From positions 1,584,134 to 1,648,133 of the forward strand of contig NZ_QVFV01000001.1 of assembly GCF_004212215.1 (NCBI RefSeq): a stretch of 64,000 bases of DNA. The letters are read 5' to 3'. The notes beneath the pieces are model-generated. The model ran no database searches. It worked only from the letters and a program-made list of their open reading frames with translations, and was not told where the DNA came from. Below, one piece after another: positions 1 through 64,000 of the stretch; the first letter of the stretch is position 1; each line of letters starts with the position of its first letter. The DNA is from Leptolyngbya iicbica LK. GTDB lineage: Bacteria > Cyanobacteriota > Cyanobacteriia > Phormidesmidales > Phormidesmidaceae. A program made the translations under genes and the position numbers.

Positions 1-27
1 CAAGGAAGTTTCTTTGACAGACATTAA

Positions 28-183
28 AAACTGGTTTACAAATTGCTGCTACTGCACCTCACTAGAGTGAGAAATGCTGTAGATCTTAAAGTCAGAAAAA
101 ATGGTGCAGTAGTTGCTCCAGACTCTATCTTTGAAGATGTCAAAAATCGTCGGGCTGAGCTGATGCAAAGCCTAATGTTATGA
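28..183 (+). CDS. Short unidentified reading frame, possibly the 3' end of a broken gene
   Basis: Open from a stop at 25-27 to TGA at 181-183. The last ~35 residues look like real protein (charged, ending RAELMQSLML). No ATG begins it well; a GTG at 67-69 is possible. The +2 frame upstream (2-70) is also open and reads like protein (KEVSLTDIKNWF), so a longer gene with a frameshift near 60-70 is another reading. The stop overlaps the start of the next gene in ATGA, which suggests translational coupling. Family not recognised. Confidence 0.35.
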   Translation, partial: KLVYKLLLLHLTRVRNAVDLKVRKNGAVVAPDSIFEDVKNRRAELMQSLML

Positions 184-716
184 GAAATAAAATTGCAGCC
201 ATCAATAATAAACCTGCGAAATTAATATTTTGGTCGTTGACTTCCATCGGAGTGTTTTTAAGCTTCGCCTTTGGAAGGAATGTTTCATATGCAGAGCAAA
301 AAGAGATTTTTGATAGCTTAAGAGAAACATCCGCCATAGTATTTGGAGTCATGGGGGCGTGGATGGCTATCTTGTATCCTGGCGGAATTAGTTCATTATT
401 CAGCAATGAAAAGGAAGCGAGTTCTCAAATTATTGCAATGATGAATGCTATGGTTTCAGCAGCATTCACGATTGCGATTATTCTTCTAATTGAATTCTCA
501 TTCCCAATAATTAGACAATTTTCTCTTTCTGTATATTTTATTTCATTGATGAAAGGAGCTTCCTACTCACTTATATTTGTTCTTATCATTTTTCAAGTGA
601 AATCGATTTTGCTGACTCTTTTACCCAACTATATTTTAGAGAAGAAACTCAAAAATGCCGAACACAAGGCGGCTGTGAAGTCATATTTGACTGGGGAAGA
701 ATACAAAAGGAAATGA
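180..716 (+). CDS. Hypothetical multi-pass membrane protein
   Basis: 178 residues, not recognised. Four hydrophobic stretches are visible at roughly residues 14-32, 50-70, 92-112 and 125-150, followed by a charged lysine-rich C-terminus (KKLKNAEHKAAVKSYL), so it is probably an inner-membrane protein with a cytoplasmic tail. The ATG overlaps the stop of the preceding frame by four bases. The gene is clearly AT-richer than the window average and lacks the HIP1 octamer, which suggests an accessory or recently acquired gene. It is followed by a perfect 10-base stem hairpin. No function can be assigned. Confidence 0.7.
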   Translation: MRNKIAAINNKPAKLIFWSLTSIGVFLSFAFGRNVSYAEQKEIFDSLRETSAIVFGVMGAWMAILYPGGISSLFSNEKEASSQIIAMMNAMVSAAFTIAIILLIEFSFPIIRQFSLSVYFISLMKGASYSLIFVLIIFQVKSILLTLLPNYILEKKLKNAEHKAAVKSYLTGEEYKRK

Positions 717-720
717 ATTT

Positions 721-748
721 GAGTAGTTGCGAGAGGGAGCAACTACTC
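721..748 (+). terminator. Hairpin after the membrane protein gene
   Basis: GAGTAGTTGC and GCAACTACTC form a perfect 10-bp stem around an 8-base loop, starting a few bases after the stop codon. There is no T-run after it, so it may be an mRNA-stabilising 3' hairpin rather than a classical intrinsic terminator. Confidence 0.5.
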
Positions 749-1739
749 CGTTGCGATGTTGGACAACTGGCACAGTAGACCAGTTTTGATGCAGTAGTCA
801 TTACAAGTCCTCTGATTAGAGTGTTCTTTGGTGTTCACCTGCCCAGCTATATACCATCGTCGGCAACTGCCGCTGTTGAGGTACTGTCACACCAAGCAGT
901 TAAAGAGAGAATGCGGGTTTTAAGTGTGTGACAGTTGGGCATTTTGGGCCAGATATGAGTCCGCTTCAAGGAATCGCTGGCGATGAAGCGGTGGTGGTGG
1001 CGTCGCTGGGGCGAGAGGTATGATCTTGGACGGCCCGACCATACTGGAATTGTGAGCATAAAGGGGGAATCTGGCGGATTCAGCGGTCATTCGTGGAATT
1101 CTCAAGGACCCTCATAGGCAATTGGATGCGATCGCGCTTTACTTTCTTGTGGGTGCGCCGAATTGGCCCATGGGTTTGGAGCCAGTGTGATTCTAGTCAA
1201 CACAATCGCCTCAAGTTTTCAGGCTTCTATAACCTCGCCTTAGGTTTGCTTGATGCGATCGCAGGATGACGAGGTCGATGTCAGTTAGTGATGTCCAGGT
1301 TGATTTTTGCTTGGTGGGCGTAGCGATCGCCTGGGCTGCCGAGGGTATTTGCTGTGAAGGCAGGATTTTCCAGGTCGTCCCTCGCCGCCGCTACAATCCG
1401 GTGCACACATGTGCCGCCAGACAAACCTCTCCGCTGTCGTCTGGTGTCGCCATGGAGACATCATGTGACTCGCCTCAGAACAATTATCTGCAACCTTGAG
1501 GTCTCGACGACCTCTGTTCTTGGCAATTTCTCAGACTTCCCTTAGAGACTCCTCAGAATGCATTCAGACCGTCTTCAGTTCATCAGCGTTTAGTAAGGGA
1601 GACATCGCTGAGCGCGTATATCGCCTACCTGGTTGAGCTTAAAGACTACGGTGGACTGTGCGTTTGCCTATCGGTAGCTGTACTCGACACCCTGACGGGT
1701 ATCTCCTTCGTAACTACTTGTTGTTTTCCATTGAGTTTC
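749..1739. other. Gene-poor kilobase
   Basis: No convincing gene. The open frames here are short and of unbalanced composition. It holds the first copy of a 59-base dispersed repeat (1080-1138) and several HIP1 octamers. It may contain decayed sequence, but nothing is recognisable as an IS element or pseudogene. Confidence 0.6.
1080..1138 (+). repeat. 59-base dispersed repeat, copy A
   Basis: Begins TCAGCGGTCATTCGTGGAAT and ends in GCGATCGCGCT. It differs from copy B at 2747-2805 at about four positions. Both copies are in direct orientation, non-coding, and lie on either side of the YHS-domain gene. Confidence 0.85.
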
Positions 1740-2480
1740 ATGCAAATTAAGTATTTGACTGCTTTAATGGCTTCTGCCGTTCTGTCTGTTGGCGTCGCCT
1801 CCGTACCAACCGTGCTCACGGCCCAAGCAAATCCTTGTGCAGCAAAGGTGGAGGATCCCTGTGCCGCAGCCGACCCCTGTGCCGCAGCCGACCCTTGTGC
1901 AGCGGCTGACCCCTGTGCCGCAGCCGACCCCTGTGCCGCAGCCGACCCTTGTGCAGCGGCTGACCCTTGCGCGGCAGCTGACCCTTGCGCGGCGGCTGAC
2001 CCTTGTGCGGCGGCTGACCCTTGTGCGGCGGCTGAAGTCGTCACTTCTTACGCCCCTCCTCACACTGAGGTGTATGTGGAAAGTGGTAGTAACCTAGCCA
2101 TTCGCGGCGCTGACCCAGTGGCCTACTTTACAGAGGGTGAAGCAGTTGCCGGAGTTGCTGAGTATGAATATGAGTGGAATGGGGCAACTTGGCGCTTTAG
2201 CAGTGCTGAAAATCAAGCTGCTTTTGTCGCTAATCCAGTAGCCTTTGCGCCGCAGTATGGCGGTTACTGTGCCAAAGCCATGAGTGAAGGCAATCTGGCC
2301 TCTGTTGACCCCCGCGCTTGGAAGATTGTCGATGGCAAGCTGTATTTGAACTGGAGCAAAGAGGTGCAGGCGCAGTGGCTGGGAGACGTTCCAGGGAATA
2401 TTGAGAAGGCTGATGGATTCTGGCCTAGCGTGCTGGCCGCGCAAACTTTCTATGAAAATCAACTCGCCTGGGCGCAGTAA
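1740..2480 (+). CDS. Secreted YHS-domain protein with ten DPCAAA repeats
   Basis: 246 residues from ATG 1740; a TTG three codons upstream is less likely. Residues 1-30 look like a Sec signal peptide ending AQA. Residues 39-98 are ten perfect copies of the hexapeptide DPCAAA, preceded by one NPCAAK, giving eleven evenly spaced cysteines. A linker leads to a YHS domain (about 115-200) with the GADPVAYF and GGYCAKAM signatures of that family, followed by a Trp-rich tail. YHS domains are linked to metal handling in other proteins. The Cys repeats could bind metal or form disulfides in the periplasm, but this is inference. The gene stands alone and a hairpin follows it. Confidence 0.85.
   Translation: MQIKYLTALMASAVLSVGVASVPTVLTAQANPCAAKVEDPCAAADPCAAADPCAAADPCAAADPCAAADPCAAADPCAAADPCAAADPCAAADPCAAAEVVTSYAPPHTEVYVESGSNLAIRGADPVAYFTEGEAVAGVAEYEYEWNGATWRFSSAENQAAFVANPVAFAPQYGGYCAKAMSEGNLASVDPRAWKIVDGKLYLNWSKEVQAQWLGDVPGNIEKADGFWPSVLAAQTFYENQLAWAQ
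1854..2033 (+). repeat. Ten tandem 18-base units encoding DPCAAA
   Basis: Ten 18-base units with no insertion or deletion. The differences between units are synonymous (CCC/CCT, TGT/TGC, GCC/GCA/GCG, GCC/GCT), so every unit still encodes DPCAAA. That pattern points to selection on the peptide as well as duplication of the DNA. Confidence 0.95.
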
Positions 2481-2566
2481 AAAAGTTAGGGCAACTCTCC
2501 CAGCATGCGGTTCTTGTTAAAACCAGCAACCTGAAGTTGCTATCACTGTTGCGAATTGACACAAGT

Positions 2567-2615
2567 AAAGCCAGTTTCCTCTGCTGACTCTAAGCGAGAT
2601 GGGGAAGCTGGCTTT
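2567..2615 (+). terminator. Inverted repeat after the YHS gene
   Basis: AAAGCCAGTTTCC and GGAAGCTGGCTTT pair at 12 of 13 positions around a 23-base loop, about 85 bases past the stop codon. The following GTTATTTG is only moderately T-rich, so terminator function is likely but not certain. Confidence 0.6.
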
Positions 2616-2746
2616 GTTATTTGCCCAATTCGAGCAGTTAAGAGTTCATTCCCCGTGTGATGAATGACATCGGCTAGCAATAGCAGGCATTTTCATGGGT
2701 AACGACTTACCTGAAATTGTGAAATTAAAGGTGGATTTTGGCGCAA

Positions 2747-2805
2747 TCAGCGGTCATTCATGGAATTCTCAAGTACCCTCATAGGCAATCGGGTGCGATC
2801 GCGCT
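2747..2805 (+). repeat. 59-base dispersed repeat, copy B
   Basis: Same element and orientation as copy A at 1080-1138, with about four mismatches. It ends in a HIP1 octamer. The two copies bracket about 1.6 kb containing the YHS gene. Confidence 0.85.
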
Positions 2806-2996
2806 GGGCTCTGACGGCATCACACCAGTCAGGTCGCTCAATCGGCTAAACTGTGTAGTACGTCAGCACTGATTCAGCATCCTGCCGTGTGAGAGGGATC
2901 TGATTTCTCGCCCCATCGCGAGCGGTGAATGGTAAGCCTGTTTCAACGCCGCTTAGCCTGCAACTCCCTGATTTTCGCTGCTAACTTTTTTGCGCT

Positions 2997-3728
2997 ATGA
3001 CTACCCGGATTTCATCAACTCAGCGATCGCCAGTGTCCTCTAATCGCTCATCCGCCAAATCGATCAAGGTGGTGCGCTACATTGTGGCGACCGTCCTGCT
3101 GATTGCGGGTATGGTGGCGGCCAAAGGGGCGATCGCTTGGGCAGCGGAGACTTTTGTCTACAACCTGCCCCTGTTCGGCGGGCTGCTCAAGAGCCTGGAA
3201 CTGATGGAAGTCACCAATGTCGTAGTGTTTGCGATTTTGGGAGTCAGTTTAGGCGCATTTACGTTATGGCTGCCCCGGCGCTGCGGCTTGTGGATCAAGC
3301 TCATTCCGTTTGTCATTGCGGTGCCGCTGGTATTTATGACGGGCTATGCGGTGCGTTATCACCTTTGGGTCAATCAGGTGGCGGTGGAATCAGAATTGTT
3401 GCCCGCGCAGGCCGAACAGGTCACCAACACCCTGCTCAACCAGGCCACTGGCACGGATGGCGTCATGGGATTCTTTCGGTACACCGTGCAGGTGCCCATC
3501 TTGCCCACCGATTTGCGCGCCCTGCAAAACATTGATGAAGACGACAAATGGTTCCGGTCTGAGCTGACCCGCTTCAGCGGCTTAGAACCCGGCTTATTTA
3601 CCATGGTCTTTAAGATCACTGGCTGGAGCATTCGCGCCTTTTATGTGCTGCTAGCGGTCATTACCGCCAGCCTGTACTTTGCCAAAGGCTTGTTGTGGGT
3701 CGATCGCAACCGTCAGACCCAGCGCTAA
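2997..3728 (+). CDS. Conserved membrane protein of unknown function
   Basis: 243 residues. A basic, Ser-rich N-terminus precedes a membrane segment (about 25-50). Two more lie at about 74-98 and 101-121, and a fourth at 208-232. The loop between the third and fourth segments (about 122-205) is hydrophilic and likely extracytoplasmic. Not recognised as a named family. The stop codon is seven bases from the mobA start, so the two are probably co-transcribed, though no functional link is evident. Confidence 0.75.
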   Translation: MTTRISSTQRSPVSSNRSSAKSIKVVRYIVATVLLIAGMVAAKGAIAWAAETFVYNLPLFGGLLKSLELMEVTNVVVFAILGVSLGAFTLWLPRRCGLWIKLIPFVIAVPLVFMTGYAVRYHLWVNQVAVESELLPAQAEQVTNTLLNQATGTDGVMGFFRYTVQVPILPTDLRALQNIDEDDKWFRSELTRFSGLEPGLFTMVFKITGWSIRAFYVLLAVITASLYFAKGLLWVDRNRQTQR

Positions 3729-3735
3729 GTCAAAG

Positions 3736-4320
3736 ATGAACCTCTCAGCCGTCATCCTTGCGGGTGGAAAAAGTGAGCGCATGGGGCAAGATAAAGCCCT
3801 GTTAACCATTGAGGGGGTGCCGCTCTTGCGTCGCACTTGGGCCGTGGCGCACCGCCTCACACCCGACGTGCGCATTGTGACCTCGCGCCGCGATCGCTAT
3901 CAATCCCTGCTGCCACCGGATGTGACCTGGCTGGACGAATCCACACCGGGGGGGCCACTCCTGGCTTTTGAGCAGGCATTGCGGGCATGCTCCTCGGCTG
4001 CTACCGACTGGCTGCTCTTACTCGCTTGCGATCTTCCCAATTTGCAGGTCGAGCCATTGCAGCAGTGGTCGCAATCACTAGCCCAGTTGTCGCCTGAGGC
4101 GATCGCTCATGTACCCAAAACGGCTCAGGGATGGGAGCCGCTATGTGGCTTTTATCGCTCCACGAGTTTGCCGTCGTTGCAGGAGTATCTGTCCACCGGG
4201 CAGCGATCGTTCCAAGCCTGGTTGAATGCCGCCCCCGTCGTGGCGATTACGGATGTGCCAATCGGCCTGCTGGCTAACTGCAACACCCCAGAAGATTGGC
4301 ATCGCCTGACGCAAACATAG
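3736..4320 (+). CDS. mobA: Molybdenum cofactor guanylyltransferase MobA
   Basis: Transfers GMP from GTP to molybdopterin to make the MGD form of the molybdenum cofactor in the cytoplasm. 194 residues from ATG 3736, the usual length. The N-terminal nucleotide-binding signature LAGGKSERMGQDKA (residues 8-21) is diagnostic. LLLACDLPNL matches the conserved metal-binding DxP-type motif. An upstream in-frame ATG at 3679 lies inside the preceding gene and would add a tail before the signature, so it is rejected. Tightly packed behind the membrane protein gene. Confidence 0.9.
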   Translation: MNLSAVILAGGKSERMGQDKALLTIEGVPLLRRTWAVAHRLTPDVRIVTSRRDRYQSLLPPDVTWLDESTPGGPLLAFEQALRACSSAATDWLLLLACDLPNLQVEPLQQWSQSLAQLSPEAIAHVPKTAQGWEPLCGFYRSTSLPSLQEYLSTGQRSFQAWLNAAPVVAITDVPIGLLANCNTPEDWHRLTQT

Positions 4321-4555
4321 CCCTGGCGCAATATCCTCCATCCACAGGAAATCGCGCCTCAAAGCCCCGACTCATACCTTCTACAGACAAGCCGAAGCGC
4401 TCAAATATTCACAAATCCTGAAAATAAAGTGGATGAGGCGGTAGATCTTAGCGGGCCTGCGCGGCTATCTTAGCTGTTGAGACAGTGCCGTTTGGGAGCG
4501 ATCGCCCGTCCCCAAACGACTCATCTGTCCGCTGTCGAAACCTGGCATTTGCCCT

Positions 4556-4822
4556 GTGACACGTCGCCGTTCATTGCCTGAAACCACTGCCCACGTTCGC
4601 ATTACGTATCAATCCTGGCAGCAGGGTCGCCTCGAAGGTGAAGTTTGCGCCAACGAATATGTATGGCAGTTTCAATGGCAGTTTCCTAAAGGGGGACTCA
4701 AGATCGAGCCCTCTCTGGGGCGGGCGCTAATTCGAGAACCCCTGGGCCGCTTTTTAGAACAGTGCGACTACCAACTCGAAGCCGGGGGCGACTATTCCTT
4801 TACCATTCGGGCTCGACTTTAG
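4556..4822 (+). CDS. Small conserved cyanobacterial protein (DUF3146-like)
   Basis: 88 residues from a GTG start. Acidic and Trp/Gln-rich, with the central phrase FQWQFPKGGLKIEPSLGRAL and a C-terminal DYSFTIRARL. I recognise the pattern as a small protein conserved in cyanobacteria, probably DUF3146, but the assignment is from memory. No signal peptide or membrane segment. It stands alone, with a MITE-like repeat beginning about 35 bases after its stop. Confidence 0.7.
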   Translation: MTRRRSLPETTAHVRITYQSWQQGRLEGEVCANEYVWQFQWQFPKGGLKIEPSLGRALIREPLGRFLEQCDYQLEAGGDYSFTIRARL

Positions 4823-4858
4823 GACGCAGCGTCACTGACGACCGTAACGGCTGACGGC

Positions 4859-4965
4859 TTAGGAATCAGGATTTTATAAAATCCAAGTTTTGTTGGGCAG
4901 GCATCTTGCCTGCCCCAGGACAGCCGAGACGGCTGTCCACACTTAATTGCATTCTCCTTCCTTGG
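4859..4965 (+). repeat. MITE-like element, copy 1
   Basis: About 107 bases beginning TTAGGAATCAGGATTTTATA and ending near CCTTCCTTGG. It contains two hairpins: GGGCAGGC-ATCTT-GCCTGCCC and CAGCCG-AGA-CGGCTG. Near-identical copies lie at 42494-42598 and 52371-52477. The ends form an imperfect inverted repeat. No coding capacity, so a non-autonomous mobile element is the likely explanation. Confidence 0.85.
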
Positions 4966-4997
4966 AGGCAACACACCGAACTCAGCGGCACGTCGGC

Positions 4998-5432
4998 TTA
5001 TCCCTCGACCAAACGATTCAAATAGCGCTCAATCAGCAGCATGGCCACAATGTCGTCAATCGGCTCTTGGGGCTGCCGCATCCCTTGGGGAATCAGACGC
5101 TGCAACCCCTGGGGCGGATTGAGTTGCCAGTAGCGATCGCGCGCCTCCAGGGAAGAATACCGTTCATCGACTAACACCACCCGCAACGGCTCTGCCAGCT
5201 GCGTCAACTGCGCTTGCCAATCATTGGCAGAGGTTTGATCCCCCATCACAATGAGCGAAATGGGGTATTGCTGCTGTAACTGCTGAATGGTCGTCATCAC
5301 CTCATCGGCGGCAATGACCGCACGATAAAACAGCTGGCGATCGAGCCCCATAATCGCTAACCCACATTTCTGACGTCCCGGATCAAATCCCAAGATCGTG
5401 GGCTGGGAGCAGGCTCGCGCATTCGCAATCAC
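4998..5432 (-). CDS. RuvX/YqgF-like RNase H-fold nuclease
   Basis: 144 residues from a GTG start. It carries the YqgF pattern: ILGFDPGRQKCGLAIMG near the N-terminus (first catalytic Asp), VLVDERYSSLEAR in the centre, and a C-terminal IDDIVAMLLIERYL with paired acidic residues. YqgF/RuvX proteins process the 5' end of pre-16S rRNA. This looks like the more divergent second YqgF-type protein found in cyanobacteria, so substrate and role are uncertain. Convergent with the small protein gene to the left; the MITE copy lies between them. Confidence 0.75.
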   Translation of the reverse strand: MIANARACSQPTILGFDPGRQKCGLAIMGLDRQLFYRAVIAADEVMTTIQQLQQQYPISLIVMGDQTSANDWQAQLTQLAEPLRVVLVDERYSSLEARDRYWQLNPPQGLQRLIPQGMRQPQEPIDDIVAMLLIERYLNRLVEG

Positions 5433-5599
5433 AGACTTTTCGTACTCTCAACAATGTTTGCTTGCATTATCTGCCACAACTGAGCGAACCTCCAACTGAG
5501 TAGAGATCAGGACGGCGATCGCAACCCACCACCCCACAGTATTCAAGATTGCTCCGATATCGAACGCTGGAAATCGGCTTAGGCAGCCGACAGGGCGGT

Positions 5600-6073
5600 T
5601 TACTCAGCCTCTTGTTGCCGGGCCAACAATTCCGCCTCACGCTGCTCTAGCTCAGCCCGCGCTACTTTCAGGTTGCGTTCCAATTCTTGAATTTCATCCC
5701 GTCGGGCCGCCGTTTCCAAGGCTCGACGTTCCACTTCCTGGCTTTCAAGGGTGAGCGATTGTCGCCACTGTTCAGCCCGCTCCGCCTCTTGGGCGAGAAA
5801 ATCGGGCGTAATGCCCTGAGACAAAAACTGTTCTAAGAGCTCTAACAACCAGGGCACCACATCGTCGATCGCCACAATCTGCAACTGGTCATCCTGTTGT
5901 TCCACCGTAGCCAAAACGATCGCTCCAGGCCCAACGCTAGCGGCGACCTTAGTTTCGATCACCGCATGGTCAGGAATCGTTTCCCACAGGTACTCATCAA
6001 CCTGTCGGGCCAGGGGTTGTAGAACAGTATTTCCCAAGAAAGAGGCTCGCTCAATCTTTGCCAGATAACGCAT
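5600..6073 (-). CDS. Conserved coiled-coil protein of unknown function
   Basis: 157 residues from ATG 6073. A GTG at 6112 would add 13 residues but gives a poorer N-terminus than MRYLAKIERASFLG. The first ~90 residues are a globular part (GAIVLATVEQQDDQLQIVAIDD). The C-terminal ~65 residues are an uninterrupted Glu/Arg/Ala-rich helix (ELERNLKVARAELEQREAEL), a strong coiled-coil candidate. No membrane segment. Similar proteins are common hypotheticals in filamentous cyanobacteria; no function is known to me. It is divergent from the sigma factor gene. Confidence 0.75.
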   Translation of the reverse strand: MRYLAKIERASFLGNTVLQPLARQVDEYLWETIPDHAVIETKVAASVGPGAIVLATVEQQDDQLQIVAIDDVVPWLLELLEQFLSQGITPDFLAQEAERAEQWRQSLTLESQEVERRALETAARRDEIQELERNLKVARAELEQREAELLARQQEAE

Positions 6074-6327
6074 GGGCTCGGGGTAGTCTCGATGGCTTGA
6101 GTATACCCTCACTACTTGACCAGAGAGACTTCACTTCAGTCAATCACCCCCAAAATGCTGTGCCACAAAAACGATAGGCACACAGCCTAAACCCAAGACA
6201 CAGTCGATCACTGTAAAACTCTAATCAATCCGCATTTCATGACTAAATCCTTGCGATGTAAGCAGCGTTTTGTCCTCGGGGGCGGCTCTATCCTTCCTCA
6301 ACACTATTCACGGCTTTATCTGGATCT

Positions 6328-6999
6328 ATGAGTTACTCATTTTCTACGCCATGGTCATCGGCTCGTTCGGCTTTGTCAGCACTCCGTCATGATGCGCCGA
6401 CGCAGTTGTCAAACTATGACTTGATTCAGCGTTGCCAGCAGCAGCATCGTCCCGACAAAGCGGCGTTTGCCGAGCTCGTCAAGCGTTATCAAAGCTATGT
6501 GGAGAAGCTGCTCTATCACTTAGCCCCGGATTGGTCTGATCGCGCTGATCTGACCCAAGAAGTTTGGATTCGGGTCTATCGCAACTTGCACAAGTTACAA
6601 ACTATTGAGCGCTTCAAGAGTTGGCTAGGACGCATTACGACCAACCTGTTTTATGACGAGTTGCGCAAGCGTAAGCGTCACCAATCGCCGCTATCGCTGG
6701 ATGCTCCCCGCCAATTATCAGATGGCGAAATGGACTGGGAAGTGGCTTCAGACGCGCCAAACCCGGTCGATGTGATGATGACCCAGGAATTTTATGCCGA
6801 ACTGGAGCAGGCGATCGCGGAGCTGCCAGAGGTTTTCCGCACGACGATTGTGCTGCGAGAAATCCAAGGCTTGAGCTACGAAGAGATTGCCGATATTACT
6901 AACACCTCACTCGGCACGGTGAAATCACGGATCGCCCGCGCCCGACAGCGGTTACAGCAAGATTTAAATCTGTATCTCAAAACCGAATCATTGACTTAA
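6328..6999 (+). CDS. sigG: ECF (group 4) RNA polymerase sigma factor, SigG type
   Basis: 223 residues. Sigma region 2 spans about 46-118 (AFAELVKRYQSYVEKL, then DLTQEVWIRVYRNL and FKSWLGRITTNLFYDELRK). Region 4 spans about 161-212 with the helix-turn-helix GLSYEEIADITNTSLGTVKS. The linker is short, as in ECF factors that lack region 3. Cyanobacterial SigG is the extracytoplasmic-stress sigma factor, and its gene is normally followed by that of a membrane anti-sigma factor, as here. The N-terminal ~25 residues are Ser-rich and nonconserved. The family is secure; the SigG label rests on recognition and context. Confidence 0.85.
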   Translation: MSYSFSTPWSSARSALSALRHDAPTQLSNYDLIQRCQQQHRPDKAAFAELVKRYQSYVEKLLYHLAPDWSDRADLTQEVWIRVYRNLHKLQTIERFKSWLGRITTNLFYDELRKRKRHQSPLSLDAPRQLSDGEMDWEVASDAPNPVDVMMTQEFYAELEQAIAELPEVFRTTIVLREIQGLSYEEIADITNTSLGTVKSRIARARQRLQQDLNLYLKTESLT

Positions 7000-7273
7000 G
7001 GCGGGGAAGCCGTTGGCGATCGGTCATAAATTCTTATCGATGGGGGGGATGTTTCTCAGAGACGTTAACACTATGATAAGAAGTCACCGCTAAACAGTGG
7101 TTTTCGCGTTGACGTACACAGATGAATGTGTACCTTGCTGAACGCCCCGGAAAGTTACGGATTTACTGAGCTGATTTCCGCTTTTAGGCTGAACCCAGTT
7201 GAGTCGGAACTTATCGGTAGTCTTGCAGCGTCTGTATCATTATCGGTTTTGATGCCACTGAGTTGAACCCAGC

Positions 7274-7855
7274 ATGAGTGAACGCTATCAATCTTCCCAT
7301 CAGCCCCAGGGAACTCACCCGCAGTCAGTCATTTGCTCGCAGCAGACTGCTAGTGGATACAACAGAGATCTAGATGCCACTAAACGCGATCGCTTCGAGC
7401 TACTGAGTGCCTACCTAGATGGCGAAGTCTCCCCCGAAGAACGGCGGCTTGTCGTCTTTTGGCTGGATGAAGACCCAGAAGCCCAGTGTCTGTATCAGCG
7501 CTTGTTACAGCTCCGACGCGGCTTTCAAGGATTAGGCACCGAACATTGGCACACAACCAATCCATGTGAGGCTGCGGAACAAGTTGTCTCCAAGCTCAAT
7601 CATCGTGTGCGGGCGACCTGGATGGCGGGTATGACTGCCGCCGCTGTTCTGGTCGCTGGGATCTTTTCAGGTGCCTTGAACCCGATTGAACGCATGGGGT
7701 TGAGTAACGTGTCGGCTTCCAAGACTGAAGACAATTTAGAAATTGCCCTAGACCAGCCGCCTATCCTCATTCCCAAACCAGCGGCCGTGCGTAATATGGA
7801 CTCAGTCTTGCCCAAAGACGGTGAGTCGTCCGGTTTGAGCGAGACCTCTTTATAA
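7274..7855 (+). CDS. Membrane-anchored anti-sigma factor for the adjacent ECF sigma factor
   Basis: 193 residues. The N-terminal cytoplasmic part holds an anti-sigma signature at about 41-82 (FELLSAYLDGEVSPEERRLV, then a helix ending LLQLRRGF). A single membrane segment follows at about 115-135 (WMAGMTAAAVLVAGIFSGAL) and then a short Pro/Ser-rich periplasmic tail. The usual ZAS zinc motif (HxxxCxxC) is missing, so this would be a zinc-independent member. It probably holds the sigma factor at the membrane until released by an envelope signal. A 274-base gap separates it from sigG, so it may also have its own promoter. Confidence 0.8.
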   Translation: MSERYQSSHQPQGTHPQSVICSQQTASGYNRDLDATKRDRFELLSAYLDGEVSPEERRLVVFWLDEDPEAQCLYQRLLQLRRGFQGLGTEHWHTTNPCEAAEQVVSKLNHRVRATWMAGMTAAAVLVAGIFSGALNPIERMGLSNVSASKTEDNLEIALDQPPILIPKPAAVRNMDSVLPKDGESSGLSETSL

Positions 7856-7891
7856 ATCCCCTTGATTAGCCAAAATCCCCTTGGTTAGCCA
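7854..7891 (+). repeat. 19-base tandem duplication
   Basis: Two adjacent 19-base units (AAATCCCCTTGATTAGCCA and the same with one G for A), beginning at the last codons of the anti-sigma gene. Probably a small replication-slippage event. Confidence 0.8.
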
Positions 7892-8553
7892 TCATAGTGC
7901 TTGGCATCAGTCACCCTAAGCCAGTGAATTAGCCGCGATCGCGACTGGTCAGTGATCCTCGCAAGGCGTCGGGCTAGCTGTGAGCATCAAACCGTCAATG
8001 GTGTAATGCACAGTTGTGTAAAGCCATTCATTTGATTGCCGCCCTAGCAGAACTGAGGCATCGGCTACTGCCGGATGTCGGTTCAGTCATCCGATGCCCC
8101 CCACTGCGGCTGGTTCAGTCGATGGAAAAATGGCCTCCGGCTCGCCACCCTCCTCAAGCCGTTGAGAGCGGTCACTGAACTCCTAATTCCTCCAACTCAT
8201 CAAAATAATTCAGCGTTCTGACCAGGCAAATTCAACCTTGAGCCAGGGGCGGTTCTTCAAGGCACACAGGCAACGGCTTTTGAATCAGCACCCATAGTTC
8301 GCTATTGTGTAGATAGGAACTTGTTAGCCACGACTGCGTCCAACAGTTTGAAGAATAGGTGATAGCGAGAATCACAGGTTCGATGTGTTGGTCTGTCGTT
8401 GTGACTGAACGAAATCAGGCAAGGCAATTGCTGATTCAGGAATGTCCCTGATTTCAATTTTTTTAAGTGAATTGCTCAAGGATTGCGGCGATCGCGGCTA
8501 ATTCGAGCATTCCAATTTTCTCGCCCCTGCTCGCCCAGAGGAGAATCGCTCCC
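7892..8553. other. Intergenic region upstream of the Deg protease gene
   Basis: About 660 bases with no gene seen. The last 87 bases are open in frame with the protease, but read like untranslated leader. The promoter of the protease gene should be here; no clear consensus hexamers were found by eye. Confidence 0.55.
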
Positions 8554-9801
8554 ATGACACTCTCAAATCCCACCGACTCAATCTCCCACCGCACGTTGCC
8601 CAAACGTCATCGCATCGCCACTTACAGCTTGTTGACCCTCCTCGGCACCGGGGCGTTGGTGCTGTTTAATCAGACCACTCCTTCCGAGGCGAGATTGTCG
8701 GAGTGGGTCCAAGAAGAGTTACCGCCAATTACTCAAGAAGTATCGTTAACAGTCGCTCAAACGTCGCGACCCACCTTTCAAAGTACGAGTTTCATCGCGG
8801 ATGCCGTCGAGCGGGTGGGTCCCTCAGTGGTGCGCATTGACGCCGCCCGCACCGTGGTAAACCGTACACCGGATGTATTTGGTAGCCCCTTCTTTCGAGA
8901 GTTTTTTGGTGAGTTTGGCGGCTTCCCTGAGCAGCCGCGTACTCGGGTTGAGCAGGGCACGGGCTCCGGTTTCATCATCGACGCGCAAGGACTCATTCTC
9001 ACCAATGCCCATGTGATTGAGGGGGCCGATCGCGTGTTGGTCACCCTCAAAGATGGTCGTGAGTTTGCGGGCGAAGTGTTGGGGCAAGATTCATTGACAG
9101 ACCTAGCTGTGATTCGCGTTGAGGCATCGGGGCTGCCAACGGTGACGCTGGGCGATTCAGAACAGTTGCGACCAGGAGAATGGGCGATCGCGATCGGTAA
9201 TCCCCTCGGGCTAGACAGCACCGTGACTGCTGGCATTATCAGCGCCACCGGGCGATCGAGTTCCCAAGTACGAGTGCCCGATAAGCGGGTGAGCTTTATT
9301 CAAACGGATGCGGCAATCAATCCAGGCAATTCGGGTGGCCCTTTGCTGAATGAGCAGGGTCAGGTCATTGGTGTGAATACAGCGATCATTGGCGGGGCCC
9401 AAGGTCTGGGATTTGCAATTCCGATCAACACCGCGCGCGACATTGCCCAAGAGTTGATTGCCAATGGCCGAGTCGAGCACCCCTACATTGGCATTCAAAT
9501 GCGATCGCTCACCCCGGCCCTACGTGACATCTTGAATGAGCAAAATGGTCGCGATCGGCAAATCACCGCTGAAAGCGGCGTCATCGTGCTCGGGGTGCAA
9601 TCTAACTCGCCTGCTGCCCAAGCGGGGCTCCGTCCAGGCGATGTCTTGCAATCTCTCGGCGGACAGCCTGTTCAAGAGGCAGAAACCGTGCAAAATATTG
9701 TCCAAAATACCGAAATTGGGGAATCGTTAGTCGCCTCGGTGGATCGCCAAGGGCAGCAACTTGAGATCACCCTGCGTACCGCTCCGTTACCCATTCGATA
9801 A
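8554..9801 (+). CDS. Periplasmic Deg/HtrA-family serine protease with one PDZ domain
   Basis: 415 residues from ATG 8554, which has an AGAGGAG ribosome site just upstream. A GTG at 8467 would add 29 unlikely residues. An N-terminal hydrophobic segment (about 23-38) is a signal anchor. The trypsin-like domain has the triad His153 (LTNAHVIEG), Asp183 (LTDLAVI) and Ser260 (NPGNSGGP), and a PDZ domain fills about 310-408. Single-PDZ Deg proteases in cyanobacteria are HhoA, HhoB or HtrA; I cannot say which. Its place after an ECF sigma/anti-sigma pair suggests a role in envelope stress or sigma-pathway signalling. Confidence 0.9.
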   Translation: MTLSNPTDSISHRTLPKRHRIATYSLLTLLGTGALVLFNQTTPSEARLSEWVQEELPPITQEVSLTVAQTSRPTFQSTSFIADAVERVGPSVVRIDAARTVVNRTPDVFGSPFFREFFGEFGGFPEQPRTRVEQGTGSGFIIDAQGLILTNAHVIEGADRVLVTLKDGREFAGEVLGQDSLTDLAVIRVEASGLPTVTLGDSEQLRPGEWAIAIGNPLGLDSTVTAGIISATGRSSSQVRVPDKRVSFIQTDAAINPGNSGGPLLNEQGQVIGVNTAIIGGAQGLGFAIPINTARDIAQELIANGRVEHPYIGIQMRSLTPALRDILNEQNGRDRQITAESGVIVLGVQSNSPAAQAGLRPGDVLQSLGGQPVQEAETVQNIVQNTEIGESLVASVDRQGQQLEITLRTAPLPIR

Positions 9802-9931
9802 CCCGTTGGCATTGCAACGACTCCCTCGCCAGCCTATCGGCGGACAACAGGAGCCGTACAGCAAACCGCTTATTTCATCCTCAGAAAAATCGGGCTACGC
9901 TAAGGGTTAACAACGTTTAGTCGTAGTCGTT

Positions 9932-10504
9932 ATGTGGCCTGCTCAGATGCGTCGGCAACAGCTCTCTATATTGACCTTGGGCGATCCGCAGCTGCGGCAA
10001 CTGGCCTTGCCCGTGATCAATATTGACGATCGCCTCCAACAGTTAATCAACAACTTAATCTGGACGGCGGAGAAGACCAACGGAGTGGGCATTGCCGCTC
10101 CTCAGGTCGGTGAGTCTTTACAGCTCTTTATCGTGGCGTCTTATCCCAACCTGCGATATCCCCATGCGCCGCGGATGGAACCAACGCCGATGATCAACCC
10201 GCGCATCATTGCCCACTCTGATGAACAAGTCCCAGGCTGGGAAGGGTGCCTGAGCGTACCGGATCAACGCGGACAGGTCGATCGCTGGCGCGAAGTCGAG
10301 GTGGAATATTGCGATCGGCGCGGCCATCTTCAGCGACGAATATTCACTGATTTTGTCGCTCGCATTTTTCAGCACGAACTTGACCACCTCAACGGCACCG
10401 TCTTTGTCGATCATGTGGCTGATGCCGCAGAGCTGCTAACGGATGCCGAATACTTCGCCCAACTAGACAGCATACCCGCCATCACTGACATATCCCATAC
10501 CTGA
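9932..10504 (+). CDS. def: Peptide deformylase
   Basis: Removes the formyl group from the N-terminal methionine of new proteins. 190 residues. All three family motifs are present: GVGIAAPQVG (51-60), EGCLSVP with metal ligand Cys106, and QHELDHLNG with metal ligands His148 and His152 and catalytic Glu149. The C-terminal ~30 residues extend past the domain and end in an acidic, Ala-rich helix. The next gene begins 18 bases after the stop, so the two are likely co-transcribed. Confidence 0.93.
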   Translation: MWPAQMRRQQLSILTLGDPQLRQLALPVINIDDRLQQLINNLIWTAEKTNGVGIAAPQVGESLQLFIVASYPNLRYPHAPRMEPTPMINPRIIAHSDEQVPGWEGCLSVPDQRGQVDRWREVEVEYCDRRGHLQRRIFTDFVARIFQHELDHLNGTVFVDHVADAAELLTDAEYFAQLDSIPAITDISHT

Positions 10505-10522
10505 TGACCCAGGGTGCGAGCC

Positions 10523-10966
10523 ATGAGCACCTGGTGGATCGAACAGCCCTACTTTCTGGGGAGTCACAATCCGACCAACCGAGAACTGGCTCGGCTCAGG
10601 GAAGCGGGATTCACCGTGCTCATTTCTTTGTTGCAAGAAAGTGAGCAAACACCACGCTATGACGTTGCTTATGCCCAAGCCCTCGGGTATGAGCGCTACA
10701 CCTTTCCAGTCCAAGATTTTGCGTCACCCACCCCAGAGCAGCTAGAGCAATTTATCGCGTTGGTAAATCAACGCACCTCCGGCGTAAAGATGCTGCTGCA
10801 CTGTGAGGGTGGTAGTGGCAGAACGGGGACTTTTGCAGCGACTTACTGGGTCGCCAAGGGCATGACGGCGGCAGACGCGATCGCACATATCCGCCAAGCT
10901 AATCCCCATGCGGTGGAAACCGCTGAGCAACAAGCGGTAATCGCCAAGTATGAGCAGCAACTCTGA
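10523..10966 (+). CDS. Dual-specificity-type protein phosphatase
   Basis: 147 residues from ATG 10523; a GTG at 10514 is an alternative. The Cys-based phosphatase loop is HCEGGSGRTG (93-102), with nucleophile Cys94 and Arg100. The general acid is probably Asp65 in FPVQDFASP. The fold resembles atypical dual-specificity or cyclin-dependent kinase inhibitor 3-type phosphatases. The substrate could be a phosphoprotein, phospholipid or nucleotide and cannot be told from sequence. It lies between def and rph and may be transcribed with def. Confidence 0.8.
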   Translation: MSTWWIEQPYFLGSHNPTNRELARLREAGFTVLISLLQESEQTPRYDVAYAQALGYERYTFPVQDFASPTPEQLEQFIALVNQRTSGVKMLLHCEGGSGRTGTFAATYWVAKGMTAADAIAHIRQANPHAVETAEQQAVIAKYEQQL

Positions 10967-11069
10967 ACTCTAAAGCAAGACTCAACGTGTACTGCGACTG
11001 GCTGACCTGCTAACAGTTCGTGATTGTCCTGTATTCTGAGTGAGGTTTGGGCAACTTGAGGCAGCATCT

Positions 11070-11789
11070 ATGGCATGGCAGCGTCCTGATGGTCGACAGG
11101 CAAACGAACTGCGACCCGTCTCCTTTGAGCTGGATTTCACAAAATTTGCCGCCGGTTCGGTGCTGACTCGCTGTGGCCACACTCAAGTGCTGTGCACAGT
11201 TTCGATCACGGACGGGGTGCCACCGTTTCTGCGCGATTCGGGGCGCGGGTGGCTGACGGCAGAGTATCGCATGTTGCCAGGAGCGACACCCGAACGCCAG
11301 CGTCGGGAACTGATGAAGCTGTCGGGACGCACGCAAGAAATTCAACGGTTGATTGGCCGGAGTTTGCGATCGACCCTTGATTTTGAAGCGTTAGGGGAAC
11401 GCACCATTACTGTCGATGCCGACGTATTGCAGGCGGACGCAGGCACTCGTACCACGTCAATTACTGGCGGCTATGTCGCGCTCAAACACGCTTTGACCAA
11501 ACTGGTGGCGTCAGGAGAATTGGCCCAGTTGCCATTGGTGAACGAAGTCGCAGCCATTTCTGTCGGGATTGTCGAGGGCGAAGCGTTGTTGGATCTCAAG
11601 TATGAGGAAGATGTCGCAGCGGCAGTGGACTGTAATGTGGTGCTGAATGGCCAGCTCGACATTATTGAAGTGCAAGGTACGGCGGAAGAAAGGAGTTATT
11701 CGCGATCGCAACTTAATCAACTGCTGGACTTGGCAGAGTCCGGGATTCAAGATTTGCTGGCCCAACAGCGTCAGCTATTTGCAAATTAA
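11070..11789 (+). CDS. rph: Ribonuclease PH
   Basis: Phosphorolytic 3'-5' exoribonuclease that trims tRNA precursors. 239 residues from ATG 11070, matching the usual ~238; the GTG at 11040 would add ten. The start [17 protein letters not shown] is characteristic. [30 protein letters not shown] and the phosphate-binding [17 protein letters not shown] are all present. The gene appears intact, in contrast to the C-terminal frameshift known from some E. coli strains. Confidence 0.95.
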
Positions 11790-12104
11790 TCTTGTTATCA
11801 AAACGTGACTTGCAACCTTGAAAACAGATGGCGCGAGGAAATTTAGCGATCGCTGACCGCCGCCTGAAAGAACGCATTATTGCCGGATCCTTCCTCTCGC
11901 TCTAATCGGCTAAATCTATCTCAATAATTTGCCTGTAAAGAATTTCAAGGATCTGCGACCGAGAACCGAAGGATCCTTATTGGTGCCAGATAAATCTCGT
12001 ACTATAGTGAAAGTCTTACCTGCTACTTTGTGCTTCGCAACAGTTTCGTACGGCACAAATTGGCCAAAATTCTGCCCACTTAAGCGTGTGTGTTCACAAA
12101 TTCC
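11790..12104. other. ilvB leader region
   Basis: About 315 bases without a gene. It holds a probable promoter (11980-12008) and a short inverted repeat upstream of it (AAGGATC near 11948 and GATCCTT near 11973). No attenuator-type leader peptide rich in Ile, Leu or Val codons was found. Confidence 0.5.
11980..12008 (+). promoter_or_regulatory. Putative sigma-70-type promoter of ilvB
   Basis: TTGGTG (11980-11985) and TATAGT (12003-12008) are separated by 17 bases. The -10 box matches five of six consensus positions, the -35 three of six. It predicts transcription from about 12015 and an untranslated leader of roughly 90 bases. Confidence 0.5.
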
Positions 12105-13955
12105 ATGACAACTTCTGTTAAAGCACTTGATAACGTTACAACTCAACGGGTAACTGGTGGATTTGCTCTAATCGACAGCCTACAGCGTCATGGTGTCGAG
12201 CATATTTTTGGCTACCCAGGCGGGGCCATTCTGCCAGTGTATGACGAGCTTTACAAAGCAGAACAACGGGGGGGCATTCGCCATATTCTGGTGCGGCATG
12301 AGCAGGGCGCGTCCCATGCCGCCGATGGCTATGCCCGCGCCACTGGCAAAGTGGGCGTTTGCTTTGGCACCTCTGGACCAGGCGCGACCAACCTAGTGAC
12401 CGGAATTGCCACCGCCGCGATGGATTCGATTCCGATGGTCGTGATTACGGGCCAGGTGCCGCGCCCCGCGATCGGCACCGATGCGTTTCAAGAAACGGAT
12501 ATTTTTGGCATTACGCTGCCCATCGTCAAGCATTCCTACGTGGTGAGATCGCCCAAAGACATGGCGCGTGTAGTCGCAGAAGCGTTCTACATTGCCCAGA
12601 GTGGGCGTCCAGGACCAGTGTTGATCGACGTGCCCAAGGATGTCGGAGTTGAAGAATTTGACTACATTCCGGTAGAGCCAGGGGATGTGCACTTGCCAGG
12701 ATTTAAGCCCACAGTAAAAGGGAATCCTCGGCAGATTGATCATGCCATTCGCCTCCTGCGCCGCGCCAAGCAGCCTCTCTTATACGTTGGCGGTGGAGCC
12801 ATCACTGCCGGAGCCCACGCCGAAATTCAAGAACTGGCGGAGTATTTCTCGATTCCCGTCACCACAACGCTGATGGGCAAAGGGGCGTTTGACGAGCATC
12901 ATCCCCTCTCGGTCGGCATGTTAGGCATGCATGGCACTGCCTATGCGAACTTTGCCGTGAGTGAGTGCGACCTGTTGATTGCCGTCGGAGCCCGCTTTGA
13001 CGATCGCGTCACTGGCAAGCTAGACGAATTTGCCTCCCGTGCCAAAGTGATTCATATTGATATCGACCCGGCAGAGGTCGGCAAAAACCGCATTCCCAAT
13101 GTGCCAATCGTGGGCGATGTGCGCCGCGTACTGCAAACGTTGCTCAGCCGCTTGCACGAAGCCAATAAACCGGGCAGTGCTGAACAAACTCAGGCATGGC
13201 GCGATCGCATTCAGCGCTGGCGAGAAGATTATCCCCTGGTGGTGCCCACCTACGACGACATGATTGCGCCCCAAGAGGTGATTGTCGAACTCTGTCGCCA
13301 AGCACCGCAGGCTTACTACACTACCGACGTCGGTCAACACCAGATGTGGGCCGCTCAGTTTCTCAAAAATGGCCCCCGCCGCTGGATTTCCAGTGCAGGC
13401 TTAGGCACCATGGGCTTTGGTATGCCTGCGGCGATGGGCGTGCAGGTGGCTCACCCAGACGAAGTGACCATTTGCATCAGCGGCGATGCCAGCTTTCAAA
13501 TGAATCCCCAAGAGTTGGGAACGTTGGCGCAATACGGCATCAATGTCAAAACCGTCATTATCAACAACGGCTGGCAAGGGATGGTGCGCCAGTGGCAGCA
13601 GACCTTCTATGGTGAGCGCTACTCCTCATCCAACATGCAGTCGGGGATGCCCGATTTTGAAATGCTGGCGCGGGCCTATGGTGTCAAAGGCATTGTGGTG
13701 GAGCATCGGGCTGACTTGGAGCAGGCGATCGCAGATATGCTGGCCCATGACGGCCCTGTCCTCATGGATGTTCACGTTCGCAAAGACGAAAACTGCTACC
13801 CCATGGTGGCTCCCGGCAAGAGCAATGCGCAAATGCTGGGACTGCCGCAAAAATCACCCGATGTGCAGACCATTGAGCTGATGTATTGCAGCAACTGTGG
13901 GGCCAGAAACCCCTCCAGTCATAGCTTTTGCCCTGAGTGCGGCACTAAGCTGTAA
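12105..13955 (+). CDS. ilvB: Acetolactate synthase large subunit with C-terminal zinc ribbon
   Basis: Condenses pyruvate with pyruvate or 2-oxobutyrate, the first common step of Val, Leu and Ile synthesis. 616 residues from ATG 12105; an in-frame GTG at 12090 is less likely. The three ThDP-enzyme domains are present: the N-terminal part with [16 protein letters not shown] and the catalytic Glu in [14 protein letters not shown], the FAD-binding middle, and the ThDP/Mg motif [15 protein letters not shown]. The last ~24 residues form a CxxC...CxxC zinc ribbon (CSNCG and CPECG) beyond the normal end. No small subunit (ilvN) gene lies nearby. Confidence 0.93.
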
Positions 13956-13999
13956 ATTGCTAAACCTCCGCTCTTAGTCAGGGCACAGTACACCACTCC

Positions 14000-14037
14000 A
14001 ATGGGAGAGTTAAACATGATTAGCTCTCCCATTTTGC
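14000..14037 (+). terminator. Intrinsic terminator after ilvB
   Basis: AATGGGAGAG (14000-14009) pairs perfectly with CTCTCCCATT (14024-14033), with a 14-base loop and a short T-rich tail. It lies 45 bases past the ilvB stop. Confidence 0.8.
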
Positions 14038-14110
14038 ATTATTCTTTGGTGCAAGCTTGCAGGCGATTCCGGAGTCATTCAGGCAAAAGTGGCTCAACCC
14101 CAGGCTAGGG

Positions 14111-15181
14111 CTAAGGCTCAGATGATTCTCCGCCGCCATCTGCTGATAGTAGTTGTAATCGCACCATATGTGAGAGTGGGCTGTCGGCATCACCCAGCTG
14201 CACTTCTAGAGTTTGGCTGGTCAATGGTTCCAAGTGGTTTAATAACTGGCGCAGATGGGGAGTGCTGGCACCACTATCGACGTAGACTCGTTCCGCCAGT
14301 TTATTCATCTGTGTCCATGAGCTGTACAGCTTAGCTGCGGCCTGTTCGAGTTGCGAGGCCTGCTTGACCAAATCAGCAGTGGCGTTGAGGCAACCAATCC
14401 TCAAGGCTTCTTCGAGAGCCTGCTCCAAATCGAGATCGTCGCTATTAAGAGCTTGCACCTGCACAGCGGCTTCCAGATATTTAGCTAAATAGCGGGCTTC
14501 AGCCGTGACCTGTTTTAACGTGTCGATATCAGGATTGAGGGTGATCTCGGTCTTTAGGGTTTCCTGATGCGGCGGCGGCAGCTTTTGCATTTCTTTGACG
14601 AGAGGAGCCAAATAACGGGTCGGAATCGTATTGTTAGCGGCTTTTTCCTTGAGTTCTGTAGGCAACAAGTCAGAACTCATCGCGGTCCACTCGTCAGAGA
14701 TTTGCCGCACTTCACGCCGGGTAATGTGTTCGCCTCGTTGGGCCGCATCGCTGACCAACTGCTGCACCTCAGGGGCCGATTGCGCCGTCTCGACAAACGC
14801 CCGTTTGCTGAAATTATTGACAGATTGAGGCTCTAGCATCCCCTCTTGCAGCAAGGTATCGGCGCTATCAGCGAGTTCGATCAGTGAGTAAGCCTGACTT
14901 TTGGTGATTTCACGGTCTTTCAGCCAGTTCAGAAAGCCGGTGCCACGCCCATCGCCACCACGTTTCTCGCGATCGCGCACCGTCCGTAAAATCCGCCCCC
15001 GCCAGATATCCGTTTGCAAATCAAAGCGATCGCATACCTGCCACGCAGTTTCAATTTGTTGCTGAAACTCGTACTCCGAAAGATTTTCGTCTTCAGGGCT
15101 AGGCAGTTGAAATGAGAGATCGGTGCTGGGATCGAGGGCCGCAGTAATTTGGTCAGCAGCAGGGTGAGAGGCAGCGTTCAT
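14111..15181 (-). CDS. Conserved cyanobacterial helical protein, possibly DNA-binding
   Basis: 356 residues, strongly helical, no membrane segment. The segment at about 60-110 (LRTVRDREKRGGDGRGTGFL, then a helix around KSQAYSLIELADSADTLL) resembles the helix-turn-helix-bearing N-terminus of DUF3102/ParB-like proteins. A phrase of the type SVNNFSKRAFVETAQSAPEV follows and recurs in cyanobacterial hypotheticals. The rest is acidic, Leu/Gln-rich helix, possibly coiled coil. DNA binding is an inference from the pattern only. Convergent with ilvB and separated from it by the terminator. Confidence 0.7.
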   Translation of the reverse strand: MNAASHPAADQITAALDPSTDLSFQLPSPEDENLSEYEFQQQIETAWQVCDRFDLQTDIWRGRILRTVRDREKRGGDGRGTGFLNWLKDREITKSQAYSLIELADSADTLLQEGMLEPQSVNNFSKRAFVETAQSAPEVQQLVSDAAQRGEHITRREVRQISDEWTAMSSDLLPTELKEKAANNTIPTRYLAPLVKEMQKLPPPHQETLKTEITLNPDIDTLKQVTAEARYLAKYLEAAVQVQALNSDDLDLEQALEEALRIGCLNATADLVKQASQLEQAAAKLYSSWTQMNKLAERVYVDSGASTPHLRQLLNHLEPLTSQTLEVQLGDADSPLSHMVRLQLLSADGGGESSEP

Positions 15182-15498
15182 AGACTCAGAAATAACGGCA
15201 CAGGGTCAACATTCTCCCACGAGCATGAGCTGATCACGCATTTAACCGCGAGGATCGCAGCGGCAAGCAGAGGTGAGCTCCCCCAGCCATCATGAAAACA
15301 ACTGCAAGCTCATACCTAATTCCGTTAGCAAATCTCGTTGCCGGAGGGCGCATAGTCATGCATCCCGGTAACTTTCCTGAATTGATGCAGGAGTACTAAG
15401 TTCGGATCCGGAGTCAGCAATCAAACGTTCAACTAAAAGTCCCCTCACTGCCACAGCAGCAAGGGGACTTTAGAACGACATCGCCAACAAGTGACAAA
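15182..15498. other. Intergenic region
   Basis: About 317 bases with no gene. It carries the promoter region of the helical protein gene at its left end and a minus-strand terminator at 15436-15471. Confidence 0.6.
15436..15471 (-). terminator. Intrinsic terminator of the small membrane protein gene
   Basis: AAAGTCCCCT (15436-15445) pairs with AGGGGACTTT (15462-15471). Read on the minus strand, the stem is followed by a TTTT run. It lies just beyond the stop codon at 15499. Confidence 0.8.
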
Positions 15499-15831
15499 TT
15501 ACTTGCGGAGAGATTCATATACGAGAAAGGGCTCTGACTGAGACCCAGCATCACGACTCTCATGTTGATGCTTGAACGATTTAGTCACTACTTTACGAAT
15601 CATATTAGGGAGCGTCAGTGGCCAGATTGCTGCGGCAAAGACAATGAATAACCACGCCTGTGGATCATCTTTGCGGGCACAATCATCTTGCCCAAAGACA
15701 TATGCGACAAAGCTGAAGGTTAGTAAGGCGGTGACTGAATAAATCAACATGGCTAGTGCTGGCTTCTCAAAGATGAACGGTGAGTTGAGCGTGAGCAGAC
15801 GAGATCTCAATTCAGAGAACCAAAGACTCAT
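15499..15831 (-). CDS. Small membrane protein with two membrane segments
   Basis: 110 residues from ATG 15831; the in-frame TTG at 15837 is less likely. Hydrophobic segments at about 27-46 (ALAMLIYSVTALLTFSFVAYVF) and 62-80 (WLFIVFAAAIWPLTL) flank a short acidic, Cys-containing loop. The tail is basic and then polar. Not recognised. Its size and topology, and its position downstream of two wall-hydrolase genes on the same strand, are holin-like, but a 179-base gap separates them and nothing in the sequence proves that role. Confidence 0.65.
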   Translation of the reverse strand: MSLWFSELRSRLLTLNSPFIFEKPALAMLIYSVTALLTFSFVAYVFGQDDCARKDDPQAWLFIVFAAAIWPLTLPNMIRKVVTKSFKHQHESRDAGSQSEPFLVYESLRK

Positions 15832-16015
15832 AACCAACTAGAAAGGTTGCTAAAGTCTCGCCCTGACATAAACAGCTTTTCTGTTATATGTATGCACTAA
15901 TTTAATTGATCAAGCAATTAGGTCTCGTCCGTTGAAATGCGGAAAGAATTTATAACCACCGGGCTGCGCTCATCTTGACTCTACGAAGGATCACTGAACT
16001 CTTCTCAAACCGCAA

Positions 16016-16711
16016 CTACAGATAGATCGTGTAGTCTTGGCTTAAGTACAATGCTCGCTCTGCCTTGCGTCGCCGTTCTAACCCCGGTAGAAATTGACCG
16101 CCCGCATAGACCCAGCGTAAAAATTCATTCGCTGCTCCAGCAAAGTCACCAGCATTGTGTTTACGCAGTAGGGTAGAGTCGCGAAACGCACCCAGACCAA
16201 CATTGAAGGCAAAAGACACCATCGCCGAAAACTGATCGGAGTTGGTGGCGATAGTAACGCCTCGGGTTACACCGGCCTCAAATAAATCCAGATCGCGCCG
16301 CAAAATTTGATCAGCCTCGGCTTCGGTAATTACCATGCCGGGATAAACGTCGGGCGGTCCTGCCATTGAGGTATGTCCATAACCAATCGTCCAAATACCG
16401 ACAGAGTCTTGATAGGCTTGCAGCCTCAGTCCTTCAAAGCTTTTGACGATGATGATGCCGTCTTCATTAATTTGCCCCGGCGGGGGCGCTGGCTTATCGG
16501 GAATGGGTTCGGGTTCGGGATAGCCAGTGCCCTGGGAAAAAGTGATCGCAGTAGGCCCGTCGGGGCGCATGAGCCATTGCTCTAGCGCGGCAGTATTGAC
16601 GACTTGTTCTAAAGGGTTAGTGGTTGACGGATATTTGGTCAGGCGCGAAATCCAATAGCCGCCCTGCATCAGATAAAACGCTTTGTCAGTTTCTTTAATC
16701 CAAGTACCCAT
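16016..16711 (-). CDS. GH24 lysozyme (T4-type) with a shared N-terminal domain
   Basis: 231 residues. Residues 1-63 form a small domain (MGTWIKETDKAFYLM...GTG) that also begins the upstream neighbour. A Pro/Glu linker follows (64-80), then a GH24 muramidase domain. The catalytic triad is spaced as in T4 lysozyme: Glu93, Asp102 (+9) and Thr108 (+6), in SFEGLRLQAYQDSVGIWTIG. It should cleave the MurNAc-GlcNAc bond of peptidoglycan. No signal peptide is visible, so export would need a holin, an injection machine, lysis, or recognition through the N-terminal domain. Thirteen bases follow the upstream gene. Confidence 0.85.
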   Translation of the reverse strand: MGTWIKETDKAFYLMQGGYWISRLTKYPSTTNPLEQVVNTAALEQWLMRPDGPTAITFSQGTGYPEPEPIPDKPAPPPGQINEDGIIIVKSFEGLRLQAYQDSVGIWTIGYGHTSMAGPPDVYPGMVITEAEADQILRRDLDLFEAGVTRGVTIATNSDQFSAMVSFAFNVGLGAFRDSTLLRKHNAGDFAGAANEFLRWVYAGGQFLPGLERRRKAERALYLSQDYTIYL

Positions 16712-16724
16712 GGTTCTGCTTTCC

Positions 16725-18203
16725 CTAATATCCGTAATCCCAACGAGCGCGATAGCCGCGCATATCGATATGCGTAAATACCGAGGAGCTGGCTAAGCCG
16801 CCGCGATTGCCCCACCACGGATCCAGGTCAGCAAACACATCGAAGGGATGGATGCCTGGCACGACAAAGTCGATCGCATCCCCCGTCAGATGCCGAGATT
16901 GGGAAGCCCCGCCAACAGCCGCATTAGTGACGGGATCGCGATACCAAGAGTTGATGCGAATCGGTCGGTTGCCATAACGACGACGGATATCTTCCATCAC
17001 GCGGGCCATGTCGAGAATGTTGTAAACCACACCCGCATTGCTAGGACGACGGTAGAAACCAGTCGCAGGGTCAGCATGGAGTGCTTCACCCCAGGTAAAG
17101 TTACCGGGTTGGCCAAACTGGTTGGTCGGATGAATGGGGTTATTTGAATAATAAACGCCGTTAAAGCCGGGGAATTGCATCGCAATGCCGCGATCGCCTG
17201 GTGATTGCCCTCCACTGCTGGGATTGCTGTCATCCGGGCGATTGCCAATTTCTGTCCCCGAAATCTTGATGTCCGGCAAAAAGCAGTACCAAGTGTTGCG
17301 ATTTTCTGGCCCTAAAAATGCTCCTTGCAACGCCACTCGCACATGCATATCAGCCGGTTGCAGGTAGGAATTTAGCAAAAAGACTGTCTTGTTTCTAACG
17401 AATACCTTTTCATTAGCAGGCAACTGCGAAGACTGTATCGTCTTGGTTTTGAAAATGGTGTCATTCACTGTCTCCAGCGTTTGGCGCTGGCCCAAAATTT
17501 TGACATCTGGTGTGTAGGCATACCACGTTGTCCGCTGGTTTGGCCCCAAAGAAGCATCCGCCAGCTCAATTTTGGTGTGGTTACTAGCCGCCGGTTCAAA
17601 GCTGAGTAACCGCATCTGGGTGCCATTTTTGACAAAAACTTTGGCTTCCGGTGGCAAGTCAATCGACAACTTTGGCTCAGTTTTGAACAGGGTATCGCTA
17701 GTCACCGTTAACAAGATACGAGTCAACAGTTCGATATGGGGCACATACACATACCAACGAGTCGTTTGGCGATCGCCAATCGTCGGCTCTAACAGTTCAA
17801 TTTCCCAGTGGCTGTTGCCCACATTGGTGTAGTACTGAATGTCAAACGTTTGCCCCTTATCCACAAACACTTTTTCCTTATCGGTCAACTGACTCGAATC
17901 TTTCAGAGCCAGCTTGAAAAAAGTATCCGCAGTCGTCCGAATTTGCATTCCCCGCAGTTCGGGAATTGGTGGCGGCTTGGAGGGCTCATCCGGTTTCGGT
18001 TCGGGCTCCGGCGCACCCGTCCCCACCGCAATCGTCATAGCACCTGGCTTGTCAGGACGTTGAAACCACCCCTTCATCGTGGAAATATTTGCCACTTCTT
18101 CTAAGGGATTCGTCGATGAAGGCTGTTTATAAATCGCATCAATGTAGTAATTGCCATCCATCAAATAGACCGCTTTGTCGGTCTCCTTAATCCAGGTGCC
18201 CAT
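16725..18203 (-). CDS. M15-family peptidoglycan peptidase with three repeats and shared N-terminal domain
   Basis: 492 residues from ATG 18203, chosen for its AAGGAG site eight bases upstream and for alignment with the neighbour; an ATG six codons earlier is possible. Residues 1-65 match the N-terminal domain of the lysozyme gene. A Pro/Glu linker leads to three ~80-residue repeats (about 85-330), each with a TxDTxFK opening and a TTWY-type closing. A Gly/Ser linker follows, then an M15-type domain with the zinc/catalytic pattern His438-x2-Gly-x3-Asp445 and HID (478-480). It probably cleaves D-Ala-containing cross-links. No signal peptide. First gene of a two-gene operon. Confidence 0.85.
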   Translation of the reverse strand: MGTWIKETDKAVYLMDGNYYIDAIYKQPSSTNPLEEVANISTMKGWFQRPDKPGAMTIAVGTGAPEPEPKPDEPSKPPPIPELRGMQIRTTADTFFKLALKDSSQLTDKEKVFVDKGQTFDIQYYTNVGNSHWEIELLEPTIGDRQTTRWYVYVPHIELLTRILLTVTSDTLFKTEPKLSIDLPPEAKVFVKNGTQMRLLSFEPAASNHTKIELADASLGPNQRTTWYAYTPDVKILGQRQTLETVNDTIFKTKTIQSSQLPANEKVFVRNKTVFLLNSYLQPADMHVRVALQGAFLGPENRNTWYCFLPDIKISGTEIGNRPDDSNPSSGGQSPGDRGIAMQFPGFNGVYYSNNPIHPTNQFGQPGNFTWGEALHADPATGFYRRPSNAGVVYNILDMARVMEDIRRRYGNRPIRINSWYRDPVTNAAVGGASQSRHLTGDAIDFVVPGIHPFDVFADLDPWWGNRGGLASSSVFTHIDMRGYRARWDYGY

Positions 18204-18217
18204 GCTGGTCTTCTCCT
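18195..18217 (-). promoter_or_regulatory. Ribosome binding site deciding the M15 gene start
   Basis: On the minus strand AAGGAG lies about eight bases before ATG 18203. The alternative upstream ATG at 18221 has no such site and overlaps the purine run itself. The start at 18203 also gives the MGTWIKETDK beginning shared with the neighbouring lysozyme. Confidence 0.7.
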
Positions 18218-18221
18218 TCAT

Positions 18222-18826
18222 CAGACAGCATCACGCGATCGCCCCAAAGGACAGATCAAGTTGCGCCGTAGCATCCCACAGGGTGAAACTGTCTCATTAT
18301 GTCTCTACATGGCAAAAGCAGAACCTGTTCACAATGCAAAAACTCAGGAAATCGCAAAATTGCACCTTAAGACCAGCACCATGGTGCTCTTTTGATATCA
18401 GCATGGTGAATTTAGCAAACAAGTCAGCATCCTGTGCTTTTGTCTGACTCCACAACGCATCCCAGCTAGGAGGCTATGTCAATGTTTCACTCTATTGCAC
18501 CCAGATAGGCACAAAGACAGTCTGAAGGAGGCAAGAAACGTCATGGTGCACACTTGATATGAGAACCCTGATTAGAAGGACTGAAGCTTGAGCAAAAAGT
18601 CCTAGATACAAGAGTCGTACAAGTTCTGTAGAAGCACTTGTCACGCTATGGAGAGTGCGATCGCTTATTGCATTCTGCACATGCCTAGCAAACCAGGCGT
18701 ATGCATGAGCATCACTACCTAACCTCCCGCAGGTAATGAGAATGATGGATGAGGCTTAATATTGACTCAAAATCTTTGAAAACTATTTTTCAGGAAAGCT
18801 TCTCAGCCTCAAGACAAATTATCGTC
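18222..18826. other. Intergenic region
   Basis: About 600 bases with no believable gene. The right part becomes AT-rich toward the glycan cluster. The promoter of the wall-hydrolase operon should lie at its left edge. Confidence 0.55.
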
Positions 18827-19705
18827 TCAATTATTGTGATAAGAGACACAAGTTTGGGCCGAAATCACTTTTCTAAAAGGGAACTCTTCGTAAAGCGTAC
18901 TACCTCGCCACAAATTATGGCCTTCTGCCGAGAGGTAGAAGGTCTCTAAATCTCTAGCCATATTCTCAAGCATCTCGTCACAAAGATGATCGGTATCGCT
19001 TTGGGAACACGGACCTTGAACCAGCCCTTTTTGCAGATAAAACACTTTCTTTAGAGTAGCTTTGTGGGCGTCCGTTCTATCACCTTCCACCACAATATCT
19101 AAGCAATGAATAGAGCGGCCACCCTGACGTAAAAACTTATGAATGCCTCGATAAACACTATCCAGATCCACCAATGGAATATGCTCTAGCACCGAAATAG
19201 AGTAAATGCCATCAAAACTAGCGTCCTCATATCCTTGCAAATCATCACTAAAATAACTCCTAGTGAATTTAACATTGGGAAATTGTTGTTTGTAGGCCTC
19301 GTATTCTGTGGGCCCATTACCAGCCCCTTCATATGGATCGACAATTGTCACATCGTACCCAAGCTCAGCTAACATACCTGCGGCCAAAGGCACACCTCCA
19401 CCAATCTCTAAGAGCCTACTCCCAAGAGGAAGAGTTCCCAGTACAGCCTTGACCGTCCAAGCTCGTTGAACATTTTTAAGATCACCATTTAGATGACAGA
19501 TTTGAGGTAAGTGATCAGAGCTATCACAAAAGTCACGCACTAATGCGTAGTCCAGTTCTGCAAACTCTTTTTGACTATATCGATCGATCAAGTCACGCTT
19601 AGACGACTCATCTAAAAATTTCACAGGTGCCGCTGGTTTAATCACTTGTTTCATCTTCCTAGCAGTCGGCAGCAGCTTTTTTAGATTCATAGAACTTTCT
19701 ACCAT
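18827..19705 (-). CDS. SAM-dependent class I methyltransferase
   Basis: 292 residues; an internal ATG five codons in is an alternative start. Motif I is at about residue 98 (LLEIGGGVPLAAGML), an acidic end of strand 2 at VTIVDPYEG, and a post-motif SFDGIYSISVLEHIPL typical of class I enzymes. The substrate is unknown. Its place beside two glycosyltransferases, and the shared AT-rich composition, suggest modification of a surface glycan or its carrier. About 200 bases separate it from the glycosyltransferase pair, so it may be a separate transcript. Confidence 0.82.
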   Translation of the reverse strand: MVESSMNLKKLLPTARKMKQVIKPAAPVKFLDESSKRDLIDRYSQKEFAELDYALVRDFCDSSDHLPQICHLNGDLKNVQRAWTVKAVLGTLPLGSRLLEIGGGVPLAAGMLAELGYDVTIVDPYEGAGNGPTEYEAYKQQFPNVKFTRSYFSDDLQGYEDASFDGIYSISVLEHIPLVDLDSVYRGIHKFLRQGGRSIHCLDIVVEGDRTDAHKATLKKVFYLQKGLVQGPCSQSDTDHLCDEMLENMARDLETFYLSAEGHNLWRGSTLYEEFPFRKVISAQTCVSYHNN

Positions 19706-19912
19706 GGTTATGTACGAATACAGAAATGCAGTTTTAGCTAACGATTTGTCGGAATCTTATCATATTAGCTAGGAGAATTTTTATTCCCTTGCTTCACCGA
19801 TAGAGCCAGACAAGTTCTAAAATAGATTTTTTCAATCTATTTTTTCAATCTTTCAAATCCAGGCTAAATGTAATCAACACATCAACCTGTTAGTATCTCG
19901 TCATAAGAAATT

Positions 19913-21067
19913 TTAAGGCTGAGTCTGAGCTTGATAGAAATGAAACAACTTACTCGCATTAATCGACCAGTCTAAATAAGCGTTAGAAAAGTCTACCGCA
20001 CCGGCACCTAGGCAACTTCTCAGATCTGCATCAGCCATTAACAACTTAACGGTTTCGACGATGCTAAGCGCATCTACAGTAGGAAGAACCACGGCTTGCT
20101 CCATAGATTTTGTAAACCGCCCAATATTCGTTTCAGGCAAAATAACTGGCTTACCCATCGCTAAAAACTCAGGGAGTTTAGACGGTAAACGATAATCGTT
20201 GAAAGCGTCTCTCTTACCCGGTTGAACTAGAATATCGGCTAAGGCGAGAATGTTGGCGATCGCTGCATGATTTTCTACATATCCCAACTCGATAGAATAT
20301 TTTTTAGCCCACTGGCTATCTGCTCCCAAAAAGTCATGAAAATCTTGTCCTGTGCGAATTAATATCGTTGGATGCCCCTCACGATTGAGCATCGCTACGG
20401 CTAGATAAAGGCTCCTCACCTCACAGGCATTAGCCGCGTGAACGTTACCGGTGTAACAAAGGACGGTGCAATTAAGGGGCACTCCTAGCTTTGCGGCCAG
20501 AGTTTGATCGCGATCGCGAGGAAAGAATATCGTTTTGTCGACACCAGGCCAAAGAATTGAATATGGCACATGGGGTGGCACAAATTCTTGCAAGCGATCG
20601 ATAATGATCGTAATGCCATCAGCAAGGTTCAGAAATTGCTGATAACGGACAGGATGCGATAAATGACTTGGAAAGTGAGATTCGTCAGCTGCTGAGAGTT
20701 CTTGAAGTGATTGATGAGTATTTTTTTGAAGAATTAACTCTTCATTGTCCTCTAAATGAATGAATAGCTTGAAAGAATATAGACTCCTGAGCTTTTCACA
20801 AAAAATTCGCACTATTTCACGTGGAGTCCAGGCATGAACGATGTCTGGTCCTTGGCCATTCTTATAGATTTTTTGTAGCGAACTTATCTCATCAAACTCG
20901 ATGGTCGTATACTGCCTCTCTCCTAACGAAACGACAGTCTCTTTTTGATTAGGAACAGCAACGACACACTCCAGACCATAGGTAGTTAATTGATTAGCAA
21001 AATTATGAACATGGATAGCGCTGTTCGCCCTAAAGTTGTGATACAGAACAAACAGAATGTTTTGCAT
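19913..21067 (-). CDS. GT4-like (GT-B fold) glycosyltransferase
   Basis: 384 residues. The N-terminal Rossmann half begins ILFVLYHNFRANSAIHVHNFA. The C-terminal half has the donor-binding pattern LCYTGNVHAANACEVRSLY, then LALADILVQPGKRDAFNDYR and PSKLPEFLAMGKPVILPET, typical of family 4 glycosyltransferases. Probably a cytoplasmic enzyme acting on lipid-linked or protein-linked glycans. Its ATG overlaps the stop of the upstream GT2 gene by one base (TAATG), so the two are translationally coupled. Composition is AT-rich. Confidence 0.85.
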   Translation of the reverse strand: MQNILFVLYHNFRANSAIHVHNFANQLTTYGLECVVAVPNQKETVVSLGERQYTTIEFDEISSLQKIYKNGQGPDIVHAWTPREIVRIFCEKLRSLYSFKLFIHLEDNEELILQKNTHQSLQELSAADESHFPSHLSHPVRYQQFLNLADGITIIIDRLQEFVPPHVPYSILWPGVDKTIFFPRDRDQTLAAKLGVPLNCTVLCYTGNVHAANACEVRSLYLAVAMLNREGHPTILIRTGQDFHDFLGADSQWAKKYSIELGYVENHAAIANILALADILVQPGKRDAFNDYRLPSKLPEFLAMGKPVILPETNIGRFTKSMEQAVVLPTVDALSIVETVKLLMADADLRSCLGAGAVDFSNAYLDWSINASKLFHFYQAQTQP

Positions 21068-22923
21068 TACGTAACCTTAATGGAGTAGTCGAAACGATCA
21101 AGCGCGAAACCAGGATTGTAAAAAGGATCGCCAGCTTCAATGTAGTCTTGCCACTGATCCAGTAAGAAATAGCGATCCACCAAATCATAATACTCTTTGC
21201 GCGTTGCCGATTCATGATGAATCAACGTCGCCTCCGGGACAACGATATTACGTTTTCCCAAGTGTAGGAGCCTCATGCAAAGATCAGCATCTTGGTAGTG
21301 GTGAAAGTAATGCTCGCTGAAGCCTACTACTGCATTAAAATCTTGGTTTTTCACCATCATGCAGGCAGCAGTCACGGCAGAAACCTCACGGGCACATACA
21401 AGCGAGCCAGCATACCCATCTGCCCCGACCGGAAATCCCCGCATAATATGGTCAGCGGTCCCCCTAATGCCCATGACTACCCCAGCATGTTGCACAGTAT
21501 GGTTCGGGTACAAAAGTAACGCGCCAGCGGCACCAACATCAGGCTGTTCTGCATAATAGAGTAAGTTTTGTACCCAATCTTTAGCGACTATTTCAGTATC
21601 ATTATTCAGAAATATCAAGTAATCACCTTGTGCGTACTGAGCGCCTAAATTATTGGCTTTTGAATAGTGAAAAGGATAGGGAAATAATAAGCGTTTGATC
21701 GGATATTCTTGCATGAGCTGCAACGCTTTAGGATCACTCGTTTCGTTATCAACTATTACAACTTCAAAATTAGGGTAAGTAGATACAGCAAAGAGACTAT
21801 TGAGGCAACGTTCCAGATGATGGGGCGCATCTTTAGTGGGGATGATAATGCTCACAAGAGGGTAAGTATCTTTGACCGCAGGCTGGAGTTTGATGCGGTG
21901 ATTGCCGAGTTGTTGGGCCGTAGCCGGTAAAGCTAGACGCTTTAAATGAGCATTAACGGCTGCTTGCTGTAGCTGCTCAATTTTTGGTTTAGCCCTTACA
22001 TCCGCAGCTATGCTACCTGGAATTTTGCGCCAATGATAAAGCACTTCCGAAATATGACCGACTCGCAAGGCGGACTCTGAAAGACGTAGCGCTAATTCAT
22101 AATCCTGAACACCGTCGTATTGGCTATCAAGTCCGCCGAGGTCTAAGACATGTTGCTTGCGAACACATAATAGGTGACCCACATACATGACTCCCCGCAA
22201 GTATTCTGGCGACCAGTCAGGCTTTAAAAAAGGCTCAATATAGTACTGACCGGAACCATCGATTTTGTCTTCATCAGAGTAAACAAAATCGAAACCTTTT
22301 TCTAACTCTTGGAGTGAGCGCTCAATGGCATGGGGCACTAGCGTGTCGTCGTGATCCAGAAAACAGACATATTGGCCATAAGCCATATCCAAGGCTTTAT
22401 TGGTAGCGGCGCTAATACCCCCAGAAGTTTGAAATGCCACTCGGATTCTAGGATGTTTTTGGGTGAGTTGAGTGAGAACAGTACGAATATCTTCTGCAGA
22501 AGATCCGTCATCTACCAGGCACCATTCCCAAGCATGAGAAGTTTGGTTAAGTACGCTCAAAACAGTTTCAACAAACCAATCTAGAGAGGAGTTATACGTG
22601 GGAGTCAGAATACTGATAATTGGAGGATCATCAATTGGAATAGAAGCACTATGGGCAATCAGAAGAGGATCTAAGATTTGCCGAAATTGCTCAGTTGTAA
22701 GATTTTGATAGGAGGCTGAAAACGTTTCGGATGGTGTGCGTTGAGGCTGACTGACTTCGGCGTAGCGCAGTCGCTTAATTGTACGCTGGGATAATGACTT
22801 TGTACGCTGGGATAATGACTTTACCTTATGCTTAAGCAGACTGGGAGAAGTACTGTAGCTAACCAGGGACTTAAATTTAGAGGCCAATTTGCTAAATTGA
22901 CTTGGTTGGGGAAGATTAGGCAT
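21067..22923 (-). CDS. Bifunctional GT2 glycosyltransferase with two GT-A domains
   Basis: 618 residues. A basic N-terminal region (1-60) contains a duplicated heptapeptide KSLSQRT. The first GT2 domain runs about 100-330 (ISILTPTYNSS, then FLDHDDTL and the acidic VYSDEDK). The second runs about 350-600 (VSIIIPTKDAPHHLERCLNS, IFLNNDTE, YHHYQDADLCMRL-type end). Tandem GT2 proteins like this assemble alternating sugars of surface polysaccharide or O-antigen-like chains. First gene of the coupled pair with the GT4-like enzyme. Confidence 0.87.
   Translation of the reverse strand: MPNLPQPSQFSKLASKFKSLVSYSTSPSLLKHKVKSLSQRTKSLSQRTIKRLRYAEVSQPQRTPSETFSASYQNLTTEQFRQILDPLLIAHSASIPIDDPPIISILTPTYNSSLDWFVETVLSVLNQTSHAWEWCLVDDGSSAEDIRTVLTQLTQKHPRIRVAFQTSGGISAATNKALDMAYGQYVCFLDHDDTLVPHAIERSLQELEKGFDFVYSDEDKIDGSGQYYIEPFLKPDWSPEYLRGVMYVGHLLCVRKQHVLDLGGLDSQYDGVQDYELALRLSESALRVGHISEVLYHWRKIPGSIAADVRAKPKIEQLQQAAVNAHLKRLALPATAQQLGNHRIKLQPAVKDTYPLVSIIIPTKDAPHHLERCLNSLFAVSTYPNFEVVIVDNETSDPKALQLMQEYPIKRLLFPYPFHYSKANNLGAQYAQGDYLIFLNNDTEIVAKDWVQNLLYYAEQPDVGAAGALLLYPNHTVQHAGVVMGIRGTADHIMRGFPVGADGYAGSLVCAREVSAVTAACMMVKNQDFNAVVGFSEHYFHHYQDADLCMRLLHLGKRNIVVPEATLIHHESATRKEYYDLVDRYFLLDQWQDYIEAGDPFYNPGFALDRFDYSIKVT
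22781..22822. repeat. Exact 21-base tandem duplication inside the GT2 gene
   Basis: Two identical 21-base units beginning GTACGCTGGGATAATGACTT (plus-strand reading) encode KSLSQRT twice in the N-terminal tail. In-frame duplication with no mismatch, so likely recent. Confidence 0.9.
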
Positions 22924-23405
22924 TGTCTGATCTATCTACAGGTTATCTCTAGACTTTTTATATTTTTGAAGGTCGTATTTCAAAAGGTTTGAATAGGGTA
23001 ATCACTTACCCAAGCTAACCTCAGATCATCCATTAAGACTCTATCGTTAAACGTTCTGGCAAGCCAGATACACTGGAGTGCAAAGCTTAAGACATTGAAC
23101 GACGATCACCTCTTTGCCCAACAAATCGGAAATTTTGAGCGCAGCCAATCAGGTTGCAGCCAATCAGGTTAATGATGTCTAGCATCAGTACAGCTTGCCA
23201 GGGAGTAGGCTCGCTTTGTAGCCAATCCCCGGTCAGAGGGTGCGGTGACCGAGGCCATCTGAAATCGCCTGCTCAGACGCCTCTCCTTGCCTGAAATTTG
23301 GTCTTTGAACAAGATTGCACTGGGCTAGTAAGCAACGATCGCATTCACTCTTTGCCGCATATTTTACCCCTTTCAAGACTGTCAAACTTAGAGACGGGGC
23401 TAGGG
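22924..23405. other. Intergenic region
   Basis: About 480 bases with no gene. It contains a perfect 15-base tandem duplication (GCAGCCAATCAGGTT, 23141-23170) and the promoter region of the glycosyltransferase pair on its left. Confidence 0.6.
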
Positions 23406-24158
23406 TCACTCTCTCAGACAGTCGGCATTATTGAGGCTGCCATCAGGCATGATGGTGCGGCAAAACGTGGCGTCTTCAAAGGTAGAGCGGTTGATGATGG
23501 CGCGGCGTAGATTGGCCTCGGTCAGGTCAGCGCCGTCGAAATTGCTGCGGACCAAGCGTGCCCGTGAAAAATCCGCCCCTTGCAAATTGGCGTTAGTCGC
23601 ATCGGTACGCAAAATATAGGCTTCGGTCAGGTCAGCGGCTTGCAGGTTAGCACTAGCCAGATTGGCGGTGGTAAAACTGGCCTTGATCAGAACAGCGGCG
23701 GAGAGGTCAGCAGCGGCCAACTGAGCGCCAGTGAAATTTGTCTCAGGGGCGATCGCTCCCATCAGATCCGCCCTTTGCAAATCCGTTTCAGTCAGATCCG
23801 CAAAAGCTAGACGAGCGTCCGACAAATTACTTTCCACCAGTGTTGCGGCTGTCAAGTTGGTCTGAGTTAGAACAGCGGCTTGCAAATTGGCCTGAGTCAA
23901 ATCAGCCCCTTGCAAGTTAGCGTTGCGCAAGACCGCATCCTGGAGATTGGCATTTTGCAAGTTAGCCCGGGTGAGGCTAACCCCGGCAAGTTGCAAGCCA
24001 GAAAGCGCAGCTCCGGCGAGATCACAGCCATTACACTGCCGTGAAACGAGCAGTTGCTGCACTGGGTTAAGCGTGTCCGCCATGCTGGCCAGAGCACTGC
24101 CGATTGTTGCTTGGGCCAAAATCATCGTCGCGATCGCCCATTTGCCCCATCTGCCCAT
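23406..24158 (-). CDS. Secreted pentapeptide-repeat protein
   Basis: 250 residues. Residues 1-25 look like a signal peptide (WAIATMILAQATIGSALA). A short linker with a CNGC pair follows. Residues about 46-235 are nearly continuous pentapeptide repeats of the A(N/D)Lxx type (ANLQNANLQDAVLRNANLQG), predicted to fold as a right-handed quadrilateral beta-helix. The C-terminus has two further cysteines. Such proteins are abundant in cyanobacteria, and most have no known function. A periplasmic or lumenal location is inferred from the leader. Divergent from the next gene. Confidence 0.85.
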   Translation of the reverse strand: MGRWGKWAIATMILAQATIGSALASMADTLNPVQQLLVSRQCNGCDLAGAALSGLQLAGVSLTRANLQNANLQDAVLRNANLQGADLTQANLQAAVLTQTNLTAATLVESNLSDARLAFADLTETDLQRADLMGAIAPETNFTGAQLAAADLSAAVLIKASFTTANLASANLQAADLTEAYILRTDATNANLQGADFSRARLVRSNFDGADLTEANLRRAIINRSTFEDATFCRTIMPDGSLNNADCLRE

Positions 24159-24412
24159 GCGATTTCTAGTCTGCCTCAGTAGACGAAGTTGAAGAGTTTA
24201 CACAACCCAGCGTTCAACTTTCGGATTTACTTCTACAATATCAGCACATTCTGGGGACCTAGCGGGTGACGCATCGCCCCTGACGATGACTGGCTACTCG
24301 ACTCTAGGATGGGAACGGTATCCCTCTGCGGTCGATAGGGGGTTGCCAGTTAATTTTGGCGCAGAAATCGCCAATCTTTTGTACACGTCTGTTGCGGACC
24401 TTCACATTTGTT

Positions 24413-26266
24413 ATGGCGCGATCGTCTGTTCAGCCTCAATCGACCCTCGGTCGTCCTCAAACTAAAGTTCGCCTGCCGCTGGGCTGGTTTTGGCCCCTCT
24501 TTTGGAGCGGCCTGATGGTCGGATCAGGCATTTTTGGCCTGTGGGCACTGGCCTGGTTAACTCGGATTCCGCCCCTACCCGATTGTGATGAGGTCACTGC
24601 GGTCAGTGCCGATGGCGATCGCCTGATCTGTGCCCAATCCGCTTTGCGGGTGGGTAGCGCCAAAAGTTTGATCCAAGCCGTCCAGTTATCGGCCCACTAC
24701 AGTCCGACCCATCCGTTCTATGTCGAAACTCAGCCCGTGCTGGTGGAATCATCCGAGCGACTGCTCGACAAAGCCACGCAAAAAATGCATGAGGGCGACC
24801 TCGAAACCGCCACCGAGTGGGCCAGCCAGATTCCCCTCGACACGCCGCTCCGCGACGCTGCCCAAAGCAAAATTTGGGACTGGCAGCAGGAATGGAAGCA
24901 GGGTCAGGAACTCGAAAATTCCATTGAGCAAGCCATTGCTGCGCGAGATTGGAGCGCCGCTGATAATGCTTTGCGGCAGCTGAAACTGCTGTCGAGTGAT
25001 TATTGGGTCGGCACCCGCCATAGCGAATTGCAACAGGCCAAACAGTTAGAAGCTACCGCTTGGACGCAGCTGGAACAAGCGCGGGGGCTCGCGAACACGG
25101 GTAATCCCGACAATTTGGGGCAAGCGCTGGTCATCGCTCAGCGCATTAATCTCACCAGTCAAGCCTGGCACGAAGCGCAGGAAGAGGTAGACCGCTGGAG
25201 TCAAAACCTGTTGCTGTATAGCTTCCAGCGATGGGAACTAGGCGATGTGGAAGGGGCGATCGCGGCGGTGCAGAAAGTGCCCCCCGACCCTAGCCTTGCC
25301 CCCGAAGCCCAAGACCTGATTAAGTTCAGCCATGCGACCCGTTTAGCCCAGCAGGCTCAACAAGACAGTCCCGGCTATTTGCAACTTTTCCAATTGATGG
25401 AAGCCATTCGCGCTGCCGAACACATTCCTGAAAAAAGTAGCTTTTACGAAGCAGCACAGACCTCAATGGCCGCGTGGCAAGCGGAACTCGAAGATCTGCA
25501 AACCCTGAAATTTGCCAACAACGTCGCGAGTCTGCGCCAGGGTTGGGCCTATGACTATGCCTCAGATCTAGCGTGGCAGGTGGAACTAGAGCGGCCCCGA
25601 CGTTTGCAGGCGCAAACATTGATTGCCCACTGGCAAGACGAAATCGAACGCATTCAAGATCGGCCCTTCTTGATGCGGGCGCGAGCCTTGGCGCAAAAAG
25701 CCACCATTCCCGCCTTAGAATCGGCGATCGCCGAAGCGCGAAATGTCGCCCTGGGTCGAGCCTTACGCATCGATGCTCAGACCCTCATTGCCGACTGGCT
25801 CGACCAAATTGAAATCATCCAAGATCAGCCGATTTTGACCGAAGCGAATCAACTCGCCGGCGAAGACCAATTGCGAGAGGCGATCGCCATAGCAGAACAA
25901 ATTCAAGGCGATCGGGCACTGCATGGGCAGGCGCAAGCCATGATCAAAGATTGGACGCGCACCATCCAAATCGAAGAAGATGGCCCCATCTTAGAAAAAG
26001 CCAAATCGCTGGCCTACAGTGGCTCGCTCACCGCCGCCATTGACCTCGCAGCCCAGATTGCTCCGGGTCGGGCGCTCTATGGTGATGCTCAAAACGCTAT
26101 TGAACTGTGGGAAGCTGAAAGGGCTTATATTTGGAAGCTAGAGGCAGAGGAAGCGGCGGCAGAAGCAGCCGCCGAAGCCGATCCGCCCGATACCTTTGAT
26201 ACCCCTGGGAATGCTCCCAATGGTGAACCCATGACTCAGCCTCCTCCGCCCCCCATCGGCAACTAG
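24413..26266 (+). CDS. Helical repeat protein with one membrane segment
   Basis: 617 residues from ATG 24413; a TTG at 24356 is less likely. A basic N-terminus and one membrane segment (about 25-49) anchor a long soluble domain (60-580) of repeated helices (LQQAKQLEATAWTQLEQARG, AIAIAEQIQGDRALHGQAQA, AIDLAAQIAPGRALYGDAQN) that look TPR-like with a ~45-residue period. The C-terminus is Ala/Glu-rich and then Pro-rich. Cyanobacterial homologues are sometimes labelled chromosome-segregation ATPase-like, but no Walker motif is present. The DUF3685 gene follows after 15 bases. Confidence 0.75.
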   Translation: MARSSVQPQSTLGRPQTKVRLPLGWFWPLFWSGLMVGSGIFGLWALAWLTRIPPLPDCDEVTAVSADGDRLICAQSALRVGSAKSLIQAVQLSAHYSPTHPFYVETQPVLVESSERLLDKATQKMHEGDLETATEWASQIPLDTPLRDAAQSKIWDWQQEWKQGQELENSIEQAIAARDWSAADNALRQLKLLSSDYWVGTRHSELQQAKQLEATAWTQLEQARGLANTGNPDNLGQALVIAQRINLTSQAWHEAQEEVDRWSQNLLLYSFQRWELGDVEGAIAAVQKVPPDPSLAPEAQDLIKFSHATRLAQQAQQDSPGYLQLFQLMEAIRAAEHIPEKSSFYEAAQTSMAAWQAELEDLQTLKFANNVASLRQGWAYDYASDLAWQVELERPRRLQAQTLIAHWQDEIERIQDRPFLMRARALAQKATIPALESAIAEARNVALGRALRIDAQTLIADWLDQIEIIQDQPILTEANQLAGEDQLREAIAIAEQIQGDRALHGQAQAMIKDWTRTIQIEEDGPILEKAKSLAYSGSLTAAIDLAAQIAPGRALYGDAQNAIELWEAERAYIWKLEAEEAAAEAAAEADPPDTFDTPGNAPNGEPMTQPPPPPIGN

Positions 26267-26281
26267 CCATCAGCAAACGGT

Positions 26282-28087
26282 ATGACCGCGTCTCCCATCA
26301 ATCTGTTTCTTGTGGACGAAGATCCCGTCTTTCGGCTGGGGTTGAAGATTTGGCTAGAGCAGCGGGCTGATTTTACCGTCGTGGGAGAAGCGTCGGACAG
26401 AAGTGCGACGCTGACGACCTTAAGTGAATTGCAGGCCGCTGCTACGAGCAGTGCCACTGACGCCGGTATCAGTACCCCCTCTCCCGCAGTCGACTTGGTG
26501 GTGATTGATTTAGGTCTGGGTCAAGACCAACCCGACCAAGTCATGGGTCTGGAGCTGTGCAGCGAAATCAAACAACAGTTTCCAGAACTGGCGGTCTTAA
26601 TTTTGAGTGCGCAAACGGCCCCCGTGCTGCAAGCCGCCGCCCAGCAAATGGGGGCAGACGGCTTTGGCACACGGGATCTACCAGTGCGAGACCTGGCACG
26701 ACTGATCGTACAAACGGCGCGACCCGCTCCGGCGGTGGCTCCTGAGGCGAGCAGCGATATCGTCTTGCCTAAAGTTTTGGAAGGCCCGATCGCTTATCTT
26801 AATCGCACCTCAATTGAACAGATTGACGCTGCCATGACCGACATCGAGCAAGTGGCCCAAGAGCAGTTGTCGTATTGGTATCGGCTGGTGCTGGCGGGCA
26901 AATACCGCGAGCTGCGAGCAGCACGGTGGCTGGTGCAGCGCATGTTGCCCGTGCGGGGGACGAGCGCTAGCCCGACTCAGTCCATGCCGCCCTTAAACGA
27001 AATGGTGCAGACGTCTACTAACGGCTCCCAAACTCCTTTTATCTCCCCAGCGGCCTTGGCAGATGCGGCCAGTCGGGCGATCGCGCGTCAGCGGCCCCTC
27101 GTCCCCGTGGCGGTTGGCGATGTGCGATCGCGGGTTTGCGAGGCCGTCTTTCTCAAACTCCAGTTTCCCCTCGATAATCGTAGCGATGTGCCACTAGAAA
27201 TTGACATTTTGCGGCCCGATAAAACGCGCGAACTGCTGTACACCGTGCTGCGATCGTTTGAGACCCTGTTGGATGATTTGCAGCGGGCCAACATTCTGCC
27301 CGGACAGCTTGAGGATCAATTCCCCACCTTACTGCGCGATCTGTGGAATAACGTCACGGTGGACTTTTTTGGGCGGTATTACACCCCTGCCGCCGACGGC
27401 ATCGAGCAGCCCATGGTGGTCGTGCTACAGCAGGATGAGGCGATCGTCGATACCGCGATTCTGGCTAAAATTCCCGATGTGACGACGCTGCTGGCTCATC
27501 TCCTATTCCAAGCGCCGATCGAAATTGCAGGCGCATCTTACATGGCAACCACCCCCGAAGCTCTGCGCCGCAGCCAATTTTTGCTAGAAAATCTCTTGAT
27601 TCAAGTTGCCTGCGCCGTAATGCAGCCTGTGCTCAACCACTATCCCGATGTGGAAAACTTGAAGCGCAGCCTCTATCAGCGCCGCATCATTTCCACCCGC
27701 GACATTACCCGCTTTCGTAATGAGCTGTCGTGGCGTTACCGCTGGGACGAATTGGTCAATGAGCCCAAAGCCATGTTTGAAAGCGAGTATCGGCTCTTTG
27801 CGATGACCCCCAATGGGCTGCAAACCCATACGATTTACGCCCCCCGCCAAACAGAGTTGGAATCCCTCTCGGGTTTGAAATATGCGCTGACCTTTGCGCT
27901 GGAGGCGAGGGATGCGATCGCCCCCCGCGTCAGAGCCGCCATTTCCCTAGCTGGCAGCACCGTGGTCTTTGTGCTTACCGAAGTCATTGGGCGCGGTATT
28001 GGCCTCATCGGGCGCGGCATCGTCAAAGGCGTCGGCAACACCTGGCAAGACATTCGCCTACGGCAGCGACAGCAGGATGAACCCTAA
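26282..28087 (+). CDS. DUF3685 protein with N-terminal receiver-like domain
   Basis: 601 residues. Residues 4-135 resemble a response-regulator receiver: acidic cluster Asp12-Glu13, phosphoacceptor-like Asp76 in LVVIDLGLG, and LAVLILSAQ. The conserved late Lys is not obvious, so phosphorylation is uncertain. The rest (about 160-590) is the cyanobacterial DUF3685 region, helical with conserved Trp/Arg-rich segments and a C-terminal hydrophobic stretch (STVVFVLTEVIGRGIGLIGR) that may touch the membrane. No DNA-binding output domain. In an operon with the helical membrane protein, and likely its partner. Confidence 0.8.
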   Translation: MTASPINLFLVDEDPVFRLGLKIWLEQRADFTVVGEASDRSATLTTLSELQAAATSSATDAGISTPSPAVDLVVIDLGLGQDQPDQVMGLELCSEIKQQFPELAVLILSAQTAPVLQAAAQQMGADGFGTRDLPVRDLARLIVQTARPAPAVAPEASSDIVLPKVLEGPIAYLNRTSIEQIDAAMTDIEQVAQEQLSYWYRLVLAGKYRELRAARWLVQRMLPVRGTSASPTQSMPPLNEMVQTSTNGSQTPFISPAALADAASRAIARQRPLVPVAVGDVRSRVCEAVFLKLQFPLDNRSDVPLEIDILRPDKTRELLYTVLRSFETLLDDLQRANILPGQLEDQFPTLLRDLWNNVTVDFFGRYYTPAADGIEQPMVVVLQQDEAIVDTAILAKIPDVTTLLAHLLFQAPIEIAGASYMATTPEALRRSQFLLENLLIQVACAVMQPVLNHYPDVENLKRSLYQRRIISTRDITRFRNELSWRYRWDELVNEPKAMFESEYRLFAMTPNGLQTHTIYAPRQTELESLSGLKYALTFALEARDAIAPRVRAAISLAGSTVVFVLTEVIGRGIGLIGRGIVKGVGNTWQDIRLRQRQQDEP

Positions 28088-28183
28088 GCAATGGTGGCAG
28101 GGTGAAAAGATGATCGGGTAGATGCACCCTAGAGTTGCCTGTTGCATTGCTGCTGGATAAGTGACGTGATCAAGCCGTCACTC

Positions 28184-28250
28184 AGGGGACGGGTCCCCTC
28201 TGTTGGTGCTAACGGTACTGAGAAAACGATGCAAGGGACTCGTCCCCTTG
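28184..28250. repeat. Paired GGGGAC palindromes (BIME-like), locus 1
   Basis: AGGGGAC-GG-GTCCCCT (28184-28199) and AAGGGAC-TC-GTCCCCTT (within 28232-28250) are two short palindromes with the same core, about 33 bases apart. Another pair with the same core and overall length lies at 39373-39438. Non-coding. Confidence 0.7.
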
Positions 28251-28296
28251 GGATCGTTGGAGAAACATAGAGGCGTGATGGATGGACAGCATGAAA

Positions 28297-28330
28297 AAAC
28301 CGCCGCTCTCTTCAACGAGAGCAGCGGTTT
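28297..28330 (-). terminator. Intrinsic terminator of groES-groEL
   Basis: A 14-base stem (AAACCGCCGCTCTC with one mismatch) around a short loop. Read on the minus strand it is followed by six T residues. It lies about 40 bases past the groEL stop. Confidence 0.88.
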
Positions 28331-28369
28331 AGGCAAGGTTAATTAACCTGCTGAGGCAAAATCATCGAC

Positions 28370-30183
<1,814 letters not shown>

Positions 30184-30495
30184 CTAACCCAAAGATGCCA
30201 GGATGTCCTTTTCCGAAAGCAAAACGTACTCGTCGCCACCTAACTTGATGTCAGTGCCTGCGTACTTGGAATAAAGCACCTTGTCACCGGGCTTTACTTC
30301 AGGGGCCTGACGGCTACCGTCTTCGTTACGCTTGCCAGGGCCAACAGCGGTGATTTCACCGACTTGAGGCTTTTCTTTAGCCGTGTCGGGCAAAAGGATG
30401 CCGCCGGCGGTAGTCTCTTCAGAAGCGCTGACCTTAACCAAAACGCGATCGCCCAGGGGAGTCACGCTGGACGCACTCAAAGTAATAGCTGCCAT
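30184..30495 (-). CDS. groS: Co-chaperonin GroES
   Basis: Heptameric lid of the GroEL chamber. 103 residues from ATG 30495, with a GGAG site eight bases upstream; the open frame continues to 30693, but that extension runs through the CIRCE operator. The family motifs [12 protein letters not shown], the mobile loop [17 protein letters not shown], and the [21 protein letters not shown] core are present. First gene of the operon, under a CIRCE element 83 bases upstream of the start. Confidence 0.97.
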
Positions 30496-30577
30496 TACAA
30501 ATTCTCCAGAATCGCTAACACTGAGGTGAATTTGTGCTTGCCTAGAACAAAGACTGACTGAATCGGGTCTTTGCGGA

Positions 30578-30604
30578 TTAGCACTCTCACGCTCCGAGTG
30601 CCAA
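30578..30604. promoter_or_regulatory. CIRCE operator for HrcA
   Basis: TTAGCACTC-N9-GAGTGCCAA, matching the CIRCE consensus (TTAGCACTC-N9-GAGTGCTAA) at 17 of 18 arm positions. It lies in the 5' region of groES on the minus strand and should bind the heat-shock repressor HrcA. The divergent exoprotein gene starts 111 bases away on the other side. Confidence 0.93.
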
Positions 30605-30714
30605 TTTAGAGCTTTGCGGGGGCCATCTACAACTGCGCAGTGAGTGCGGGTTCCCGAACTGAGCTCGCTCAGGGTGTAGGCAATGGGTATCAATGTCCTC
30701 TCTTTTGGTGAGCC

Positions 30715-33399
30715 ATGATGAAATTTTGGCGATGGTTAGCGGTGCTTGCCTGTAGCTCCCAGAGTGGCCTGCTGACCTGGCAGGCGGCCCAGGCCAGCCC
30801 AGTGGTCCCCCAGGCAGGCACCCCCACCCAAGTGCAACAAACCGGGTCAGAGTTCACCATTATGGGCGGTGTCCGCTCAGCCGATGGGCAAGCCCTGTTC
30901 CATGCGTTTGAGCAGTTGGGCTTATCGCAGGGGCAAATTGCGACCTTTCTCGCGCAGCCCGAGGTGCATTCTATTTTGGGAAGTGTCGTCAGCGGCAACC
31001 CCTCATACATTGATGGGCTATTGCGTGTGTCGGGTGGGGGAGCTGATTTATATCTCATCAATCCCGCTGGCATTTTGTTTGGCCCTCATGCCCAGCTCGA
31101 TCTCAACGGGTCGTTTGCGGCCACAACGGCCAGTGGTGTGCTGTTCGATGGCGCGTTATTTAATGTATTGGGCAGTGATGACTTTAGTCAGATCACTGGT
31201 ATGCCCACGGGGTTTGTGTTTGCGGTGGATGACGCCGGGGCGATCGCCAATGCCGCTGACTTGGCCGTCAACCCTGGGGAAGCGATCGCCCTCATTGGGG
31301 GACAAGTCATTTCCACCGGGTCGCTGACGGCACCAGGAGGGGAAATCACGATCACCGCGATCCCCGAGACCGGGGTCGTGCGCATCAGCCATCCAGACAT
31401 GGTGCTAAATCTGGAGATTATGCCGCTGCCGCCGGACGCGATCGCTGAGAGTGGTGCCATGACGCCCCTAACCTTAGCGGCCCTGCTCACGGGCGCCCCT
31501 GCTGACCTGGCCACGGGCTTGACCGTGCAGCCCGACGGCACCGTCGCGTTAACCAACGATGGCACTGTCGTGACGCCAACGGCGGGGAATGCGATCGCCA
31601 GCGGCACCCTCGATGTTGCTGGCCGTCAGGGGGGCGATGTCGCAGTGGTGGGCGATCGCATCGCCTTGTTGGACGCCACCGTGAATGCCTCCGGTGCAAC
31701 GAACGGCGGCACCGTGCGCATTGGCGGCGACTATCAGGGCCAACCCACCTTGCCCGGTGCCACCCTGACCTATGTCGATGCCGAGAGCCAAATCACCGCT
31801 GATGCTGGCATCAGTGGCGACGGCGGCCAAGTCATTCTCTGGGCCGATGGCACCACGGCGTTTTACGGCGACATCAGCGCCAATGGGGGCCAAAACTCAG
31901 GCAATGGCGGCTTTGTCGAAGTTTCGGGCGCGGAGACGCTGATCTATCGCGGGACGGTGAGCGCGATCGCGCCCCACGGCCAAGCCGGGACGCTACTGCT
32001 CGATCCGACGAACATCACGATTCTTGACGGCAATGGCGACGGCGACGATACGCCCGATGTCGATCCCCTCAATCTCAGTCCGCTCAACGTGTTGGCTGCC
32101 GCCGCCACACCCACCATTATTTATGAATCAGAGCTGGAAAACACCGCTGGCAATGTCAATGTCACCCTGCGGGCCACCAACAACATCACCCTCAATGATT
32201 TAGCCGATGATGCCCTAACGTTCAATACCGATCCCGTTACGCCCGGAGCAATCACCTTTGAAGCGGGTAACGAATTTCGATTTGTGGATCCCAATGATGC
32301 GATCGTGGCCCCCCGGCGCAATCTCACCATCAGTGCGGCGACCATCAACGTTGGCACTCTCGATACGTCAGAAACGGGGAGTTTTGGCGGCAACGTCACG
32401 CTGAATGCAACTGGGGCGATCGCGACCCGCACCATCAATACCTTGGGCAATGCGTTGGGCGGCCCGACTGATGGTAGCGGCGATATCACCCTCACCGGCA
32501 GCCAAATCCAAACGGGTCGCATTCAAGCGGGGGGCGGCTTTCTCAACGACAGTCGAGTAGAACTCACCGCCACCAGTGGCGACATTATTGTTGACACCAT
32601 CACAGCGGGCGGCGGCGGTTTAGAAATTGATGCTGCCCGCCGCTTTCAAGCTCGCGACACTTTTGACTCTTTTGTGCGCATTACCCTCAATTCCACCGAC
32701 GATGCGGACTTAATTGACTTTCTCATGCGGGGCAATCCACAACCGCTCATTGATGCCGGACTGGTGGATACCGCCGATCAAGTGTTCATCACTTTTCCCA
32801 CCAGCATTGGGGTGAATCCTGGCGGGGGCCAACCGGGCAACATCGTGATTCGTCATGGGGGCTCAGCCGCGAGAAACTTTAGTGATGGCAATATCACCAT
32901 TACCGGCTCCGGCGCATTCCCCAACCTACAGTTTGTGTCGGGTCCCAATGACGACCACACGATTGACATCAATCCGCTGGTGCCTGTAGCCAACTTCACT
33001 GGCTTCACGACACTGTTTCCGCCGGGCACATTTCCAAATGAGGCCAGCGGCACCATTGGCGCGATTTTACGAGGGCAAGGCGATGCCACCCTGGTCACCT
33101 CCTTCCAAAATCAGCCGTTTGTGCCATTACCCGAAGCATCCGAAGGCCCGGGTGCTAATGAGGGGTTGCCGCGAGCGGGCGGTCTCACGATTGAAAGCGG
33201 CAGCTTTGAAAATGTGGCCAATCTCACACCAGAGGACGATAACGAAGACGAAGATCCGTTAGCTGATGAGACGGATGCGATCGCCACGGATGACCTGGAA
33301 GACGAGGACTGTGTGGCCGCGATCGCCCGCCGCTCTGCCAATACCGTCGAGATCGACTCGACGTGTCCAACCCCAGCCGCTGACGAGGCAACGGATTAG
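30715..33399 (+). CDS. Two-partner-secretion exoprotein (filamentous haemagglutinin N-terminal domain)
   Basis: 894 residues. A signal peptide (about 1-27, ending AAQAS) precedes a TPS secretion domain with the hallmark [20 protein letters not shown]. The rest is Gly/Asn/Thr-rich beta-helix repeats ([39 protein letters not shown]), ending in an acidic segment with two cysteines. TpsA proteins are exported through the outer membrane by a TpsB pore and act in adhesion or as toxins. No TpsB gene is in this window and there is no recognisable C-terminal toxin domain. Cyanobacteria often have many TpsA genes per pore. Confidence 0.88.
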
Positions 33400-33731
33400 G
33401 CCAAAGCAGCGTCGCCCTACAGTCAACGCAAATCTAAAAAGCGGCCCAAATCTCTATCTGAGGATGGAAGCAATTTCCCACCTGGGAGAGAAGCCGTATC
33501 CATCAGGAGTTTGAGACAGTAATGGAGTCGTGCCAAATGGCAGAATAGAGCAATGCTCACGGCCCCTCTGTGACCTCGCAAGCATCGCCTTGGTGGTGCC
33601 TTGGTACCCGTCCCAGTTGAGATGATCATCTGTTTTTCGCCGATGGCGGCTAGCGGCAGTCAATGACGACTTTCAGTATCGCGGGCAAACGGGATGTTCT
33701 TCCGACTCAGTTCACTAATCAATCATTTCTG
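33400..33731. other. Intergenic region
   Basis: About 330 bases without a clear gene. The last 69 are open in frame with the regulator that follows (ATG at 33663) and could be its extended N-terminus; they read more like leader. No other feature seen. Confidence 0.5.
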
Positions 33732-34433
33732 ATGAACGATATTCGCATCATTATTATCGAAGACCACGACCTCACTCGAATGGGCCTGAAGGCAGCGCTC
33801 AAGCAGCATTCAGGAATTACGGTCATCGGCGAAGCTGCCACAGGGCAAGAAGGCTTGCGGTTGCTCAATCAATTACAACCGGATGTTGCCATTGTGGACA
33901 TCGGGCTGCCCGATTTAGACGGGGTTGAAGTCACTCGCAAATTTAAGGACGCCGAAGATCCCAGTCAGTCAGCAGCGACCAAAGTGCTAATGCTGACGAT
34001 GCATGACACCGAAGAATCGGTCATGGCGGCGTTTGCAGCAGGGGCCGACTCTTACAGCGTTAAAGATGTTGATATCAAGCAGTTGGTAGAAGCCATCCGG
34101 CTCACCCACGAGGGCCAGGTGTGGATCGATCCGGCGATCGCTCGCATTGTGCTCAGTCAAGCCAAGCGGATGGCACCCATTGCCGCCACGGGGGACATTA
34201 CGCAGGCTGGCGACGACTACACTCAAGTCCTCGAAAGCGCCCCCCTAACAGAGCGCGAGTTGGAAGTGTTGGAACTCATTGTGGCGGGTTACAGCAACGC
34301 CAAAATTGCCGAAGAGCTGTATATCACCGTCGGTACGGTCAAGACCCACGTCTGCAACATTCTCAATAAGCTCAGCGCCAGCGATCGCACTCAGGCCGCC
34401 GTCCGCGCTCTACGCACTGGGCTGGTTCGGTAG
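33732..34433 (+). CDS. NarL/FixJ-family response regulator
   Basis: 233 residues from ATG 33732, where the receiver domain begins (MNDIRIIIIEDHDLTRMGLK). The ATG at 33663 would add 23 residues without family character. The receiver has acidic residues near 10-12, phosphoacceptor Asp56 in AIVDIGLPDLDG, the Thr of LMLTMHD and the Lys of SYSVKDVD. The LuxR-type helix-turn-helix at about 165-230 reads LTERELEVLELIVAGYSNAKI. It should activate or repress transcription after phosphorylation. No kinase gene is adjacent, so its partner is unknown. Confidence 0.9.
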   Translation: MNDIRIIIIEDHDLTRMGLKAALKQHSGITVIGEAATGQEGLRLLNQLQPDVAIVDIGLPDLDGVEVTRKFKDAEDPSQSAATKVLMLTMHDTEESVMAAFAAGADSYSVKDVDIKQLVEAIRLTHEGQVWIDPAIARIVLSQAKRMAPIAATGDITQAGDDYTQVLESAPLTERELEVLELIVAGYSNAKIAEELYITVGTVKTHVCNILNKLSASDRTQAAVRALRTGLVR

Positions 34434-34549
34434 CCAGACACCAGGGTCGCTGTGCTTCTATCGTCCGAATGAGGCCAGTTCACCCCATCAGGGGATGTAA
34501 GTTCGCCGCAAAATTGGTTCGATAGAAGTGTCGAAACGAAAGGAGGTCT

Positions 34550-35089
34550 ATGCGACCCATCAACATAGGACTGACTGAAGAACAGCGATGCAGCGTTATC
34601 GAGTTGCTGAACCGCAATCTGGCAGATGTGTATCTGTTGTTGGTCAAAACTCGTAAGTATCACTGGGATGTCGTTGGTCCGCAGTTCCGTACGTTGCATG
34701 AGTTGTGGCAAGAGCAGTACGAAGCGTTGTCTCTCCATGCCGACGATATTGCTGAGCGCATCCGAGCGTTAGGTGGATATCCCCTCGGAACGGTTGAAGG
34801 ATTTTTACGGTATGCCTCGATCAAAGAGCATCCTAATGATTTGCCTAACGCCAATGAAATGGTGACTCGGCTCTACACAGATTACGAGCACATCGTGCGC
34901 AACTTGCGTGATTACATTGCCCAGTGCTCTGAGCGCTACAACGATGAAGGCACCGCAGACTTTTTGACTGGCCTGATGGAAAGTTATGAAGAAACTGCTT
35001 GGATGCTTCGCTCCTTCGTCGAAGGTGAAGCATTGCAAGGCAGCACTTCATCATCTGACAGTGTCAATAACATGCCAGCCGGAGTCTAG
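34550..35089 (+). CDS. Dps-family ferritin-like protein
   Basis: 179 residues, with a strong AAAGGAGGT ribosome site before the ATG. The Dps signature TRKYHWDVVGPQFRTLHELW is followed by YEALSLHADDIAERIRALGG, supplying the His, Asp and Glu residues of the inter-subunit ferroxidase site. Dps proteins form 12-subunit shells that oxidise Fe(II) with peroxide and store iron, protecting DNA during oxidative or nutrient stress. The C-terminal ~20 residues are Ser-rich and disordered-looking. A good terminator follows, so it is likely monocistronic. Confidence 0.9.
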   Translation: MRPINIGLTEEQRCSVIELLNRNLADVYLLLVKTRKYHWDVVGPQFRTLHELWQEQYEALSLHADDIAERIRALGGYPLGTVEGFLRYASIKEHPNDLPNANEMVTRLYTDYEHIVRNLRDYIAQCSERYNDEGTADFLTGLMESYEETAWMLRSFVEGEALQGSTSSSDSVNNMPAGV

Positions 35090-35147
35090 CTCTGACGGTA
35101 AGGCGCAAAGCATACCTGCTAGCGATCGCTGAGCTAGCGCAATAAAA

Positions 35148-35183
35148 GAGGGGAGTGGTCATGGGCCACTCCCCTTTTTTTCG
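35148..35183 (+). terminator. Intrinsic terminator after the Dps gene
   Basis: GGGGAGTGG and CCACTCCCC form a 9-bp GC-rich stem followed by seven T residues, about 60 bases past the stop codon. Confidence 0.92.
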
Positions 35184-35338
35184 TAAAGCGATATTGCTGC
35201 CTAACTGACTTCTTCTCTCTACTTGGCTAGAAACCCTCTATTCACGCTCACAGCCCCTTCAGCGGCGGATTTTTGAACCGCAGGGAGGTTGATCGTTTCC
35301 TCTCCCAATAAAACAGGCAGTTACGGCGCGATCGCGGT

Positions 35339-35992
35339 TCAGGCTCGCTGCAATACGCCGAGGGACTCCAGCAGTTGCGGATTGTCTTCGAGGGCGACTT
35401 TGGCGATCGCGAGATAATCGCTCAGCCAGTCTTGCAGGGCGTCTAAGGCCTGATCGCGGGTTTGGGTGGCGGCTTGGGCTTCGCCTTTTTCTTTTTCTTG
35501 GGTGAGGTTGCTAGCTTCGACGGCTTTGACTTCGGCGAGTCCGGCCTGGAGCTTGTCAGGGGTGATGCCAAAGTTGCCTAAGCCTGCGAGCACGGCGGGA
35601 TTGGCCAGGGCGTTGATGTAAAACTGGTTGACCTGGGCTAGCCACCCGGCCAGGTTACGTTTGCGCTCGCCGTTGAGGTCGAGTTGGGTGGCAATGCCCG
35701 CATCGCGCTTAAAGGCGACGCGGGCGATTTTGACGCAGCGGATGTAGGTGGCGTGGGCGATGGCGCGGTTGGCCTCTAGCTCAGCGGTGGCGGATTTTTG
35801 CTCGCCCGCTTCGAGCTGTTGGGTGGTTTGGGCGGTGAGGGCGGTGGTGTAGAGGGCTTTGCCCTGTTGGAGGTGATCGGCGGTGTAGCCAAAGAGGCTG
35901 AGGGCGTCGAGAATTTCGGGGTTGGTGAGGGCGTTGTCAATGGCGACCTGGGCGTCGTGCAGCAGACCGTCGATGCTGTAGCTGTGATTCAT
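35339..35992 (-). CDS. Conserved helical protein of unknown function
   Basis: 217 residues, all-helical and without a membrane segment or signal peptide. It looks like an internal duplication: each half has a phrase of the form ALTNPEILDALSLFGYT or ALANPAVLAGLGNFGIT, followed by a helix ending in TxxQxxEAGEQKSATxEL or TQEKEKGEAQAATQ and an ARVAFK/AKVALE segment. I recall similar two-lobed hypotheticals in cyanobacteria and Bacteroidetes, but no function. Divergent from the LRR-ROCO-TIR gene, with the minisatellite between them. Confidence 0.75.
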   Translation of the reverse strand: MNHSYSIDGLLHDAQVAIDNALTNPEILDALSLFGYTADHLQQGKALYTTALTAQTTQQLEAGEQKSATAELEANRAIAHATYIRCVKIARVAFKRDAGIATQLDLNGERKRNLAGWLAQVNQFYINALANPAVLAGLGNFGITPDKLQAGLAEVKAVEASNLTQEKEKGEAQAATQTRDQALDALQDWLSDYLAIAKVALEDNPQLLESLGVLQRA

Positions 35993-36583
35993 GGGATGCT
36001 CCCTGGAAATTTTACGGATCCAGAGTGCCCGCTGTAGTCAACAATGCCTCAGGCTCAGGGAGATGCGATAGAAATATATACGGAAGCGGCGGATGGGCAG
36101 CGCCGACGAAGGATGATTGACGACATCCGCCACGTACGTGCCGCTCAACCGTTCCTGCTCGACTCTGGATTCTTCCTGCCCAATTCTAAACCGTTCCCGC
36201 CTGCTGCTGAACGATGCCACCTGCGCTAAGCAATTCCCGCCCGACTCTGGATTCTTCCCGCCCACCGTCGAACGATTCCCGCCCGACTCCCAAAGATTCC
36301 CGCTTGCCGCTGGAAAGCTTCCGCCTGACCCCGAATACTTCCCACCCGACCCTGAATGATTCCCGCGTGCTGCTGAATACTTCCCGTGTGCCGATGAATG
36401 ATTCCCGTTTGCTGCTGAACGATTCCCGCCTGCTATCTACGGTACGGGCGAGGCATTTCGGCAGTCACCGATAGGATTGAGGAACCCCGTTGTTCACAAA
36501 ATGCCTCGCCCCTGCACTTACCTCACTACCTCCACCCACCCTGCTACCCTCATACCCTCACACCCACCCACTCCCCCCTGCCC
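35993..36583. other. Divergent intergenic region holding the minisatellite
   Basis: About 590 bases between the helical protein and the LRR-ROCO-TIR gene. The left 150 bases show nothing. The 21-base repeat array fills the middle. The right 100 bases are C-rich low-complexity sequence (CCCTCATACCCTCACACCC type) leading to the ATG. No promoter consensus found. Confidence 0.6.
36146..36437 (+). repeat. Minisatellite of fourteen 21-base units
   Basis: Degenerate tandem array with consensus near GAACGATTCCCGCCTGCTGCT. Unit starts fall at 36146, 36167, 36188, 36209, 36228, then every 21 bases to 36417. The fourth unit is two bases short. The last ten units can be read as a heptapeptide series (NDSRLLL type) in a weak frame from 36214, but the 2-base slip breaks that frame upstream, so coding is unlikely. 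It ends about 150 bases before the LRR-ROCO-TIR gene. Confidence 0.88.
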
Positions 36584-39130
36584 ATGACCCAAGACGAGCT
36601 ACTGCAGATCATTGAGAAAGCTGCCGCCGAAGGGGCGACAAAACTTGACCTCCGCGAGAACCAACTGAGCAGCCTGCCCCCCGAACTCGGCCAACTGCAA
36701 AATTTATCTGCGCTCGACCTCCGCTCGAACCAACTGAGCAGCCTGCCCCCCGAACTCGGCCAACTGCAAAATTTATTAACGCTCGATCTCCGCTCGAACC
36801 CACTGAGCAGCCTGCCCCCCGAACTCGGCCAACTGCAAAATTTATCTGTGCTCTACCTCAGCTCGAACCAACTGAGCAGCCTGCCCCCCGAACTCGGCCA
36901 ACTGCAAAATTTATCTCTGCTCGACCTCCGCGAGAACCCACTGAGCAGCCTGCCCCCCGAACTCGGCCAACTGCAAAATTTATCATGGCTCGACCTCCGC
37001 TCGAACCAACTGAGCAGCCTGCCCCCCGAACTCGGCCAACTGCAAAATTTATTAAGGCTCTACCTCAGCGGTAATCCGCTACCGATTCCGCCCGAAATTC
37101 TAATTCAATCATCTCAGCCGCAGGCCATCTTCGACTTCTACTTCGCCATCCAAGACCCTAGTGAGACTGATCGCCTCTACGAAGCCAAGTTCCTGATTGT
37201 TGGCGAAGGGGGGGCGGGTAAAACCTCCCTGGCTAAAAAGATTCAAGATCCCAATTACAAACTCAATCCTGACGAAGACTCCACCCACGGTATTGACGTG
37301 ATTCAGTGGCGCTTCCCTTTAGACGATGGGCAAGATTTTCGCGTCAATATCTGGGACTTTGGCGGTCAAGAAATCTACCACCAAACCCATCAGTTCTTTC
37401 TCACCGAGCGCTCCCTCTACGCTCTCGTCGCCGACACCCGCAAAGAAAATACCGACTTTCCCTACTGGCTCAATTCCATTGAGCTATTCGGCGGCGACAG
37501 TCCGGTACTCATGATCAAAAACGAGAAGGGCAACCGTCCCTGTAACGTCAACGAAAAACAACTCCGGGGCGACTTCCAGTACATCCAGGAGTTTCTGCCA
37601 ACCAACCTGCAAGACGGTCGCGGTCTCGACGCCATCAAAACCGCCATTCAGTATTACGTCACCCGTCTCGATTTCGTCGGTATGCCTTGGCCCAAGACCT
37701 GGAGCCAGATTCGCGAAGCGCTGGAACAGGACGATCGCGATTTCATGTCCCAGCACGACTACTTTGCCCTCTGCGATCGCAACGGCGTCACCGATCGCAC
37801 CGAAATGCTGCGCATCAGCGATTTTCTGCACCAGCTCGGTATCTGTCTGCACTTTCAAAAAGACCGCGTCCTCAAACACCTCGTCATCCTACGCCCCGAG
37901 TGGGCTACCAACGCCGTCTACGCCATCGTCAAAAACGACACTGTCGCCGCCGCCAAAGGGCTCTTTACCCGCACCGATGCCGAAACCATCTGGGCCGAAG
38001 CCAACTACGCCAACCTCGGGGACGAGCTACTACAGCTGATGGAAAACTTCAACCTCTGTTACCCCATCCCCGGCCTGCCCGACGCCTACATCGCCCCCCA
38101 ACTGCTCGACTTCGAGCCGCCCCCCTACGACTGGGAGGCCACCAACGCCCTCACCCTGCGCTACGAATACGAGTTCATGCCCAAGGGCATTCTCACCCAG
38201 CTCATCGTTCGCCTTTACCGCTGGATTGAGCAGCAACAGCTCGTCTGGCGCAGCGGCGTGGTGCTCACCAACGGTCGCGCCCGCGCCGAAGTCATCGAAA
38301 CCTATCGCCCCTACAAAGGCGAAATCCGCCTCTGCATCTCCGGCCTCCACAGCAAAGAACTGCTCAGCATCGTCGCCAACGAACTCGACCAGATCAACGA
38401 CTCCTTTGAAAAGATCAAGGTCAGCAAAAAAATTCCCTGCAACTGCGAAGATTGCTTGGAGGATCGCGAGCCCCACTACTTTCGCCTGCAAACCCTTGAT
38501 CGCTTCCTTGCCAAAGGCCGCACCGACGTCACCTGCGAAAAAAGCGCCCTAGACGTGCCGATCCGTAGCCTCACCGCCGTCATTCCCACGGGCGAGCTCT
38601 TTGCCGATTTGCGCGATCGCTATGAGCAGGCCGAGCTACTGCCCGGTCTGGAGAAGCAAGCCACCCAAGATAAGTTCGATCGCCTCAAGCAACAACACAC
38701 CGAGTACTATCCAGCCAATCAGTTTTACGATGTCTTTCTCGCCCACAACAGCCAAGACAAGCCCTTTGTGCGGCAGGTGTATCAACAGCTCAAAAAAACG
38801 GGCCTGCAACCTTGGCTCGACGAAGAAGACATTGCCCCCGGCACACTGTTTCAAGACGAGATCCAGAAAATCATCCAACAGACCAAAACCGCTGCCATTT
38901 TCATCGGTCCTACAGGGCTCGGTCCCTGGCAAAACGTAGAACAGCGAGCCTTTATTTCTCAGTGTGTAAGCCGCGAAATTCGAGTCATTCCAGTTCTGCT
39001 ACCCGGTGTTCATGCCATTCCAGAAGAGCTGATTTTCTTACAAGAGTTCGGCTTCGTTTCCTTTGAAACCAATGATGATGAGACGGCAATCGACCGCTTA
39101 CGGTGGGGCATCACCAGAGAAAAATCTTAG
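36584..39130 (+). CDS. LRR-ROCO-TIR protein, candidate immune or signalling STAND-like protein
   Basis: 848 residues. Residues 21-158 are six near-identical 23-residue leucine-rich repeats plus a degenerate seventh. A Roc GTPase domain follows (about 203-365) with P-loop GEGGAGKTS (207-215) and switch II WDFGGQE (257-263). The COR region is about 370-610, then a CNCEDC cluster (619-624). The C-terminal TIR domain (713-848) begins VFLAHNSQDKPF, has WLDEEDIAPG, and a W782-x3-E786 pair where NAD-cleaving TIRs carry the catalytic Glu. ROCO proteins are GTP-regulated dimers; bacterial TIR effectors often deplete NAD. Sensor (LRR), switch (ROCO) and effector (TIR) in one chain suggest self-contained defence, by inference. 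Confidence 0.9.
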   Translation: MTQDELLQIIEKAAAEGATKLDLRENQLSSLPPELGQLQNLSALDLRSNQLSSLPPELGQLQNLLTLDLRSNPLSSLPPELGQLQNLSVLYLSSNQLSSLPPELGQLQNLSLLDLRENPLSSLPPELGQLQNLSWLDLRSNQLSSLPPELGQLQNLLRLYLSGNPLPIPPEILIQSSQPQAIFDFYFAIQDPSETDRLYEAKFLIVGEGGAGKTSLAKKIQDPNYKLNPDEDSTHGIDVIQWRFPLDDGQDFRVNIWDFGGQEIYHQTHQFFLTERSLYALVADTRKENTDFPYWLNSIELFGGDSPVLMIKNEKGNRPCNVNEKQLRGDFQYIQEFLPTNLQDGRGLDAIKTAIQYYVTRLDFVGMPWPKTWSQIREALEQDDRDFMSQHDYFALCDRNGVTDRTEMLRISDFLHQLGICLHFQKDRVLKHLVILRPEWATNAVYAIVKNDTVAAAKGLFTRTDAETIWAEANYANLGDELLQLMENFNLCYPIPGLPDAYIAPQLLDFEPPPYDWEATNALTLRYEYEFMPKGILTQLIVRLYRWIEQQQLVWRSGVVLTNGRARAEVIETYRPYKGEIRLCISGLHSKELLSIVANELDQINDSFEKIKVSKKIPCNCEDCLEDREPHYFRLQTLDRFLAKGRTDVTCEKSALDVPIRSLTAVIPTGELFADLRDRYEQAELLPGLEKQATQDKFDRLKQQHTEYYPANQFYDVFLAHNSQDKPFVRQVYQQLKKTGLQPWLDEEDIAPGTLFQDEIQKIIQQTKTAAIFIGPTGLGPWQNVEQRAFISQCVSREIRVIPVLLPGVHAIPEELIFLQEFGFVSFETNDDETAIDRLRWGITREKS
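36644..37057 (+). repeat. Six tandem 69-base LRR-coding units
   Basis: Six units of exactly 69 bases encode 23-residue leucine-rich repeats. A core of about 44 bases, starting ACTGAGCAGCCTGCCCCCCG, is identical in all six; variation is confined to a few codons at the surface positions around LDLR-S/E-N. This indicates recent duplication or active homogenisation. Confidence 0.93.
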
Positions 39131-39462
39131 AGCCTGGAAGCTTAAACGGCGCGGAGAGATTGAGCAGTCGGGACGTTTAGGGGTGCTCGTGAAGGTGCGA
39201 TCGCGATGACTGCTGTGTAAGCAGCGATCGCAAACCGAGTTCTGCCTCCACTGCGTCCAGCAGGAAGATGGTGAGGAATTGATCGCGTTCATCTTGGTGA
39301 TAATGGGGCAACGGCCCATGACGCGGGCGCGACACTCCAAACGATGAAAACCGGAGATATCCCTGAGGTGCTAGGGGACGGGTCCCTGGGTTCTGACCCT
39401 GGCAGTATTGTCCTTGTTCTCAAAGGGACCCGTCCCCTGACGAGTTTATTTTCGGAGCAAAG
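39131..39462. other. Intergenic region between the LRR-ROCO-TIR gene and mnmG
   Basis: About 330 bases with no convincing gene. It contains HIP1 octamers on the left and the second pair of GGGGAC palindromes (39373-39438), which ends 24 bases before the mnmG stop codon and might also act as a 3'-end structure for both converging genes. Confidence 0.6.
39373..39438. repeat. Paired GGGGAC palindromes (BIME-like), locus 2
   Basis: AGGGGAC-GG-GTCCCT (39373-39387) and, inverted, AGGGAC-CC-GTCCCCT (39424-39438). The arms can also pair with each other into one long hairpin. Same core and same total length (66-67 bases) as locus 1 at 28184-28250, but the sequence between the arms differs. Confidence 0.7.
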
Positions 39463-41394
39463 TTAGGGAGCGATCGCTACTTGCCCCTCACTCATCCCCT
39501 GCCGCCGCGCTTGAATTTCCAGATATACCAACAGGGCATTGATATCAGCCGGGTTGACGCCGCCAATGCGGGAAGCTTGGCCAACGGTCAGGGGCCGCAC
39601 TTTGCTGAGTCGTTCCCGCGCTTCTTTCGAGAGGGTATCGATGGTGTGATAGTCCAACGCTTCCGGCAGTTTGCGGTTGGCGTTTTTGCTCACCTGCTCG
39701 ATTTGTGCCTGCTGGCGGTGAATGTAGCCGGAATATTTGATGTCGATTTCCGCGCCTTCTTTTTCCTCACGAGCCAGGTCAGCGCGACCCAGGCCGTAGC
39801 TTTCCAACTGGGGATAGTGGAAGCCGGGGCGACGCAGCAAATCCGCCAGGGTAATGGAACCTTTGATGCGTTGGCCGGTGTCGGCGGCGATGCGTTGACC
39901 GATGTCGTCGTGCTCCTTGACGCGCTCTTTCGCGAGGCGAGCTTTTTCGGCCTGAATGTTGGCCTGCTTGCTTTGGAAGAGTTGCCAGCGGCGATCGCCA
40001 ATCAGCCCAATCTCGCGGCCTAGGGGCGTCAGGCGCTGATCGGCATTGTCCGATCGCAGCAATAACCGATACTCCGATCGCGACGTGAGCATCCGATACG
40101 GTTCCCGCAGTTCCTTCGTGCAGAGGTCATCGAGCAGGGTGCCGATGTAGCTCCCCTCTCGCGGCAAGACGATCATCTCCTGACCGTTCACCAGCCGAGC
40201 CGCGTTGATGCCTGCGACGATGCCCTGGGCGGCGGCCTCTTCGTAGCCCGTCGTGCCGTTGATTTGTCCAGCGCAGAACAAGCCCTCGACCCGCTTGGTC
40301 ATCATGGTGGGATAACACTGGGTGGCGGGCAAATAGTCATATTCCACCGCATAGGCGGGGCGTAGCATGGCGCAATGTTCCAATCCGGGCAGACTGCGTA
40401 GCATCGCCAGTTGCAGCTTTTCGGGCAGTCCCGTGGAAAAGCCCTGCACATAGATTTCAGGAATGTCGCGCCCTTCCGGTTCCAGAAAAATCTGGTGACT
40501 AGCTTTATCAGCAAAGCGGACGATTTTGTCTTCGATGCTGGGGCAATAGCGCGGCCCTTTGGCATCGACCCAACCGCCATACACCGGGGAAAGATGCAGA
40601 TTTTCGCGAATCAGTCGGTGGGTCTCTGCCGTAGTGCGGGTGAGGTGGCAAGGCATCTGCTCGCGCTCGACCCACACGTCGGGGTCAAAGCTAAACCAGC
40701 GCACGTCTTCGTCGCCGGGTTGGGGTTCCAGCACGTCAAAGTTGATGGAGCGGCGATCGACGCGGGCGGGGGTGCCTGTTTTCAGGCGATCGGTTTCAAA
40801 TCCGAGTTGGTTCAGTGTCTCGGTCAGGCCCGTGGCCGCAAATTCACCCGCTCGGCCCGCTGGCATGGACTTGTTGCCAATCCAAATAATGCCGCCGAGA
40901 AAAGTGCCCGTGGTGAGAATCACGGCGCGACATTTGAACGCCACACCAAAGTAAGTCTCCACGCCGATCACTTCGTCGTTGTCGCCCAGCACCAAATCCG
41001 TCACCATCCCTTCGCGAATGGTGAGGTTGTCCTGATTTTCGACAATGCCTTTCATCACGGCGGCGTATTCGCGCTTGTCGGTTTGGGCCCGTAGCGCCCA
41101 CACGGCGGGGCCACGGGAGTTGTTGAGAATGCGCTTTTGCAGATAGGTGCGATCGGTCATTTTGCCGATCTCGCCGCCGAGGGCATCCACCTCGTGGGCC
41201 AGTTGCGACTTGGCGGGGCCGCCCACCGCTGGATTACAGGGCTGCCACGCAATTTTGTCGAGGTTCAAAGTGATGAGCAAGGTGCGACAGCCCAGCCGAG
41301 CCGAAGCAAGGGCCGCCTCACAACCGGAATGCCCGCCCCCCACTACGACGACATCGTATTCATCTAAAAAGTCAACGGAACTGGGAGCCACCAT
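39463..41394 (-). CDS. mnmG: tRNA uridine-5-carboxymethylaminomethyl modification enzyme MnmG
   Basis: FAD-dependent partner of MnmE that modifies U34 of certain tRNAs. 643 residues, normal length. The N-terminal dinucleotide-binding motif [21 protein letters not shown] is followed by the signature [22 protein letters not shown]. The second signature [21 protein letters not shown] lies in the middle, and the helical MnmE/tRNA-binding C-terminal domain is complete ([20 protein letters not shown]). Convergent with the LRR-ROCO-TIR gene. Confidence 0.96.
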
Positions 41395-41672
41395 TTACCT
41401 GTTCAAAATTATTTGCGTCTGGCCAGCAGTCAATGCTGTCGGGATCTAAATTTTAACGGCTCTGGTTCAAAAGTCAGAAATTGACCAACAGCGCTGGCTG
41501 CCAGGCAGTCCACCCGATTCAAGCCACCCCCACGACCCGCGCCATCGCTCCGCCCACACATCGATCGATTGCGGATCCATCACAAGGCGAGTATATTACT
41601 ACTTAGTTGTATCGATATTTAACTTGTTAGTTTGTTAAGCCAGGTGCGGCTGATTGTCACCAAGGGGAGAAC

Positions 41673-42461
41673 ATGACACTGGTATTGGGATATTTGCTGG
41701 CGATCGCCATTGGGCTGAGTTTGGGACTGATTGGTGGCGGGGGCTCGGTATTGGCGGTGCCCATCATGGTTTATGTGTTGGGGGTGCCAGCCAAGTCGGC
41801 GATCGCGATGAGCATGTTTGTCGTCGGCTGCGTCAGCCTGTTGGGCGTGATTCCCCACTGGCAGCGGGGCAATGTCAACTTCAAGACCTTCATGATCTTT
41901 ACCCCAGCCGCGATGATGGGGACCTTTTTGGGCGCCAAGATTGCCGGGCTGCCCTGGGTCAGCGACACCTTTCAACTCGTCGCATTTGGCATCGTCATGG
42001 TGGTCACCAGCTTGTTTATGATTCGCAAAAGTGGTGCGAAACCCCGGCCCAGTAGCGTCGGGGCCATGGCCCGACACGAACCACATCAGCATCACGGCCT
42101 CTTGCCAACATGGTTACTCATTCCCTTAGAAGGCATCGTGGTGGGCATTGTCACCGGATTTGTCGGGGTCGGGGGCGGCTTTCTGATTATTCCGGCGTTG
42201 GTGCTGCTAGGCGGCATTCCCATGAAAGAGGCCGTCGGCACCTCGCTGCTGATCATTGCGTTTAAATCAGCAATCGGCTTTGTGGAATACCTCAACTACG
42301 TCACGTTAGATTGGCAACTCATGCTGACCTTTACGCTGGCAGCGAGCATCGGCATGGGGGCTGGCGTTTACCTCTCCCGCAGTATCGATGGGCGGCATTT
42401 GCAAAAAGGATTCGGCTACTTTGTCTTGGCCGTCGCCGTCTTCGTCTTACTAAAGCGCTAA
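41673..42461 (+). CDS. TauE/SafE-family sulfite/anion exporter
   Basis: 262 residues with about eight membrane segments in two homologous halves. Each half opens with the family glycine motif ([15 protein letters not shown] at 19-33; [20 protein letters not shown] in the second half). The central loop is His-rich ([10 protein letters not shown]), which might sense or bind metal. Members export sulfite, sulfonates or related anions and are often linked to persulfide metabolism. A persulfide dioxygenase-rhodanese gene is in this window but 13 kb away. A MITE copy follows the gene. Confidence 0.85.
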
Positions 42462-42493
42462 ACCCACAATTGACCTGAACCCAATGGTGAGTC

Positions 42494-42598
42494 TTAGAAA
42501 TCAGGATTTTATAAAGCCCAAGTTTTTTCGGCAGCATTTTGCCTGCGCTTGAACAGCCGAGACGGCTGTTCACACTTAATTAAGTTCCCATTCCTTAA
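42494..42598 (+). repeat. MITE-like element, copy 2
   Basis: About 105 bases beginning TTAGAAATCAGGATTTTATA and ending CCATTCCTTAAC. It has the same internal palindrome GAACAGCCG-AGA-CGGCTGTTC as copies 1 and 3. The other hairpin is degraded. It begins 33 bases after the TauE/SafE gene stop. Confidence 0.85.
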
Positions 42599-42760
42599 CC
42601 GCGTTAGCGCGAGGGGTGATTGAGAGAAGAATTAATACACGGCTGCATCGCCTTTGCTGGGCCCTGGGCATTACTAAGCATAGTTATCTGTGCGTAGTTA
42701 TCTGTAAAAGCGCGATCGCACTTCTTATGCACAGGAACTGCGATCGCTAACACTGGGAGG

Positions 42761-45700
42761 GTGCGCGTGGCTGAGATTAACCCCTGTCAGGCGAGCGGCT
42801 TATCGGCGGATGCACGTCACCCTTGCGATCGCGCTTTAGATGCTTGCCAAGCCTGGGATCACCTGGTTAATGCCGTCGCCCTGCGGATTCGGCGATCGCT
42901 CGACCTGGCAGAGATCTTGCAATCGACAACGGACGAGATTCAGCCATTGCTAGGGTGCGATCGTGTCGTTATTTATCGGTTTGCCCCAGATTGGAGCGGG
43001 CAAGTGGTCACCGAAACCGTCGCCCATCCACAATGGAGCATTCTCGATCGCGTCATCCACGATCCGTGCTTTCAAGCGAGTTGGCTCAAACCTTATCAAG
43101 ACAACCGCTACTTTGCCCTGAACGATATCACCCAGGCTGACATCACTCCCTGTCATGCCGAGTTTTTGGCCAGCTTTCACGTCAAAGCCAATTTAATCAT
43201 CCCCATCTTAGAAACCGACACCCTCTGGGGCTTGCTCATTGCCCACCACTGCCAGGGAGCCCGACTTTGGCAAGCAGCTGAAATTGAAGGACTGCAACTG
43301 CTCGCGGTGCAGGTCGGCATTGCCATTCATCAGGCGAGGTTGATGGCGGAATTGCAAGCCGCCAAAACTCAGCTCGAAAGCACCGTGGCGGCTCGCACCA
43401 GTGCCCTAGCTCAGAGTCGCGATCGCCTGCGCGACGAAATGCAGCGTTGCCAACAACTCGTCACCATCGTGGCCTCTTCGCACGATGCCATTCTCAGTAC
43501 TGATCTCAACGGCATCGTCACCAGTTGGAACCAGGGTGCCGAAGCTCTGTTTGGTTACACCGCCGCCGAGATCATCGGTCAATCGTTGATGACGGTGATT
43601 CCCGAGGCTTTGCAGGCCGAAGAAACCCAGATGTTGGAGCACGTGCATCAGGGGCAACCGATTACCAGCTACGAAACCCAGCGGTGTCGCCGAGACGGTC
43701 AACTGATCGACGTGGCGATTACCATTTCGCCCTTGCGAGATGAAGACGGCAACCTCACTGGCGTATCGCGGATTCCCCGTGATATCTCAAGGCGCAAGCA
43801 AGAAGAACGGCAGCGACAAGCCGCTGAGGCCAATCTCGCCGAAAGCGAGCAGCGACTGCAACTGGCCCTCGAAGCCTCGGGCGATGGCCTCTGGGACTGG
43901 AATATCACGACCGGAGAATTATTTTTGAGCGATCGCTGGGGGGCCATGCTGGGCTTTGCCCCCGGCGAGTTAACCCCTAACGTCACCACCTGGGAGGAGT
44001 TGATTCATCCCGATGATCGGCCCTGGGTAGAAGAACGATTGCAGGCTCACTTAGCCGATCCGACCGTGCCTTACCAATTTGACTATCGCCTGCAAACTCA
44101 AACAGGGGACTGGAAATGGATCGCTAACTACGGCAAGGTCGTCACTTGGGATGCCGCTGGTCACCCCATGCGCATGGCCGGCACCCACCGCGACATTAGC
44201 GATCGCAAACAATATGAAACCCAAATTAAACAGAGCGAAGCCACCAAGCAAGCCTTGATCCAAAGCATTCCCGACCTCCTGGTCCAGATTCGTCAAGACG
44301 GCTTATATCTGGACGTGCTGAACCGTGACAGCACGAATGTTGACATCTTTGCCTACGACAGTAATCGCGCCGGAGCCCATGTCACTGAAGCGTTACCGCC
44401 CGATTTGGCCCAGCAGCGGTTGGCCTATGTGCAGCAGGTGATTGCCACCCAACAGCCCGTGACGTATGAATATCAGATCGAGGTTGAGGGCACGATCCAT
44501 GACGAAGAGGCGCGGTTGATTCCACTGGATGACATTAGCGTCTTGGCCGTCATTCGCGACATTAGCGATCGCAAACGCATTGAAGCGCAACTCCGGCAGA
44601 GCGAGGCGACGAAACAAGCGCTGATTCAGGCCATTCCCGACTTTTTGGTACGCATGCGGCAGGATGGCGTCCAATTAGAGGTGATCAACGTTGGCAACGT
44701 TTACTGCCTGCATCCTGCTCCAGCACCAATTCAACGTCACAACGTGCTGGATATTATGCCTGCTGACATCAGTCAGGAGCGCATTCAACTCGCGCAACGG
44801 GCGATCGCGACGGGGCAGACGCAAGTCCAAGAATATGCCTTTACTCACGATGGACGCACCATCTACGAAGAAGCCCGCATCTCACCGATGACCGACGATG
44901 AAGTGCTGGTGATGGTGCGCGATATCAGCGATCGCAAGCAAGCCGAGCACGACTCCCAAGCCAACAAAGAACAACTAGAACTAGTCCTGAAAGCCTCGTC
45001 TGAGGGCTTTTGGGATTGGAACTTGCTGACCAACGACATTTATTTTTCGCCCCGGTGGAAAAGCATGTTCGGCTATGCCGACCACGAACTCGAAAACACC
45101 TTCGAGATGTGGGAATCGCTGATTTTTGAAGAAGATCGAGCCACCGTGCTACAACTAGTCGAAGACTACAACAGCGGCAAAATTGACACCTTTGCCACGA
45201 TCCAACGCTTCCACCACAAAAACGGCTCCACCGTTTCCGTCCTCTCGCGGGCCATTCATCTCAAAAACGATACGGGCCAAGTCATTCGCATGGTAGGCAG
45301 CCACCTCGACCTCACCCAAACCATGCACATGCAAGAGGCGTTGCGCAATTCGGAAATGCAGCTCAGCAGCATCTTAGATAGTTCATTAGACGGCATTATG
45401 GCGTTTCGCTCCATCCGCGATGCGCAGGGACACATCATCGATTTTGAGTGGCTGCTGAGCAATCCCACCGCTTGCCAAATCGTCAACAAATCAGTCAACG
45501 AGCTCATTGGGCACCACCTGCTAGACGTGCTCCCTGGCAACCGCACCGACGGACTATTCGATTTATATATCCAAGTGGTCGAAACGGGAAACCCCATACA
45601 ACGGCAGTTTCACTATGCCCACGACGGCATTGACACCTGGTTTGAAAATGTGGCGGTGAAGCTCGGCGATGGCTTTGCCGTCACATTTCGCGACATCTCC

Positions 45701-46774
45701 AATATCAAACAGTCGGAGCAAGCCCTGCAACAAGCCAACCAAACCCTGGCGACCCATCTCGATGATCTCCGCCAACGCAACCAAGAAATGCTCTTGCTCA
45801 GCGAGACGAGCGATTTCTTGCAGGCTTGCCGCACGTTAGAAGAGGCTTGTTCCGTCATCACGACCTTAGTCGAGCCCCTCTTTCCTGATTGCTCCGGGAG
45901 TTTTCACATCACCTGTGCCTCGCGCAATCGGATTGAAGCCGTGGCCCAATGGGGCGATCGCGGCTCGTCTAAACCCGAATTTCAACCCCATGATTGCTGG
46001 GCCTTGCGGCGGGGTAAGTGGCACCAAACCACCCCCGAATCGTACGGGCTGCGGTGTCGGCATATGACGACCACCAACCCGCAGTTGACGACCCTTTGCA
46101 TTCCCATGATTGCCCAGGGCGAAACCCTCGGCATGTTTCACCTCAACAGCGAAGATAGTCAGTTACAGAGTGAGTCAAAGCGGCAATTGGCCCGCACGGT
46201 GGCCGAGCAAGTTGGGCTCGCGATCGCCAACCTGCACCTCCGCGAAACCCTGCATAATCAGAGTATTCGCGACAGTCTCACCGGCCTGTTTAATCGCCGA
46301 TATCTAGAAGAGTCGCTGCAAAAAGAGATCGCCCGAGCCCAACGCCACCAAACCTCTGTCGCGGTGGTCATGGTCGATGTCGATCACTTCAAAGCCGTCA
46401 ACGATACCTACGGCCATGATGTGGGCGACATTGCGCTACAGGCCATTGCCCAAGTGCTCAAAACCGCGATTCGGAGCTCTGACACTGCCTGCCGCTATGG
46501 GGGTGAAGAGATGACGCTGGTATTTCCTGACACGCCGCTGGATGAAGCGATCGCCCTCGCCGAAGAACTCCGACTGAGTATCCAACACCTCGTTATCAAA
46601 GAAAAGAGTCAACAACTCTGCGACCTCTCGGCCTCGTTTGGCGTGGCGGTATTTCCGCAACACGGCATCCTCGTCCCAGACTTAGTTCGAGCAGCCGATG
46701 CGGCCCTTTACCGAGCCAAAACCATGGGCCGCAATCAGGTGGTTGCCGCAGGCTTCAACGCCCAGGAGAAGTAG
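42761..46774 (+). CDS. Cyanobacteriochrome-type diguanylate cyclase (GAF-PASx6-GAF-GGDEF)
   Basis: 1337 residues from GTG 42761; a GTG two codons on, better spaced from GGGAGG, is equally possible. The first GAF (about 32-195) is a bilin-binding cyanobacteriochrome domain of the DXCF class: DPCF (101-104) with Cys103, and Cys131-His132 in PCHAEFL, 28 residues apart. Six PAS units follow (about 230-345, 363-485, 490-605, 612-725, 735-855, 865-985), then a GAF (1015-1160). The GGDEF domain (1168-1330) has GGEEM (1247-1251) and an inhibitory-site RSSD (1238-1241). A light-regulated c-di-GMP synthase; no membrane segment. No EAL domain. Confidence 0.9.
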   Translation: MRVAEINPCQASGLSADARHPCDRALDACQAWDHLVNAVALRIRRSLDLAEILQSTTDEIQPLLGCDRVVIYRFAPDWSGQVVTETVAHPQWSILDRVIHDPCFQASWLKPYQDNRYFALNDITQADITPCHAEFLASFHVKANLIIPILETDTLWGLLIAHHCQGARLWQAAEIEGLQLLAVQVGIAIHQARLMAELQAAKTQLESTVAARTSALAQSRDRLRDEMQRCQQLVTIVASSHDAILSTDLNGIVTSWNQGAEALFGYTAAEIIGQSLMTVIPEALQAEETQMLEHVHQGQPITSYETQRCRRDGQLIDVAITISPLRDEDGNLTGVSRIPRDISRRKQEERQRQAAEANLAESEQRLQLALEASGDGLWDWNITTGELFLSDRWGAMLGFAPGELTPNVTTWEELIHPDDRPWVEERLQAHLADPTVPYQFDYRLQTQTGDWKWIANYGKVVTWDAAGHPMRMAGTHRDISDRKQYETQIKQSEATKQALIQSIPDLLVQIRQDGLYLDVLNRDSTNVDIFAYDSNRAGAHVTEALPPDLAQQRLAYVQQVIATQQPVTYEYQIEVEGTIHDEEARLIPLDDISVLAVIRDISDRKRIEAQLRQSEATKQALIQAIPDFLVRMRQDGVQLEVINVGNVYCLHPAPAPIQRHNVLDIMPADISQERIQLAQRAIATGQTQVQEYAFTHDGRTIYEEARISPMTDDEVLVMVRDISDRKQAEHDSQANKEQLELVLKASSEGFWDWNLLTNDIYFSPRWKSMFGYADHELENTFEMWESLIFEEDRATVLQLVEDYNSGKIDTFATIQRFHHKNGSTVSVLSRAIHLKNDTGQVIRMVGSHLDLTQTMHMQEALRNSEMQLSSILDSSLDGIMAFRSIRDAQGHIIDFEWLLSNPTACQIVNKSVNELIGHHLLDVLPGNRTDGLFDLYIQVVETGNPIQRQFHYAHDGIDTWFENVAVKLGDGFAVTFRDISNIKQSEQALQQANQTLATHLDDLRQRNQEMLLLSETSDFLQACRTLEEACSVITTLVEPLFPDCSGSFHITCASRNRIEAVAQWGDRGSSKPEFQPHDCWALRRGKWHQTTPESYGLRCRHMTTTNPQLTTLCIPMIAQGETLGMFHLNSEDSQLQSESKRQLARTVAEQVGLAIANLHLRETLHNQSIRDSLTGLFNRRYLEESLQKEIARAQRHQTSVAVVMVDVDHFKAVNDTYGHDVGDIALQAIAQVLKTAIRSSDTACRYGGEEMTLVFPDTPLDEAIALAEELRLSIQHLVIKEKSQQLCDLSASFGVAVFPQHGILVPDLVRAADAALYRAKTMGRNQVVAAGFNAQEK

Positions 46775-46775
46775 T

Positions 46776-47804
46776 ATGCAAATTCCAGCTATTCCCGCCA
46801 ATGAATCCAGTCGTTTGGCGGTTCTGTATTCCCTCAAAATTCTCGACACAGACCCCGAGGAACGCTTTGATCAAATTACGCGCATCGCTCAACGGGCGTT
46901 TCGGGTACCGATCGCCCTCGTCAGCTTAATCGATGCCGAGCGGCAGTGGTTCAAGTCTTGCCAGGGCTTCTGTGCCAGCGAAACCCCGCGAGATGTCTCG
47001 TTTTGCGGACACGCCATTCTGGAAGATCGGCCTCTGATTGTGCCTGATGCCCGCGATGACCCTCGGTTTCACGACAATCCCTTTGTAATGGGAGAGCCCG
47101 GCATCCGGTTCTATGCAGGGATGCCCCTCACCGTACTCGATGGCTATCGCCTGGGCACCCTGTGCCTGATCGACCAACAACCGCGCACCTTAGACACCAA
47201 TGAAGAACTGCTCTTGATCGATCTTGGGCATTTAGTCGAACAAGAACTGGCCGCTTGCAAAACCTCGGTGCTCGAAGAACTCCAACAGCGTAATCAGGAA
47301 ATGGAGCTCCTCAGCCGTCTCAGTGACTTTTTACAAGCCTCACTCAGTTTGCCAGAGGCGTTTGAGGTGATGCGGAGTTTACTAAACCCCCTGTTTCCGG
47401 GCTGTTCCGGCAGTGTTTTCACGATTTGTGCGTCGCGTAATCGGGTCGAGCAAGGGGTGACTTGGGGCCAACATCAGTACTCGATCGAGGCCTTTGCCCC
47501 CGAAACCTGCTGGGCCTTGCGGCGGGGGCGATCGCATTTTGTCAATCCCGAACGGTCAGCGCTGCAATGTGCCCATGTACACCAGCACTCCGAGCATCCA
47601 ACGGCGGCCACGCTCTGCATCCCCATGATTGCCCAGGGCGAAACCCTGGGTCTATTCTTCATCAGTGCTATAGAGTTAGGGACGCTCAATCCGGCGTTGC
47701 AGCAGTTGGCTCATACCGTCGCCGAACAAATTGCTTTGGCGATCGCCAACCTCAATCTCCGCGAAACGCTGCAAAATCAAAGCTATCAGGCGTCGTCATC
47801 ATAG
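46776..47804 (+). CDS. Tandem GAF-domain protein, truncated paralogue of the upstream cyclase
   Basis: 342 residues from ATG 46776, two bases after the upstream stop, with an AGGAG site inside the end of that gene. The first GAF (about 20-165) is of the common sensory type (VALVSLIDAERQWFKSCQG, then FCGHAIL) without bilin-type Cys. The second (about 185-335) is a close copy of the last GAF of the upstream cyclase, including CWALRRG, TLCIPMIAQGETLG and AIANLxLRETLxNQS. It stops exactly where the cyclase continues into GGDEF, ending SYQASSS. Likely a duplicate that lost its output domain, now perhaps a sensory partner. Confidence 0.85.
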   Translation: MQIPAIPANESSRLAVLYSLKILDTDPEERFDQITRIAQRAFRVPIALVSLIDAERQWFKSCQGFCASETPRDVSFCGHAILEDRPLIVPDARDDPRFHDNPFVMGEPGIRFYAGMPLTVLDGYRLGTLCLIDQQPRTLDTNEELLLIDLGHLVEQELAACKTSVLEELQQRNQEMELLSRLSDFLQASLSLPEAFEVMRSLLNPLFPGCSGSVFTICASRNRVEQGVTWGQHQYSIEAFAPETCWALRRGRSHFVNPERSALQCAHVHQHSEHPTAATLCIPMIAQGETLGLFFISAIELGTLNPALQQLAHTVAEQIALAIANLNLRETLQNQSYQASSS

Positions 47805-48011
47805 TGACTGCCAGACCGCCCCGGCTGGCGCGGTCTGACGGCCCGCATCCCAATTCCCCGCGATAGCCCAGCTCGGTCAAAGGGCTGACCGGACTGACAC
47901 CTCGTATCCTGAAATAAAGGCAGTTAACCCCAGGCGTTGCCATATGCTGGCAACGCGATCTCCAGCCGCCCACCCGCCTCCTGATTCTGACGACATCCCC
48001 TCAATCACCCC

Positions 48012-48821
48012 ATGACTCATCCGGTTTCCGATTCGGCCCCAGCCACTGCGTCTCAGCCCGCATCGGCAAACATCTCCCCTGTCAGTGAGGCCGCATCCAC
48101 TCACAGCAGCCCTTGGCAGCGAGGTGGGGTCTGGCTGGCCTGGGTCGTCTATGTGGGCTACCTATTGCTGAGTGACTTGCCGCCAGGGCCGTCGCTGCTC
48201 CACACCTCACCCGATACTCTGCGCGAAGCGGGGGCACTCAGCCTCAATTTTTGGTTCGTGTTGCCTGCACTCTTTCCCGCCCAAGCGCCCACCCTGCACC
48301 CAGCGTTGGAAGGCTTATTTAATGTAGTCGTCACCTGGGGGCTGTTGTTCTGGGGATTTGCGATCGAGGGTCGGCAACAGCGCGTGCCCATGCTGCCCTT
48401 TCTCATCGGCACTGCCTTTTTGACCAATGTGTTTTATCTGCCGTGGTTGGGGCTACGACAATCTCGCCGCGATCGCCCCACGCGCCCCCTCAACCGTTTA
48501 GAGACCATCACCGAAAGCCGTGCCTATCCCATCGCGTTGATGATTATTCTGCTGGCGGCGATCGCGTGGGGGCTATGGGGCCGCGCCGATTTTGGCAGCA
48601 TCAGCGATCGCTGGACCGACCTTGTGCAAATCGTGCAGAGCGATCGCCTCGCCTACTCTTTTTGGATCGACCTGCTGGTGTTCTGGCTGTTTCAAGGTTG
48701 GCTGGTGCCGGACGACATGGCCCGTCGCCAGTGGCAAGATCCCGTCGCACTGTGGTCGGCCCGCTTGATTCCCGCCTTTGGCCTGGTCATTTATTTTCTA
48801 CGACGCCCCCCAATTACTTGA
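48012..48821 (+). CDS. Conserved multi-pass membrane protein
   Basis: 269 residues. A Ser/Ala/Pro-rich hydrophilic N-terminus (1-38) precedes about six hydrophobic segments: 40-57, 78-92, 103-122, 128-150 (MLPFLIGTAFLTNVFYLPWLGL), 175-192, and the C-terminal pair 220-232 and 250-265. The phrase LPFLIGTAFLTNVFYLPWLGLR-like, near residue 130, recurs in cyanobacterial hypotheticals. No function known to me. It stands alone, about 200 bases after the GAF protein. Confidence 0.78.
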   Translation: MTHPVSDSAPATASQPASANISPVSEAASTHSSPWQRGGVWLAWVVYVGYLLLSDLPPGPSLLHTSPDTLREAGALSLNFWFVLPALFPAQAPTLHPALEGLFNVVVTWGLLFWGFAIEGRQQRVPMLPFLIGTAFLTNVFYLPWLGLRQSRRDRPTRPLNRLETITESRAYPIALMIILLAAIAWGLWGRADFGSISDRWTDLVQIVQSDRLAYSFWIDLLVFWLFQGWLVPDDMARRQWQDPVALWSARLIPAFGLVIYFLRRPPIT

Positions 48822-49019
48822 GTTTTTGGTCAGACCATTAAGGCGTAGGTCAGTGGGTGGATAGGCTTTTCCCAGGCCTCAAAGCACCCTGTTGAGCATC
48901 AAATCATTAAAACGTCGGGATTCCCTTGCCCAGCAGACTCCTTCGCGGGACGCGATCTGTTATAGATGAATGAACGCCCGCAGCTCGTTTAGGCGGCGTC
49001 AAAGGACGACGGGTTTTGT

Positions 49020-50174
49020 ATGGCTTCTTCTGACGAACAGCGCATATCCATTTCCCTTAGCAGCGTGGTTTTGCTGGTGTTGGCAGTCCCGTTGCTGGCG
49101 CTGTTATGGCAGCTGCGGAGCTTATTTTTGCTGGTGATGATCGCGATCGTTCTGGCCGCGTCGATCGCCCCCGTGGTTGATTGGGCCGAGCGCTATCGGG
49201 TGCCGCGCTGGTTAGGGGTGGTGCTGACGTATCTCGCGATCGCCGCCATCATCACTGGCGTCGCCTTTTGGGTAGGGCCCACCGTCGTAGAACAAATCCA
49301 ACGGTTGATCCGCCAAATTCCGGTTTCCCTCAAGCAAATTCTCGACTATGCCGAGAGTTGGGTCGTCAGCCTCAACGACGAGCGCCCCGACTTTGCCAGC
49401 GAGCTCATCAACCGCTTTGTGGATGTACAGGGCCTCACCCGCTGGGTGATTCGGTCAAGTCAGCAGCTCTTGGTGCGTTCTTACGGACTGACGACGGGCA
49501 TTTTGGGCGGCTTTTTTAGCGTGATTTTGGCCCTGTTTTTATCGGGCTACATGCTGGCCGATAGTCGTACGCTGGTGAAAAATTTAGTGCGCTTGTTGCC
49601 CCAACCCTGGGACGATCGCCTGGCCGCCCAGGTTGGCCCCATGAGCAATCGCATCGGCAGCTACATCCGGGGACGCTTGCTAGTTTCGACTATTTTGTCT
49701 GTCGCTACCACCGTCAGCCTTACCATTTTGGGCCTGTCAGATTTTGCCTTGGGCCTGGGGGCTATCTCCGGCTTTACCAATCTCATTCCCTTTTTGGGGC
49801 CGATTTTGGGGGCCATTCCCGCCCTGGTCGTCGCCATCTCCCAAGGGGGCTGGACGGTCGTTTGGGTGCTCATTCTATATGTAGTTATCCAAAATTTAGA
49901 GACCTACGTGCTCGACCCCTTGCTGGTGGGCACATCGGTGGGTGTGCATCCGCTTTATCAGCTGCTTGCCGTGCTGGGGGGCACTCAGGTCTTGGGCATT
50001 ATCGGGGCGTTGGTGGTGCCGCCATGGATCGCTGGCGGAGCAGTTTTGTTGGAAAACCTATATTTGCGGCCCAAACTCATGGCCGAACGGCGGCGATCGC
50101 TCCCCACAAATCCGCCGCCGGAAACCCCAGCGACCAATCGTCCGTCTCCTAGTCCCATGATGGCAGACGGCTAA
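49020..50174 (+). CDS. AI-2E/PerM-family membrane permease
   Basis: 384 residues. Paired membrane segments at the N-terminus (about 14-33, 34-52, 65-88) are followed by a long amphipathic loop (90-150) and then four or five more segments, the topology of the AI-2E transporter (UPF0118) family. The conserved phrase NLIPFLGPILGAIPALVVA lies near residue 255 and YVLDPLLVG near 300. The C-terminal tail is Pro-rich and cytoplasmic. Family members have been linked to signal export and to Na+/H+ antiport, so the substrate cannot be assigned. Confidence 0.88.
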   Translation: MASSDEQRISISLSSVVLLVLAVPLLALLWQLRSLFLLVMIAIVLAASIAPVVDWAERYRVPRWLGVVLTYLAIAAIITGVAFWVGPTVVEQIQRLIRQIPVSLKQILDYAESWVVSLNDERPDFASELINRFVDVQGLTRWVIRSSQQLLVRSYGLTTGILGGFFSVILALFLSGYMLADSRTLVKNLVRLLPQPWDDRLAAQVGPMSNRIGSYIRGRLLVSTILSVATTVSLTILGLSDFALGLGAISGFTNLIPFLGPILGAIPALVVAISQGGWTVVWVLILYVVIQNLETYVLDPLLVGTSVGVHPLYQLLAVLGGTQVLGIIGALVVPPWIAGGAVLLENLYLRPKLMAERRRSLPTNPPPETPATNRPSPSPMMADG

Positions 50175-50323
50175 TCGTCGTCCGTCTGATTTAGCGTCCA
50201 GGTCAGCGCTTCGCATTACAAAGCCTCTACAGCGGGTGGTAATCCTGAGAGGATGTGTCAATATAGGGAGCTAGATTTGACCTTGCTAAATGCACTGTTT
50301 TGGGTAATGGGCGAATGATTGGG

Positions 50324-51055
50324 ATGAAACATCTGCGGTGGTGGAGCTTAGCCTTGTTGATCGCAGCGGGTAGTGTGACGGCGCCCCGGGCCGGGGCCGA
50401 TGAGTTTCCCCCCTGTGCGCCCCCTAATGCGAACGAGTATCTGCTGCTCGTGCAGGGTGATACGGTCGAAGCCCGCGATCGCATTCAAAACCTGTTGCCC
50501 ACCACCACCATCGTGAGTGTGTGTCGCTATCTGGACGATGTCGTGGTCCGGGCCGGTGGTTTCACCAGTTTGGAAAACGCTAATGCCTGGGCGCAATACT
50601 TGACCGAAGCCGAAGGCGCCCAAGCCTTTGTCGCCCGGCCCGCCGCCCCCGGCGAAGTGACCACCAGCACTCCCATCGCCGCCGAGCCCGTCGCCCCAGC
50701 AGTCACGCCCGAACCGGCACCTGCGCAGCCGACCACGCCGGAGCCGACGCCCGCAGTAACCGACCCCGTGGCCGCTGCCGAAGTCGCATACGCCCCCAAA
50801 CTGTTAGGCGAGGGCTATGCCGTATTGGTGAATTACAGCAATAACCCCGACATCGCCAAACAGCTCCAGCAATCCCTTAATCAGCCCGTGGGACTCGCCA
50901 TTTATCAACAGCGGCCTTTTTTGCTCGCCACCCAGAGCACTGACCCGCAGGCGGCCGCGCAAGTGTTACAGACGCTGAGCAACAGCCGCTTTGGGGCCTT
51001 CATTGTGGATAGTAGCGAAGTCGTGTTGCTCTCCGAAGCCGTCGCGACTCCCTGA
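50324..51055 (+). CDS. Secreted protein of unknown function with Pro-rich linker
   Basis: 243 residues from ATG 50324; ATG 50315 is also possible. Residues 1-25 form a signal peptide (LALLIAAGSVTAPRAGA). An N-terminal domain (about 28-105) includes two Cys and a LLLVQGDTVEARDRIQNLLP core. A Pro/Thr/Ala-rich linker (105-160) and a second domain (165-240) with the similar phrase YAVLVNYSNNPDIAKQLQQS follow. Both halves resemble SPOR-like alpha/beta domains, so peptidoglycan binding is possible but speculative. Periplasmic location inferred. Convergent with purM, nine bases away. Confidence 0.75.
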   Translation: MKHLRWWSLALLIAAGSVTAPRAGADEFPPCAPPNANEYLLLVQGDTVEARDRIQNLLPTTTIVSVCRYLDDVVVRAGGFTSLENANAWAQYLTEAEGAQAFVARPAAPGEVTTSTPIAAEPVAPAVTPEPAPAQPTTPEPTPAVTDPVAAAEVAYAPKLLGEGYAVLVNYSNNPDIAKQLQQSLNQPVGLAIYQQRPFLLATQSTDPQAAAQVLQTLSNSRFGAFIVDSSEVVLLSEAVATP

Positions 51056-51064
51056 TTATCGGCT

Positions 51065-52123
51065 TTATGCCACACCGGGAATGCCGCTCAGCCGACCATC
51101 GCCATCGATGACCTCTCCGATCGCATAGGCCGCCACCCCTTGCACCTGAAAATGGGCGATCGCCGCCGCCTGTTGCGCAGACGGCACGATCACAACAAAG
51201 CCAATGCCCATATTAAAGGTGTTGTACATCGCCTCCGGCGACACCTGACCCGCCGCTGCTAACCACTCAAAAATCGGCAACACGGGCCAGCTATCCGGCT
51301 TAAGCACAATTGAATGGCGATCGCTCAGGCAGCGCGGCAGATTTTCGGGCAACCCGCCCCCGGTAATGTGGGCCATGGCGTGAATAGCCAACCCCGCCTG
51401 CTGGGCCGCCAAAATTGGCTTGACATATAGCTGGGTCGGCGTCAGCAAGGTCTCGGCCAGAGAAGCGCCATTCAATAAGGCCGGACACTCGGCCCAGTCA
51501 TAGCCAGGCGTGGCGCGATCGCTCCGCTCCGCTTCCGCCATAATCTTGCGCACCAGGCTGTAACCATTACTGTGAATGCCGCGACTCGCCAGGCCAATCA
51601 CCACATCCCCGGTCGTCACCTGCGACCCGTCTAGAATGGCCGATTTTTCCACAATGCCGACACAAAAGCCCGCCAAATCATATTCTCCAGGACCATAAAA
51701 TCCCGGCATTTCCGCCGTTTCGCCCCCAATCAACGCACACCCGGTCTCCCGACACCCCGTGGCAATGCCTTCCACAACTGCGGCTAACTGCTCGGCATCC
51801 AGTTTGCCTGTTGCCAAATAATCCAAAAAGAACAGCGGCTCCGCCCCACAGGTCAACACATCGTTAACGCACATCGCCACTAAATCGATACCTACCGTAT
51901 TGTGCCGATTGAGCGTTTGGGCCACTTTGAGCTTGGTGCCCACGCCATCGGTACCCGACACCAACACCGGGGTTTCATACCCCGTCGGCAGTTGAAACAA
52001 TCCCCCAAAACCGCCTAAGCCGCCTAGCACCTCGGGACGGCGCGTACTGCTGACCATTTGTTGAATGCGATCGACAAAGGCGCGGCCCGCCACGACATCG
52101 ACTCCGGCCTCTTGATAATCCAT
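51065..52123 (-). CDS. purM: Phosphoribosylformylglycinamidine cyclo-ligase (AIR synthetase)
   Basis: Closes the imidazole ring in purine synthesis, using ATP to convert FGAM to AIR. 352 residues, usual length. Family motifs: start [20 protein letters not shown], the FKLP-like region [51 protein letters not shown], and [21 protein letters not shown]. The C-terminal half contains [13 protein letters not shown] and the glycine-rich [10 protein letters not shown]. Complete. Confidence 0.96.
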
Positions 52124-53078
52124 AAACTTTGCCCCTTAAAACGAACTCCACACATGCCGTTGTGACAGCGTGACATCTATATATTTTCTGGGCAAATGGT
52201 CACCCTATTGACAGAACCACCGCCGCCGCCGCGATCGCGACATTCCCAACAACGCAAAACCAACCGCCAGAGAGGCTAATGCCCTCGCATTCATGCCTAC
52301 CCTATCGGTTGATCTGACCGAGAAACAGCCCCGACACTGGGCTGACGGTTGTGCAAACACCAAAATCGACTTAGGAATCAGGATTTTATAAAGTCCAAGT
52401 TTTGTCGGGCAGGCATCTTGACTGCTCTTGAACAGCCGTCTCGGCTGTTCATACTTAATTTAATTCCAATTCCTTAGCAGCAAACCCGACATCACAATAC
52501 CGACCAAGCACAGCGCCAGCGATCGCTGCCATGATTCCCTCACCGCTTAACCGTACCGAGTCACCCAAAGTCGCAACTGAGCAACTCATCAAAAAAGCAG
52601 CGGCGTAAAATAATTACGGCTTATCAATAACGCAGCATTGTCCCCAGAGGTGGCACTGCAAAAAGTTGCATTACCGGTAGCCAATTTAGAAAATGGCACA
52701 CTTCCCATCACCGAAAATCCAATTGCTTTTTCAAAATCTTGGGTCGGCAAACGATAAGTTTTATTGACTATACAAGCCTGACTATCAGCGCCTCAACAAC
52801 GCACTTCACAAGGATCTGATCGATTCCGTCTAATTTTCAAGAAATCCTGACATTCAGCCTTGGGGAAATCTGCTGGGTTTTCTGCGGATTGCCAATCGAA
52901 TTCTTCGTGCTAACGTACGGGTCGTTCAAATGAACTTGAAGGGTTATGTCGAGGTGGACGTGATTTTCAAGGGTCTGAGTTAACGGCAACCGCCAATTCA
53001 CTCAGCCTTTGATCGCTGGCTGGCTGGTTTGCAGCTCAGCCCGTCACAACACCACCATGTTGAGCTCTTGGAAACTAT
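52124..53078. other. Gene-free interval between purM and rlpA
   Basis: About 950 bases without a supported gene. It holds MITE copy 3 (52371-52477). The remainder, especially 52600-52800, is AT-rich. Promoters for both divergent genes must lie here; none was identified with confidence. Confidence 0.6.
52371..52477 (+). repeat. MITE-like element, copy 3
   Basis: 107 bases beginning TTAGGAATCAGGATTTTATA and ending CCAATTCCTTAG. The inner palindrome has the same arms as the other copies, but the 3-base loop is inverted (TCT instead of AGA). The two ends are imperfect inverted repeats of about 19 bases. Confidence 0.87.
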
Positions 53079-54035
53079 ATGATTCAGAACTTGTGTCGCA
53101 GCTTGACGGTCGCCGCAGTGGTATGTGCCACGGGCGCACCTTTAGCCGCAAGCGCTGAGCAAACCTTAGGGAATGCTCACGCGAACCTACAGGAAACTCT
53201 CGAAGTCGCTGTCGATCAACGGGACGCAGCCACCCCTGAAGCCCGTTCAGGCGATCGCAACTCCGCTCGGTTAACCCCTGAAGCGGCTGAACTTTCAGAC
53301 CTTTTCCGAATTGCTGCCCACACGCTCGAAGGCGAGCGGATCGCCATTTTGCACATCGACAACTTGCCGGTGCTGACCTTTGTCGACGACTTAGAGACCG
53401 ACGCGACGACGAAGGCCATTACCACCAGTGATGAACTGGTCAATCGAGCTGAAGCCGTCGCCCGTGCGATCGATGCTTTTTACCAGGCTGGTGGTGACCC
53501 CCATGCCATTGGGGTGCGTTGGAATGACGCTGCCGAAGAATATGCCCTCACCCTCGATGGCGAAGACTTAGTCGCCATTAATGAGGCCGTCCGCTATGTC
53601 AACCCGACGGGTCAGCTTCAGACCGATGCGTTGCAGGCAGCCAATCGCCTGCGTAACCTACTGGGCGCATCAGAAGAACTGACCGAAGTTGAAGGCGCAC
53701 CGGCCCCCGCAGCCGTAGCCCAGACTAACTGGGGCGTAGTTTCTAGCTTCTCGGGTACCGCCTCTTGGTATGGGCCTGGCTTTGACGGCCGCTCGACCGC
53801 GAGTGGCGAACGGTTTAATCGCCACGCCTTAACAGCCGCGCACCGGACGTTGCCTTTTGGGACTCGGGTGCTGGTGACGAACGTCAGCAACAATCGTCAA
53901 GTGGTGGTGCGCATCAACGACCGAGGCCCCTATTCCCACGGTCGGGTGATTGACCTCTCAGAAGGTGCCGCTCGCGAAATTGGTCTGCACCTAGCAGGCG
54001 TTGGCACCGTTCGGGTCGAAGTCCTCGGCAATTAA
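53079..54035 (+). CDS. rlpA: RlpA-like septal ring lytic transglycosylase
   Basis: 318 residues. A signal peptide (about 1-26) precedes a unique N-terminal region (27-215) that is acidic and helical. The C-terminal double-psi beta-barrel (about 224-316) is the RlpA domain: [38 protein letters not shown], then [18 protein letters not shown] with the catalytic Asp. RlpA cleaves peptidoglycan strands lacking stem peptides. There is no lipobox and no C-terminal SPOR domain, so it differs from the E. coli protein. A terminator follows. Confidence 0.88.
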
Positions 54036-54072
54036 CGACAATTAACGACGATCGCTTGAATTAACTGAGTTT

Positions 54073-54115
54073 TAAGTCCCTCAGAAGTTGTCAATCAGCT
54101 TCTGGGGACTTTTTG
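54073..54115. terminator. Bidirectional terminator between rlpA and the phosphopantetheinyl transferase gene
   Basis: AAGTCCC-TC-AGAAG and its near-complement CTTCT-GG-GGACTT form a stem with T-runs on the plus strand. The structure overlaps the last codons of the minus-strand transferase gene, whose stop is at 54081. Confidence 0.75.
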
Positions 54116-54983
54116 TGTCCGTCACAGCTGTGGTTGTGCAAGGGGCCAAGTCAACAAAATCAACGGCAACAGGAGACTGACCAACGCAAATCGCCGCGAT
54201 CGCCCCAGCATCAGGCGGCCACACCTGAACGTGCCAAGCCCGTCCGGCGTTGGTCGGCGTCACTGCGGGGCGCACCAGCTGAGGCTGAGGCTGCAAAGCC
54301 ACTTGCACGTCTCGGAGGGGATAGCTCAACCCCAGCCCTACAGCCTTTAGGTGAGCTTCTTTGACCGTCCACATGGTGAGAAACCGGGCCAGTTGAGCAG
54401 TTGGGTCGCGCAAGACATCGGCCTGCTCTGCCGGCGTCAAACATTTTTGCATCAGCGATCGCAGTCGCCGCCGGGGCTGCAATACTTCCACATCGACCCC
54501 AAGCCATGGACAGCGACTGAAGGCCCAGATTACCCAGTCGCCGCTGTGCGCCACGTTGAAATGTAAAGGCACCGATGCCGCCGCGAGCATTGGCCGCCCC
54601 TGGGCTCCGTACCGCAACTGAATACTGGCAGGTGGCTGTTGCAGATAACTCGCCAATAGGTAACGTAAGCCACCGCGACTGCACAGGAAGCGATCGCGAT
54701 CAGCTGCGCGACGATAGCGCTGCCAGCGGGCTTGTTCATCCGACGATAACCAGCCTTGCCAGTGCGATCGCGCCTCCTGGGCCGCCGCACCGCGCAATTG
54801 CCACACATGAGTCGTCTCTGGTTCTGGCCACGAGATCGCTTGAGGCTCCGTTAAATTCACCGCGGTCTGTGCTCCTTGCAGCGATCGCCCATCCGATTCG
54901 CTATTTCGCCATCGTCTAGTCTGACCGGACTCCAGCCGCCAGATTCCCAAACTGCCCGCAGCCTCAATGACCAACGACGACAT
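54081..54983 (-). CDS. 4'-phosphopantetheinyl transferase (Sfp/HetI superfamily)
   Basis: Moves phosphopantetheine from CoA to the serine of acyl or peptidyl carrier proteins. 300 residues from ATG 54983; longer starts would overlap the upstream gene. The Mg/CoA motifs are GVDVEVL and MWTVKEAHLKAVGLGLSYPL, with HFNVAHSGDWV upstream; all key acidic residues are present. The first ~75 residues are extra and not family-like. Cyanobacteria generally use a single Sfp-type enzyme for fatty acid, polyketide and nonribosomal peptide carriers. It follows the MBL-rhodanese gene by 14 bases. Confidence 0.9.
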   Translation of the reverse strand: MSSLVIEAAGSLGIWRLESGQTRRWRNSESDGRSLQGAQTAVNLTEPQAISWPEPETTHVWQLRGAAAQEARSHWQGWLSSDEQARWQRYRRAADRDRFLCSRGGLRYLLASYLQQPPASIQLRYGAQGRPMLAAASVPLHFNVAHSGDWVIWAFSRCPWLGVDVEVLQPRRRLRSLMQKCLTPAEQADVLRDPTAQLARFLTMWTVKEAHLKAVGLGLSYPLRDVQVALQPQPQLVRPAVTPTNAGRAWHVQVWPPDAGAIAAICVGQSPVAVDFVDLAPCTTTAVTDTKSPQKLIDNF

Positions 54984-54997
54984 CCCCGTCCAGAGAC

Positions 54998-56104
54998 TTA
55001 TTCTGCCACGCCAACCGGGGACTGTCTTTCCACCGGCAATCCCGCGTGGTTCCACTCCAACATGCCCCCCCGCAAATTGGCAGTTTGCTCAACCCCAGCC
55101 TTACGGAGAATGACCGTCGCCTGCCCCGAGCGACTGCCCGACTGGCAAACCGTCACCACTGGCCGATCTTGAGGAATTTGGGCGATCGCGTCTCGCAAAT
55201 CCCCCAAGGGAATCAACTGGGCTCCAGCGATGTGACCCAAGCGATTATTAAATTCATCCGCCTCCCGGACGTCGATCACCGTCACCTCTGAGAGATGTTC
55301 GGCCACCCACTGCGGCTCAATCTCGCGTAAGCCGCCATAGGTCTGACGCACCGGAGCCCAATCAATCACGCCAGGCAGTTGCCCGTCTTCGGGTCGGCCA
55401 CACCGACAATTTCCCGGAATCGCGATGTCAATCTTTTTCGGGTGGGGCAAGCCCAAATTATCCATATAGCCGACAAAGTCTGTTTCCGTCGCCTGGCCGC
55501 CAATGCGCGAGTTGTACTGTTTTTCTTCTGCCACGGTGGAAGCCGTGCGACCGCTGTAGTCGTGTCCCGGATAGATGGCACAGGTATCTGGCAGGGTAAA
55601 AATCTGCTCTTTGATGGAGTGGTACATCACTGACGCATTGCCCTGCTGAAAATCGCAGCGTCCGGCCCCCCGAATCAACAGACAGTCGCCCGTAAAGGCC
55701 ATCGACTGATCATCCAACACGTAAGTGACACAGCCGTCTGTATGGCCGGGGGTCGCTCGGACAGACAGCGATCGCCCGCCAAATTGAATAGTGTCGCCAT
55801 GATCCAGCAGTCGGTCGGCGCCCTCAATCATGTCGCCATAGCGCCCCGAGATAGCAATCTGTGAACCGCAGGACTGCTGCAACCGCCAAGCCCCAGTCAC
55901 GTGGTCGGCATGGCAATGAGTATCCAGCGTGTACAGCAAGGTGAGCCCCAATTCTTCAATCAGTGCCCGATCGCGATCGTGCTGCTCAAAAACCGGATCA
56001 ATCAACACTGCTTCCCGGCTTTGTGGATCCGCCAGGAGATAGGTGTAGGTCGAAGACGACAGATCGAACAGTTGCCGAAAAATCAAAGAAGCAGAATGGT
56101 CCAC
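54998..56104 (-). CDS. Persulfide dioxygenase-rhodanese fusion (MBL fold plus rhodanese)
   Basis: 368 residues from a GTG start. The N-terminal metallo-beta-lactamase domain of ETHE1 type has THCHADH (His63, His65, Asp67, His68), His121 in PGHTDGC, Asp140 in FTGDCLL and His181 in YPGHDYSG. The C-terminal rhodanese domain (about 265-355) has the active cysteine Cys320 in VTVCQSGSRSG. Such fusions oxidise glutathione persulfide to sulfite and transfer sulfane sulfur, detoxifying sulfide. It probably shares a transcript with the downstream phosphopantetheinyl transferase gene. Confidence 0.92.
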   Translation of the reverse strand: MDHSASLIFRQLFDLSSSTYTYLLADPQSREAVLIDPVFEQHDRDRALIEELGLTLLYTLDTHCHADHVTGAWRLQQSCGSQIAISGRYGDMIEGADRLLDHGDTIQFGGRSLSVRATPGHTDGCVTYVLDDQSMAFTGDCLLIRGAGRCDFQQGNASVMYHSIKEQIFTLPDTCAIYPGHDYSGRTASTVAEEKQYNSRIGGQATETDFVGYMDNLGLPHPKKIDIAIPGNCRCGRPEDGQLPGVIDWAPVRQTYGGLREIEPQWVAEHLSEVTVIDVREADEFNNRLGHIAGAQLIPLGDLRDAIAQIPQDRPVVTVCQSGSRSGQATVILRKAGVEQTANLRGGMLEWNHAGLPVERQSPVGVAE

Positions 56105-56658
56105 GACAAAACCCCACTTTTAATGAACATATGACTATTCAGTAGTATAACGCCTGCGATCCAGAATCAGGTCACTCCCGTTGGTGCTCTTGTGTTACTG
56201 ATATCCGCCCCTCTTGGAGTCACGATGAGTCACACTTCAGAGCGGCCTTGACGGATGCTCTGAGCCGTTGCCAGCACCAGGCATCTCGTCCCTCTGCTGA
56301 GCGTCATCACCCATAATCTGATTATTGGCAAGGATGGTGCCCGCATGGCATCGCCCCATTTCCTGCACTTGCTAGCAAGAGATTTTCGATTCCCTTGATC
56401 CCTTGACTAGTCTGTGTTGTAAGCACTCATCCCCTGCGACCGACCCGAGAAGATAGTGGCCTGATGTTCACGAAGTGTAACAGAGTGATATTTTGGTATC
56501 TGGCGCTATTTGCATTCAGTGCTGAGGGCATATTAAAACGACATACCGAACGATGGCGATCGCCGCCTAATCAATGCATTGCTGTTTGATCGTCTAATTT
56601 ACGCTTCTACCGGGACCCATAGCGGTCGAGTGATTCTACGTCTTGTTACGATTTGCCT
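56105..56658. other. Divergent intergenic region
   Basis: About 550 bases without a gene. Near 56130 a short dyad (ACTA-N5-TAGT) precedes the persulfide dioxygenase gene and could be an operator; support is weak. Nothing else recognised. Confidence 0.5.
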
Positions 56659-58404
56659 ATGTTTACTGCACTTGCATGGCTTTCGCTGGCTCCCACCGTT
56701 GTGAATGCCCCCATACCCCCGTCACCAGCGCCCATTGTGGCCGCTGTACCCGCGATCGAGGGGCAGGCCCTGCCGCGAATTCCGGACGAATTTACGCTGT
56801 ATCACGATGTGCTGCCCCTGCCAGGCCAACTGAACAACGTTCCTGTCTTCAATAGCAATAGTCCAGAGTTGGTACAGCAAGATGGCATTCTGCTCTCCAC
56901 CTTCCCCGGTGATGAGATGGCTCATGCCGACGCCCACCTGGATTTCGCCTTTGAAGGGCGGTTTGACTTTTTTGCCCATCACATCGCTCGGGGGCTCGTG
57001 CCCGACGATCGCCGCACACTCTTTATTGGCGGTGTGATTTATAACCCCAACCCTGAACCCGTCACGTTAACGATTGGGCAAGGGGTCAGCTACCTCAGCC
57101 AAGAAGCACCGTTTTACAATTTGCCCGCCCTGCGGTTCAATCCAGACGGCTCCGTCTTTTCTGGACCGGGCAGTCGCACAGTCGCCGACGTCTTGCAGCA
57201 GCGTCGTCAGTCTCAATGGCCCCGGCAGATTGTCATTCCTCCCGAACAAACATATTTATTAGTGAATGCGCCAATTCCCCTGCGGCGCTTGCCTTTTGCA
57301 GCTGATGCCACCCTGCCACCGGGTTCGATCTTGCCGGGTGCGCCTAACAACTTTCAGGGCTACCCCGTTGCCTCAGTAGTGCCCCGTGCTGATGGTCGCC
57401 CCTTACCCAGCAATGGGCGATCGCTGCTCTTACATCTAGAAAGTGATGGTCCTGTGTATGCGGCCACCCTGGCCATGTATGCGCCCCGCACCGACGAGGG
57501 TGAAGAACGTGCCCCGACCCTGCAAGAATGGCTGAGATTATTGGTTAATGGTCGGCTGGCTGGTCCCCGCGACATTCCGCCCACCAACCCGGAAGAGTAT
57601 GCCAAAAGTGACGAAGACAGCCGCTTTTTCTATGGTCGCGTCGCTGGCGTCGCCCAAGGGTCACAATGGGAAGCCCGCGCCGTCGATGAAGAGGACGCCG
57701 ACTATCTGACGATTCCGGCCGCTGGCGAAGCCGTTTCTTACGTCATCAGCACCGTTGACTACAACACCTTTGGCACGAGCCAAATTCAAAGTGCCCCGAT
57801 GTTGGCGCGCTATTCTGATACGGCCTATCGCGCCCACGGCAACTATGGGGTGCACTACAAAATTCGCTTGCCGCTGCATAATGCCACCGATCGTCCCCAG
57901 CGCATTGCCCTGAGTTTGCAAACTCCCCTACAAGACGAGACCTTGAAGCATGGGCTGCGGTTTTTGCGGAATCCGGTGGATCGGATCTTTTTCCGGGGCA
58001 CCGTCCGCGTGCAGTACGAAACTGAAACCGGACAACAGCAAACTCGCTACATTCACGTCGTCCAACGCCAGGGCGAAGAAGGTGAGCCGCTCTTGCGCTT
58101 GGCCTTACCCCCTAACGCTCAACAAAATGTCACCGTTGAGCTGATTTACCCGCCTGACGCGACCCCCCCTCAAGTCTTGACCTTAGAAACCTTGGGCAAT
58201 GCCAGCGCCCGCACCAGGCCGCCCGCGACCGTCGAGTCCGCGCCGGTTAGTGATGTGGATGAGTCAGCTGATTCATTGTCCCCAGTCCCGCCAGCGACAA
58301 CATCCACCACGCCGCTGCCCGTTATCAACACCGCTGCTGAGGTGACTGAGACGGACGCTACCGACTTAATACCCGCCAGCATGGATCAGTTTTTGGCCGA
58401 CTGA
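56659..58404 (+). CDS. DUF3370-type secreted protein
   Basis: 581 residues from ATG 56659; the TTG two codons upstream is less likely. A short hydrophobic N-terminus (about 1-20) may act as a signal peptide. The body contains phrases of the cyanobacterial DUF3370 family as I recall it (LPGQLNNVPVFNSNSPELVQ, EGRFDFFAHHIARG, NYGVHYKIRLPLHN). The C-terminal ~70 residues are Thr/Ser/Pro-rich and low complexity. Probably periplasmic or cell-surface. No biochemical role known to me. It stands between two intergenic regions and is not obviously part of an operon. Confidence 0.82.
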   Translation: MFTALAWLSLAPTVVNAPIPPSPAPIVAAVPAIEGQALPRIPDEFTLYHDVLPLPGQLNNVPVFNSNSPELVQQDGILLSTFPGDEMAHADAHLDFAFEGRFDFFAHHIARGLVPDDRRTLFIGGVIYNPNPEPVTLTIGQGVSYLSQEAPFYNLPALRFNPDGSVFSGPGSRTVADVLQQRRQSQWPRQIVIPPEQTYLLVNAPIPLRRLPFAADATLPPGSILPGAPNNFQGYPVASVVPRADGRPLPSNGRSLLLHLESDGPVYAATLAMYAPRTDEGEERAPTLQEWLRLLVNGRLAGPRDIPPTNPEEYAKSDEDSRFFYGRVAGVAQGSQWEARAVDEEDADYLTIPAAGEAVSYVISTVDYNTFGTSQIQSAPMLARYSDTAYRAHGNYGVHYKIRLPLHNATDRPQRIALSLQTPLQDETLKHGLRFLRNPVDRIFFRGTVRVQYETETGQQQTRYIHVVQRQGEEGEPLLRLALPPNAQQNVTVELIYPPDATPPQVLTLETLGNASARTRPPATVESAPVSDVDESADSLSPVPPATTSTTPLPVINTAAEVTETDATDLIPASMDQFLAD

Positions 58405-58687
58405 TCGCTAGGGGCTGCCATCAGTCATGCATCGCGACGATGTCCGAGACGTCGTGGCACCTTCGCCATTGATAAGGAAGGATCATTGTTCCAGCCTGGG
58501 GCAGGGGACCAAATTCTTACCAAAAGTTGAGTGACTGTTGTTAAGATTTACCCCATGTGTTTAAGAAATCCCTAGAGACTCATCGTTTTGTCCATGGTTG
58601 GGCGACTGTCTATACGGTATCGCCATGGCCAAACCCGGCCTCTAGCGACCCGACCAAACACCCCTTTGTCTACTGATTGCGGAATAC

Positions 58688-60646
58688 ATGTCCTCACTCC
58701 CGGAACTTTCGTCTCTACAGGCGCTCTCCCGTCGTAGTGTGCTCAAACTGTTCGGATTTGGTACGTTAGCCGCTGGTGTCGGCTACTCTCGATTTAGCAA
58801 ACCGCAACCCACCATCCATCATCAAGATCGTTTGGCCTTGCCACGCCAACCCGGTCGCGACCTCAAGGCAGTGGTGATTGGTGGAGGCTTGGCGGGCCTC
58901 GCAGCCGCCTATGAGCTGAGCCAGCGGGGGGTGCGGGTCACTTTATTGGAGCGATCGCCCCAACTCGGCGGCAAAATCGCGAGTTGGCCGATCCAAGTCG
59001 GCGACGACCACTTCATGATGGAGCATGGCTTTCACGGCTTTTTTCCGCAGTATTACAACCTGTTTGGCCTGGTCGAAGAACTCCAGATTCGGCAAAATTT
59101 TAAATCCCTCGACTATTATTCGGTCGTCTACAAAGACGGCTATCAGCCCGAAGTCTTTCGTCCCAGCCACTCGGCCTTTCCGTGGAATGTGGTGGATCTG
59201 GCCATTAATTCACCGAATCGCTTGAAGTGGGGCATCAACCTCGCCAAGCTCAAGCATTTGGAAGTCTTTCGAGAAATCACTGGCTTCCGCACGCCCCAGA
59301 GTTTTGACCGCCTCGACCAAATGTCCGTCGCGGAATGGGTCAAGGAAGACTTCCCCCAAGGGCTCTACGACCTCTATTTTTTGCCCTTTGCCAAGTCCAG
59401 CCTGAATGCACCGGATGTGATGAGTGCGGGGGAACTGATGCAGTTCTTCCACTTCTATTTCTTTGGCAATCCGGAAGGGCTCGCTTTTAATGGCACCTGC
59501 CAGGACATGGGCCGCAGCCTCGTCGATCCCATCGTGGCGGCCATTGAAGACAATGGTGGTCAGGTGATTACTGGTGCTACCGTGAGCCAACTCGGCTGGC
59601 AAGACCACAACATTCACCAAGTGACTTACCACCAGGGCTCGGTGGCGGCAAACCCGGTGGCCTTTTGGGTCGATCGCAATCCGCTGCTGAGCACCGACGA
59701 GATGGAATACTTTGGGGCGGGCGATCGCGTCTTCAGTCACCAGCCTGGCACCCAAGAAGCGCTATCTCTCACCTGCACCCACCAGGGCTGCACCGTGCAA
59801 AAAACGGTGCAAGTTAGTACCGACGGTGGCTACGCCTGTCCCTGCCACGGGGCCGTGTATGCCCAGGACGGCGAGGTCCTCGGGGGGCCTGCCCGTGAAA
59901 ATCTCACCCGCTATCGGGTGGTCGATCGCCAGGGGGACCAAATTCAGCTCTTGGCCCAAGCGCCTGCCACGGGGGGAGCCACCGACACTACAGTAGACGC
60001 CGATTACTTTGTGCTGGCCGCCGATATTCCCGGCATCAAACACTTGATGTCCCTTTCTCAAGGTCAGGTGGAGCCGACGGTGTCCCGTCAAGTCGAGCAG
60101 TTGCAGGTGGCCGATCCCTTTGCGGTGGGGCGGTTCTGGTTCGATCGCGACTTTGACTGGGAGCATAGCTGGTTCACCTCCCTCTCGGGCTATCGCTTGA
60201 CGGACAGCATCACGCTGTATCACCGCATTCAAGAAGACTACATTGACTGGGCCGAGCGCACTGGGGGCAGCGTCGTCGAACTCCATGCCTACTGCTACAA
60301 GGAAAAGGAATTTCCCACCCAGCAAGCGTTGCTCGACACCTTCCAGTCCGAACTATTCGAGATTGTCCCGACGTTGAAAGACGCCACGCTGCTGCACAAG
60401 CAACTGGTGAATCAGAAAAACTTTGCGGGCTTTCCCCCCGGCAGCTATGGCGATCGCCCCGAAACCACCACCGCTGCTTCCAATCTGCTGTTCGCGGGCG
60501 ACTGGGTCAAGATGCCCTTCCCTTGCGGCCTGATGGAACGGGCGGTGAGCAGCGGTCTGCTGGCGGCCAACGCCGTGTTGCAACAAGAGGGCGCCCAGCG
60601 TCGTCCCATTTTGTCAGTGAATCCCGAAGGCGTGCTCAAAATCTAG
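58688..60646 (+). CDS. cruE: CruE/CrtU-type carotenoid ring synthase (FAD plus Rieske)
   Basis: 652 residues. A twin-arginine-like leader SRRSVLKLFGFG (14-25) is followed by an FAD-binding motif VVIGGGLAGLAAAYELSQRG (62-81) of the phytoene-desaturase superfamily. A Rieske-type [2Fe-2S] segment is embedded in the middle: Cys363-x-His365 in CTHQGC and Cys384-x2-His387 in CPCHG. This FAD-Rieske combination matches CrtU/CruE, which desaturate and rearrange beta rings of carotene into aromatic rings. In synechoxanthin synthesis CruE acts before CruH, and a CruH-like gene follows 65 bases downstream. Assignment from domain pattern and context. Confidence 0.75.
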   Translation: MSSLPELSSLQALSRRSVLKLFGFGTLAAGVGYSRFSKPQPTIHHQDRLALPRQPGRDLKAVVIGGGLAGLAAAYELSQRGVRVTLLERSPQLGGKIASWPIQVGDDHFMMEHGFHGFFPQYYNLFGLVEELQIRQNFKSLDYYSVVYKDGYQPEVFRPSHSAFPWNVVDLAINSPNRLKWGINLAKLKHLEVFREITGFRTPQSFDRLDQMSVAEWVKEDFPQGLYDLYFLPFAKSSLNAPDVMSAGELMQFFHFYFFGNPEGLAFNGTCQDMGRSLVDPIVAAIEDNGGQVITGATVSQLGWQDHNIHQVTYHQGSVAANPVAFWVDRNPLLSTDEMEYFGAGDRVFSHQPGTQEALSLTCTHQGCTVQKTVQVSTDGGYACPCHGAVYAQDGEVLGGPARENLTRYRVVDRQGDQIQLLAQAPATGGATDTTVDADYFVLAADIPGIKHLMSLSQGQVEPTVSRQVEQLQVADPFAVGRFWFDRDFDWEHSWFTSLSGYRLTDSITLYHRIQEDYIDWAERTGGSVVELHAYCYKEKEFPTQQALLDTFQSELFEIVPTLKDATLLHKQLVNQKNFAGFPPGSYGDRPETTTAASNLLFAGDWVKMPFPCGLMERAVSSGLLAANAVLQQEGAQRRPILSVNPEGVLKI

Positions 60647-60711
60647 CTGGTAGAATTTGCTCCAACCGTTTGCTGTTCTCGTCGTACTCGTGCTGAGGAG
60701 TCCCCTCCCCC

Positions 60712-61800
60712 ATGGTTGCTTTGCCCTCTCAATCTGGTGCTGATCTGACGGTTGCGGCGGGTGGTCGCCAAGATGTGCGATCGCTCGGTCCCAACCCCAA
60801 CCATTGGTACGTGGTCGCGCGATCGGCAGAAGTCACCGACCAACCGCTGGGCGCCACCTTTTGGGGGGAAGCGATCGTGCTGTATCGCGATACCGAAGGG
60901 CACATTCAAGCACTGGAAGATCGCTGTCCTCATCGCCAGGTCAAGCTCAGCGAGGGCGAAGTCACCGATGGCGAGCTGGAATGCATTTATCACGGCTGGC
61001 GCTTTGACGCAGCGGGGCAGTGCAGCCACGTTCCTTACCTGGCCGACCATCAAAAGCTGCCGAGTTGTCAGCTCAAAACCTATCCTGTTCAAGATTTGAA
61101 TGGGTTTGTGTGGCTATTTCCTGGCGATCGCGATCAGCTCGAACGGGAGAACATTCAACCGATGGGCCTGCCGGAGTGGGAGCACATCAACTACATCGCC
61201 AGCTTTACCGTCATCGATGTGGAGTCCCATTACTCATTTCTCATCGAAAACTTGATGGACATGTACCACGGGCGCTTGCACGACGACCTGCAAGCCTGGG
61301 CTAATCCTGTGCTCGACACCTTAGAAGCGACCGACCAGCGGGTCGATGTGCTCTACAACGCCCAGAGCTACTACCGCATCGACAAAATTTGGTCGGTCTC
61401 CCAGCTCTTTATCCCGGCCCTGCGTCAGCTGCACCCTGAAGAGTTGCGCGTCAGTTATGTCTATCCCCACTGGGTCTCGACTCTGGGGCAAGATTTCAAA
61501 ATCTGCTGCCTCTTTTGCCCCATTAGCCCCACCCACACCCGCGCCTACCTGATCCATTTCACGTCACTCAAGCGGTTCCATCGGCTGCACAAATTGCCCA
61601 TGGCCTTTCGTCGCTTTGTCAAAAATCGCTTGTTTAATGCAGCGCAGGGGCTACTCGCCGGTCTCGTGAAGCAAGATGTGCTGATGCTGGAACAAGAGCA
61701 GGTCGCCTATCTCAAAAATCCTGACTACAAAGGCCCAGAGCTGAATCGTGCCCTGATCAACGTACAAAAGCTAATTCGCCAGCAAGCTCAGCAAGATTAA
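60712..61800 (+). CDS. cruH: CruH-like Rieske non-heme iron oxygenase
   Basis: 362 residues. The Rieske cluster motifs are Cys72-x-His74 (RCPHRQVKL) and Cys91-x2-His94 (CIYHGW). The mononuclear iron site lies around NLMDMYHGRLHDD (Asn180, Asp183, His186, His190). Pheophorbide a oxygenase-type Rieske proteins are the nearest fold family. With the CruE-like neighbour, the best hypothesis is CruH, which oxidises the aromatic-ring methyls of synechoxanthin to carboxylates. The last codon TAA lies at the edge of a REP-like palindrome. Confidence 0.7.
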   Translation: MVALPSQSGADLTVAAGGRQDVRSLGPNPNHWYVVARSAEVTDQPLGATFWGEAIVLYRDTEGHIQALEDRCPHRQVKLSEGEVTDGELECIYHGWRFDAAGQCSHVPYLADHQKLPSCQLKTYPVQDLNGFVWLFPGDRDQLERENIQPMGLPEWEHINYIASFTVIDVESHYSFLIENLMDMYHGRLHDDLQAWANPVLDTLEATDQRVDVLYNAQSYYRIDKIWSVSQLFIPALRQLHPEELRVSYVYPHWVSTLGQDFKICCLFCPISPTHTRAYLIHFTSLKRFHRLHKLPMAFRRFVKNRLFNAAQGLLAGLVKQDVLMLEQEQVAYLKNPDYKGPELNRALINVQKLIRQQAQQD

Positions 61801-61848
61801 GGGGACGCACCCTTTGAAAGGGTGCGTCCCCTGGGTGCATCCCCTTAA
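61797..61848 (+). repeat. REP-like palindrome upstream of the RAYT gene
   Basis: A 15-bp stem GGGGACGCACCCTTT pairs perfectly with AAAGGGTGCGTCCCC around a single-base loop (61801-61831). A third partial arm, GGGTGCATCCCCTTAA (61833-61848), mirrors the TTAAGGGG at the left edge. The TTAA holds the stop codon of the preceding gene. Confidence 0.85.
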
Positions 61849-61893
61849 GGAAGTGGGCATGCTGACCATGGAGACTTCTCAGGTTGCACCACC

Positions 61894-62460
61894 ATGCCCA
61901 GACGCCCGCGAGCCGTGAGCCCCGGCCACTACTACCACCTCTACAATCGCGGCAACAATCGGCAAATTATCTTCTTTGAGCGGGCCAACTATCTGTTCTT
62001 TTTGCAGCAGTTTCGCCATTACGTCGCCACCGCCACGGTTCACGTCGTCGCTTACTGCCTCATGCCCAATCACTACCACTTTTTGATTTACTTGCGAGCC
62101 GCCGACCTCGACGCCGCCATGCGACGCCTCACCCTGTCCTACACCAACGCCATCAACCGCCGCTACGATTGCTGCGGCAGTCTGTTTCAGGGGCGGTTTC
62201 AGACCTTGCCCGTCGATCGCGATGACTATTTGCTGCACTTGACGCGCTACATTCACCTCAATCCCGTGAAAGCGGGGCTGGTGGCGCATCCCGCCGAGTG
62301 GGAGTTTTCAAGCTATGTAGACTATGTCGAGCTGCGGGCGGGCACTTTACCGCAACGGGAAGCCGTGCTGGCACAGGCGGGTTCCGTCACCACCTATCGG
62401 CAATTCGTCGAGCAGGACAGTCCGCCCGATCGCTCCATCCAGCACTTGATGTTTGATTAA
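61894..62460 (+). CDS. REP-associated tyrosine transposase (RAYT, Y1_Tnp)
   Basis: 188 residues, compact Y1 transposase fold. The HUH metal motif is H60-x-H62 in YCLMPNHYHFLI, and the catalytic tyrosine is Tyr119 in RYIHLNPVKAG. These enzymes nick and join single-stranded DNA and are thought to mobilise REP/BIME palindromes. Palindromes with identical arms flank the gene on both sides (61797-61848 and 62461-62525), and both begin right at a stop codon in the sequence GATTAAGGGG. The gene looks intact. It is a domesticated-type single copy, without IS200/IS605 accessory genes. Confidence 0.92.
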   Translation: MPRRPRAVSPGHYYHLYNRGNNRQIIFFERANYLFFLQQFRHYVATATVHVVAYCLMPNHYHFLIYLRAADLDAAMRRLTLSYTNAINRRYDCCGSLFQGRFQTLPVDRDDYLLHLTRYIHLNPVKAGLVAHPAEWEFSSYVDYVELRAGTLPQREAVLAQAGSVTTYRQFVEQDSPPDRSIQHLMFD

Positions 62461-62525
62461 GGGGCAAAGGGGACGCACCCTTTGAAAGGGTGCGTCCCCT
62501 GGAGGCTGAAAGGGTGCGTTCCCTT
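62461..62525 (+). repeat. REP-like palindrome downstream of the RAYT gene
   Basis: The same 31-base hairpin as upstream (62469-62499), preceded by GATTAAGGGGCAAA at the RAYT stop. It is followed by a third reversed arm AAAGGGTGCGTTCCCTT (62509-62525) after an 11-base spacer, and so has the same three-arm layout as the upstream copy. Confidence 0.85.
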
Positions 62526-62529
62526 GTTT

Positions 62530-63816
62530 TTAGGGAAAGAGGGCGGTATCGGTGGTGGCGTCGAAGAGGTGGACTTTGTCCGGGGCGATCGCCAACCACA
62601 GCTCTTCCCCAATCTCAAAAGTGCGATCGGGCTCCACCCGGACTTGCAGAGTGTCTGCCCCAAACTGCACCGCCAAATAAGTTTCACTGCCCAACGCTTC
62701 AATGCGGCGGACGTGGACTTGCAGGTTTTTGGGCGCGGGAGAGCTGAGGGTGAAATGTTCGGGACGCACGCCGAGAATGGCGGCTTGACCGTCGTAGGGT
62801 TTCAGGGTGTCTTCCCACTCACCAGGCAGGGTCAGGCGAAAGTCCGGATGAGACACCAGCAGCGGGGCCTGAACTTGCACCGGCAAAAAGTTCATCGGCG
62901 GCGAGCCAATAAAGGCGGCCACAAAGCGGTTGGCGGGACGGCGATACAGTTCCAGCGGGGTCGAGCACTGCTGAATTTGTCCGGCATTCATCACCGCGAT
63001 GCGATCGCCCATGGTCATTGCTTCCACCTGGTCGTGGGTGACGTAAATGGTGGTGATGCCCAGTTGCCGTTGCAGGTTCACAATTTGGGCACGGGTTTCC
63101 GTGCGCAGCTTGGCGTCCAAGTTCGACAGCGGCTCATCCATCAAAAAGACCTGGGGATTGCGGGCGATCGCCCGTCCCAACGCCACTCGCTGCTTTTGCC
63201 CCCCCGAGAGCTGACGGGGCAAGCGGTTCAGCAAACTATCAATTTGCAGCATTTGGGCGACCGATCGCACCCGCTGATCGATCAGCTTGTCCGCTGGAGC
63301 CAAATACCGCAATCCTTTGGGCAGGCGTCGCGTCGCGCCAGAGAGGGCCGTTTGCCAACGGGTGCGGTTGGCCAGCGCTTGTTGCAATTGCTGATTGGCG
63401 TCGAGTTCCGCATTCACAGGGGCATCACTCGGCTCGGCTAAGAGCTGGGCGCGACTACCCCCCATGCGTCGCAGACCAAACGCGAGATTGTCGTACACCG
63501 TCAGGTGCGGATACAGCGCATAACTTTGGAACACCATGGCAATGTCCCGCTGCTTGGGCGGCAGTTGGTTCACCTGGCGATCGCCCACCCAAATATTGCC
63601 CGCCGTAATTTCTTCCAACCCCGAAATCAAGCGCAGCAGGGTGCTTTTGCCGCAGCCCGACGGCCCCACCAGCACCATAAATTCGCCATCCGGCACTTTC
63701 AGATTGATGCGCCGCAGCACGGCCTGTTCCGCCGCCGTTTCGCCGTCCTCACTCGACTGCGCCCGACTTTGCCCCACAAAGGTTTTGTACAAATTTTCTA
63801 GGACAACCTGCGCCAC
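62530..63816 (-). CDS. ABC transporter ATP-binding protein, MalK/UgpC type
   Basis: 428 residues from GTG 63816 (MAQVVLENLYKTF when initiated), chosen for the GGAGGAG site about ten bases before it; an ATG at 63855 is possible. Walker A GPSGCGKST, Q-loop VFQSYALYP, signature LSGGQKQR, Walker B VFLMDEP and H-loop THDQ are all present. A C-terminal OB-type regulatory domain starts at about 300 (ILGVRPEHF). Between the Q-loop and signature is an unusual insertion of about 60 residues. It should energise uptake of a sugar, glycerol-phosphate or compatible solute; no permease is in the window. Confidence 0.92.
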   Translation of the reverse strand: MAQVVLENLYKTFVGQSRAQSSEDGETAAEQAVLRRINLKVPDGEFMVLVGPSGCGKSTLLRLISGLEEITAGNIWVGDRQVNQLPPKQRDIAMVFQSYALYPHLTVYDNLAFGLRRMGGSRAQLLAEPSDAPVNAELDANQQLQQALANRTRWQTALSGATRRLPKGLRYLAPADKLIDQRVRSVAQMLQIDSLLNRLPRQLSGGQKQRVALGRAIARNPQVFLMDEPLSNLDAKLRTETRAQIVNLQRQLGITTIYVTHDQVEAMTMGDRIAVMNAGQIQQCSTPLELYRRPANRFVAAFIGSPPMNFLPVQVQAPLLVSHPDFRLTLPGEWEDTLKPYDGQAAILGVRPEHFTLSSPAPKNLQVHVRRIEALGSETYLAVQFGADTLQVRVEPDRTFEIGEELWLAIAPDKVHLFDATTDTALFP

Positions 63817-63895
63817 GGTGGATGGCTCCTCCACGAATCTTGATCGATGTGCCAATCCGGAACCAGAGAGTCCGGCAGGGGTTGGCTAGCAGCAA

Positions 63896-64000
63896 CTACT
63901 CTTCAGAATCGTCATCGCTGGCCGTATTGGTCTCATTATCAACCAAGGCGGTCAGCGTAACGGTCTCAATTCTTTCACCTTTGGCAAATTTGCTCAGGCG
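63896..64000 (-). CDS. C-terminal end of an unidentified gene, cut by the window edge
   Basis: Thirty-four codons and a TAG stop at 63896-63898 on the minus strand. The visible end, RLSKFAKGERIETVTLTALV then an acidic Asp/Glu/Ser tail, is protein-like but too short to identify. It lies 79 bases upstream of the ABC ATPase start, on the same strand, so an operon is possible. Confidence 0.6.
   Translation of the reverse strand, partial: RLSKFAKGERIETVTLTALVDNETNTASDDDSEE

Follow-up and report, generated by a model that had tools for sequence, protein, structure and literature searches.

Gene content of the locus

The window (the whole stretch of DNA analysed, 64,000 nucleotides) contains a forward-strand open reading frame at 42761-46774, precisely where the first-pass annotation had drawn it. 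The encoded protein of 1337 amino acids carries a first GAF domain (GAF1), six PAS units, a second GAF domain (GAF2) and a GGDEF domain with an inhibitory site (I-site), in that order, and Pfam and NCBIfam domain calls for it were GAF, PAS, GAF and GGDEF. A GGGAGG motif abuts the GTG at 42761 and a second GTG lies two codons further; from this spacing, the second is the likelier start. One base past the stop codon begins another gene, which ends where a GGDEF domain would begin. The features, with supporting evidence in brackets, are as follows.

42761-46774, + strand: cyanobacteriochrome-PAS6-GAF2(G2)-GGDEF gene, 1337 aa (likelier start, GTG at 42767)
42848-43375, + strand: GAF1, DXCF-type cyanobacteriochrome domain (sequence matches, predicted fold, tree)
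43067-43069, + strand: codon of C103, the second Cys, in DPCF (C in 26/26 aligned GAF1 relatives)
43151-43153, + strand: codon of C131, the canonical bilin-attachment Cys, in TPCH (C in 25/26 aligned GAF1 relatives)
43448-43816, + strand: PAS1 (PF00989, E = 5.7e-21)
43844-44221, + strand: PAS2 (PF08447, E = 8.8e-24)
44222-44590, + strand: PAS3, weak (PF08448, PAS_4, E = 4.9e-6)
44591-44965, + strand: PAS4, weak (PF08448, PAS_4, E = 1.5e-6)
44966-45364, + strand: PAS5 (PF08447, E = 2.3e-17)
45362-45760, + strand: PAS6 (PF08448, E = 3.3e-8)
45797-46264, + strand: GAF2, Cys-rich "G2" domain, residues 1013-1168 (alignments, Pfam, model)
45995-46099, + strand: G2 site C1079, H1088, C1099, H1101, C1113 (conservation in alignments)
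46250-46750, + strand: GGDEF domain (RSSD I-site at 46472-46483, GGEEM at 46499-46513)
46776-47804, + strand: next gene downstream, GAF-G2 with no GGDEF, 342 aa (AGGAG within the upstream gene, 46764-46768)
46851-47249, + strand: N-terminal generic GAF of the downstream protein (PF01590, E = 2.3e-32, two stretches)
47310-47783, + strand: G2 domain of the downstream protein (54% identical to GAF2)

The host genome (5.7 Mb) gave 43 GGDEF matches and 39 places resembling GAF1, so the gene at 42761-46774 is one of many. Among 23 such places that were aligned, [D/E]-x-C-F was present in 10, GAF1 itself included.

Predicted light sensor, PAS chain and output domain

The second Cys of GAF1 lies in a D-x-C-F motif, 28 residues N-terminal of the canonical Cys, which places the domain in the DXCF subfamily. 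These are the DPCF and CH cysteines, 28 residues apart, on which the first-pass annotation had based its reading; they are located at C103 and C131, and they align with the DPCF and TECH of TePixJ (PDB 3vv4). The best PDB sequence matches were cyanobacteriochromes (E = 7.2e-40 against a PDB chain). The predicted model (pLDDT 89.6) matched TePixJ structure 4fof with E = 4.2e-16 in Foldseek, where ranks 1-41 were all cyanobacteriochromes, engineered fluorescent derivatives or cyanobacterial phytochrome GAFs. The fold is thus common to GAF1 and TePixJ (PDB 3vv4, 4fof, 4glq). TePixJ itself is of the chemoreceptor type (named methyl-accepting chemotaxis protein in the PDB), whereas in the tree GAF1 groups with G2-linked domains as a lineage apart. 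Of the earlier label "TePixJ-type violet/blue-green", the first half stands and the colours were loosely put, the TePixJ type being described as blue/green in excerpts of PMC11284453; the same excerpts give isomerisation of phycocyanobilin to phycoviolobilin as typical for DXCF domains.

Among aligned GAF1 relatives taken from G2-bearing proteins, D-x-C-[F/L] was kept in all 26 and the canonical Cys in 25. A tree in which the 19 N-terminal G2-linked GAF1 domains were held together scored 7.1 log units above the free tree; four near-repeat loci were left out of this comparison, and 11 of the 22 aligned own-genome paralogues were entered. In the free tree one long own-genome row (L015) was placed among the G2-linked set, and the one-clade test preferred the held tree. 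In each of the 8 family genomes whose GAF1 match reached E ≤ 1e-55, GAF1 and G2 shared one frame, as they did in the phylum sample for 5 of 6 matches at E ≤ 1e-65; 8 of 14 matches there, the weaker ones (1e-54 to 1e-50), lay outside any G2 frame, and in genome G253 GAF1 occurred in a 359-aa frame without G2. Sequence, predicted fold and this conserved lineage of like proteins give good support to the joining of a DXCF cyanobacteriochrome with a diguanylate cyclase.

A chain of six PAS units had been proposed, and six were recovered: TIGR00229 gave six stretches and all six segments scored with a Pfam PAS model (PAS3 and PAS4 weakly). The chain is not unusually long, as had been thought, since the count exceeds six in 6 of 25 comparable frames. 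Across these 25 cyanobacteriochrome-GAF2-GGDEF frames, our own among them, the PAS count ran from 1 to 8. Of the 79 G2 frames described below, 18 (again including that of the window) opened with a strong cyanobacteriochrome domain. This architecture represents an old lineage with variable make-up.

The GGDEF domain is complete (PF00990 positions 2-161 of 161, E = 9.1e-50) and, in agreement with the first-pass annotation, intact with an inhibitory site: GGEEM occupies residues 1247-1251 and RSSD (1238-1241) lies five residues upstream, the usual I-site position. Met at the fifth motif place is ordinary (GGEEM in 35/76 motif matches among relatives), and RxxD was present in 73 of the 76. No other GGDEF match was found within the 64-kb window.

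The known protein nearest in kind is SesA (Tlr0924, Thermosynechococcus), which has a short CBS-GAF-GGDEF chain, the CBS domain before the GAF and the GAF directly before the GGDEF. It shares with the present protein a phycoviolobilin-type cyanobacteriochrome GAF and a GGDEF with an RxxD I-site, and its cyclase is on in blue light, off in green and limited by the RxxD site, according to excerpts of PMC8846402 and PMC5871770. A light-linked diguanylate cyclase as such is therefore an already-known kind. A CBS domain was not found in the 1337-aa protein by Pfam scan, and its layout is accordingly not that of a SesA orthologue; six PAS units and G2 stand here between light sensor and cyclase. Given the SesA precedent, the long relay and the second input, the protein is best regarded as a variant within SesA's kind.

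The G2 family and the downstream gene

GAF2 belongs to a distinct family, here called G2, nearly always with a GGDEF domain directly after it. Its predicted model is a confident GAF (pLDDT 89.8) with mixed GAFs as structural neighbours, and the cysteine-rich nature of this second GAF, like the GGDEF-less copy one base downstream, had been passed over in the first-pass annotation. Across 141 G2 sequences (72 clusters at 62% identity, after four repeats of loci already included were dropped), C1079 and C1099 were present in all 141, C1113 in 138 (Glu in the other 3), H1101 in 128 and H1088 in 116; G1124 was the sole other position to match the invariance of C1079 and C1099, and nearly all other positions vary. 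All three cysteines were invariant in an alignment of 80 G2 sequences. Outside the cyanobacteria, where 72 G2 places were found and 62 loci aligned, C1079 and C1099 were again invariant; C1113 was kept in 59 loci and replaced by Glu in three, and the histidines were kept in 51 (H1101) and 43 (H1088).

Pfam holds no curated model of its own for G2, and the GAF2 segments matched generic GAF models only. Four G2 segments gave no NCBIfam match at E ≤ 0.01, and at E ≤ 1e-40 ten non-cyanobacterial G2 proteins matched no equivalog above its cut-off. Against PDB sequences the best match of a G2 profile was partial, to a phytochrome GAF (E = 2.7e-6). Paper listings from searches of the open-licence literature showed no description of the domain, which does not in itself prove its absence elsewhere.

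G2 was found in at least 42 of 386 sampled Cyanobacteriota genomes (profile E ≤ 1e-20), and at E ≤ 1e-15 in at least 34 of 319 sampled genomes of Pseudomonadota (the phylum of a Betaproteobacteria MAG) and at least 23 of 321 of Chloroflexota (the phylum of a Chloroflexi MAG). These counts are lower bounds, and the cut-offs may favour Cys-bearing members; the first scan used two stretches without the cysteines. Genome contigs were scanned with the GAF2 alignment, giving 78 loci from the best 80 of 415 relatives, or 79 frames with the window. GGDEF was in the same frame as G2 in 76 of these 79, the remainder being L085 (a protein that lacks GGDEF), L089 (an early end of the frame) and L136 (cut by a contig end). 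It followed G2 directly in 60 of the 62 non-cyanobacterial loci, and in 70 of the 71 frames that a pattern matched, the same spacing separated the last G2 helix from GGDEF. Many different input domains accompany G2, with one output; its conservation next to GGDEF under such varied inputs points to a signal common to all these cyclases.

The downstream GAF-G2 gene belongs to a small set. A cyclase and GAF-G2 tandem was also present at three other loci (L071, L076 and L077), and a similar GAF-G2 protein lies at a contig start in L085. In L071, the closest relative (74% in G2), the cyclase gene is split over two frames. Full-length GAF-G2 matches occurred in 3 of 63 family genomes and, among the few candidates scored per genome, in only our own of the 386. 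The gene was found in 3/21 cyanobacteriochrome G2 loci against 0/45 loci without a cyanobacteriochrome (at least 1.1 kb downstream), L071 being assigned by hand to the cyanobacteriochrome class, as its GAF1 sits in the other frame. No GGDEF remnant follows the downstream gene, the only GGDEF match of the window being that of the main gene.

Cyclases work as dimers, so a partner without GGDEF could silence or retune the enzyme. The downstream protein may, tentatively, be such a heterodimer partner; this is the weakest step of the interpretation. A precedent is PapB-PapA, in which a BLUF protein acts solely as sensor and, by forming a complex with a separate EAL enzyme, regulates that c-di-GMP enzyme (excerpts of PMC8846402). 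The domains there are others, and the pairing of cyclase and GAF-G2 protein here is conjectural. The gene might instead be a decaying, functionless copy of the cyclase, and its rarity and its end at the place where GGDEF starts would suit decay. We consider this somewhat unlikely, as none of the five known copies has lost its open frame or any of the three cysteines (H1088 is Tyr in L077) and four of the five lie directly 3' of a cyanobacteriochrome cyclase. A single origin of the copies was also not rejected: with 11 near-repeat loci left out, the tree that held them together was 5.5 log units better (p-AU 0.571). Left free, the tree split the downstream copies between two places; the one-clade test preferred the held tree.

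Nature of the probable second input and proposed mechanism

The whole protein is probably a soluble light-regulated diguanylate cyclase with GAF2 as a second input. As judged from the residues conserved, three near-invariant cysteines with a histidine would suit a metal or Fe-S site, or else a thiol switch, and on balance we lean towards a metal/Fe-S or thiol-redox nature for the G2 input. The Glu that three members carry at the C1113 position is compatible with a ligand role, without being proof of one.

Three other accounts of GAF2 were weighed. The protein could be an ordinary SesA-like cyclase in which GAF2 is merely a structural dimer spacer with cysteines conserved for folding; in its favour, the layout of domains is a familiar one, GAF folds often serve as spacers and the GAF2 model is a standard GAF. 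This is unlikely, because two cysteines never change across the 141 sequences, which come from three phyla, while nearly every other position varies, and because the domain accompanies so many inputs but a single output.

Quite unlikely is the binding of a small molecule instead of a metal or redox signal, for instance a cyclic nucleotide, as in Lcd1 of Leptospira. The cAMP-bound Lcd1 GAF (5w10) is among the nearest folds of GAF2 (Z 16.4), and it likewise precedes a GGDEF, a GAF-GGDEF arrangement with cAMP described in excerpts of PMC8846402. The top folds, however, are mixed GAFs tied in Z, identity to Lcd1 is only ~14%, and a nucleotide site would leave three near-invariant cysteines, which have no stated Lcd1 counterpart, unexplained. 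That GAF2 is a second bilin domain is highly improbable: C1099-x-H1101 does lie near the place of the canonical cyanobacteriochrome Cys (C1099 is 16 residues before the conserved P1115, C131 17 before P148), but the helix that follows that Cys (residues 101-108 of the GAF1 model) is not predicted in GAF2, and the G2 site is also kept in Pseudomonadota and Chloroflexota loci.

An enzymatic role was also considered. Free methionine-R-sulfoxide reductase (MsrC/fRMsr) shares with GAF2 the GAF fold and three cysteines (Z 16.8 for 3mmh), and the enzyme has three catalytic cysteines and acidic substrate residues. The comparison with E. coli MsrC, a weak alignment (local probability 35%), did not lend this support: the first Cys was roughly comparable, Cys100 was unmatched, not falling at C1099, and the Glu/Asp places of the conserved strands were not kept.

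Returning to the metal or redox reading of GAF2, the following mechanism is proposed. Judging by motif, fold and family, GAF1 would bind phycocyanobilin at C131 and convert it to phycoviolobilin, and reversible addition of C103 to the bilin would produce a blue/green switch. The light signal would pass to GAF2 along a PAS chain of variable length, serving mainly as a dimeric relay. GAF2, at its fixed spacing before the GGDEF, would add the second, chemical input, its three near-invariant cysteines and one or two histidines holding a metal or Fe-S centre or forming a redox thiol site. The GGDEF, gated jointly by light and redox/metal state, is predicted to make c-di-GMP within the limit set by its I-site. 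The GAF-G2 protein, co-translated with the cyclase, has the GAF2 site and the coiled coil but no GGDEF; it may pair with the cyclase via GAF2, and the heterodimer would then be inactive or retuned. That light controls the activity, in which direction, and whether motility or aggregation would be affected are suggested solely by analogy with SesA. Taken in full, the reading is bold and rather unlikely to hold in every part: G2 would be an unrecognised metal/Fe-S or thiol-redox class of GAF that gates GGDEF in at least three phyla, the cyclase here would make a light-and-redox decision, and the GAF-G2 gene would encode a redox-sensing dominant-negative subunit.

The least ordinary features are the Cys-rich G2 family before GGDEF and its GGDEF-less tandem copy; the pairing of light sensor and cyclase is of an already-known kind. 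In choosing between motile and sessile life, cyanobacteria have to balance light colour with redox state, and, if the reading is true, one protein that takes both inputs beside its cyclase would make this integration directly testable. For many diguanylate cyclases of Cyanobacteriota, Pseudomonadota and Chloroflexota, G2 would then supply the signal that is sensed, and a cyclase subunit with the sensor retained and the GGDEF lost would represent a new means of tuning c-di-GMP output.

Other genes in the window

Features were recorded as follows.
36584-39130, +, Roco-TIR protein (848 aa); domains: leucine-rich repeats, Roc, COR-A, COR-B, and TIR at the C terminus
48012-48821, +, open frame of 269 aa, close to the main locus
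50300-51055, +, open frame of 251 aa, close to the main locus

Frames 48012-48821 (+) and 50300-51055 (+) were scanned against Pfam (E<=0.001), and no family was matched.

Loci carrying G2 in other genomes

At L071, the closest relative of the cyanobacteriochrome-cyclase gene was found as two frames (81-2714 and 2750-4015), with the break falling within PAS6; the split may be real or an assembly artefact. The third cysteine of G2, the Cys-rich GAF family, was replaced by Glu at three loci (L187, L189 and L190), with the remaining cysteines kept.

Possible origin of the downstream GAF-G2 gene

L126 encodes a short GAF-G2-GGDEF protein (527 aa), which shares the downstream gene's layout and adds a GGDEF domain; this arrangement possibly pictures the ancestor of the downstream GAF-G2 gene.
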